DNA of 36,189 nt from a virus: positions 1 through 36,189 of the IMG/VR virus record IMGVR_UViG_3300034374_000806. One strand, given 5' to 3'. Both the position numbers and the translations under genes were made by a program. Positions within the stretch are counted from its first letter, which is position 1; the number at the start of each line of letters is the position of its first letter. The notes below the pieces were generated by a model. The model searched no databases. It was not told where the DNA came from and saw nothing but the letters and a program-made list of their open reading frames with translations. Shown here piece by piece: positions 1 through 36,189 of the stretch.

Positions 1-1252
1 CGCTGTCTAAAGACGAATTGTTACCGGGGTCATTGTTAGCGGCTGTTGTATTATTTCCAGAATGCCCTGAACCTCCGCCACCAACGGTTGCAGTATGTGT
101 TCCTACAGGTAAATACATGGTTTGTTGGATTAAAGCCCCGGCACCGCCACCGCCTCCGCTTTCAAAATAACTGCCTCCGGCACCGCCACCGCCAATAAGT
201 AGCACTTCAAACAATCCTGCTTTGCTGACCGTGAAGGATGATGTGCCTGTAAATGTATGGTATTTATACACACCTGATGTGACTTCAGTTCCACCAGATC
301 CTATACCTTCCTCACCCACAGATACCCGTGGCACTGTCGCATACGCAGGTACTTCCAAAGTTCCTGTACCAGTAAAGGTGTGGTAGTAATAACCACCAGA
401 TGATACGACTGTACCGCCTGTTGCAATTTGTGTGTCTGATGGGTAACGGATAACTACGATGCCTGATCCACCATCACCTCCAGCGTAAGAAGCATTTTGA
501 GCGCCACCGCCACCACCACCAGTGTTAGCAGTACCACTAGGTGCATTGACAAGTCCTGTCGCACCATCTGCTCCTCCACCAAGTCCGCCTACACCACCTG
601 TTGCTGTGTAAGCTCCTCCGCCTCCGCCACCTGCGTAATATCCTGAATCACCCGTAGAGGTTGCCGTAGCCCAAGTGGAGTATGCATTCATACCATCTCC
701 ACCGTCCCCTCCAGTAGTAGTTAAACCAGAAAGTTGTCCTTCTTGTCCGGCTCCACCACCACCGCCAGAACCATACTGTTGATTTGATGTTGCACCAGCG
801 TATCCTTGATTTCCTACCGCATCACCGCCTAAATTCCTGCCAGTGTAACCAGTACCACCGCCGCCTGAGCCACCAATGTCTCCCGTGCCGACTTGAGTAA
901 TGGCGTTAGTAGGAGGAACACCCGCATAAGCACCTCCGCAACCACCGCCAATAGCGATAGTATTAATACCTTCAATAGAAGAGTCACCACCATTAGTGCC
1001 TCCTGTAATGGAGTTACCATCAGGAAATCCTGTACCGCCTCCGCCGACAGTTACAGTGTACGATCCGGGCTTTAATGCAATTGCAGGTAGAGCATCATTT
1101 CCGCCACCACAACCATTAGTGCCGATAAGTCCACCGGCACCACCGCCTCCAGCAATACGGCTTCCGCCTCCGCCTCCGCCTGCTACAATTAAATATTCAA
1201 TCAATAGGCCAGATTCGTTTTCTGTGTTTGCACTTAATGCTGATAATGCCAT
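1..1252 (-). CDS. Glycine-rich tail adhesin 1 (3' part missing at window edge)
   Basis: An open minus frame starts at ATG 1250-1252 and runs off the left edge, giving at least 417 residues with no stop. The start follows the TAA of the gene upstream in a TAATG arrangement. The protein has an N-terminal Gly-rich block ending in GSGIVVIRY, two short beta modules with YHTFTG cores, and a second Gly-rich block cut by the window edge. Its architecture matches the next two genes, so it is a paralogue. Such Gly-rich modules occur in phage tail-tip adhesins, where polyglycine helices pack into a rigid sandwich. Receptor binding is inferred from that family knowledge and from its place downstream of the tail fibre gene. 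I cannot identify the receptor. Confidence 0.8.
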   Translation of the reverse strand, partial: MALSALSANTENESGLLIEYLIVAGGGGGGSRIAGGGGAGGLIGTNGCGGGNDALPAIALKPGSYTVTVGGGGTGFPDGNSITGGTNGGDSSIEGINTIAIGGGCGGAYAGVPPTNAITQVGTGDIGGSGGGGTGYTGRNLGGDAVGNQGYAGATSNQQYGSGGGGGAGQEGQLSGLTTTGGDGGDGMNAYSTWATATSTGDSGYYAGGGGGGAYTATGGVGGLGGGADGATGLVNAPSGTANTGGGGGGAQNASYAGGDGGSGIVVIRYPSDTQIATGGTVVSSGGYYYHTFTGTGTLEVPAYATVPRVSVGEEGIGSGGTEVTSGVYKYHTFTGTSSFTVSKAGLFEVLLIGGGGAGGSYFESGGGGGAGALIQQTMYLPVGTHTATVGGGGSGHSGNNTTAANNDPGNNSSLDS

Positions 1253-2982
1253 TACACTTGATACCTTATGATTACGATGCCGGAGCCGCCAGCACCGGGG
1301 TCTAAACTAGAGTAAGAGCCTCCACCGCCACCACCAGTATTGGCTGTTCCTGATGTTGGGTTAGATCCAGATGCACGGTCATCGCCTTTTCCGCCACCAC
1401 CTGCGCCACCTGTCCCTGCACTACCTGCATATCTGGCTCCACCACCACCACCGGCGTAGTAACCTGAATCACCAGTTGATGTCGCTGTGGCCCAAGTAGG
1501 AAGGTAAATGCCATCTCCACCGTCACCGCCTACGGATGTAGTTCCTACACCACCTACGGCTCCTGCGCCACCGCCTCCGCCTCCACCGTAGGTACTGTTA
1601 CCACTGTTAGTATAGCCGTAACCTCCATCATTACCTTGGTTGTCTATTCCAATACCAACAGAATGGTAATAAGAACTACTAGAAAAAGCACCGCCACCAG
1701 AGCCACCATTGTAACCGGATAAACTTATGGCTACTTCTGGAGATACCGGAGTACCAGTTTGATACCCCGCACCTCTACCGCCGCCAAAAGAAGTCAAGTA
1801 AGTTCCAACGCTGGAGTGACCGCCATTTGGTGTGTTATCAATCGCACAACCTCCACCCACAACAACAGCGTGACTTCCTGCGGATAGATATATTGTGTCA
1901 TTGATTGCACCACCGGCTCCGCCACCACCAAAGTTAGCGGCTAGTCCGGCATCACGATAACCACCTGCACCGCCTCCGGCAACAACCAAGACTTCAAAGA
2001 GTCCAGATGTGTCCGCAGTAAACGTGCCGGATGCTGTAAATGTGTGATATTTATAGCCACCGCTTGTAACTTCAGTTCCACCAGATCCTGTGCCTTCCTC
2101 ACCGACAGTTACACGAGGCTTGTACGCATCTGCGTTGACAGTGAATGTGCCTGAATTTGTGAATGTGTGGATTGTATAGCCACCAGATGACGTAACTGTT
2201 CCGCCAGTAGCTTGTTGTGCGCCTAAGTAACGAATGACTACAATACCTGAACCACCGTTACCGCCTGCATAAGAGGTAGAGCCGTAGCCACCTCCGCCGC
2301 CACCGCCTCCAGTACCATCAGTTCCATTACTGCCGTTAGCGGCACCTGTAGCACCGTTGCCACCGCCACCTAAGCCGCCTGTGGATTCTGTACCAGAGTT
2401 TCCTACCCCGCCACCACCACCGGCATAATATGTTGCAGTGCCTGTAATGGAGTTTTGTAAGCCATCTCCCCCGTCACCGCCTTGTGCCCCAGAGTTATCA
2501 TATCCATCTTCTCCAGCACCTCCGCCGCCACCGGCGTAGCCAGAACCTGAAGATGCTCCGCCATCATTGCCTTGACGAATAAAACCTGTTGCCCCAGTAC
2601 CTGAGTTACCCGAGCCACCACCGCCGGAGCCACCATCAACACCATTAAGTTCATTGGTATTGGCTCCGCCTCCACCCCCTCCGAAAGCAAGGATAGAGTC
2701 TATTTTGGAATCTTGCCCATTTGTGCCGGGGGTATTTCCTGCGCCACCAGCACCACCAGCCCCGACTGTTACAGAGTATGATCCGGGAGCAAGCGTTAAT
2801 TTGAAATCAGTTACATCAGAGGTTTCTACAGTAGGGGCTAAAGTGCTTAGATAACCACCGGCACCACCACCGCCACCATTTTGACCACCGCCGCCTGCAC
2901 CACCTGCAATAACGAGGTAATCACACTCAAGGCCGACAATTTTGTCATACGCATCGGGGCGTGTTATGTATTCTATGCTCAT
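1252..2982 (-). CDS. Glycine-rich tail adhesin 2
   Basis: A 576-residue protein with two large Gly-rich modules (about residues 20-250 and 325-576), each ending in GSGIVVIRY or GSGIVIIRY. Two beta modules lie between them with cores GGYTIHTFTNSGTF and GGYKYHTFTASGTF. The ATG overlaps the stop of the upstream paralogue (ATGA, 2979-2982) and its stop overlaps the next start, so the three genes are probably translationally coupled. The protein is very rich in Gly with Ala, Ser and Thr and almost lacks Lys and Glu, which fits an extracellular fibre tip. Family knowledge suggests a phage Gly-rich adhesin with polyglycine-II packing. Its second module shares the phrase WATATSTGDSGYYAGGGGG with the first module of adhesin 1, which points to module exchange. 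Confidence 0.85.
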   Translation of the reverse strand: MSIEYITRPDAYDKIVGLECDYLVIAGGAGGGGQNGGGGGAGGYLSTLAPTVETSDVTDFKLTLAPGSYSVTVGAGGAGGAGNTPGTNGQDSKIDSILAFGGGGGGANTNELNGVDGGSGGGGSGNSGTGATGFIRQGNDGGASSGSGYAGGGGGAGEDGYDNSGAQGGDGGDGLQNSITGTATYYAGGGGGVGNSGTESTGGLGGGGNGATGAANGSNGTDGTGGGGGGGGYGSTSYAGGNGGSGIVVIRYLGAQQATGGTVTSSGGYTIHTFTNSGTFTVNADAYKPRVTVGEEGTGSGGTEVTSGGYKYHTFTASGTFTADTSGLFEVLVVAGGGAGGYRDAGLAANFGGGGAGGAINDTIYLSAGSHAVVVGGGCAIDNTPNGGHSSVGTYLTSFGGGRGAGYQTGTPVSPEVAISLSGYNGGSGGGAFSSSSYYHSVGIGIDNQGNDGGYGYTNSGNSTYGGGGGGGAGAVGGVGTTSVGGDGGDGIYLPTWATATSTGDSGYYAGGGGGARYAGSAGTGGAGGGGKGDDRASGSNPTSGTANTGGGGGGSYSSLDPGAGGSGIVIIRYQV

Positions 2983-4772
2983 ACTGCGTACCTTATAATT
3001 ACGAATCCAGAGCCACCGTTAGTGCCGTCTGTTACGCCGGTGCCACCGCCTGCGCCCGCACCTGTATTGTCATCGCCATTAGTGCCACCGTCTCCACCGC
3101 CACCTAGACCTCCGGCTCCGTCTCTGTTACTGCTGTTGAATCCACGGGCACCGCCGCCACCACCAATATACAAAACTCCGCCGCTATCTTCGCCAATACT
3201 TACTGAGCCAGAGATCGCTTGAAGCCAAGAATCAAACGCACTAGTTCCGGCACCGCCCGGAGATCCGCCGCCATTAGTATTTGTTTCTGTAGTTCCTGCG
3301 GCACCTGCACCACCACCACCACCTGCGGCAAGTTTGGTGTTATTTACGGAAGATGGTGCGTCACCACCTTTAAATCCGTAAGTGCCATTAGGAACAATGT
3401 CTGAAGAATATTCTGTAACAGCTTCTGTTAATCCTTTAGCCCCTAAGTAATAAGCTCCTCTAGGTTGTCCGGATGAATTTCTGTAACTGGCACCTCCGCC
3501 ACCTCCGCCACCAACTTGTGCTCCACCACCTTCATCTGTTTCAGATACAGTAGCACCTGCTCCACCACCTACTGCTTTAATGGTCAGATTAGTTGCAGAA
3601 ATAATAGAAGAGTTACCATTACCATCAATGGAATTTGTCCATACACTATTGCCTCCACCGCCGACTGTTATTGTTGCAGTTTCTGCGGTAAGTCTAAAAT
3701 CTTGGTTTACAATCTGACCACAGCCACCGCCACCTCGTGGCCCTGCACCGCCTCCGCCAATCATCAAGCATTCCATGTTTTTATAACCACCGCTTACTAC
3801 AAGAGAACTTGTGCCAGTAAACACATGGTACTTATAACCACCAGATGTGACTTCTGTTCCGCCTGTTACTGAGTCAGCTTCTTTGTCTACTGAAATGCGG
3901 GGTAATGTAACATTGTTACCAAGAGTTAAAGAAAATGTACCTGACCCGCTACTAAAAGTATGAATCTGATAATCACCTGACGTAGTAATAGTTCCGCCGG
4001 TAGCAAGAGCAACAGGTGACTTGTATCGGATAATTACAATGCCGGAACCACCTGCTCCGCCACCGCCACCGCCGGTGCCACCACCACCGCCGCCAGTGTT
4101 TGCTGTGCCGTCAGTTCCCGCAGTAGTTGAATTACCATCTCCGCCACCGCCATTACCACCAGTTCCGGGAGATCCGTTAAAGCGTCCTCCGCCACCACCG
4201 CCGGCCCTGTATACAGATGTTCCTGTAATGGAAGATGCAATACCGTCGCCGCCATTACCGCCATTAGAGGCATTACCATCTGTGCCTACAGCAGAAGCTC
4301 CACCTCCTCCCGCTCCACCATCTCCGTTGCCAGAACCACCCGTGGAGTCTCCACCATCAAAACCTTGATTATATAAACCTGTGCCGAATGTTCCGTTACC
4401 AGAACCGCCACCAGAGCCACCGTTACTTGCGGCTACGTTGTACTGACCGCCGCCACCACCGCCAAAGGCAGTAATTTCTCCAATAGAAGAATCTGTACCA
4501 TTAGCACCAGTAGTGCCACCGGGTCCACCTGCACCAACAACAACAGCGAGAGAAGTGTCAGAGGTGAAAAATAACACTCCTTCAGCATCTATACCCCCGC
4601 CTGTCTGTTCTCCGATAACTGAGCTACGATATCCCCCGGCTCCGCCACCACCAGCATTGTTAGTGGAACGTGCGCCCCCGCCCCCGCCTACAATAACGTA
4701 CTCAAGGTAAATACCTTTAGAGTTTTTCAGTGCAGTGTTATAACTAGCTGGGATGAGGCGTGAAAGTGACAT
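2979..4772 (-). CDS. Glycine-rich tail adhesin 3
   Basis: A 597-residue paralogue of the two genes downstream. The first Gly-rich module (about residues 20-250) ends in GSGIVIIRYKS. Two beta modules follow (cores YQIHTFSSGSGTF and YKYHVFTGTSS), then a second Gly-rich module ending in GSGFVIIRYAV. The start codon abuts the stop of the small beta protein upstream (its last base is shared at 4772), and its own stop overlaps the next start as ATGA. It is the first of the three to be translated. As in phage Gly-rich adhesins generally, surface loops between glycine helices would carry specificity. The loops here (for example about residues 345-440) differ clearly from those of the paralogues, which suggests different or diversified binding. 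Confidence 0.85.
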   Translation of the reverse strand: MSLSRLIPASYNTALKNSKGIYLEYVIVGGGGGARSTNNAGGGGAGGYRSSVIGEQTGGGIDAEGVLFFTSDTSLAVVVGAGGPGGTTGANGTDSSIGEITAFGGGGGGQYNVAASNGGSGGGSGNGTFGTGLYNQGFDGGDSTGGSGNGDGGAGGGGASAVGTDGNASNGGNGGDGIASSITGTSVYRAGGGGGGRFNGSPGTGGNGGGGDGNSTTAGTDGTANTGGGGGGTGGGGGGAGGSGIVIIRYKSPVALATGGTITTSGDYQIHTFSSGSGTFSLTLGNNVTLPRISVDKEADSVTGGTEVTSGGYKYHVFTGTSSLVVSGGYKNMECLMIGGGGAGPRGGGGCGQIVNQDFRLTAETATITVGGGGNSVWTNSIDGNGNSSIISATNLTIKAVGGGAGATVSETDEGGGAQVGGGGGGGASYRNSSGQPRGAYYLGAKGLTEAVTEYSSDIVPNGTYGFKGGDAPSSVNNTKLAAGGGGGAGAAGTTETNTNGGGSPGGAGTSAFDSWLQAISGSVSIGEDSGGVLYIGGGGGARGFNSSNRDGAGGLGGGGDGGTNGDDNTGAGAGGGTGVTDGTNGGSGFVIIRYAV

Positions 4773-5104
4773 TATGCAGTGATCTCTGAACCGAATGCAT
4801 TGAACGACAAGTTAGCTGTTGATGAGTAAACTGTAATCACATCTGTTGCATCTATTGTCGTACCCACTGTAATTGCTACAGAGTCGTTACCTAAGATAAC
4901 TGCGTCATAAGCAATGTAGTGTTGGTTAGCAATTGCCGCACCGTCAGGACGTACAGCGATGCGATACAAGGCGGCTGTAGAACCACGGTTACACACAAAT
5001 ATTGTAGATACAACTGCTTCAGTCGCTGAAGGTACAGTGTAAAGGTCTGTGTTAGTTGTTGCGCTAGGAGCCGATTGCCCCAAGACTTTATAAGCGTTCG
5101 CCAT
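4772..5104 (-). CDS. Small beta-rich virion-associated protein (tail region)
   Basis: A 110-residue protein, uncharged in long stretches and dominated by alternating hydrophobic and polar residues, so a beta-sandwich is likely. It sits between the tail fibre gene and the three adhesins and shares its last base with the first adhesin's start. The pattern YTVPSATEAVVSTIFVCN resembles YTVPTGKSAQWVLMYITN in the 112-residue protein at 34887-35225, so the two may be distant relatives with the same fold. A role as a tail or head decoration protein, or as a connector for the adhesins, is inferred from position only. I do not recognise a named family. Confidence 0.7.
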   Translation of the reverse strand: MANAYKVLGQSAPSATTNTDLYTVPSATEAVVSTIFVCNRGSTAALYRIAVRPDGAAIANQHYIAYDAVILGNDSVAITVGTTIDATDVITVYSSTANLSFNAFGSEITA

Positions 5105-5105
5105 C

Positions 5106-6563
5106 TTAGGCTCCCATCAATAAGAAGTTAGTTTCAAATCCACTGGCACCACCACCAGATCCTGCAATAGCACCCCACGCAGTGCCGTTGTAACCTTCAA
5201 ACTGTCCAGTGTCTGAGTTAAATCTAAAATATCCTGCCTGTGGCGATCCATCACGCTGTGCTTCTGTACCAGAAGGTATTACAGCAGATCCTGTTGTAGC
5301 TGTTTTAACAACTGCATCTTGAGTGCTTAATTGCCAAGATGATCCGTTGTAAACGTACATTCCATTAGATGTATTATTAAAATATAATGCACCAGTTAAT
5401 AAAGCATCACCATCATTATCTAATGCAGGCTCTGAAGACTTAGCACCAAGATACCGATCATCAAAGCTATCATAGCTAGCCGCCGCATTGGTTTCACTTG
5501 TTGCGGCATTGGTTGCTGATGTAGATGCTGATGTAGCTGAGTTGGAGGCAGAGGTAGCTGATGTAGCCGCCGCAGTCGCTGATGTAGCCGCATTGGACGC
5601 TGATGTCGATGCATTGCTTTCGCTTGTCGCCGCATTGGTTTCTGAAGTGCTTGCATTAGAGGCTGATGTAGCCGCATTAGAAGCTGATGTAGCCGCCGCC
5701 GCCGCTGATATTGCCGCATCAGTCGCAGAACCTAAAATAGAGTCTACATAGCCTTTGCGTGTCAGTGTATCGTCAGTGGCTGGTGTAGCGGTGCTAGTAA
5801 CAATGTTAGCACCCATTGTAATGTCGCCAGTCATGGTACCACCGCTAAGGTTTAGCTTAGTGGCATCCTGAGTATCTACATAGCCCTTACGAGTAAGTGT
5901 GTCGTCTGTGGTAGGTGTTGCTGTCGAGGTTGCTTTGTTAGCCCCTAATGTAATATCTCCGGTCATTGTACCACCAGAGAGATTTAGTTTAGTTGCTAAT
6001 GAATTTGTAACTGTAGTTGCAAAATTTGCATCGTCATTTAATGCCGCCGCTAGTTCATTTAAAGTATCTAAAGCGGCAGGAGCACTATCAATAACTGCGG
6101 TGACTTGTGCATCTACATAGCCCTTGGTAGCCGCATCAGTGGATGCTGTAGGTGTACCAAGACCTGTAATTTTGTTTGTTCCCATTGCTAACGCACCAGA
6201 CATGGTGTCGCCAGCTTTGTCTAACTTGAGAGCATCTGCTGTGTCTACATAACCTTTAGAGGCCGCATCAGTAGCGTTAGAAGGTGTTGCAACAGTTAGA
6301 GTACCTGCAACTGTCCAGTTACCTGTAACACTGCCGCTAGCCAGTGTTGAAGCTCCAGTAACACCTAATGTACCACCGACAGTCGTATTACCTGTAACAG
6401 CCATTGTTGTTGGTGTAGTACCTATCTCAACAATTGTACCGGCGTTATTAGTAAAGAGTCGTTTATCGACTGTATTGACTGCAAGCTCACCTGTGGATAG
6501 GTCACTTGTTGTAGGAACAGCACTAGCAGTGCTAGAGCGTTTAATGAGGATATCTGTTGCCAT
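5106..6563 (-). CDS. Collagen-like / coiled-coil tail fibre protein
   Basis: A 485-residue trimeric-fibre type protein. The N-terminus (MATDILIKRSSTASAVPT) is of a type common in phage fibres. Residues about 65-270 hold repeated GYVDT...KLDKAGDTMSG or KLNLSGGTMTGDI modules, including two consecutive 44-residue copies. Residues about 280-355 are a run of Ala/Ser/Thr/Asn heptads (ATSASNA type) expected to form a coiled-coil shaft. The C-terminal part (NGTAWGAIAG) resembles fibre domains with YNGSSW motifs. It is the first gene after the capsid hairpin and the first of the fibre block. GGAAG just before ATG 6563 supports the start. The adhesins downstream may sit at its tip. Confidence 0.85.
   Translation of the reverse strand: MATDILIKRSSTASAVPTTSDLSTGELAVNTVDKRLFTNNAGTIVEIGTTPTTMAVTGNTTVGGTLGVTGASTLASGSVTGNWTVAGTLTVATPSNATDAASKGYVDTADALKLDKAGDTMSGALAMGTNKITGLGTPTASTDAATKGYVDAQVTAVIDSAPAALDTLNELAAALNDDANFATTVTNSLATKLNLSGGTMTGDITLGANKATSTATPTTDDTLTRKGYVDTQDATKLNLSGGTMTGDITMGANIVTSTATPATDDTLTRKGYVDSILGSATDAAISAAAAATSASNAATSASNASTSETNAATSESNASTSASNAATSATAAATSATSASNSATSASTSATNAATSETNAAASYDSFDDRYLGAKSSEPALDNDGDALLTGALYFNNTSNGMYVYNGSSWQLSTQDAVVKTATTGSAVIPSGTEAQRDGSPQAGYFRFNSDTGQFEGYNGTAWGAIAGSGGGASGFETNFLLMGA
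5743..6006 (-). repeat. 132-bp tandem direct repeat inside the tail fibre gene
   Basis: Two adjacent copies (5743-5874 and 5875-6006) encode 44-residue fibre modules of the form KLNLSGGTMTGDIT...DDTLTRKGYVDTQDAT. The copies diverge mainly at third codon positions, so the duplication is old and kept under protein-level selection. Confidence 0.75.
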
Positions 6564-6604
6564 CTTCCAAGCCTGTTTTGGTGGGGAACAATGTTAATAG
6601 GTAA

Positions 6605-6622
6605 ACCCCTCCGTAGAGGGGC
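6605..6622 (-). terminator. Hairpin after the capsid gene, UNCG-type loop
   Basis: On the minus strand CCCCTC-TACG-GAGGGG forms a 6-bp GC-rich stem closed as C(UACG)G, an exceptionally stable tetraloop. Only three Us follow, so it is a weak or partial terminator, or a 3' stabiliser of the capsid message. It lies 13 bases after the capsid stop and before the fibre gene. T7 places its terminator at the same relative spot after gene 10. Confidence 0.6.
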
Positions 6623-6634
6623 TACCAAGTTTAC

Positions 6635-7588
6635 TTAGGCATTAAATACCAAAGTAAGAGCTGACTCAGGACGGAGAACCTTAACACCGTACAGAGTATC
6701 TGCAGTGTAGAGGTTAGCAAGGTATTCTTGCTTGTACTGAGTTTGTGAGCGAACGCCCATTTGCTCTGCTAGTACCATTGCGTCACGATGACCCAAGATA
6801 CCTGCCTTCAATTGACCACCTGCGGCGTTGTCAGCCGCTGATTCAACTTCTGGGCAGTTGGTTGAAACGTAGATATCGATACCGTAGAGAGTACCTACCT
6901 GACCGTTTACAGTTGGCTGACCTGATACAAAGTCAGCAGAGTTGTAGCGAGTGAGGCCACGAATATTCTGAATGACGGAAGGAGGTACTACGAGGAAACG
7001 ACTGTCCATCGGTACATCAGCGTCATCAAGTTCTTTAATAGCCGCACGGAAGGATTCGTCAGTAAAGACGTCAGCCGCCGCTACAGTGTCAACTGCGTAT
7101 GCAGTCAAGTCTGTTGATGCGTCCATGTAGAACGAGTTAGAGTGAGTAAAATCACTACCGTCGCCGTCACCCAATGACTTAGAAAGAGTGAACAGGTCTG
7201 TGTCTAACTGCTTTGCAAGTGCATAACCTGCATCTTCAGTGTAGAAACGACGGAGGCTATCAAGAGCCTGTACTTCAACGATGTCCTCGATCAAGCGTGA
7301 GTATTCAAAGTGCTTGTCGATAGAGATCTGTACTTCTGTCTCTGTGTTAGCAATAATTGTAACAGCAGTGTCAGCCGCTTTTGCGTTTGCATCGCCACGA
7401 GTAGGCTTAGGGATATGAAGTGTATCACCTTTTTTGCCTGTCATTGGCATTTTGTTTACAAGGTTCGCAAGAACCAAAGACTTTTTGTATGCGGCGATGA
7501 TTTCATCAGACCACAGTTCTGGGATAAAGGTAGAGGCTTCAGCTTTAGCTGTAAAGCCACCCGCTCCCGGATAAGTTGCAGTTGCCAT
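6635..7588 (-). CDS. Major capsid protein
   Basis: A 317-residue protein following the scaffold gene, as expected for a coat protein. It has an N-terminal arm (MATATYPGAGGF), a long helix region with repeated acidic residues (IEDIVEVQALDSL) and the stretch DSRFLVVPPSVIQNI typical of HK97-fold coats in this group. It ends in a beta-rich C-terminus (TLYGVKVLRPESALTLVF). A good ribosome site (AGGAG, 10 bases upstream) supports the start. A stable hairpin lies directly after the stop, which fits a highly expressed gene with reduced read-through. The assignment as HK97-fold coat protein rests on order and pattern; I could not align it. Confidence 0.9.
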   Translation of the reverse strand: MATATYPGAGGFTAKAEASTFIPELWSDEIIAAYKKSLVLANLVNKMPMTGKKGDTLHIPKPTRGDANAKAADTAVTIIANTETEVQISIDKHFEYSRLIEDIVEVQALDSLRRFYTEDAGYALAKQLDTDLFTLSKSLGDGDGSDFTHSNSFYMDASTDLTAYAVDTVAAADVFTDESFRAAIKELDDADVPMDSRFLVVPPSVIQNIRGLTRYNSADFVSGQPTVNGQVGTLYGIDIYVSTNCPEVESAADNAAGGQLKAGILGHRDAMVLAEQMGVRSQTQYKQEYLANLYTADTLYGVKVLRPESALTLVFNA

Positions 7589-7608
7589 TTTAGCAATCTC
7601 CTATAATG

Positions 7609-8397
7609 TTACCTTACACGCCCCTCTGCATAGGCCTGCCGGATTTCCGGCGCTAATGCCTGATAGCGATCAGGGTCAGTTTGCATGAGTTTAATAATAT
7701 CAGCACGACGATACACTTTACGAGATGGGCCTTCTGCGGAGCCTTTTGTGTTACCAGTAGATGCACGTTTAAGACTTTCTTTACGTGCTACAGTCTCTGT
7801 GTTAGCCGCCTCAGTGACAATGTTTTGGCGATCTTTCCACGTTGTTAGTAGCTCATCTGCGGCTTCAAAATCATAACTGCGATCTGCTTCACGTAACATT
7901 TCTGTACGATATTTAGATTTTGTAACCCAGTCTACAAACCCTTGATCTTTAATAATTACTTCAAAGTCAGGGTGTGCGGCCTTAAGTCTTTGCAATGCTT
8001 CCTGTTGCTTCAATTGGCGAGTTACTGTTTCAGCCTCTTGAATCTTAGGATGTTTTGCAATTGCTCTTTCTACTGCACGTTCAGGATCTGTGAAGAAATC
8101 AACATCATCATCAAATTCGTCTGTGCTAGTGTGGGCTTGTTCTTTTGAGAGTTGTGCCTTAACAAAGTCATCTACAATCTTACGTAGCTCTCCAACCTCT
8201 GAAGACTGCTTACCCATTAGCTTCTCAGCTTCTTGGTGCATCCTGATAACTTCTTTGATATCTTTATCTCGATATTTATCAGGTATGTCGTCTTCTACTG
8301 GTTCTTCAACTTCTTGAGTTTCCTCTTCAGGCTCATCAAAGTTGACTAGATCTTCGTCTTCGACTTCTTCCGTGCGCTCATTTATAAATTTTGCCAT
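7609..8397 (-). CDS. Capsid assembly scaffolding protein
   Basis: A 262-residue, strongly acidic and helical protein immediately upstream of the coat gene, the usual scaffold position. Residues 8-45 are almost all Glu, Asp and hydrophobics. Residues 50-140 look like a coiled coil (IRMHQEAEKLMGKQSSEVGE). The C-terminal 60 residues turn basic (KVYRRADIIKLM...), the part that binds coat protein in P22 and T7-type scaffolds. The role is templating procapsid assembly and leaving before or during packaging. It has no enzymatic motif and in particular no visible protease triad. Confidence 0.85.
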   Translation of the reverse strand: MAKFINERTEEVEDEDLVNFDEPEEETQEVEEPVEDDIPDKYRDKDIKEVIRMHQEAEKLMGKQSSEVGELRKIVDDFVKAQLSKEQAHTSTDEFDDDVDFFTDPERAVERAIAKHPKIQEAETVTRQLKQQEALQRLKAAHPDFEVIIKDQGFVDWVTKSKYRTEMLREADRSYDFEAADELLTTWKDRQNIVTEAANTETVARKESLKRASTGNTKGSAEGPSRKVYRRADIIKLMQTDPDRYQALAPEIRQAYAEGRVR

Positions 8398-8430
8398 TAT
8401 TAACTCCGTGCCGTAGCATTATGGATAATC

Positions 8431-8640
8431 TTATTTCTGGGCGGCTCTCTCATGATCTCTTGCCCACTTATCATCAGCATCAGGCCAGCCTGTGCCGTTG
8501 AACTTCGTAGAAATCGGAGAGATTATCCGCTTTGCTGTGTTGCCACACTCAAGACAAGAAGCAAACTCATCTGATGAGTCCACCCATTGTTCTTCAATGT
8601 GGTTACATTCTATACACTTAAAATCGTATCTTTTAAGCAT
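8431..8640 (-). CDS. Small zinc-ribbon protein (FmdB-like)
   Basis: A 69-residue protein beginning MLKRYDFKCIECNHIEEQW, with CxxC at residues 9-12 and a second CxxCG about 21 residues later, which is a zinc ribbon like that of FmdB-type regulators. I chose ATG 8640 over a longer frame from 8667 because the motif starts near the N-terminus, as in the family, and because it overlaps the upstream stop by only 8 bases. It lies between the portal and scaffold genes. Small zinc ribbons in this place are common in phages, but the function is unknown. The C-terminus is charged (DDKWARDHERAAQK). Confidence 0.75.
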   Translation of the reverse strand: MLKRYDFKCIECNHIEEQWVDSSDEFASCLECGNTAKRIISPISTKFNGTGWPDADDKWARDHERAAQK

Positions 8641-8869
8641 CTTCGTCCTGCAACATGTCGTAAGCATTTCTAACGCTTTCTTCCATGTTTATAATACGCC
8701 ACAAGACAGCACGTTCACCTTTTACAAAGTTTAAGTGCTTTTCATCTTTGATGTCTTCGATACGATAGTTATCGTAAATATCTTCCATGTCTTCAATAAA
8801 CTGTTTCCAGCCATCTGTAATAAACATGGAGAAAAAATTTTCGTATTGTTTTTCTAAACTTATATCCAA
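8633..8869 (-). CDS. Hypothetical acidic helical protein, TTG start
   Basis: A 78-residue protein rich in Asp, Glu and aromatic residues (GWKQFIEDMEDIYDNY), predicted mostly helical, with no motif I can name. The start is TTG at 8867-8869. It is supported by an AGGA ribosome site about 8 bases upstream, while the first internal ATG (8827) has none. It is the first gene after an extended -10 promoter with a perfect palindrome. The 3' end overlaps the zinc-ribbon start by 8 bases. It probably belongs to the capsid operon, but no function can be assigned. Confidence 0.7.
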   Translation of the reverse strand: MDISLEKQYENFFSMFITDGWKQFIEDMEDIYDNYRIEDIKDEKHLNFVKGERAVLWRIINMEESVRNAYDMLQDEDA

Positions 8870-8898
8870 AAGAATTATCCTATTACGGTTCTTTTTAT

Positions 8899-8917
8899 CT
8901 ATACTAATAGTATAGCA
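8899..8917 (-). promoter_or_regulatory. Extended -10 promoter with overlapping 17-bp perfect palindrome
   Basis: The minus strand carries TGC-TATACT, an extended -10. The palindrome CTATACTAATAGTATAG (8899-8915, 8-bp arms about one central base) covers the -10 completely, as an operator would. The -35 at 17 bp is poor (TTCCAA), which fits an extended -10 promoter. Transcription would begin near 8902 and serve the small proteins, scaffold and coat genes independently of the upstream late promoter. Confidence 0.55.
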
Positions 8918-8955
8918 TAAATTTTAACTAATTGGAAGAGTTTTCAACAATTTTT

Positions 8956-11043
8956 TTATTGTTGCGTTTGACCTGTGTCACCGGCTTGTTCGACTGGGTT
9001 TCCAGTTGTTCTAGCCTCTCCTCCAACTGCTTGACTCTGCTGTCGATTATTCGGGTTACTTTGTCCCATTCTAGATTGGTTAGCATTTACCACTCCTTGC
9101 ATTTGTGATGCTTTCTTAATATTAATTTCTTGTTCCTTCAAATAGAGATCTGCAATTTGTGCTCTACGCTGGAACTCTTTATCATCCTCATCGCCGGGTT
9201 GGTTATTCATAGAAAGAACCTTAATACGGTCTGTCTGAGCTTTATATTTATCCAACTCAATGTCAGCTTTAGTCCGTTCAACACGTGCCTGAGACTCTGC
9301 CGCTTGACCGTTGAATGCATTAGTTTGTGATTCAAGCTGTGCATTTTTACGTTGCATATCTTCTTGAGCCGCTTGTTGTTGCTCAGGCGATGGTTGCTTA
9401 GACTTACGGATACCTTGAATTAAGTCTTCACGATTTGATAGGTTCATGTGATCTATCACAGCCTCAACCAAGAACATATACATCGGTGAGTTACGATCCA
9501 TTGTCTGTAACAACTGTACGAGCTGTGTTACTTCATATTCACGGGCAATAATACCCAGAGAAGAAGATGTAACAAACTTAAAGTCACGAACAGGGTAAAG
9601 TTCCGGCGTAAACTGCATATAACGCCATGCAGTCTTCTCAATCATCGGAATGAGGAAAGATTCTTGGAAGTTCAATAAAGTACGCTTGTGGCGCTTTATA
9701 ATGGCTCCTAGACCCATTGAAATACCAGCCGCAGTAGACTGACTATTAATAGACCCCGGAATACCTGCTGAATCAATTGCTCCGGTAGCCTGTTGTACCA
9801 TTGTCATCAGGTCTTTACCCTGTGCAAAAGAAACCTGATCGAGTTGTCCAAACTGGAATGGCTTCAGGATCTCTGCAGGGTTACCGTTCGTAAGAATCGC
9901 TTTACCCGGACGAACTTCCATTTTAGCGCCACGAGGTAGCCTAGAGGCGTCTACAGCGAGCATTGGATGTACTGTCAATGCCAAAGCATCGATGCGAGCA
10001 CGTAGCTCTGTGTCAAGAGCTTTCTGGCTGTTATAGCCTTTCTCGCAGATTCCACGGCCCCAGAAACGTCCCGGTACTACATCCCATGAGAAAGCCACTA
10101 CAGGACGATCTCCCATCATGTAGGGGTTTGTCTCAAGTTTAAGCAATTGGCCGCCGTTAGCGATTACAGCAACAACTTCAACATATTCGTTGTTGCCCTG
10201 CAACATTCCTTCTTCATTCTCTTCTTCTACCAGCTCGACAACTTCTTCGTCTTCGTCTTCTGTAAAGTATTCTTCAAAGAGATATCGAGGAATTAAACCA
10301 TAATACTTAGTGAGGCGAACTTTGTCGTCTGAGTAAATTGTTAGTTCCTGATCTGGTTCAAGATCTGTGTCTTCAATGTAGGTATCAATAGCTACATCGT
10401 TGTACACACCTGAAGTAATTAACTGTTCTACTTGATGTTTAGGAACAAACTCATCAATAGCAACGCCTAGAGCTTCATCAATAGAGGTAGCTACAGGATC
10501 AATTAAGAAGTTCTGCGGTAAAATCGGCTTCAGTTTTACAATAAAACGATCACGGGTTTCTACACCAACTGCTGTCAGGTCACCGCCCATCGCAGGGCGT
10601 GTCGCAGGCTTCATTTCTTTTTCTTCTTCTAACACCAACTCTGCAATACCTGTACCAAAGACTGCAGAATTTAGAATTGCTTCAGAAACATGACGACGGA
10701 TTTGTGCTCTTGAGAAGTCTTCATCAAGTTGTTTTTGCAATACAACAATATCGTTTTTCTCTTTATCTTGGATATCGTCTTTGATGTTAAAAAATCTTCC
10801 ACGCCCAAAAGTCGCTTCTTCAACCTCAGCAACAGAAGACTCTACAGCTTGTTGCAGTGCAGGAGAAATTAATCGAGAGCGTTCTGATTGTCGTAAAGAA
10901 TCTTCCTGTGACCAAATACCACGCCATAGTCTGTAATACTCATCAAACCTTTCCGAATAGTTTGATTCGTAGTGGTCACGCCACTGTTCGCATTTGTGCA
11001 TGATCCAGCCAGCTACGCTTTGGCCTTTGATGTCATAGTCCAT
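8956..11043 (-). CDS. Portal (head-tail connector) protein
   Basis: A 695-residue protein directly downstream of TerL, the standard portal position. The N-terminus (MDYDIKGQSVAGWIMHKCEQWRD) and the stretch SRLISPALQQAVESSVAEVEE match podoviral portals. The middle contains RPVVAFSWDVVPGRFWGRG, typical of the clip/stem region of this family. The C-terminal 120 residues are Gln/Asn-rich and helical (QQAAQEDMQRKNAQLES), like the barrel of P22-type portals. Twelve copies would form the DNA channel and dock TerL during packaging. The start is supported by AGGA 7 bases upstream, and only one base lies between it and the TerL stop. An acidic insert (DEDEEVVELVEEENEE, about residues 263-278) is notable. 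Confidence 0.9.
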   Translation of the reverse strand: MDYDIKGQSVAGWIMHKCEQWRDHYESNYSERFDEYYRLWRGIWSQEDSLRQSERSRLISPALQQAVESSVAEVEEATFGRGRFFNIKDDIQDKEKNDIVVLQKQLDEDFSRAQIRRHVSEAILNSAVFGTGIAELVLEEEKEMKPATRPAMGGDLTAVGVETRDRFIVKLKPILPQNFLIDPVATSIDEALGVAIDEFVPKHQVEQLITSGVYNDVAIDTYIEDTDLEPDQELTIYSDDKVRLTKYYGLIPRYLFEEYFTEDEDEEVVELVEEENEEGMLQGNNEYVEVVAVIANGGQLLKLETNPYMMGDRPVVAFSWDVVPGRFWGRGICEKGYNSQKALDTELRARIDALALTVHPMLAVDASRLPRGAKMEVRPGKAILTNGNPAEILKPFQFGQLDQVSFAQGKDLMTMVQQATGAIDSAGIPGSINSQSTAAGISMGLGAIIKRHKRTLLNFQESFLIPMIEKTAWRYMQFTPELYPVRDFKFVTSSSLGIIAREYEVTQLVQLLQTMDRNSPMYMFLVEAVIDHMNLSNREDLIQGIRKSKQPSPEQQQAAQEDMQRKNAQLESQTNAFNGQAAESQARVERTKADIELDKYKAQTDRIKVLSMNNQPGDEDDKEFQRRAQIADLYLKEQEINIKKASQMQGVVNANQSRMGQSNPNNRQQSQAVGGEARTTGNPVEQAGDTGQTQQ

Positions 11044-11044
11044 A

Positions 11045-12298
11045 TTAATATCCTGCTATCGGGTCTATAATTTCAAACTCTTCTTCTTCGTAGTCTACAT
11101 AGTAGCTCACCTTAGCAAGCTGATCGATGTAAGCTAACGAGTCAACCAAGTCATCGTGTACCAGTGGGTTAGGAAACTGAAAAAGTTCATCGAGGAATGT
11201 AGTGTTCCATTCGCCTTCCGCCAGTTCTATTTTGCCGTGTTCAAAGCGTCCCTGTAACGCCCATACGACACGATCTACTTTTTTCTTATTACCGTGTGTT
11301 AGTTCTTCAACCCTGAAGAATCTATTACCGGATTTCATTAAATCTGTAAGATAAGGTATTACAGCATTACGCAATGCACCTTTTTCAATACCTACCGAAA
11401 TTGGTTGATAGTGCTCAACAGCCTCAAATATTTTCTTTGCTGTTTTTTTAATATCCCATCGCCCAAAAATAATATCTGCTACCCACCAGCCATGTTCATT
11501 GACCTTCACTATAGAAATAGCAGTATTATCAAGTTTTTTACTTTTCCCTGTAGCATTGGAAGCCACATCAGCAAATCCTGCCAAGTCAACAGCGATGTAG
11601 TAATCTCCAACCTCTGGCTCTTCGTTATTAAAGGCAACCCAGTTTTCTTTGAAGATCTCCGAACCCAGAGCCTCAAATGACGCCATAAATTCCTGACGGA
11701 ACGCATAAGACGACATTGACTGTTTAGCTGTATCAATTTCTTCCGGGTCAAGAAGCGGATTGTCATAACTTGTAAAGTGCCATGCTTGATAAGTCGGGTC
11801 ATTACCAAGCTCTGCATATTTGTACAAGTCGTAAAAATGATTACGCCCAAGAGGTGTCCCAATAAACAGTGCATGGCCTTTCTGGTCAGCTAGCGCAGGC
11901 CTCAGTACGGTTTCCCATACAGAAGGCTTCATATCCGCATATTCGTCCAAAACAAGGAACTTAAGGGATACACCACGCATTGTCTCTGGTCTATCAGCAC
12001 CTTTTAATGAAATCGTTGCTCCATTAATCAGTTTAATTTGCATGTTATTAACATGACTACCAGATATTACGGGATTACCTAGTTCTAACAAGGTATTCCA
12101 CATAATATCTCTTGCCTGCCCCTGAGTAGGAGCAACGTAGAACACATGTCCACGTTCAGTTTGTAACGCATTGATGATTAACATCCAAGCCGCCAAACGA
12201 GACTTCCCAGTTCGACGGCCTGCCGCTACAATCTTAAATCGTACATCAGTCTCAAATACCGACTGTTGCCAAGGTAGAAGCTCTACACTAAGCTCCAC
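11045..12298 (-). CDS. terL: Terminase large subunit (TerL), GTG start
   Basis: A 417-residue packaging ATPase-nuclease. The ATPase domain has Walker A at residues 25-33 (AAGRRTGKS) and Walker B at 115-119 (LVLDE). IGTPLGRN (146-153) marks the coupling region. The RNase-H-like nuclease begins at YYIAVDLAG with the first metal-binding Asp at 238, and a C-terminal Asp cluster HDDLVDSLAY lies near residue 390. At 417 residues it is shorter than the T7 enzyme but normal for marine podoviruses. It starts with GTG at 12298, preceded by AGGA, inside the last codons of the lysozyme gene (11-base overlap), so it is probably coupled to it. Confidence 0.93.
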   Translation of the reverse strand: MELSVELLPWQQSVFETDVRFKIVAAGRRTGKSRLAAWMLIINALQTERGHVFYVAPTQGQARDIMWNTLLELGNPVISGSHVNNMQIKLINGATISLKGADRPETMRGVSLKFLVLDEYADMKPSVWETVLRPALADQKGHALFIGTPLGRNHFYDLYKYAELGNDPTYQAWHFTSYDNPLLDPEEIDTAKQSMSSYAFRQEFMASFEALGSEIFKENWVAFNNEEPEVGDYYIAVDLAGFADVASNATGKSKKLDNTAISIVKVNEHGWWVADIIFGRWDIKKTAKKIFEAVEHYQPISVGIEKGALRNAVIPYLTDLMKSGNRFFRVEELTHGNKKKVDRVVWALQGRFEHGKIELAEGEWNTTFLDELFQFPNPLVHDDLVDSLAYIDQLAKVSYYVDYEEEEFEIIDPIAGY

Positions 12299-12740
12299 GC
12301 ATTATCCTTTCAAGCTCTTTACTACGATGGCCTACTTGGTCATACCACTTTGAATCCACCATTTCGTCGGCGGCTATATTGTATTTACCTTCGTTGACAG
12401 CTTTTAGCATGTTTTTAAATTGACTTAATCTATTTCGGCCAAGATTAAATGCCATATTCACTAAGACTCTTTGAGCGTCCGGTGACTGTCCTGCAAAGTT
12501 TAATACAAGCGCACAGGCATCTGTATAGGCTGTGTTGATGTCTTGTTCAAAACAGTTTTCAATTCTTTCTTCAGTGACAGGTGTGCCTACAGGCCAACCA
12601 TATTCAATGTCATCTTCTGTAACCAAGTGACCTACACCAAAAGTTTCATAGCCTTCTGAGTCTAAATAGATCTCAGATACGTAACCTTCGTGTTTGATTA
12701 GGTCTTCTTTTACAATATCAATTAAGTCTTCTTTATTCAT
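12288..12740 (-). CDS. T4-type lysozyme (glycoside hydrolase family 24 endolysin)
   Basis: A 150-residue muramidase. The T4 lysozyme triad is visible with exact spacing: Glu18 (KHEGY), Asp27 (YLDSEGY) and Thr33 (ETFGVGH), equivalent to T4 E11, D20 and T26. The later stretches NMAFNLGR and MVDSKWYDQVGHRSKEL match the family's C-terminal lobe. It has no signal peptide or TM segment, so it needs a holin, and a likely one is encoded at 35486. It sits between TerS and TerL, overlapping both (8 and 11 bases), with a strong GGAGG ribosome site inside the end of TerS. The placement is unusual for an endolysin, so a virion-associated role is also possible. Confidence 0.92.
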   Translation of the reverse strand: MNKEDLIDIVKEDLIKHEGYVSEIYLDSEGYETFGVGHLVTEDDIEYGWPVGTPVTEERIENCFEQDINTAYTDACALVLNFAGQSPDAQRVLVNMAFNLGRNRLSQFKNMLKAVNEGKYNIAADEMVDSKWYDQVGHRSKELERIMRGA

Positions 12741-13119
12741 CTATTACCTCCGCCTCGATTATTTCACCTTCAGTGATTTTACCGCCGACGCCTGTAATAG
12801 TAATATTTACAGAACTCTTACCCTGAGACATTTTATCTTTTTCAAAATATGACATCGGTAATACCCGATCCATGCACATCTTTAATGCCGCCATTTGTCC
12901 GGGATGTTCGTCATCAAGTGCAATATTAATTATTTTATTGATAACTTTATCGCCGCTGGTAGCTAATAAACGAGCTTTAAACTCATTTATCCTAGCGGCG
13001 TCACCCGGTGGTCTACCTACAATGCCTCTATTGCCTCTTTTTTTAGCTTCAATATCGGTTTTTCTAGGTCTTCCTCGCTTTTTTGGGGTGTTTTGTTCTG
13101 TTTCTATGGGACTCGACAT
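12733..13119 (-). CDS. Probable terminase small subunit (TerS)
   Basis: A 128-residue basic protein at the head of the late operon, two genes before TerL. The N-terminus has AT-hook-like stretches (KKRGRPRK and IVGRPPGD) followed by a helical domain (NEFKARLLATSGDKVINKI) and an oligomerisation-like region (GQMAALKMCMDRVLP), with an acidic tail. This fits the small packaging subunit that recognises phage DNA. I chose ATG 13119, with GGAG 5 bases upstream, over a longer frame from 13164, because that frame would start upstream of the promoter. The call rests on position and composition and was not aligned. Confidence 0.75.
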   Translation of the reverse strand: MSSPIETEQNTPKKRGRPRKTDIEAKKRGNRGIVGRPPGDAARINEFKARLLATSGDKVINKIINIALDDEHPGQMAALKMCMDRVLPMSYFEKDKMSQGKSSVNITITGVGGKITEGEIIEAEVIDE

Positions 13120-13139
13120 AGTTTCTCCACTGCATACTA

Positions 13140-13152
13140 ATATTATACCACG
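13140..13152 (-). promoter_or_regulatory. Late promoter upstream of TerS, shared 13-bp core
   Basis: The minus strand reads CGTGGTATAATAT: a consensus TATAAT (13142-13147) with the extended -10 TGG. A TTGATT lies 18 bp upstream as a possible -35. The same 13 bases occur exactly at 20063-20075 and 32400-32412, also directly before genes. Transcription would start near 13135, leaving a 16-base leader with the TerS ribosome site. Confidence 0.75.
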
Positions 13153-13373
13153 CAAGTCAAGCAAAAATCAACCTTTTTAGTTTAAATAACTACATTTTCT
13201 TCAGTGCGGAATCTGTAAAGATTTCAAAGACTTAGCTAGACCTGTATAAGTGTTTAATTTTGCTAGTTTTTTCTTATTTTTAGCTCTAGCAAGTCTGTGT
13301 AGCACCTACATCAACTAGATCACCTATATAGACGTCCCCGGCATTCTATTTAGACCCGATCAAGTCTGCAAAG

Positions 13374-13409
13374 TTGGCACGATTATTGCTAATGCAATAA
13401 CTATGCCAG
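13374..13409. promoter_or_regulatory. Sigma-54-type palindrome, copy 1
   Basis: The plus strand TTGGCACGATTATTGCT matches the sigma-54 consensus TGGCAYRNNNNTTGCW exactly at 13375-13390. The minus strand, read from 13408 to 13393, also matches exactly (TGGCATAGTTATTGCA). The two -12 elements face each other two bases apart. TTGGCA and TGCCAG form the outer arms. Confidence 0.65.
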
Positions 13410-13426
13410 CTATATAGTCTGCGGAG

Positions 13427-13462
13427 TTGGCACGATTATTGCTATTGCAAAGACTATGCCAA
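13427..13462. promoter_or_regulatory. Sigma-54-type palindrome, copy 2
   Basis: The plus strand at 13428-13443 (TGGCACGATTATTGCT) and the minus strand from 13461 to 13446 (TGGCATAGTCTTTGCA) both match the sigma-54 consensus at every specified base. The outer arms AGTTGGCA and TGCCAACT are a perfect 8-bp inverted repeat, so the element could also form an RNA hairpin or bind a dimeric protein. Confidence 0.65.
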
Positions 13463-13481
13463 CTTCATAGGCCTACAAAGG

Positions 13482-13517
13482 TTGGCATGATTGTTGCTAT
13501 TGCAAAGACTATGCCAA
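13482..13517. promoter_or_regulatory. Sigma-54-type palindrome, copy 3
   Basis: The plus strand at 13483-13498 (TGGCATGATTGTTGCT) and the minus strand from 13516 to 13501 (TGGCATAGTCTTTGCA) both match the consensus exactly. The distance to copy 2 is 55 bp. The right half is identical to that of copy 2, while the left half has changes that keep the consensus (CACG to CATG, ATTA to ATTG). Confidence 0.65.
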
Positions 13518-13538
13518 TCGACACAGGCTAAACAGTCT

Positions 13539-13555
13539 AGCAAGAACTATGCCAA
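13539..13555 (-). promoter_or_regulatory. Sigma-54-type half element, copy 4
   Basis: Only the leftward-reading half is present: the minus strand from 13554 to 13539 is TGGCATAGTTCTTGCT, an exact consensus match. The rightward half is absent. All four minus-strand sites in this cluster point towards the TerS-led late operon, which starts about 280-430 bases further on. Confidence 0.55.
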
Positions 13556-13654
13556 CTTTGCAGGCTACAAAAATTTTTTAGTCTATATCGATTTGTGCGA
13601 CTGCACAGGCTGGAAAGATAAAAAAGATGGGTCGATATAGTACCCATTAGAGAC

Positions 13655-13679
13655 AAAAAAAAGCCCGCTATTTGCGGGC
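13655..13679 (-). terminator. Rho-independent terminator of the cargo block
   Basis: The minus strand has GCCCGC-AAATA-GCGGGC (6-bp GC stem, 13663-13679) followed by eight Us (13662-13655). It stops leftward transcripts from the glycosylase-like gene before they enter the late-gene control region. No U run follows on the plus strand. Confidence 0.9.
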
Positions 13680-13746
13680 CTAGGTTAATAAAAGAATAGT
13701 TGCAATAACCAATCTAGAAATTTTTCTATAGGGTTTCTATTGTCCA

Positions 13747-14328
13747 TCATTGCACCAAGTAATCGAAGTGTACGGCGCTAACATGGTCACCATCTACCCA
13801 TCGTTTAGGGTCACGTTTAGCTATTAGCTTGCACCAGCTATCCCATAGCCAACTGGTACGCCTAGACTTGCAAGCGCTAATATAGGCGTCTATCTTTTTG
13901 CGTTTGGTTGTTTCGGTCGCTGATTTATTCAAGGTTAAGACACTAGGCGCTATATTCAATCGCCTAAGATTGTGAACATCTATACAACCAACTCTACCAG
14001 CGAATAGCTGACAACAAAAACCGGCCTTGGCTAGTCCTAGGCCCGGAACCTGTAGAAAAGCTTGCATTAGTTCGCTATCGGTTTTTGCGTCCATTGTATC
14101 CCGGTAGAGCGCTTCTTTATGTTCCTGCAACCAATCAAAAGTTTTGCGCTTGTTGCCCCATACGAAACGACTATCAGCGCCTAGGGCTTTATAGTCTCGC
14201 ATTTGGTCACCAACCGCATGCCATGGTTGCTGAATCGATAGCACTACCATCATTACCATATCAGCGTTATTGTCCGCCGATTGTTGGCAGTGTTCGTTGA
14301 TCTTTGGGTTTACTGTTTTAAAACTCAT
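13747..14328 (-). CDS. Helix-hairpin-helix DNA glycosylase-like protein
   Basis: A 193-residue protein. Residues 93-122 read VPGLGLAKAGFCCQLF...GCIDVHNLRR, an HhH motif followed by the IDVH segment that in OGG1 (VDVH) and EndoIII (VDTH) carries the catalytic Asp, here Asp117. The lyase Lys of EndoIII and OGG1 aligns with Ala100 (a Lys follows at 101), so it would be a monofunctional glycosylase or a non-catalytic DNA binder. The start overlaps a 31-residue ORF by ATGA. It is isolated between two terminators with late genes on one side and early genes on the other, which suggests an acquired cargo gene. A base-excision or modified-base role is inferred from the motif only. Confidence 0.65.
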   Translation of the reverse strand: MSFKTVNPKINEHCQQSADNNADMVMMVVLSIQQPWHAVGDQMRDYKALGADSRFVWGNKRKTFDWLQEHKEALYRDTMDAKTDSELMQAFLQVPGLGLAKAGFCCQLFAGRVGCIDVHNLRRLNIAPSVLTLNKSATETTKRKKIDAYISACKSRRTSWLWDSWCKLIAKRDPKRWVDGDHVSAVHFDYLVQ

Positions 14329-14420
14329 TTTGTCACCATGCTATAAAGACCGATTAAACCAAAAACGATAATGAGAAACATTGCACCATTATCTATCCCG
14401 AAAACTTGTGATTCTATCAT
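14325..14420 (-). CDS. Tiny single-pass membrane peptide (possible)
   Basis: A 31-residue ORF, MIESQVFGIDNGAMF followed by a hydrophobic stretch (LIIVFGLIGLY) and a polar SMVTK end, so one TM helix is expected. Its TGA overlaps the glycosylase-like gene's ATG (ATGA), which suggests coupling. Against it, no ribosome site is visible and the ATG lies just 3 bases after the U-run of the upstream terminator. It could be a leader peptide or chance. Confidence 0.4.
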   Translation of the reverse strand: MIESQVFGIDNGAMFLIIVFGLIGLYSMVTK

Positions 14421-14423
14421 AAT

Positions 14424-14447
14424 AAAAAACGCCCTATTGCTAGGGCG
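14424..14447 (-). terminator. Rho-independent terminator, GNRA-loop hairpin
   Basis: The minus strand has CGCCCTA-GCAA-TAGGGCG (perfect 7-bp stem, GCAA tetraloop, 14430-14447) followed by six Us (14429-14424). It lies 16 bases after the stop of the 106-residue gene and separates it from the two genes downstream, which would depend on read-through or an unseen promoter. Confidence 0.92.
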
Positions 14448-14462
14448 CTCCCGTGGTTGAAA

Positions 14463-14783
14463 TTATTTTTCAGCGCTTACGCTAAAGTTCCAAATGTCCC
14501 GGCCTTTGGGCGCTTCAACAGCGATAGTAATAAGGCCGCAATGGATTTGCGAGAAACTATCGTAAGCTTCACCAGCTATCGGGCGCATCTTGTTTTTACG
14601 TACACGATAGAAACCTTGAAGGCCTAAGCGATCGGTATAAAACCGAACCGTACCATTTTTCTCTTTGGTGAATTGTACGTCTAAGGTTGGCCAATATTGA
14701 CGCACCATGTAACGTGCAATGCGCTCATCTTTGTTATACTTGAAAAACTCAATTGTGTTGCGAATAATATTTTGCATTTTCAT
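14463..14783 (-). CDS. Orphan hypothetical protein of the cargo block
   Basis: A 106-residue basic protein. The first 30 residues are helical (IRNTIEFFKYNKDERIARYMVRQYW), followed by a probable beta-rich domain (VRFYTDRLGLQGFYRVRKNKM). I recognise no family. AGGA 4 bases before ATG 14783 supports the start. A perfect GNRA-loop terminator ends it. The nearest good promoter-like sequence is the non-palindromic sigma-54 match at 14934-14949, which reads towards it and leaves a leader of about 140 bases. Its position in the cargo block suggests a phage accessory gene that is regulated separately from early and late operons. Confidence 0.6.
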   Translation of the reverse strand: MKMQNIIRNTIEFFKYNKDERIARYMVRQYWPTLDVQFTKEKNGTVRFYTDRLGLQGFYRVRKNKMRPIAGEAYDSFSQIHCGLITIAVEAPKGRDIWNFSVSAEK

Positions 14784-14932
14784 ATTCCTGTTTAGGTTTA
14801 CACGAAAGGCCTTGTTGCCAATCGATGTAGTAATTAAAGCATACCTAAAATCAAAAGTGTTAATAATATTTTTTCATATACCTATAACTTTCGGTTATAT
14901 GCTATCGGCCTTTATTTACGTGCGCACGTGCG

Positions 14933-14950
14933 TAGCAACTACCGTGCCAA
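14933..14950 (-). promoter_or_regulatory. Non-palindromic sigma-54 promoter match facing the orphan gene
   Basis: The minus strand from 14950 reads TTGGCACGGTAGTTGCTA. The core TGGCACGGTAGTTGCT (14949 to 14934) is an exact match to TGGCAYRNNNNTTGCW, with GG and GC ten bases apart. Transcription would start near 14923 and reach the gene at 14783. Unlike the other copies it has no mirror half, so it is independent support for sigma-54 use and not just another copy of the repeat. Confidence 0.6.
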
Positions 14951-15084
14951 AAAACCTAAATCGACGATCTATTTTTTTCCATGCTATGGTAGCCAATCGG
15001 CGCTATCGGCGCTCAGAGGCGCTTAAAATCGCTCTCAGGACTACGACTATTTATAAGCGCATTTTTTGCGTCTAAATTTAAACA

Positions 15085-15120
15085 TTGGCACGATTGTTGC
15101 TAATGCATAAACCATGCCAA
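15085..15120. promoter_or_regulatory. Sigma-54-type palindrome, copy 5
   Basis: The plus strand at 15086-15101 (TGGCACGATTGTTGCT) matches the consensus exactly and would start transcription near 15112, towards the early operon. The minus half (TGGCATGGTTTATGCA, 15119 to 15104) has one mismatch in the -12 box. It lies 34 bases before the iteron array. Confidence 0.65.
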
Positions 15121-15153
15121 CTTTTTCAACTGAAATTTCTGTAAATGATAACC

Positions 15154-15249
15154 ATTCGCATTTGTGAATCATTCGCATTTGTGAATCATTTGCATTTGTG
15201 AATCATTCGCATTTGTGAATCATTTGCATTTGTGAATCATTTGCATTTA
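15154..15249. repeat. Array of 17-bp direct repeats (iteron-like), five full copies plus a partial
   Basis: The unit is ATTYGCATTTGTGAATC. Full copies lie at 15154-15170, 15171-15187, 15188-15204, 15205-15221 and 15222-15238, and a partial one at 15239-15249. The fourth base runs C, C, T, C, T, T through the array. Each unit is an imperfect inverted repeat (ATTCGCA / TGTGAAT). The complement TGATTCACA is one mismatch from the DnaA box TTATNCACA. There are no spacers, so this is not CRISPR. It may be an operator array or part of a replication origin. Confidence 0.85.
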
Positions 15250-15269
15250 GATTTTTTGTATGCTATAGT
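15241..15269 (+). promoter_or_regulatory. Early operon sigma-70-type promoter
   Basis: -35 TTGCAT (15241-15246), 17-bp spacer, extended -10 TGC-TATAGT (15261-15269). The -35 lies inside the last partial iteron, so a protein binding the array would touch RNA polymerase directly. A second TATAAT at 15273-15278 lacks a good -35. Transcription would begin near 15276 and run into the early genes. Confidence 0.7.
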
Positions 15270-15286
15270 CCCTATAATCTAAAGCA

Positions 15287-15307
15287 GATCAGATAAGTAA
15301 TCTGGTC
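15287..15307 (+). other. Leader hairpin of the early transcript
   Basis: GAUCAGAU-AAGUA-AUCUGGUC forms an 8-bp stem with one G-U pair, about 10 bases after the predicted transcript start. The 11-mer AAGCAGATCAG overlaps it (15282-15292) and recurs at 15319-15329 next to the ribosome site, so the leader may regulate or stabilise the message. Confidence 0.45.
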
Positions 15308-15341
15308 ACCTTAATATCAAGCAGATCAGGAGATGAAACAG

Positions 15342-15551
15342 ATGAGATGTTTAGCTTGCAATTCAGAACTAACAGATGCAGAATCAGTGCGTAAGTCGAA
15401 AGTGACTGGAGAGTTCATAGATCTTTGTAACAAATGTTATGACACTATTACAGATGATGCAGATGTCTTTGATAACTCTACAGAAATTAGTTTAGATGAC
15501 TTACTTGACTTGGAGAATACAAACGATTACCCTATCTATATAGATAACTAG
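15342..15551 (+). CDS. Small zinc-ribbon early protein
   Basis: A 69-residue acidic protein, first gene of the early operon. CxxC pairs at residues 3-6 (RCLACN) and 29-32 (DLCNKC) form a likely zinc ribbon, followed by an acidic tail (DDADVFDNSTEISLDDLLDL). I prefer ATG 15342, 9 bases after AGGAG, to ATG 15333, which touches the ribosome site. Small zinc-binding, acidic proteins made first often modify host transcription in lytic phages. That role is inference, as no specific family is recognised. Confidence 0.7.
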   Translation: MRCLACNSELTDAESVRKSKVTGEFIDLCNKCYDTITDDADVFDNSTEISLDDLLDLENTNDYPIYIDN

Positions 15552-15604
15552 ATACATAGTTTATTTATTTATCTATTCATCTGGTTATTATAATAACTAG
15601 ATAA

Positions 15605-15631
15605 ATAGACAGGATAGACACGATAGACAGG
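15605..15631 (+). repeat. Three tandem 9-bp repeats carrying the ribosome site
   Basis: ATAGACAGG, ATAGACACG and ATAGACAGG follow head to tail directly before ATG 15640. The last copy supplies the AGGA used 7 bases upstream of the start. The upstream copies are potential decoy sites. Confidence 0.6.
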
Positions 15632-15639
15632 ACAGAATT

Positions 15640-15867
15640 ATGAATGGTAAGATTCCTTCAGTACAGCGTGATAGCATCTCAGGAGGCTTGACAGGTGAAT
15701 CGGCTTATCAGTGGGCTTGTTTTCTTGCTGATGAGGCTGATATGATCAATGATACCTTTGGTTATAGCAGATTCAAATCTATTTCAGAGACTTTGACATC
15801 TGAGCCAAAGCCTGTATCATTTCATTGTAAAGACTTAGAAGAGGCAATTAAATCATGGACAGAGTAA
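15640..15867 (+). CDS. Hypothetical early protein
   Basis: A 75-residue protein of unknown function with no motif I recognise. The middle is helical and acidic (SAYQWACFLADEADMINDTF) and the C-terminus is polar (KDLEEAIKSWTE). AGGA 7 bases upstream supports the start. Its 3' end overlaps the next gene by 13 bases, and a 98-base AT-rich gap separates it from the zinc-ribbon gene. Position and small size are typical of host-takeover genes. Confidence 0.65.
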   Translation: MNGKIPSVQRDSISGGLTGESAYQWACFLADEADMINDTFGYSRFKSISETLTSEPKPVSFHCKDLEEAIKSWTE

Positions 15868-16043
15868 GCACAGTGACCCTAGTAAGGGAATTAGATCAGC
15901 GTATCAAGAATTACACCACTGAAGATGATTTCTTTGATACAGTCGCAAACGACACTGTACAGGACTTAAAAGTTGCAGTGGATGGTTGCTTGACCCAATA
16001 CACAGATGTCTTGGTTCAACGCTTAGTTGATGGGATGGAGTGA
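15855..16043 (+). CDS. Hypothetical helical early protein
   Basis: A 62-residue, acidic and probably all-helical protein (VRELDQRIKNYTTEDDFFDTV) with no recognised motif. It overlaps the preceding gene by 13 bases and is followed after 3 bases by a 38-residue ORF. A ribosome site (AGAGG) lies 11 bases upstream inside the previous gene. It is an early operon member. Confidence 0.6.
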   Translation: MDRVSTVTLVRELDQRIKNYTTEDDFFDTVANDTVQDLKVAVDGCLTQYTDVLVQRLVDGME

Positions 16044-16046
16044 AAA

Positions 16047-16163
16047 ATGACTAATCAAGAAATCTGTGAGCTATACGATAGCCACCCATACATCACACTG
16101 AAGCAACTCAGTGCTTGGACAGGCAAAACAGTTGTTGAGCTTAAAAGGATTTTGATGCAATGA
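16047..16163 (+). CDS. Tiny HTH-like early protein (38 residues)
   Basis: MTNQEICELYDSHPYITL then KQLSAWTGKTVVELKRILMQ. The spacing resembles a minimal helix-turn-helix (TLKQLSAWTGKTVVELKRI), with a Gly at the turn. It begins 3 bases after the previous stop and its TGA overlaps the next ATG (ATGA), so it is embedded in a coupled gene string. A DNA-binding role is a guess from the motif. Confidence 0.6.
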   Translation: MTNQEICELYDSHPYITLKQLSAWTGKTVVELKRILMQ

Positions 16164-16417
16164 AAGAAGGCACATACACCTACACCCACTATTATTGGGA
16201 TGAGATGGATAGAGAGTACACAATTGAGGGTACTTGGAAGTTTGAAAAGAACTATCCAGATATGCCTAACTACTGGCATCTTGAAGAGCTTGAAATAATA
16301 GAGCAAGAAAGAAATGCACCAGACATTTGCATTGATAAGAAATCTGATGTATGGTTGCATATCGAACGCAGTGGCGTTGATGAACAGTTTGTGAAAGAGG
16401 TAAACTATTGTGAGTAA
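16160..16417 (+). CDS. Hypothetical early protein, aromatic-rich
   Basis: An 85-residue protein with many Tyr and Trp (YTYTHYYWDEMDREYTIEGTW), mixed beta/alpha in pattern, acidic overall. It shares ATGA with the gene before it, and its last 8 bases overlap a GTG-started ORF after it. No family is recognised. Its place before the primase-helicase fits an early accessory gene. Confidence 0.65.
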   Translation: MKEGTYTYTHYYWDEMDREYTIEGTWKFEKNYPDMPNYWHLEELEIIEQERNAPDICIDKKSDVWLHIERSGVDEQFVKEVNYCE

Positions 16418-16544
16418 ACAGGTTAAACTTCGTCTAATTGTGGATCGTGATGGGTATATTACATTCGGTTATGATCGACTATTACCGCCGAACTTCATAG
16501 CCACGATTGAAGACGGACAGATTGTTAAAATGGAGCGAATTTAA
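16410..16544 (+). CDS. Hypothetical 44-residue protein, GTG start
   Basis: Starts GTG (read as Met): SKQVKLRLIVDRDGYI then TFGYDRLLPPNFIATIEDGQ, ending KMERI. This is a small beta-rich fold with no named motif. It fills the gap between the previous gene (8-base overlap) and the primase-helicase, whose ATG shares the final A of its TAA (TAATG). The exact fit in a gene string is the main support. Confidence 0.6.
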   Translation: MSKQVKLRLIVDRDGYITFGYDRLLPPNFIATIEDGQIVKMERI

Positions 16545-18124
16545 TGGCATTCGTTAAATACAATATGCAGTGTCCAGAGTGTGATAGTAGTCGAGGCTAT
16601 GGAATCGATGATGCAGGCTTTGGGCACTGTTTTAAATGTGGTCACAGAGCCAAGGAAAATGATGGAGCTGGTACAGTGGTATCACTACCACAGAGATCGT
16701 CCCGTACAGAGGCTCTACGTAGCTCTCAGGGGCTAATCTACAGGGACTTGTCTGACCGTAAGCTCACTGCATTTACCTGTGAGAAATATGGTGTAGGATT
16801 TAGATCAGATGATATAGTCTTTCCGATTGGTTCAGCCGCTAAAGTTAGAATCAAAGGTGAAAAGAATTTTGCCATTGAAGGTGACTGGAAAGGTAACCCT
16901 CAGTTGTTTGGTCAGGAACGATTCCCAGCCGGAGGAAAATACATTCTAGTTGTTGAGGGCGAACTTGATGCACTATCAGCCTATCAGATGCTTGGAGCTA
17001 AGTACCCTGTAGTCTCTGTACGCAATGGTGCTCAGTCAGCTCTTAAGGACTGTAAAGAGAACTTTGAGTATCTTGATAGCTTTGATTCTGTGATCTTTAA
17101 CTTGGATAATGATCCAGTAGGTTTAGAAGCTCAAGCACTCTGTGCAGAGCTATTTAGCCACAAATCTAAGAGCATGGTTGCAGTCAATGGGCTCAAAGAT
17201 GCCTCAGATTACTTGATGGAGAATCGATCTGCAGAGTATGTCAATAACTTCTGGAGAGCTGAAAGATGGACTCCAGATGGTATTATTGCAGGCTCCAGTC
17301 TCTATGACAGCGTTATGACCCCTATTGAGAGAGCTGAGGTAGGTTACCCTTATGAGGGTATCAATAAACTGACATACGGTATCAGGAAGGGAGAGCTAAT
17401 TACTATTACAGCAGGCTCTGGTCTGGGTAAGTCCCAGTTTGTCAGAGAGATTATCTGGCATATTCTACAGGAAACAGATCGTAATATTGGTCTGATGTTC
17501 CTTGAAGAATCTGTACGTAGAACTGGTCTATCTTTGATGTCTATGGCGGCTAACAAACCATTGCATCTACCAGATACAGAGGTTACTCAAGAGGAAAAAG
17601 ATGATGCATTTAATAAGACACTTGGTACAGATCGTGTGTATCTCTTTGACCATTTCGGTTCCAGCGATGTTGATAATATCGTCAATCGTGTACGCTACCT
17701 TGCCAAAGTTGCTCGATGTGATTATGTGTTTGTCGATCATATCAGTATCATTGTTAGTGCTCAATCTAACGGGGATGAGCGTAAAGCAATCGACGAAATC
17801 ATGACCAAGCTCAGAATGTTGGTGCAGGAAACTGGTATTGCTCTGATTGTGGTATCACATCTTAAGCGTCCAGATACTAAAGGCCATGAAGAAGGTGCGG
17901 CAACATCGCTTGCACAATTACGTGGATCTGGTAGTATTGCACAGCTCTCTGATATGGTGCTTGGTTTGGAACGTAATGGTCAGGCAGATGACGATCAGGA
18001 ACGTAATACGACTAGAGTACGTGTATTAAAGAATAGATTCTCAGGAATAACTGGTAAAGCCTGTGCATTGCTGTATAATCACGAAACCGGGCGTATGCGA
18101 GAGTTTGATGAGGAGGCATTGTGA
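16544..18124 (+). CDS. T7 gp4-like DNA primase-helicase
   Basis: A 526-residue bifunctional replication enzyme. An N-terminal zinc ribbon has Cys10, Cys13, Cys29 and Cys32 (CPEC...CFKC). TOPRIM primase follows with Glu138 in VVEGELDAL and Asp188/Asp190 in NLDND. The hexameric helicase has Walker A at 290-297 (AGSGLGKS), Walker B ending at Asp398 (YVFVDH), the VVSHLKRP motif at 436-443 and the arginine-finger region RVRVLKNRFSG from 491. It would unwind the fork and prime the lagging strand. It overlaps both neighbours by one and four bases, at the centre of the replication operon. Confidence 0.95.
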   Translation: MAFVKYNMQCPECDSSRGYGIDDAGFGHCFKCGHRAKENDGAGTVVSLPQRSSRTEALRSSQGLIYRDLSDRKLTAFTCEKYGVGFRSDDIVFPIGSAAKVRIKGEKNFAIEGDWKGNPQLFGQERFPAGGKYILVVEGELDALSAYQMLGAKYPVVSVRNGAQSALKDCKENFEYLDSFDSVIFNLDNDPVGLEAQALCAELFSHKSKSMVAVNGLKDASDYLMENRSAEYVNNFWRAERWTPDGIIAGSSLYDSVMTPIERAEVGYPYEGINKLTYGIRKGELITITAGSGLGKSQFVREIIWHILQETDRNIGLMFLEESVRRTGLSLMSMAANKPLHLPDTEVTQEEKDDAFNKTLGTDRVYLFDHFGSSDVDNIVNRVRYLAKVARCDYVFVDHISIIVSAQSNGDERKAIDEIMTKLRMLVQETGIALIVVSHLKRPDTKGHEEGAATSLAQLRGSGSIAQLSDMVLGLERNGQADDDQERNTTRVRVLKNRFSGITGKACALLYNHETGRMREFDEEAL

Positions 18125-18489
18125 ATGATTCAAATAGGTTAGGAGATCTTGCAGAATACTACGCAGTGACTTGGCTGTGGGATCAAGGTTACGAGGTTTT
18201 TAGAAATTGTGGATGCACAGGGGCAATTGACTTGATTGCGATGGATAAAGAAGGTAAAATCATTCTTATCGATGTGAAAACAATGAATATTGTAGCTGAA
18301 AAAGGGGTTTATCGGATTGGTACTAAGCGGTCTGATAGACAAAAAGAATTAGGTGTACAGTTTTTAGGATTTATTGAAGAAACACGCCAATTGAGATTTA
18401 TAGAGCATCATGATGAAACAACTTATACTGGACATAGAAACGAACAGCACCCACAGCAAGATTTGGTGTTGTGTGACCCAGAATCTTAG
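18121..18489 (+). CDS. PD-(D/E)XK endonuclease
   Basis: A 122-residue nuclease. The catalytic pattern is Glu12 (GDLAEYY), Asp37 (GAIDLIA) and Asp51-Val-Lys53 (LIDVKT), as in small PD-(D/E)XK resolvase-like and homing-type enzymes. It overlaps the primase-helicase by 4 bases, while its last 26 codons overlap the DNA polymerase start by 80 bases in another frame. The C-terminal tail (HHDETTYTGHRNEQHP) is polar and low in structure, as expected from a stretch constrained by the second frame. A role in resolving branched replication products, like T7 gp3, is inferred. Confidence 0.8.
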   Translation: MNDSNRLGDLAEYYAVTWLWDQGYEVFRNCGCTGAIDLIAMDKEGKIILIDVKTMNIVAEKGVYRIGTKRSDRQKELGVQFLGFIEETRQLRFIEHHDETTYTGHRNEQHPQQDLVLCDPES

Positions 18490-20059
18490 AACAGGAGAAC
18501 AGATATGTCATACAGATCCGTCAACTCTAGAGCCTCTGGTAAAGGAGTTCGATCAAATAATCGGACACAATATAATTGGTTTCGATGCACCAGTGTTGCG
18601 GAAGCTATGGAATATTGGGATACCGAAATCGAAAGCGGTAGACACATTGATTCTTTCAAGACTGCTGAATCCACAACGAGAAGGCGGCCACAGCTTGAGA
18701 TCGTGGGGTCTGGAGCTGAACAACCAGAAGATTGATTTTGAGGATTATGATAATGGCTTATCAGATGAAATGGTTCAATATTGTAAGCAAGATGTTGCGC
18801 TTACCGCTAATGTCTTTGGCGTTCTTATGGCTGGTTTTGATGGATGGAAAGACTCTAATCAAAGCATTTCGATTGAACATGATATTGCGGTCATCTGCAG
18901 GAAACAAGAAGAAAATGGATTTCGATTGGATATTCCTGCGGCTACAACTCTTAAAGCTACGCTCTCAGATCGAATGGGTGTACTGGAAGACACGGTGCAA
19001 TCTGTTTTTCCTCCAATTGTCGAGGAAAGATGGTCTGAGAAAACTGGTAAGCGACTACAGGACAAGGTAACTGTATTCAATTTGGCTTCACGTAAGCAGA
19101 TAGGAGAACGACTACAGGCACTTGGATGGAAACCTACTAAGCGCACTGAGAAGGGTCAACCAATTGTAGATGAATCTACGCTGGAGTCTGTAGACATACC
19201 AGAAGCACAGATGATTGCAGAGTATCTAATGATACAAAAACGTGTTGCAATGATTGATTCATGGTTGAAACATGTTAAAGAAGATGGTAGAGTACACGGA
19301 GGTATTATTACAAACGGGGCAGTGACAGGACGAATGACTCACCGTAATCCCAACATGGGACAGGTTCCATCAGTAACCAAACCATACGGTCAAGAGATTC
19401 GATCACTGTGGACTGTAGAAGATGGTAATGTATTAGTTGGCACGGATCTTGCAGGGATCGAGTTAAGATGTCTTGCACATTATATGCAGGATGATGATTG
19501 GACAGAGGAGCTTTTGAATGGCGATATCCATCAGAAGAACGCAGATGCCGCAGGTATCACTAGACCTCAGGCAAAGACGCTTATCTATGCAACGCTTTAT
19601 GGAGCTGGGCCAGCGAAAGTCGGCAGTATTGTTGGCGGCGGGGCGAAAGAAGGGAATGAAATCTTATTTCGTTTTTATCGTAACACCCCTAAGCTACAAC
19701 AGCTTATGGAGAAAGTTCAGAAGGTGGCGGCAAAAGGGCATGTACCGGGCCTTGATGGTAGAAGAATATTGGTCAGAAGCGAGCATGCGGCACTCAACAG
19801 CTTGCTTCAAGGATGCGGTGCTATTATTGCCAAGCAATGGGCAATTGAAGCACATAAAACCTTCAGGAAAGAAGGACTTAATGTTAAACAAGTTGCTTTT
19901 GTCCACGACGAAATACAAGTTGAAACAGCGGAGAAAAATGGTGAACAAGTTGCACAAATCATGTGCGATGCGGCCTCACAAGCCGGGATTACTTTGGGCT
20001 TTCGATGCCCAGTAGATGCCGAATCAAAGATCGGTAAGAATTGGTTTGATACGCACTGA
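18410..20059 (+). CDS. Family A DNA polymerase with 3'-5' exonuclease (T7 gp5-like)
   Basis: A 549-residue polymerase. The exonuclease domain has Asp8 and Glu10 (LDIET), Asp59 (NIIGFDAP), and Tyr124-x3-Asp128. The polymerase domain has motif A at Asp346 (GTDLAGIELR), motif B at Arg385, Lys389 and Tyr393 (RPQAKTLIYATLYG), and motif C at His499-Asp500-Glu501. Tyr393 corresponds to position 762 of E. coli Pol I, the T7-like state. The thumb segment that in T7 binds thioredoxin is very short here (about residues 200-225), so host thioredoxin is probably not used as a clamp. The start must lie in the nuclease overlap because the LDIET exonuclease motif is in the first 10 residues. Confidence 0.95.
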   Translation: MMKQLILDIETNSTHSKIWCCVTQNLRTGEQICHTDPSTLEPLVKEFDQIIGHNIIGFDAPVLRKLWNIGIPKSKAVDTLILSRLLNPQREGGHSLRSWGLELNNQKIDFEDYDNGLSDEMVQYCKQDVALTANVFGVLMAGFDGWKDSNQSISIEHDIAVICRKQEENGFRLDIPAATTLKATLSDRMGVLEDTVQSVFPPIVEERWSEKTGKRLQDKVTVFNLASRKQIGERLQALGWKPTKRTEKGQPIVDESTLESVDIPEAQMIAEYLMIQKRVAMIDSWLKHVKEDGRVHGGIITNGAVTGRMTHRNPNMGQVPSVTKPYGQEIRSLWTVEDGNVLVGTDLAGIELRCLAHYMQDDDWTEELLNGDIHQKNADAAGITRPQAKTLIYATLYGAGPAKVGSIVGGGAKEGNEILFRFYRNTPKLQQLMEKVQKVAAKGHVPGLDGRRILVRSEHAALNSLLQGCGAIIAKQWAIEAHKTFRKEGLNVKQVAFVHDEIQVETAEKNGEQVAQIMCDAASQAGITLGFRCPVDAESKIGKNWFDTH

Positions 20060-20075
20060 AATCGTGGTATAATAT
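20046..20075 (+). promoter_or_regulatory. Mid-operon promoter before the SSB, shared 13-bp core
   Basis: -35 TTGATA (20046-20051), 16-bp spacer, TATAAT (20068-20073) with extended TGG. The core CGTGGTATAATAT (20063-20075) is identical to the ones before TerS and tail-tube A. It overlaps the polymerase stop region and would boost SSB, exonuclease and RNR expression. The start near 20080 rules out the upstream ATG at 20077 for the SSB. Confidence 0.75.
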
Positions 20076-20103
20076 TATGGTAGCACCAAAAAAGGAGAAT
20101 GCT

Positions 20104-20511
20104 ATGGAAAACACAAATCGTGTAAAAATCAAAGCCGACATCATGTGGGCTTATCTCGACAAGCAGAATGAAATGTCGGGTAAATATCAGGTTGACTTGT
20201 GCAACTTGTCAGACCCTGCTGTGAAGGCGCTAGAGGACATGGGCCTCGCAGTACGGCAGAAAGAGGACAAAGGGTTTTTTATAACCTGTAAGTCCAATAA
20301 CCCAATCCGTGCTTTTGACTTAGATGGAGATGTCCTTGAAGGCATTACTATCGGCAACGGCTCTAAGGCAGTTGCTATGATTAGCACATATAACTGGACT
20401 TGGAAGAACAAGGAAGGTGTCTCTCCGTCCCTACGTAAGCTGGTCATCGATGAGCTAGTCTCATATGAAGGCGAACCGATTACAGAATCGGACGACGACG
20501 AAATTCTGTAA
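20104..20511 (+). CDS. Single-stranded DNA-binding protein (T7 gp2.5-like)
   Basis: A 135-residue protein with a beta-rich OB-like body (VKIKADIMWAYLDKQ, GKYQVDLCNL, FFITCKSNNP) and the acidic C-terminal tail ESDDDEIL that SSBs use to recruit polymerase and helicase. I chose ATG 20104, 7 bases after AAAAAGGAG, over a frame from 20077 that would start at the transcription start. It lies between DNA polymerase and exonuclease, and its TAA overlaps the next ATG by one base. Its own promoter suggests it is needed in large amounts. The family call is from fold pattern and tail. Confidence 0.85.
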   Translation: MENTNRVKIKADIMWAYLDKQNEMSGKYQVDLCNLSDPAVKALEDMGLAVRQKEDKGFFITCKSNNPIRAFDLDGDVLEGITIGNGSKAVAMISTYNWTWKNKEGVSPSLRKLVIDELVSYEGEPITESDDDEIL

Positions 20512-21197
20512 TGCATGGTTTAATTGATGCCGATATTCTTAATTATCGTATTGGTTTTGCTACCAATTCTGAGGATGAAGGTATTGCCATCAGGACAATG
20601 GCAGGTTTCTTAGAGGATTTACTTCTATTTGACCTGCCTGAATTACAGACATGGGAACTGCACTTGACAGGGTATGGTAACTTCAGGAATGAAATTGCAG
20701 TGACTGTACCATATAAAGGAAACCGTAAAGGAACAGATAAACCTGTTCACTATCATATCCTCCGGGAATATTTAGTGACTTCATGGGATGCCAAAGTTAA
20801 TGAAGGCATAGAGGCAGACGATATGCTTGCCATTAGAGCGACTGAGCTAGGTGACGATTCTATTATCGTGACATTGGATAAAGATCTAAATCAAGTCGTA
20901 GGATGGCACTATAATTTCGTAAAGAAAGAAAAGTATTACGTTACACCAGAAGAAGGTATGCTGAGTTTTTACAAGCAGTTCCTTACAGGAGACAAGGTAG
21001 ACAACATTATAGGCGCTAAAGGTGTCGGTGATGTGAAGGCAGATAGACTATTACGTGGCAAGACAGAAGCAGAAATGTGGTCTATAATTTTAGAACATCT
21101 TGGTGAAGAGAGAGCCATAGAGAACGGACATTTACTGTATATGTTAAGGCATCAAAATGATAAGTTTACACCGCCTGAACTTGGTAGCGAAACATAG
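20511..21197 (+). CDS. 5'-3' exonuclease (T7 gp6 / FEN family)
   Basis: A 228-residue flap-type exonuclease. Metal-binding acidic residues appear in LIDADIL (Asp6, Asp8), EADDML (about 101-106) and LDKDLNQ. The helical-arch basic segment is KGNRKGTDKP. The helix-hairpin-helix DNA-binding part is LTGDKVDNIIGAKGVGDVKA. It would remove RNA primers and degrade host DNA to recycle nucleotides. It overlaps the SSB stop by one base and shares its last base with the next GTG start. Confidence 0.92.
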   Translation: MHGLIDADILNYRIGFATNSEDEGIAIRTMAGFLEDLLLFDLPELQTWELHLTGYGNFRNEIAVTVPYKGNRKGTDKPVHYHILREYLVTSWDAKVNEGIEADDMLAIRATELGDDSIIVTLDKDLNQVVGWHYNFVKKEKYYVTPEEGMLSFYKQFLTGDKVDNIIGAKGVGDVKADRLLRGKTEAEMWSIILEHLGEERAIENGHLLYMLRHQNDKFTPPELGSET

Positions 21198-21613
21198 TGG
21201 CAAGTTCAATAAAGCAAAAGTCTACAAAGACCGTAAGAAAGCAGAGAAGCAAGGCTACAAGAAGCACAGGAATCAGCGCACAGTCTGCCAAGGCTAAAGG
21301 GCGTAGACTCCAGCAAGCTGTCAGAGATGCCATCTTAGACGCATTCTCAGGGCTTGAGAGCGACGATGTACGTAGCACCAGTATGGGGGCAGGGGGAGAG
21401 GATGTTCTCCTGTCTCCAGCGGCTAGAAAGCTATTCCCGTACACTATCGAGTGTAAGAATCTAGCAAAGATAGCTGTATACAATTATTATGTCCAAGCAA
21501 CTGGACACAATGATTACGAACCTCTGGTAGTTATTAAACAGAATCGCTCAAAGCCTCTTGCAGTTGTAGACTTTGAACATTTTATGGAGCTGGTGAGGAA
21601 AGCCAATGACTGA
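21197..21613 (+). CDS. Second PD-(D/E)XK nuclease, GTG start
   Basis: A 138-residue protein. A basic N-terminus (KSTKTVRKQRSKATRS) is followed by KGRRLQQAVRDAIL. The nuclease core is Glu68-Asp69 (GGEDVLL), then Glu85-Cys-Lys87 (YTIECKN) and Gln100 in the following helix, the order expected of PD-(D/E)XK enzymes. It starts at GTG in TAGTG, overlapping the exonuclease stop. Comparable proteins in marine phages are annotated as endonucleases or junction resolvases. Together with the gene at 18121 the phage carries two such enzymes in one operon. Confidence 0.75.
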   Translation: MASSIKQKSTKTVRKQRSKATRSTGISAQSAKAKGRRLQQAVRDAILDAFSGLESDDVRSTSMGAGGEDVLLSPAARKLFPYTIECKNLAKIAVYNYYVQATGHNDYEPLVVIKQNRSKPLAVVDFEHFMELVRKAND

Positions 21614-21836
21614 TTTAAGACCAGATATGGTTAATCATCCACCACATTACTTGAAAGGTAATGTGGAAGTGATTGATATTATTGATAACTTTACTCCAGA
21701 TAGCTATAGTTATTACATGGGTAATGTAATCAAATATGTTTTGCGGCACATGCACAAACAAAGCCCAAAGCAAGACTTAGAAAAAGCAAGATTTTATCTT
21801 AATAAAATGATCGAGGACTGGCAAAATAATGACTAA
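21606..21836 (+). CDS. DUF3310-like small protein
   Basis: A 76-residue protein matching the DUF3310 pattern from memory: VNHPPHYLKGNVEVIDII near the start, then GNVIKYVLRHMHK, then DLEKARFYLNKMI. The family is widespread in phages and sometimes labelled nucleotide-kinase-like (T7 gp1.7 group), but the biochemical role is not settled. It overlaps its neighbours by 8 bases at each end and sits directly before the ribonucleotide reductase, consistent with a nucleotide-pool function. Confidence 0.8.
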   Translation: MTDLRPDMVNHPPHYLKGNVEVIDIIDNFTPDSYSYYMGNVIKYVLRHMHKQSPKQDLEKARFYLNKMIEDWQNND

Positions 21837-23586
21837 ATGGTTAGGAGTTGATATTGATTATGAGAGAGACAATCGACTTAGTGAGCAAGCAATTACTCTC
21901 ATGCGTGACTACTATATGCTTGAGCATGAAGAAAGTCCTCAGCAAGCCTTTGCACGTGCTTCAGTGGCTTATTGCTATGATGACCTTGACTTGGCACAAC
22001 GTATCTACGACTACGCTTCAAAGGGTTGGTTTATGTTTGCGTCACCTGTGTTATCGAACGCACCTGAACATGGCAGAGGTAACAGGGGCTTGCCTATTAG
22101 TTGTTTCCTTACTTACGTGGGCGACAATCTTGATAGCCTTATCAGTCATAATGCTGAAGTAGCTTGGCTATCGGTCAAGGGAGGAGGCGTTGGAGGTCAC
22201 TGGGGTGATGTTAGAGGTATATCTGACAAAGCTCCGGGGCCGATACCTTTTATGAAAGTTGTAGACGCTCAAATGACAGCGTACAAACAAGGGAAAACCC
22301 GTAAGGGTAGCTATGCCGCATACTTAGATGTATCTCACCCGGACATTGAAGAGTTTATTAACTTCAAAGTTCCGACTGGAGGAGATATCAATCGTAAATG
22401 TTTTAATTTATTCAATGCTGTGAATATCACAGATGACTTTATGGAGAGTGTAATAAATGATAGAGAATTCAATCTTACAGACCCGCATACAGGAATTGTC
22501 AGAGATACAGTCAAGGCTCGCAGATTATGGCAACGAATCCTTGAAGCTAGGTTCAGAACTGGCAGTCCATATCTTAACTTTATCGACACAGCCAGAAGAG
22601 GCTTACCAGACGCTCAGAAAAGGCTTGGACTCACAATTAATGGCTCTAACCTCTGCAACGAAATCCATCTCGCAACAGATGAAGAACGTACAGCAGTCTG
22701 TTGCCTCAGCTCCGTCAACATCGAAAAGTACGATGAATGGAGAACAAGCGGCATGGTTGGTGACCTTATCCGATTCTTGGACAACGTGCTTCAATACTTT
22801 ATTGACAACGCACCAGAAGAACTATCAAAAGCTGTCTACTCAGCTTACAGAGAGCGTTCAGTCGGTCTTGGAGCAATGGGATTCCACGGATACCTCCAAA
22901 GCAAAGGCATAGCGTGGGAGAGCTGGCAGGCGGCATCAGAGAATTATGGAATCTTCAAAGACATCAAAGCCCAAGCTCTTGAAGCAACCTACCAGCTCGC
23001 TGTGGAACGTGGCGAATGTCCTGATGGAATGGGTTATGGTGTTAGAAATATGCATCTGTTGGCTATTGCTCCTAACGCTAATAGTAGTATCCTATGCGGG
23101 TGTTCTGCTTCTATTGAGCCCCGTATATCAAATTGCTACGTGCATCGTACTAGGGCTGGTAGCCACACTGTACGCAACCCGTACTTGGAGGAAATCTTAG
23201 ATAAATACAACCAGAATACCAAGAAGGTTTGGCAGTCTATCATTGAGAACGAAGGCTCTGTACAGCACTTGGAGTTCCTCAACGGAGATGAAAAAGCTAC
23301 GTTTAAGACGGCGTTTGAACTTGATCAGACGTGGGTTGTGGAACACTCCGCAAAAAGGCAAGAGTTTATATGCCAAGGTCAAAGCGTCAACGTATTCTTC
23401 CCATCTGGGACAGACAAGGCTATTGTCAATCAGGTACACCTCAAGGCGTGGAAGGAAGGGCTTAAAGGACTATATTATCTCAGAACGACTGCGGGGGTTA
23501 CAGCGGAGAAGGTTGGGACTAAAGTAGATCGCAATGCGCTGAAGGACTTTGAAGATGATGAGGTATGTGTATCATGTCAGGGATAG
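21829..23586 (+). CDS. nrdA: Ribonucleotide reductase class I, large subunit
   Basis: A 585-residue catalytic subunit reducing ribonucleotides to deoxyribonucleotides. Active-site residues are present: Cys92 (PISCFL), Asn274-Cys276-Glu278 (SNLCNEI), Cys291 (AVCCLSS), the Tyr549-Tyr550 radical-transfer pair (GLYYLRT) and the C-terminal Cys580-Cys583 redox pair (CVSCQG). There is no N-terminal ATP cone, so dATP feedback inhibition is probably lost, and at 585 residues it is much shorter than E. coli NrdA. It pairs with NrdB two small genes downstream and overlaps the DUF3310-like gene by 8 bases. Confidence 0.96.
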   Translation: MTKWLGVDIDYERDNRLSEQAITLMRDYYMLEHEESPQQAFARASVAYCYDDLDLAQRIYDYASKGWFMFASPVLSNAPEHGRGNRGLPISCFLTYVGDNLDSLISHNAEVAWLSVKGGGVGGHWGDVRGISDKAPGPIPFMKVVDAQMTAYKQGKTRKGSYAAYLDVSHPDIEEFINFKVPTGGDINRKCFNLFNAVNITDDFMESVINDREFNLTDPHTGIVRDTVKARRLWQRILEARFRTGSPYLNFIDTARRGLPDAQKRLGLTINGSNLCNEIHLATDEERTAVCCLSSVNIEKYDEWRTSGMVGDLIRFLDNVLQYFIDNAPEELSKAVYSAYRERSVGLGAMGFHGYLQSKGIAWESWQAASENYGIFKDIKAQALEATYQLAVERGECPDGMGYGVRNMHLLAIAPNANSSILCGCSASIEPRISNCYVHRTRAGSHTVRNPYLEEILDKYNQNTKKVWQSIIENEGSVQHLEFLNGDEKATFKTAFELDQTWVVEHSAKRQEFICQGQSVNVFFPSGTDKAIVNQVHLKAWKEGLKGLYYLRTTAGVTAEKVGTKVDRNALKDFEDDEVCVSCQG

Positions 23587-23732
23587 ACTTAAAGTTGAAG
23601 AAGGTGTGGCTGAAACTGTTGAAGGCTCAGTGCAATAGGAAGTGGGAGAAGGCTCGCAAATTACATGCGAAGATCATCGGGTTGGAACTGGAGATTAAAG
23701 TCCTTGAAAGAGAAAACGGAAAACTTAATTAA
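23574..23732 (+). CDS. Small basic helical protein between the RNR genes
   Basis: A 52-residue ORF, MSGIDLKLKKVWLKLLKAQ continuing as a Lys/Leu-rich amphipathic helix to VLERENGKLN. It begins 13 bases inside the end of nrdA and ends inside the next ORF. Heptad-like Leu/Ile spacing suggests a coiled coil. No clear ribosome site is visible, though coupling to nrdA termination is possible. No family is recognised. Confidence 0.5.
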   Translation: MSGIDLKLKKVWLKLLKAQCNRKWEKARKLHAKIIGLELEIKVLERENGKLN

Positions 23733-23913
23733 ACGTCTTGAACTAATCAAAGACTCAGATCCGTTTAACAAGCGGATACTGAATGACTGCTTTGACCACT
23801 TTCGTACTTTACAGGATGAGGTAGATAGGTTAATCTATCATAATAACAACCTGATGAATGTAATATATCAGAACCAAACAGAACTGGAGAACATAGATGT
23901 CCCTACTAGATAG
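23665..23913 (+). CDS. Small coiled-coil protein before nrdB (start uncertain)
   Basis: An 82-residue frame whose reliable part begins at about residue 14 (LKEKTENLIKRLELIKDSD) and continues as a charged coiled coil (FRTLQDEVDRLIYHNNNLM). ATG 23665 overlaps the 52-residue ORF by 68 bases. TTG 23704, with GGAG 10 bases upstream, is an alternative start giving 69 residues. The end overlaps nrdB by 17 bases. Function is unknown. It and the ORF before it separate nrdA from nrdB. Confidence 0.55.
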   Translation: MRRSSGWNWRLKSLKEKTENLIKRLELIKDSDPFNKRILNDCFDHFRTLQDEVDRLIYHNNNLMNVIYQNQTELENIDVPTR

Positions 23914-24850
23914 TAACGTAACATACAAACCGTTTACGTATCCTTGGGCAGTTAAATACGCTACAGAGCATGAACGAATTCACTGGATAGAAGATGAGTT
24001 GGAGCTACAGACAGATGTATCACACTGGAAATCAGGAAAATTATCGGAAAAAGAGCGCCACCATATCACCCAGATCTTGCGGTTATTTACGCAAACTGAC
24101 GTTGCAGTGGGAACAAACTACTTGGAGTATTACATTCCCAAGTTTAAGAACAATGAAATCAGAGCAATGCTCACAGCTTTTGCGAGTCGAGAATTTATCC
24201 ACCAAAGAGCTTACGCTTTGCTCAATGATACTTTGGGACTTCCTGAAGAAGAATTTACCGCCTTCTTAGAGTATCAGCAAATGTCTGCAAAAGTGGAGTT
24301 CATGTCCGATATTGACGTACATTCGCATCAAGGAACAGCCCTTGCAATTGCACGGTCTGTGTTAAATGAAGGTATGTCATTGTTCAGTGCATTTGCAATG
24401 TTACTGAACTACCAGCGATTTGGTAAGATGCCGGGTATGTGTACTGTAGTAGAATGGTCAGTACGTGATGAAAGTCAACATGCAGAAGGAATGGCAAAGT
24501 TATTTAGAGAGTTCTGTGATGAACACCCACGGATTGTGAACGATGATTTTAAGAAAGATATTTACGAGATGTTCCGCACTGCAGTCAAGCTTGAAGACAA
24601 GGTTATTGATCTGGCGTATGAGATGGGTGACTTGGAAGGTTTGTCGGCGGCAGATGTCAAGCAGTACATCCGTTATTTGGCAGACCGGAGACTACTCCAG
24701 CTTGGCCTCAAGACGAATTGGAAGGTTAAGGAGAACCCTTTACCGTGGATGGAGGAACTTCTTGGTGGGTCTTCTATTTCTAATTTCTTTGAGAAACGAG
24801 TCACAGACTATAACGCACACGGACTAGAAGGAGATGACTGGGGATGGTAA
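23897..24850 (+). CDS. nrdB: Ribonucleotide reductase class I, small (radical) subunit
   Basis: A 317-residue diiron protein. The metal ligands are all visible with E. coli spacing: Asp68 (TQTDVAV), Glu99 and His102 (SREFIHQRAY), Glu158 (LNEGMS), Glu192 and His195 (DESQHAEG). The radical Tyr is Tyr106, seven residues after Glu99, as Y122 is in E. coli. The enzyme is therefore a tyrosyl-radical type and needs oxygen. The C-terminal peptide GLEGDDWGW resembles the tail that docks NrdB onto NrdA. It overlaps a small ORF at each end. Confidence 0.96.
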   Translation: MSLLDSNVTYKPFTYPWAVKYATEHERIHWIEDELELQTDVSHWKSGKLSEKERHHITQILRLFTQTDVAVGTNYLEYYIPKFKNNEIRAMLTAFASREFIHQRAYALLNDTLGLPEEEFTAFLEYQQMSAKVEFMSDIDVHSHQGTALAIARSVLNEGMSLFSAFAMLLNYQRFGKMPGMCTVVEWSVRDESQHAEGMAKLFREFCDEHPRIVNDDFKKDIYEMFRTAVKLEDKVIDLAYEMGDLEGLSAADVKQYIRYLADRRLLQLGLKTNWKVKENPLPWMEELLGGSSISNFFEKRVTDYNAHGLEGDDWGW

Positions 24851-25029
24851 CAGTTAGGTTCCACAATGTATTCGGGCTGTCAGCAGAAACAGTAAATAGT
24901 CAACCAGTTCTAGGATGGAAGTCAGGCGAGGACATTGATGATGCCCAAGTCTATTTCTTTGATGGTTATATAATCAATATCCCCTTTATTAAAATTATGA
25001 TAGGGGATATTTTTGATATAATGGATTAG
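24844..25029 (+). CDS. Hypothetical last gene of the early operon
   Basis: A 61-residue protein, beta-rich at first (MVTVRFHNVFGLSAE) and hydrophobic towards the end (YIINIPFIKIMIGDIFDIMD). It starts in the last codons of nrdB (7-base overlap). Its final 18 codons coincide with an intrinsic terminator, and it overlaps the convergent virion gene by 4 bases. No family is recognised. The C-terminal residues may reflect the terminator more than protein selection. Confidence 0.5.
   Translation: MVTVRFHNVFGLSAETVNSQPVLGWKSGEDIDDAQVYFFDGYIINIPFIKIMIGDIFDIMD
24977..25014 (+). terminator. Early-operon terminator inside the last gene
   Basis: ATATCCCCT (24977-24985) and AGGGGATAT (25002-25010) form a perfect 9-bp stem with a 16-base loop, followed by TTTT. 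It is oriented for plus-strand transcripts. Only weak T runs follow on the other strand. It protects the convergent virion operon, whose last codons begin 12 bases later. Confidence 0.75.
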
Positions 25030-27179
25030 ACCCCACCAATCTCAGGCGGTATTGCACCGGATTGTACCTCAGCGGCTAACGATCCGGGCATGTCTGAATT
25101 GATCTTACCGATGTCTTTACCAGTTTCAGCCAGCACGTTTATTCGATGAGCTGTATAACGTAGAGATTCATCAAAGGGTAATCCTTTTACCTGAAGAGAT
25201 GAGATAACATCAGCAGGGACAATACCTTCATACTTGTCACTTGAACCTCCTACATAATCTGCAGTGCTGGCAAGCATCAAACCAACCATACGTGCGTCCT
25301 GAGCATTCATAACATAATCAGGCTTCATCATACGATTAGTAAGTGGTCTTAGCATTTTCAACATCTTATCTGCCGTCTTAGGGTTCAAAGCATGCATTGC
25401 TAAAATCTTAGGGGCTGTAAGAATAGATACACCGGCCATGAATAACATCGGATCTGCAAAGATACCACCACCGACTGTAGTACCTGTACCAGCCTGTGTG
25501 AGAACCTGATTCAATGATCCAGCCTGTCTACCACGGACAACCAGACTAAAGGCTCCTGAAGAGTTTTGTACAAGTAAATCAGAAAAATCTAATATTTCAT
25601 TAACAGACTTTTGTTCTGCAGGGGTCAACATAGCCTTAAAAGTATCGCCCATTTCAGCGCCTTGTAATTTACGCTTCAATTGAGCTAGAGCACCTACAGT
25701 ACCTTCTGCAGTCTCAACACCTTCTAAGAGCTGTCTTAGATATCCACCCTTTAAATCACGCTTAAGTTGTGCGGCATCTGAAACAACCTGTCCAGCGGCC
25801 TCAGCAGATCCTGCAGTCCTACGTTGAAACTCTGCAGATGCATCGATTGCTTTGAATGCATCTTGGATTGCAGAGACGTTACCAGTCTTGGCAATCTCAG
25901 AACCTACCCACTCAGGAGCCTTTGTAGCTAATCCCTTCAATGTGCTAGGATAGAGGCTTCTGAGTGTTTCCTTGTAGATCCCTGTGACGCTATCGTATTT
26001 ATCCATGATCTCAGGATTGCCAAGTTTTTCAGCGCCCCTACGAGCATCTTTCATCAAGCGATTAATCAATACTGTGTATTGTTTTTCAAGAGCTGGGTTG
26101 CGAACTTCTGCCTGTTGCACCTGACGTAGCTTTGCAGTGAACATAGAGATTTGATCGAACAGATTCTCAAATGTAATATTACGTTGGTTTTGTAATAAAT
26201 CTTTGTATAGAGACTCCACTTCAGAATCTAATCGAGTGCCTGAGCGCATGTTCTGCCTGCCTTTGGCAAGCTGATTACGTACAAATGTTTCAGTTCCTTG
26301 AATGCTAATCTTGGCTCCGCCTGCAAGCTCATGAATCTCCTTGAACTTAGGTTGAGCCCAAGCCTTCAGAGCCTCATCGCCTTCTTGGATAGCCTTTGTT
26401 ACAGCCTCACCTATTTCAAGGCGTGAGCGGCCTGTGAAGCCCTGAACCAGTTTATCGACTCGATTGACAATAAACTCTGCCTGCTTTTCATACATCGCTC
26501 GGAATGCATTGTCACCGCCGAAACCAGCCTTAGCAATAGACTCTAAAGTATTGGTCAGACCTTTCTGTTGAATCTGTCCCATTGTCAGTGTTACTTGCTC
26601 ACCGATTTCGATACCGTAGGCTTTCAATTCGCTCTGAAGATTTTGCAGTGCGGCAAGTTGTTCTGGTGATGGCTGTACACCCTTACGGATATTACTAATC
26701 GCTGAACCGGCTAGGGTAACACCTTTGACAACACCTTCCCCCATGCCATAGAATAGGCCAGATTTTAGTCCTTCATTGATTGAGTCAAGAACATCCCCTT
26801 GACCTGTAAACAAGTTCTTAAGACTGTCGCCCATGACAGCACCAGCCGCACCAAAGGTAAACATACCCATTGCTTGAGCTTGTCGAGGTAACATTTTAGT
26901 GCCCGGAATCTCTTGAAAGGCTTTAGCACCTTCTTTAGCACCGTAGATAATGCCTGCCATTTCCCCTGACATTGTTGCACTACCAACGACATTACGCATT
27001 ATCCAGTCACTGACAATATCAGACAATGGAGGCGGTACAGCAGATTCGTCTAAACCCGGAACAGCAGATTGTGTTGGTGTTTGAGGAATAGGCTGTGCCA
27101 TAGTAGGAGACTGAATACCATATTTCTGTAAAGTCTCTTGAGCCTGTTGCATTGTTAGTGGAGGTGAATTACCTGCCAT
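25026..27179 (-). CDS. Internal virion (DNA-ejection) protein, 717 residues
   Basis: The last gene of the right-hand virion operon. The N-terminus is Pro/Gln-rich. Several Gly/Ala-rich hydrophobic segments follow (about 68-85, 103-122, 143-165), then a long helical middle (170-540) and another hydrophobic stretch near 575-600 (DPMLFMAGVSILTAPKIL). This fits a T7 gp15/gp16-type protein that leaves the head and spans the periplasm. No transglycosylase motif (ExxR with a lysozyme-like core) could be seen. Its stop overlaps the convergent early gene by 4 bases. It is one of three adjacent genes with ejection-protein character. Confidence 0.7.
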   Translation of the reverse strand: MAGNSPPLTMQQAQETLQKYGIQSPTMAQPIPQTPTQSAVPGLDESAVPPPLSDIVSDWIMRNVVGSATMSGEMAGIIYGAKEGAKAFQEIPGTKMLPRQAQAMGMFTFGAAGAVMGDSLKNLFTGQGDVLDSINEGLKSGLFYGMGEGVVKGVTLAGSAISNIRKGVQPSPEQLAALQNLQSELKAYGIEIGEQVTLTMGQIQQKGLTNTLESIAKAGFGGDNAFRAMYEKQAEFIVNRVDKLVQGFTGRSRLEIGEAVTKAIQEGDEALKAWAQPKFKEIHELAGGAKISIQGTETFVRNQLAKGRQNMRSGTRLDSEVESLYKDLLQNQRNITFENLFDQISMFTAKLRQVQQAEVRNPALEKQYTVLINRLMKDARRGAEKLGNPEIMDKYDSVTGIYKETLRSLYPSTLKGLATKAPEWVGSEIAKTGNVSAIQDAFKAIDASAEFQRRTAGSAEAAGQVVSDAAQLKRDLKGGYLRQLLEGVETAEGTVGALAQLKRKLQGAEMGDTFKAMLTPAEQKSVNEILDFSDLLVQNSSGAFSLVVRGRQAGSLNQVLTQAGTGTTVGGGIFADPMLFMAGVSILTAPKILAMHALNPKTADKMLKMLRPLTNRMMKPDYVMNAQDARMVGLMLASTADYVGGSSDKYEGIVPADVISSLQVKGLPFDESLRYTAHRINVLAETGKDIGKINSDMPGSLAAEVQSGAIPPEIGGV

Positions 27180-27188
27180 AGTATCTCC

Positions 27189-29129
27189 TTACTGCTGTGC
27201 CGCACGTTCACGGATGTCAGTGTAAACGGTAAGCCCGTAGTTCTTAGCTTCTTTTTCAAATATACTATTACCTAAAATGCGATTAGCCGCTTCTAATTCT
27301 TCTGTAATTCTTCCATAAGGGAATTTAGCAATTTCTGTTGGTGACATGTCAGCCATCATTGATTCAAGAGTCATTGCAGTTTGATTTTCTGCATAGGCCT
27401 GAGAAAACTGCTTTTGGAATAAAGTAGCGAGTGCTTCAGGTTTCATATTACGACTACCTGCCAGCTCTCTTACAAATGCCAAATCACGATCAGATAATGC
27501 ACCCTTAAGATTAGAGGCATTGTCTAGAGCTTTAGCACCTAATAGAACTTCTAAAAGTTCGTTAGAAGCAAGAGTAGACATTGCTTCATCTGCGAAACCA
27601 AACATATCAGGGGCTTTAGCCGCAAATGCTGTAAAGAATTCTTTTGTTGATCTAAAGTTACCTGTATTGGCATCTACAATCAAACTCAAAGCTGACTGAG
27701 ACTGTTGCATTCTTTTTGCGGAACCTGCAGTATCTACAACGTATTGAGAAACATTCTTAATAGTTGTCTTAGCTCTGTCTTCTGTTACAATCTGCGCTAA
27801 ACTACCTTTGTTAGCAATAGTTTGTAGTCGAGTCTCTACAAGTGCCTGAGCCTGTTCAGGAGTGTAATAGCCGCTTTCCACAAGCGTATTCAATTCACGA
27901 GTGAACTCAGTCTGTCCGATATCAGCAAGTCGCCCACGATTCAACAAAGTCTCAGAATCTAGCTTATCGATCTTTCCTTGAATCTCTTTAACACCTAGCT
28001 TAGACTTAAGAACCTCTGATGGAGTCATTTGGATATAACGACTTAGTTCTTCTTTAACCAGCTCTTCACGAGCCTGTGTAATACTGATCTGGGCTTCCTG
28101 CGCTCTTTGTGTGACTTCTTCTGTGGTAACCTGTGCATTAACCAAATTAACACGAGCCTGATCGAGTGTAATCCCAGCTTGTTGCGCTTGGTTTTTAAGA
28201 TCAAGACCCACCATTTCCAATGGGAATCTTTCTTTAGCCTGCTTAGTTTCGACAGCAGTTTGCTCTGTTTGAGCACCACGTAGTTCTGCCAGAGCTTGCG
28301 TAGCCGCCGCATCAGCAATTGCCTTATCAAGATTTGGTTGAGCCTGTTGGATGAGCTGGGAGACTTCTTCTGCAGTTTTATTAGCCTTTGCCGCTGTAAG
28401 AGCAATCTCGACAGCTTGCATTTCTAACTCACCCGGAAGAATCTTTTGCAGTCTTTCAACTTCAAAGTCTTTCTTTTTGGTATCAGCTTCTAAGTTATCA
28501 GCACGTGCCTGCTTAACAATTGCATCAAGTTCAAGGTTATCAATCTCTAACCCACGCTTTGCTAGTCGATCACGAATCTTTTCAGCGTCTAAACCTGCTC
28601 TAGCCATGTTAGCGGCTTCTTTAGAGGCCTCTGTACGAACCTGAGCCTGAGTCAATGCAATGTCAGCGGCGGCCTTTTCAACCTGCTGTGCTTGTTGTTG
28701 CAGTGAGGATGCACCTTGAGTGTCTCCAGCATCTGATAGACGCTTTGCCGCCGCAATCAGTTCTTTAGAGTTTGATACATCAACACCCTTCATCACTTGC
28801 TGACGAATACCTGCTAAACGCTCTTCAGGCGTCTTGAGAGCGTCTCTAAGAGCACTTTCTGCTTTAGCGTATCCTAGCATGCCTGCAGCGCTACCAAGGG
28901 CTCCTGTGGCTCTACGTGCGGCCTTATCAAGATCTACACGCTGTTCCATTGCCTCACCAGCCGCAAAACGGCTCAAAAGACCCGGCAGAGCTGTTGTACC
29001 GCTTACAGGCTGTGCAAGCAACTGGGCCTGTGCCGCAGACTGTTGACGCATCTTTGCAAGCTGTTCTTCTCTGACCTGCTGAGGGGTTTTCAGCATATCA
29101 AGAATCATTGATTTAGGAGCTACTGCCAT
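27189..29129 (-). CDS. Internal virion protein with long coiled coil, 646 residues
   Basis: Almost wholly helical and rich in Ala, Gln, Glu and Lys. Residues 130-360 form a long coiled coil with repeated Q-A-Q and ADN-type heptads (for example VNLVNAQVTTEEVTQ). The N-terminus (MAVAPKSMILDMLKTPQQ) is short and the C-terminal third is a more compact helical domain. Order and composition suggest an ejection protein of the T7 gp15 type that forms a tube across the envelope. Nine bases separate it from the gene downstream, and it shares one base with the gene upstream. No catalytic motif is visible. Confidence 0.7.
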   Translation of the reverse strand: MAVAPKSMILDMLKTPQQVREEQLAKMRQQSAAQAQLLAQPVSGTTALPGLLSRFAAGEAMEQRVDLDKAARRATGALGSAAGMLGYAKAESALRDALKTPEERLAGIRQQVMKGVDVSNSKELIAAAKRLSDAGDTQGASSLQQQAQQVEKAAADIALTQAQVRTEASKEAANMARAGLDAEKIRDRLAKRGLEIDNLELDAIVKQARADNLEADTKKKDFEVERLQKILPGELEMQAVEIALTAAKANKTAEEVSQLIQQAQPNLDKAIADAAATQALAELRGAQTEQTAVETKQAKERFPLEMVGLDLKNQAQQAGITLDQARVNLVNAQVTTEEVTQRAQEAQISITQAREELVKEELSRYIQMTPSEVLKSKLGVKEIQGKIDKLDSETLLNRGRLADIGQTEFTRELNTLVESGYYTPEQAQALVETRLQTIANKGSLAQIVTEDRAKTTIKNVSQYVVDTAGSAKRMQQSQSALSLIVDANTGNFRSTKEFFTAFAAKAPDMFGFADEAMSTLASNELLEVLLGAKALDNASNLKGALSDRDLAFVRELAGSRNMKPEALATLFQKQFSQAYAENQTAMTLESMMADMSPTEIAKFPYGRITEELEAANRILGNSIFEKEAKNYGLTVYTDIRERAAQQ

Positions 29130-30016
29130 TATACCGATCCCATAGTATCTGTTAGAGAACTATCACCACCAATACCTAAAGCCGCTAAAAGTTGCTGATA
29201 AGGTGATGTTGCTCCTTTTGTGGCCTCAGCACCAAAGAAGCCTGACAATGCATCAGCCAATGCACGTACACGCTGGCCTTCCAGCGATGCCGCCGCAGTC
29301 GATGCCGCCGCTTGAGATTCAAGACCTGCAATACCGCCTTTGTACAGAGCCTCAGAAGCACCAAGACCTGCAGACTGTGCAATGTTAGAGAACTGTGCCG
29401 CTGGTGTAAGAGCCGCTAGAGCCTGTGTTTCTGGTGTATACGCCGCACCTAATAGTCCCTGAAGATTTGTAATATTCTGCCCGGTTAGTGTCCCAGCTTG
29501 AGTAAGCGAACTTAAAATATCAGCAGACTGTTGTTCCTGAATAGCCTTTTCCAATGCTAAAGCCTCTGGAGTTCCCCCAAACATACCAGTCTGTACGCCT
29601 AGTCGTCCCTGTGCTCTAAGCCTATTCTCAAGCTCTAATCGACGACGCTCTTCTTCAGGTCTACGCATCTCAGTGAGCTGTGCAAATAATTGTTCTGGAG
29701 AAACTTGAATATTAGGTATAGAGCCGAAAGCCTGTGACATTAAACCAGACTGTATAGCCGCTGGAGTCTCTGCTAATTCCTGTGTTATTGCACCGCCTTC
29801 ACCAATCGTTGTAGTTCCTGTGCCAGTTGTCACAGTGAATGGAGTGAATCGAGCCTCTTCAGCCGCTGTTTCTCCTAAAGTCGTTGCTTGGGACGCTAGA
29901 TCAGCACCTGTAGATTTTAAATAATCAATCTGCTCCCCTGACATAGTGTAAGGTAAAAGCGCAGATGCCGCCTGACCTGCAGTACCCAACAATCCTGCTA
30001 AATCAATATCAGCCAT
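29129..30016 (-). CDS. Internal virion protein, 295 residues
   Basis: An Ala/Gly/Thr-rich protein with an N-terminal amphipathic segment (LAGLLGTAGQAASALLPY), a central charged helix (LTEMRRPEEERRRLELENR) and a C-terminal Ala-rich helical region. It is the first of three consecutive ejection-type genes and may be the T7 gp14 equivalent that inserts in the outer membrane. That is inference from gene order and amphipathic character. It shares its first and last bases with its neighbours, so expression is tightly coupled. Confidence 0.6.
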   Translation of the reverse strand: MADIDLAGLLGTAGQAASALLPYTMSGEQIDYLKSTGADLASQATTLGETAAEEARFTPFTVTTGTGTTTIGEGGAITQELAETPAAIQSGLMSQAFGSIPNIQVSPEQLFAQLTEMRRPEEERRRLELENRLRAQGRLGVQTGMFGGTPEALALEKAIQEQQSADILSSLTQAGTLTGQNITNLQGLLGAAYTPETQALAALTPAAQFSNIAQSAGLGASEALYKGGIAGLESQAAASTAAASLEGQRVRALADALSGFFGAEATKGATSPYQQLLAALGIGGDSSLTDTMGSV

Positions 30017-30249
30017 TAGTATGTACCACCATCAATTGTGCCTGCTGTGAGTGTACCTGTAACTGTCACTGTTGGAGCTGTCACAGTTCCTGTAAATGTA
30101 GGTGATGCTGTATCAGACTTTGTTGCTACCGCAGTTGCAATTGCGTCGTATTCATCATCAATTTCAGAACCTTTGATAATCTTGGCAGGATTACCAGATG
30201 CCAAAGAATCCTTGACTGTAAAGTTAGTTGTCTTAGTATAGTTTGACAT
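30016..30249 (-). CDS. Small fibre-base or tail-spike-like protein
   Basis: A 77-residue protein of a type I recall from marine podoviruses. It begins MSNYTKTTNFTVKDSLASG, with a conserved acidic middle (IKGSEIDDEYDAIATAVATK), and ends in Thr/Val beta repeats (TVTAPTVTVTGTLTAGT) resembling the beginning of a fibre shaft. It may be a tail-attached trimer base. It shares single bases with both neighbours, between the tail-tube B gene and the ejection proteins. Confidence 0.65.
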   Translation of the reverse strand: MSNYTKTTNFTVKDSLASGNPAKIIKGSEIDDEYDAIATAVATKSDTASPTFTGTVTAPTVTVTGTLTAGTIDGGTY

Positions 30250-31748
30250 TAGATAGTCCTTCCTATTGTTGCTTGAGCCGTCAGCCTCTGAATTGAAACT
30301 TGAGCACCATTGACCTCTGCTTCAATACCAAGCTGAACAACTTGACCGCCTCCACTTGCGTTTACATTTGGACGGTTTACTAAAACACCGGCATTAAACT
30401 CACCGATGTTGTATTCTGCAATGTTATACTCTGCAATGACTTGAGTAGAGAGTGTAAATCTTTTCTTCTTATAGTTATAAGAATAATCATAACCCCAGTT
30501 AAGTACAATGTCTGTTGCGCTACCGCCAATAACCGTAATCTTTAAATTCTTAAGTAGCTTTAGATTTGATGGAGCACCAAAGTCAATATAGTTAGTGAAG
30601 TATGCCATCTGGTAAGCTGAACCGTTATCGTCGTATCCTGTGTACTTTGCAATGCCTAAAGTCTTACCAAGTAACAAATCACCATCACGGGTTCTACAAA
30701 ATGCTTGTGGCTGAATACTATCCCACTGTGTTGCTCGATGTGCTCCATCCTGTAGAGGTGTACGCATATCAAAACAGTATGTAATATTTGTTGTAGGCAA
30801 ATGTAATAAATAAAAAGCCTCTTCAGGAGAGTACACAGAAAAAATATTTTGAGACTCTGCCAAAAGATATGTTGTCAATTCTGTACGTACATTCTTACTG
30901 ATATCAGTCATCGGAGCTGATTTTTCTTGAATGGTACGTTTAAGACTACGAACACCAGAGTCTGATAAAAATATTAAGTCTGTCCCAGTAACCTGAATTG
31001 AATCTCTAGCAATACAACCGATACCTACCACAGTATCAGCTATCTTCATTGTTGCCGGGTCATCTGCCCCAGAATATAATAAAATCTGACGTTTACCAAA
31101 GATTGCTAGAATACCGTTGTGTACGGCTAATGCAGTAATCTCATCAGAGCCGTCAGGCCATACCTTAGATACATCTATAGAACCTGACGAACCTGTATCC
31201 CACTTAAAGCCAGTGAGGAGGTCTGACCAATATACTGTTGAATTATTGGCTGACGTTTTGGCAACCCAGAGTCTACCAAATCCAGACTGCACAATATTAC
31301 CAGCAGGTACTGTACCGCTGTAATCGATGTGTGCGCTAACTTCATCACAAGTAGTCCCATCATAGTAAATAGGATCAGACCCTTCACGAAATAAAAAATG
31401 TACTCCGTTTAAAGTAGCATGATCGTATAGACCATCTGACACCGTGTGCGATGCAGGGGTAATGTCTGTGAGTGTTGTAGTACCTTTGTATATTGCTGTA
31501 GCACTGCTAGAAATAATTTCTGTTGTACCATCAGACTTAATAAATTCACCGATAGAGACTAAAGAGTCTCCACCAGTGGTTGTTTGGTATGCCCAGCCCT
31601 TACGAGCACCGATACGTCCAAATTGGTCAATAACACAGTTCTCAGCAACCAATGCAAACTGTTCAGGCAATGAAGTAGGAGAATCTTGAGTATTTAACCC
31701 GTAAAAACCCGGAGCCTGAATTGCAATGCTTTGTAGCTCTTTAGCCAT
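30249..31748 (-). CDS. Tail tubular protein B / tail nozzle
   Basis: A 499-residue, beta-dominated protein in the tail-tube B position, directly after the tube A protein. The N-terminal FYGLNTQDSPTSLPEQFA is typical of T7 gp12 / P22 gp10-like nozzle proteins in this phage group. Repeated short blades (WVAKTSANNSTVYWSDLL, ILAIFGKRQILLYSGADD, LIFLSDSGVRSLKRT) suggest a beta-propeller. The C-terminal IAEYNIAEYNIGEFNAGVL contains a small internal repeat. Six copies would form the distal tail. I infer the role from order and the N-terminal motif. Confidence 0.85.
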   Translation of the reverse strand: MAKELQSIAIQAPGFYGLNTQDSPTSLPEQFALVAENCVIDQFGRIGARKGWAYQTTTGGDSLVSIGEFIKSDGTTEIISSSATAIYKGTTTLTDITPASHTVSDGLYDHATLNGVHFLFREGSDPIYYDGTTCDEVSAHIDYSGTVPAGNIVQSGFGRLWVAKTSANNSTVYWSDLLTGFKWDTGSSGSIDVSKVWPDGSDEITALAVHNGILAIFGKRQILLYSGADDPATMKIADTVVGIGCIARDSIQVTGTDLIFLSDSGVRSLKRTIQEKSAPMTDISKNVRTELTTYLLAESQNIFSVYSPEEAFYLLHLPTTNITYCFDMRTPLQDGAHRATQWDSIQPQAFCRTRDGDLLLGKTLGIAKYTGYDDNGSAYQMAYFTNYIDFGAPSNLKLLKNLKITVIGGSATDIVLNWGYDYSYNYKKKRFTLSTQVIAEYNIAEYNIGEFNAGVLVNRPNVNASGGGQVVQLGIEAEVNGAQVSIQRLTAQATIGRTI

Positions 31749-32395
31749 TACGATGTTGTCCAGATTGTCTCATCAGGGCTTAAACCTGCATCAAAAGCTA
31801 CCGCATTAGATAGTTCTTGATTAGCAAAAACAGCCTGTTCTGATGCTGATTGACCTCCTGTTTCACCACGCTCACGCAATGCATAAGAGTATGCCCATTG
31901 AATAATAGGCGATGAAGGTACTAAAATAGAATCTGAGTCAGAACTTAAATCTGCTGTACGCTTTACAGTGTAGACGCTAAATGTTTCTACAGAATCTGGT
32001 GTTCTATAAAAACGAATCTGTGCATCACCATTACCATCAAGACCATCAATTGCGTAGTAAGCCACCGGCCCTGTAGCTGAGTTGCTGTCTAAATTTAACT
32101 GACGAATGCGTTGTAGTGATTCTTGAAGAACCTTACTATTACGTGTTTCATTGTGGACATACAATACTTTAGAACGTACACCAAAATCTGTTAATGAATA
32201 TAAACCATCACCAATAGTTGTAGTGATTGAATATGTATAACGTAGGCCTGTCCAGTCCCAAGTATCTTCTACTAGACGTTTTGCATCGTTGACAAAATCA
32301 CCGATCAGTTTTGAGTAATCTGACTCATCAACAGTGGTAACTTCTTCTTCACGGAGTTTTCGCAGAACTGCGTTTACTAAATTTAAATAGGTCAT
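31748..32395 (-). CDS. Tail tubular protein A / head-tail adaptor
   Basis: A 215-residue protein beginning MTYLNLVNAVLRKLREEEV, the conserved start of tail-tube A (T7 gp11 / P22 gp4-like) proteins in podoviruses. A helical N-terminal domain (LIGDFVNDAKRLVEDTWDW) and a beta C-terminal domain fit that family. Twelve copies would sit below the portal. The start ATG (32393-32395) lies 7 bases after a TATAAT, so its own promoter could give an almost leaderless message. No ribosome site is visible upstream. It shares one base with the tube B gene. Confidence 0.88.
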   Translation of the reverse strand: MTYLNLVNAVLRKLREEEVTTVDESDYSKLIGDFVNDAKRLVEDTWDWTGLRYTYSITTTIGDGLYSLTDFGVRSKVLYVHNETRNSKVLQESLQRIRQLNLDSNSATGPVAYYAIDGLDGNGDAQIRFYRTPDSVETFSVYTVKRTADLSSDSDSILVPSSPIIQWAYSYALRERGETGGQSASEQAVFANQELSNAVAFDAGLSPDETIWTTS

Positions 32396-32399
32396 AACT

Positions 32400-32412
32400 A
32401 TATTATACCACG
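32400..32412 (-). promoter_or_regulatory. Tail-operon promoter, shared 13-bp core
   Basis: The minus strand reads CGTGGTATAATAT with consensus TATAAT (32402-32407) and extended TGG, identical to the sites before TerS and the SSB. The -35 is weak (TTTAAT at 17 bp). The expected start (about 32395) coincides with the first base of the tail-tube A start codon. Confidence 0.7.
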
Positions 32413-32425
32413 TTTTTCAATAAAA

Positions 32426-34618
32426 TTAAACAGTTCGCTCTAATACTTGACGAGAAAATGTTAATTCATCTTCTGGTAAGAAATCAAATTCAGAAGACAA
32501 AGACTGTACTATTTCATCTCCTACAACTCTTTCACCCGGAATACGTTCACCTAACAAAGCTAATTGAAATTCAATTTCTGGAATGTCAATATTTAAATCT
32601 GTTAAGTTAATACCAAAGCCTTCGATGTCTGGTAAAGAAATATTAAACTTTGTAAAATCACCTAATGACAAATCACCAACATTAATGGCAGGCCAATCGA
32701 AATCTTCCATTTCAAAGCCCATTTCAAATAATTGCGGGACTTCAAAACCAAAATTAAGAAGATCTGATGTAAAAGTAAAATCAATCCCGTCTGGCATTTT
32801 GCCTTTAAGATTGTCCCAAATACCTTTTAAATCAATTCCTGATAAATCAATTCCATCTGGTAAGTCAACATTAATTTCAGGGAAAAGGCTTTTGAATGGG
32901 TTAGTTATATTAAAAGCAGGTAAGTCTACCTCTGGTAAATTAAAAGATAGTCCTTCACCTGAAATTAAATCAGATAACTTTCCGCCATTGTCAAAGAAAC
33001 TATATAACGCTTTTCCAGTGGCCTGAGCAAGATCCATGCCTTGATCTAGGTTGACTGCAAAGTCTAAACCTGCAATACCTGCGGCTTTACCAGTTTTAGT
33101 TTCAGCCCCTAAAGCTGTAAGTAAGTCATCACCATAACGATCACGAATTGACGCAGATAAATCTTTGCCACGAACTACAACGTCTGCACCTAGTTTTGCA
33201 AGATCGTGATTAGATTTAATCCACTCTGCTACTTGTGGATCAAACATAGCATCAATTGAATCATTCGCAATTTTTTCTAAGCCAAGAGTATCTGCAACAT
33301 CATCACCATAGACATCAATAAGGGCTGTAAGAGGATCATCACCTTGAGCAAGTTTTGTCCCTAACATCACCATGTCTTGTGTGGATTCAGGAAGTTCTGT
33401 TAGTGTTTGACTGCCTGTTAGCGAATCAAACACAACTTGCCCTAAATCAAAATCAGTGTTGACATAATCTTGCCATGAAGGATTTTCCTTGCCTGTCACC
33501 TCTTTTTTAATATTCGTCGGAAGAGGAAAATAATCGGCAGTGTTATATTTTTCTTGAAGTGCTAGTTCTTCTTGACGTTTTTGTTGAAACTCTGTTTCGG
33601 AAGTAAATAATGTCTTTGCAGGTTCACCACCAATATTTAATGTTTGTTGTATAATTGGCTCGCCTGTAGTAGGGTCTTGCCACACTTTAGCTTCAAAGGT
33701 GGATTTACCAAATAAAGCACCAGTGCCTGCGGCTCTACCGCCTTGATATACAATGTTAGGTGCAATACCTGTCGGGTCAATTGGAGCACCGAAAACATCA
33801 AATGCAACAGTACCTGCTACCTGACCACCTAAATTTCCTAGAATTGAATTGGCAAAAGCAGGGCCGAAGTCTTCTGCCATGAATGAATAAATACTAGGCG
33901 GTGCATCAACAAGCAATCCGTATTCTTCAGACAACAGCATTTTTTGATCAGGATATTGCTGTTGTGCTTGATAAAGCTGTTGGATAATATCCGTGTCAAA
34001 ATTGTATGTACCACCTGTAGAAGGAAGCTCTACATTACCACTCGATAACAACTCATTAATTTGATTGTATTGGTCTTGGGTGTATTGTAATGAGTCATCA
34101 AAGTTAATGTTGTATGTCTGATCATTGGCGCTATAAACAACATCAGCCGCAGGTGGTGCAGGTGCTTTAGGTTTAGAAGGTGTTGCAGGGCGTAGTCGTC
34201 TTCCTTCAGCTCTACCATAAGTTTCCCAATGATACAAAGGATCAAGCCCAGCGGCGGCTACATCAGGATTAGCGGCTAAATAGGCCGCACCATCAAATCC
34301 GCTTGAAGTTGGCGGAGGTGTTGAAACTGGTGCAAGTGGTCTGCCTTCCGCTTGCCCATAGTCAAGATAATGACGTAAAGGATCTACGCCTGCGGCGGCT
34401 ACGTCTGGGTTTGCTCGTAAATAAGCGTTAGCATCCCATCCTGCAGGTGGAGTAGGTGTTGCGATACCACCACCCTGATATGTTTCAGTGCCATCGCCAC
34501 CTTCAGGTGCTGTTGGATCGTAAGAAGGTGGTGTATCTGGGTAGGTGATTTCAATAACCGTACCAAGATCAAAATCTTCCTCAGAATCAACAGTTGACTG
34601 ATTAAAGTTTTGAGCCAT
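32426..34618 (-). CDS. Large virion-associated protein with NPDV repeats, 730 residues
   Basis: The N-terminus is acidic and Pro-rich. Two copies of a 36-residue repeat follow (61-96 and 108-143) with the core NPDVAAAGxDPLxHYxxYGxAEGR, a repeat I recall from secreted and surface proteins of Proteobacteria and not from virion proteins. The middle is Gly/Ala-rich and helical. The C-terminal third (about 550-690) is a run of short, nearly periodic segments with Leu-Pro-Asp/Glu and Ile-Asp-Leu turns. It is the gene upstream of tail-tube A, in a virion operon, so it is probably structural, but no function can be assigned. Confidence 0.65.
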   Translation of the reverse strand: MAQNFNQSTVDSEEDFDLGTVIEITYPDTPPSYDPTAPEGGDGTETYQGGGIATPTPPAGWDANAYLRANPDVAAAGVDPLRHYLDYGQAEGRPLAPVSTPPPTSSGFDGAAYLAANPDVAAAGLDPLYHWETYGRAEGRRLRPATPSKPKAPAPPAADVVYSANDQTYNINFDDSLQYTQDQYNQINELLSSGNVELPSTGGTYNFDTDIIQQLYQAQQQYPDQKMLLSEEYGLLVDAPPSIYSFMAEDFGPAFANSILGNLGGQVAGTVAFDVFGAPIDPTGIAPNIVYQGGRAAGTGALFGKSTFEAKVWQDPTTGEPIIQQTLNIGGEPAKTLFTSETEFQQKRQEELALQEKYNTADYFPLPTNIKKEVTGKENPSWQDYVNTDFDLGQVVFDSLTGSQTLTELPESTQDMVMLGTKLAQGDDPLTALIDVYGDDVADTLGLEKIANDSIDAMFDPQVAEWIKSNHDLAKLGADVVVRGKDLSASIRDRYGDDLLTALGAETKTGKAAGIAGLDFAVNLDQGMDLAQATGKALYSFFDNGGKLSDLISGEGLSFNLPEVDLPAFNITNPFKSLFPEINVDLPDGIDLSGIDLKGIWDNLKGKMPDGIDFTFTSDLLNFGFEVPQLFEMGFEMEDFDWPAINVGDLSLGDFTKFNISLPDIEGFGINLTDLNIDIPEIEFQLALLGERIPGERVVGDEIVQSLSSEFDFLPEDELTFSRQVLERTV

Positions 34619-34622
34619 TAAA

Positions 34623-34886
34623 TCACCACTTCTTACAAGACCAATAACGTGCTGTCAGTTTACTAGGCGGGTTGGTGTCGCACTTGTGTCGTGCTCTAAA
34701 GCTCTTACGTCTAGCAGGCTGAGCTTTCTTGATTGTCATGTTAGGATCACCAAAGCGAATCGTCTTAGTTTTATCACCTTCTTTAGCAACTACAACAAAC
34801 TTCTTAGATCCGCCCGGTGTACGCTTAGGCTTGTTGTACCCACTGACACCTGCTCTGGCTAACTTAGGGTCTTTAGACTTAGGCAT
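34623..34886 (-). CDS. Small basic protein of marine-phage type
   Basis: An 87-residue Lys/Arg-rich protein: MPKSKDPKLARAGVSGYNKPKR, then VVVAKEGDKTKTIRFGD, then ARRKSFRARHKCD. I recall very similar small proteins throughout marine phages, without known function. High charge suggests DNA or RNA binding, perhaps packaged with the DNA. It directly follows the beta-protein gene (no gap) and precedes the 730-residue gene by 4 bases. Confidence 0.75.
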   Translation of the reverse strand: MPKSKDPKLARAGVSGYNKPKRTPGGSKKFVVVAKEGDKTKTIRFGDPNMTIKKAQPARRKSFRARHKCDTNPPSKLTARYWSCKKW

Positions 34887-35225
34887 TTAGCCCCCTTGAA
34901 CGATGTTGTTTTCTTCAATCAACGACACAAGCATTGTCATTCCTTGTGTTGCAAATGCAGAGATACTGTCACCTTCACGCATCATAATAAAAGAATTGAT
35001 TGTTCCACCAATTTGAAGAAAATCTTTACTTGTTACCGTGTAACCTTCAAGGACAGAAAATGTAGAGTCTTGTGCCGCACTGTAATAATCAACCTCTACA
35101 CTTCCATTAGAGCCACTGGTATTGGTAATGTACATTAGCACCCACTGTGCGCTTTTACCTGTCGGTACAGTGTACACAGTCTGTGGAGTGCCTGTCAGTA
35201 CAGCACCGTAGGTTTTCTTAATCAT
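34887..35225 (-). CDS. Small beta-rich virion-associated protein
   Basis: A 112-residue protein, mostly alternating hydrophobic beta residues (QTVYTVPTGKSAQWVLMYITN, then VEVDYYSAAQDST). Its outline, especially the YTVP...ITN segment, parallels the 110-residue protein at 4772-5104, so both may share a beta-sandwich fold used for capsid decoration or tail connection. ATG 35225 overlaps the upstream stop (ATGA), and its stop is adjacent to the next gene's start. Confidence 0.65.
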   Translation of the reverse strand: MIKKTYGAVLTGTPQTVYTVPTGKSAQWVLMYITNTSGSNGSVEVDYYSAAQDSTFSVLEGYTVTSKDFLQIGGTINSFIMMREGDSISAFATQGMTMLVSLIEENNIVQGG

Positions 35226-35371
35226 TTCTTCTTCTTCGCTGTTCTAGCGGCTTTACGGAAAGCAGACGCTGTTGGAGCACCTTTAGTACCGGGCTTACGC
35301 ATACGTTCTTTAGAGCCTCTAGCAATCCGTCTGCGTTTAGCGTGAATGTTAGCGTAGAGTCCTTTAGGCAT
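35222..35371 (-). CDS. Tiny Lys/Arg-rich protein
   Basis: A 49-residue, extremely basic ORF: MPKGLYANIHAKRRRIARGS, then KERMRKPGTKGAPTASAFRK, ending AARTAKKKK. The same opening is, from memory, very common in marine phage genomes. It has ATGA and TAATG junctions with its neighbours. A nucleic-acid-binding role is likely from charge alone. Confidence 0.75.
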   Translation of the reverse strand: MPKGLYANIHAKRRRIARGSKERMRKPGTKGAPTASAFRKAARTAKKKK

Positions 35372-35484
35372 TACTTCTTAGCCTTGCCTAAGCACTTCTT
35401 AGCGGCTTTACACTTAGCCTTGCTCTTACAACCTGCACAGGTCTTGAAGGCTTTAGTCGTTTTCTTTTTACCATACATTGCCAT
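35371..35484 (-). CDS. Tiny Lys/Cys-rich protein
   Basis: A 37-residue ORF: MAMYGKKKTTKAFKTCAGCK then SKAKCKAAKKCLGKAKK. Four Cys (16, 19, 25, 31) in a CxxC-x5-C-x5-C order could hold zinc. The stop overlaps the next start (TAATG), and GGGAAG lies upstream. ATG at residue 3 is an alternative start. It is probably a partner of the other small basic proteins. Confidence 0.7.
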   Translation of the reverse strand: MAMYGKKKTTKAFKTCAGCKSKAKCKAAKKCLGKAKK

Positions 35485-35485
35485 A

Positions 35486-35854
35486 TTATTTCTTCCCTAT
35501 CATTTCCATCATTCCCTTACCGGCCTTGACACCAAAACTCGCAAGGACAATTACCATTAGTATCTCATGATACCAGTCAGGCAAGGTACTCAAAGCTGTG
35601 AACCCTGCTTGTATATGTGGAACCATATCTGGTATAAACACAAGAATTAGAGGTATACTGAAAACTGCTGTTAGCCACTCGTCCTTGAGGCTGTTCTTTG
35701 ATGCCTCTGCCATGATGCGTTCCCAATCCGCTGTGGACTGTGCCGCTGTTTTCAGTGCGGTGGCTTTGGCCTCTGCGGTGGCCTTGGTTGATTCCGCCTT
35801 GGCACTGACCCATGTACCTGCCAAGTTCGTGATAGCTGTGACTAACCCAATCAT
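35486..35854 (-). CDS. Holin, three-TM gene-transfer-agent type
   Basis: A 122-residue membrane protein starting at MIGLVTAITNLAGTW. Features of the GTA-type holin family are visible: an Ala/Lys-rich helix (residues 18-40), SLKDEWLTAVFSIPLILVF (55-73) followed by IPD, then TALSTLPDWYHEILMVIVLASFG (86-108) and a Lys-rich end. TM helices lie at about 61-78 and 96-113, with a possible third at the N-terminus. I chose ATG 35854, which overlaps the upstream TGA (ATGA) with AGGA before it, over a longer frame from 35887. It would time lysis by releasing the lysozyme encoded at 12288. Confidence 0.8.
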   Translation of the reverse strand: MIGLVTAITNLAGTWVSAKAESTKATAEAKATALKTAAQSTADWERIMAEASKNSLKDEWLTAVFSIPLILVFIPDMVPHIQAGFTALSTLPDWYHEILMVIVLASFGVKAGKGMMEMIGKK

Positions 35855-36033
35855 GAGGCATTTCCTGTTACGTCCGTCTGTATACAAATAGCATCGTAGT
35901 TAATCTTAGGCTGTGGTGCTGTTGCCATGAAATACTCACGGGCTTCAAAGCACTCGTCCATTGTTGCAAATGGCCCTTGAGGATAGACAGCGTAGCCATC
36001 AGACTGAATTAGGATTGCAAATAATAACCACAT
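35851..36033 (-). CDS. Small exported or membrane-anchored protein
   Basis: A 60-residue protein. The first 9 residues (MWLLFAILI) are hydrophobic, like a short signal or anchor, followed by a soluble part (YPQGPFATMDECFEAREYF) with two Cys (28 and 50) that could pair in the periplasm. It sits directly before the holin and overlaps it by 4 bases, so a lysis accessory role is possible. I see no lipobox, so a spanin call is not supported. Confidence 0.6.
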   Translation of the reverse strand: MWLLFAILIQSDGYAVYPQGPFATMDECFEAREYFMATAPQPKINYDAICIQTDVTGNAS

Positions 36034-36040
36034 AAGTGAC

Positions 36041-36189
36041 CTACTGTTTACTGAGCCAGTAGAAGATGTATATTACCAAGCCAATGGCTGAGAGAATGCT
36101 AATGCCCAAACCGATGCTAATACAAATATTAACAATTTGTTCTTTACGTTTAAGTCTTTTGGCTTTCTCAGCTTTTTCTGCGGCTTCAC
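36041..36189 (-). CDS. Small single-TM protein, 5' end outside the window
   Basis: An open minus frame from the right edge to TAG 36041-36043, at least 48 residues. It begins with a Glu/Ala/Lys helix (EAAEKAEKAKRLKRKEQ), then a hydrophobic TM stretch (ICISIGLGISILSAIGLVI) and ends YIFYWLSKQ. The gene lies immediately before the lysis genes. The orientation (helix then C-terminal TM) fits a small membrane protein. Function is unknown. Confidence 0.55.
   Translation of the reverse strand, partial: EAAEKAEKAKRLKRKEQIVNICISIGLGISILSAIGLVIYIFYWLSKQ

Follow-up and report, generated by a model that had tools for sequence, protein, structure and literature searches.

The locus and the three copies of the 13-mer

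The window, that is the whole 36,189-nucleotide stretch of DNA analysed here, comes from an uncultured phage for which there is no close isolated relative, and represents only a fragment of it. The polymerase is at most 46% identical to those of isolated pelagiphages, and the terminase is distant from the terminases of isolated phages. No homologue of its adaptor protein was found among isolated phages, and a host search via genome contigs returned unrelated metagenome bins only. Homologues of the window genes are nevertheless present in many IMG/VR contigs, and the gene order is largely common to the 22 long contigs examined. An exact-match search of the whole window detected CGTGGTATAATAT three times and nowhere else, each copy lying directly upstream of a gene and on the strand of that gene. 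The genes, the copies and the -35 elements associated with them are as follows.

20104..20511 (+): Gp2.5-like SSB gene (PHROG 112, E 2e-7), start placed at the ATG behind AGGAG from comparison with relatives
12733..13119 (-): putative small terminase (TerS) gene, named by its position before lysozyme and TerL
31748..32395 (-): SU10-type adaptor gene (Pfam PF24175, E 1.5e-13), predicted leaderless mRNA, no Shine-Dalgarno
20063..20075 (+): 13-mer, SSB promoter core; extended -10 CGTGG, -10 TATAAT (20068-20073), then AT; predicted start ~20080
13140..13152 (-): 13-mer, TerS promoter core; -10 TATAAT 13147-13142; predicted start ~13135
32400..32412 (-): 13-mer, adaptor promoter core; -10 TATAAT 32407-32402; predicted start 32395, the A of the ATG
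20046..20051 (+): -35 element TTGATA of the SSB promoter, within the final DNA polymerase codons
13166..13171 (-): -35-like TTGATT of the TerS promoter, spacer 18 bp
32425..32430 (-): degenerate -35 TTTAAT (3/6) of the adaptor promoter

An earlier note on this DNA had named the adaptor gene tail-tube A; it is this gene that matches Pfam SU10_adaptor. The TerS product matches nothing in PHROG or Pfam and owes its name to position alone; its start is more plausibly ATG 13119 than the printed TTG 13164, just as the SSB start is more plausibly ATG 20104, behind AGGAG, than ATG 20077.

The earlier note had reported the three exact copies, each placed before a gene and including an extended -10, and this description was borne out. 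Allowing up to one mismatch, CGTGGTATAATAT averaged 0.07 occurrences in 100 dinucleotide shuffles, none of which reached three. The expectation of about 0.001 that the note had given for a random 13-mer is correct as a figure but is the wrong null, because the sites have a promoter consensus in common. Comparison with relatives identifies CGTGGTATAATAT as the -17 to -5 portion of a sigma-70 promoter: TGGTATAAT is a true extended -10, and the -10 hexamer is a perfect TATAAT at the three sites. The -35 boxes and spacers of the window are TTGATA/16 (SSB), TTGATT/18 (TerS) and TTTAAT/17 bp (adaptor), to be compared with a consensus TTGACA at 17 ± 1 bp that is helpful, not essential. No further common element was seen up- or downstream of the three copies (pairwise identity 14–26 of 73 and 16–19 of 60 positions), the sequences flanking them being unrelated.

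Homologous promoters in relatives and a fourth site

Relatives were fetched by DNA polymerase (80 loci), adaptor (34) and terminase (80). They carry the consensus TTGACW-17bp-(TRTGn)TAnnnT-AT before SSB, TerS and adaptor at homologous places; promoter elements, spacing and positions are conserved. At the SSB site, TGnTATAATAT stands right after the polymerase stop codon in nearly all of the 80 polymerase-relative loci, the exceptions being a few with TG directly on TATAAT, or with TATACT, and TTGACA lies within the last polymerase codons in most of them. At the adaptor site, close relatives have TTGACA or TTGACT (as do most relatives, at 17 bp), a 17 bp spacer ending in TATGG, TAnnnT and then ATG. 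At each gene of the relatives, the upstream candidate most like a sigma-70 promoter was the one picked, and the counts for the -35, spacer, TG and -10 are therefore biased towards that grammar: TG was present in 60/60, TTGACW in 59/60 and the 17-bp spacer in 59/60 of the distinct TerS promoters, the 17-bp spacer in 19/19 and TG in 18/19 of the adaptor promoters, and TG at -15/-14 in 45/48 of the SSB promoters, with A-11 and T-7 invariant throughout. T at -17 and a purine at -16 (each in 59 of the 60 TerS promoters) and the AT after the -10 carried no weight when sites were picked, and these too are conserved.

Two features of the SSB site were observed in passing. In relatives L007-L009 the TG abuts TATAAT with no base in between, the -35 of that promoter being a consensus TTGACA, and the extended -10 appears dispensable there. 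The -35/-10 spacer (20046-20073 in the window), which runs across the polymerase stop codon, contains inverted repeats with differing arm sequences in relatives (L004-L083), the mean stem being 5.2 vs 4.8 with halves swapped (0/500 higher). A covarying inverted repeat was rejected as an explanation of the 13-mer; it is weak to absent in the window's own copy.

The adaptor promoter sits close to its gene. In 15/15 distinct close sequences the -10 ends 6-7 nt before the ATG and a Shine-Dalgarno is absent, while a Shine-Dalgarno was found in 4/4 of the relatives whose -10 lies 11-26 nt from the ATG. A start 7 nt past the -10 would coincide with the A of the start codon, so that a leaderless adaptor mRNA is predicted. 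TerS and SSB have short leaders, that of SSB with AGGAG. The lambda cI mRNA is leaderless (PMC8138138), and the adaptor resembles it in being predicted to start with the A of the ATG and in lacking a Shine-Dalgarno; it differs in being a virion gene whose arrangement is conserved across relatives, and in that its leaderlessness is a prediction.

A weight matrix covering -17 to -5 was then trained on the relatives, sequences close to the window being left out, and run over the window. The best score, 18.7, was obtained not at one of the three copies, which scored 16.6 each, but at a fourth site; the next best score was 10.1, and Markov shuffles averaged 0.45 profile hits at a score of 14 or above.

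8907..8919 (-): TATGCTATACTAT, fourth member of the promoter class, lying between the portal gene and the next (scaffold) gene

The four profile sites are all intergenic and all directed into genes, and TG at -15/-14 is present in 4/4. The fourth had been overlooked in the earlier note because the sequence there is TATGCTATACTAT, which lacks CGTGG. A strong profile match occurs at the same place in most long relatives that cover it, profile matches in 23 contigs sit mainly at the four homologous positions, and TGNTATAATAT gave 39 matches vs 4 for the reversed pattern in 32 contigs. It follows from the profile result in the window and in relatives that the promoter class is real, with at least four members in the window.

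Recognition of the sites

The earlier note had regarded CGTGG as more than sigma-70 needs and had suggested that a phage-altered polymerase or an activator recognises it. Neither idea is supported by comparison with relatives, in which -17 to -14 reads TRTG. In gram-positive promoters TRTG is the documented extended -10 motif; in E. coli, -17/-16 can influence transcription, and TGn can offset a poor -35 (PMC2613000; PMC8553145). C at -17 was counted, the window included, in 1/60 TerS, 4/48 SSB and 3/19 adaptor promoters, and seems essentially private to the lineage of the window. The 5-mers of the nearest relatives are CGTGC at SSB (87% identity), CATGG at the adaptor (92%) and AATGA at TerS (88%); since these differ from the window at the three sites, the 13-mer, which the note had proposed to search for in relatives, does not persist intact even where the proteins are about 90% identical. 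Among relatives with at least two sites, likeness of the -17..-13 5-mers within genomes was 3.37/5, vs 3.42 ± 0.07 in shuffles, and hence there is no within-genome concordance. A phage-specific CGTGG box was rejected on the strength of the nearest relatives, of the fourth site and of the concordance result, and, the distinctive first letters being unconserved in relatives, a special phage transcription factor is not needed. There remains a residue: C-17 and a weak -35 occur together at all three sites, a state seldom seen in the family. It is explained in part by shared ancestry, C-17 being found also in the relatives nearest at SSB and at the adaptor, and the combination with sub-consensus -35 boxes may reflect a lineage-specific shift. 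The note's proposal of one promoter class accordingly stands, for sites that precede a replication gene (SSB) and virion genes (TerS, adaptor, pre-scaffold) and that are kept at homologous positions in relatives, but without special recognition of CGTGG.

The three sites are very probably ordinary promoters for the housekeeping (sigma-70 type) RNA polymerase of the host. In each, a -35 box would be separated by about 17 bp from a TATAAT-like -10 that is preceded by an extended -10 (TRTGn) and followed by AT; sigma would touch the -10 and the TG at -15/-14, and the extended -10 would compensate for the weak -35 boxes of this phage. Together with the pre-scaffold site they would form the promoter set of the replication and virion operons of the phage group, and the 13-bp identity would have two sources, the consensus common to the sites and, at -17 and -16, either coincidence or drift within the lineage. 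Recognition by host sigma-70 and the positions of the start sites are what I infer. The likeness to sigma-70/sigma-A extended -10 (TRTGn) promoters extends to the -10 hexamer, TG at -15/-14, R-16, the AT after the -10 and, in relatives, T-17 and TTGACW at 17 bp; C-17 and the weak -35 of the window depart from it, and many relatives pair a near-consensus -35 with the extended -10.

One alternative is that CGTGG and TATAAT are read together by an activator that the phage encodes or by a modified polymerase, much as at T4 middle promoters or with a phage sigma factor. It would account for the C-17/G-16 that the three sites share in the presence of weak -35 boxes, and small (early) genes without known relatives could conceal a transcription factor. 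However, CGTGG is missing from the fourth site and from the nearest relatives, where the 5-mer is also not concordant within genomes, and in relatives a sigma-70 -35 box persists with a 17-bp spacing. The resemblance to T4 middle promoters comprises a good -10, an extended -10 (found in about half of them) and the presence of middle genes. In T4 middle promoters a MotA box stands 12 ± 1 bp upstream of the -10 (PMC2988021); by contrast, the window sites share no MotA box, the centre of which would be at -30, where the -35 otherwise lies, nor any other box at -30 or farther upstream, and the -35 box (TTGACW) is conserved in relatives. No T7-type RNA polymerase (PF00940) was found in 33 records, nor in the possibly incomplete window and 18 relatives (T7 positive control 1e-109), and no gene with a sigma-70 region 4 or sigma-54 domain was matched in the phage, with the same proviso about the window. 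T4 middle/late and T7-type schemes were accordingly rejected, there being no MotA box, no TATAAATA and no RNA polymerase or sigma gene, and recognition by a phage factor is very unlikely. That the three copies are due to chance, or are a dispersed repeat devoid of promoter function, would agree with their unrelated flanks, yet the expected count in shuffles is far below one and homologous sites with the same promoter grammar are conserved across relatives; chance is rejected on these grounds, and the probability left to this reading as a whole is close to negligible. Ordinary host-type promoters thus remain the preferred reading, with the reservation that plain sigma-70 promoters alone leave the timing of late genes unexplained.

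The control region between TerS and the early genes

The sigma-54 -24/-12 consensus TGGCAYR-N4-TTGCW has ten exact matches in the window (shuffles 0.15), of which nine are located between TerS and the early genes. A sigma-54-like match at 19438 was set aside, being inside a conserved coding motif of DNA polymerase.

13375-13554, 14934-14949, 15086-15101: nine exact sigma-54-like matches in the TerS-early control region, partly back-to-back, repeated

With one mismatch allowed, 38 matches were found in 62 kb of TerS-early region vs 37 in 507 kb elsewhere (21 contigs), and TGGCA-N6-TTGC ranked first in this region in an unbiased gapped-word search. The four-base gap gave 34 matches in 23 contigs, other gaps 0-2 each. 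Positions unused in the selection (the pyrimidine before TGGCA, the purine after Y and the final W) also fit the published sigma-54 consensus (PMC2848651). Similar arrays occur in relatives L008, L066, L130, L133, L163 and L180 and are missing from many others; the orientation of the elements is mixed, and several of the window copies are part of a 53-bp repeat.

These elements may be promoters, decoys or operators. It is possible, and I propose it tentatively, that the arrays next to the TerS promoter are sites for host sigma-54 holoenzyme in both orientations, serving timing or acting as decoys alongside the sigma-70 class. That they mainly drive late TerS transcription, the sigma-70 promoter being secondary, is very unlikely: the strong regional enrichment and the four minus-strand -24/-12 elements at 13393-13554, which face TerS, speak for it, but the elements face both ways, and many relatives have the TerS sigma-70 promoter and no such elements. 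Arrays of this kind beside the TerS promoter would be unusual if real.

Two other features of the region were recorded. Before the early genes, a 17-bp tandem repeat in five copies (CATTTGTGAATCATTCG-like, 15131-15249) could represent iterons or operators. A strong intrinsic-terminator-like hairpin with a T run lies upstream of the sigma-54-like array on the minus strand (13661-13681).

The analysis removes the claim of a special phage transcription signal. It provides in its place a promoter map of four sites and one predicted leaderless gene, testable by cloning, and it indicates that a widespread group of uncultured marine phages, in which no RNA polymerase gene could be recognised, probably relies on plain host-type promoters for its replication and virion operons.
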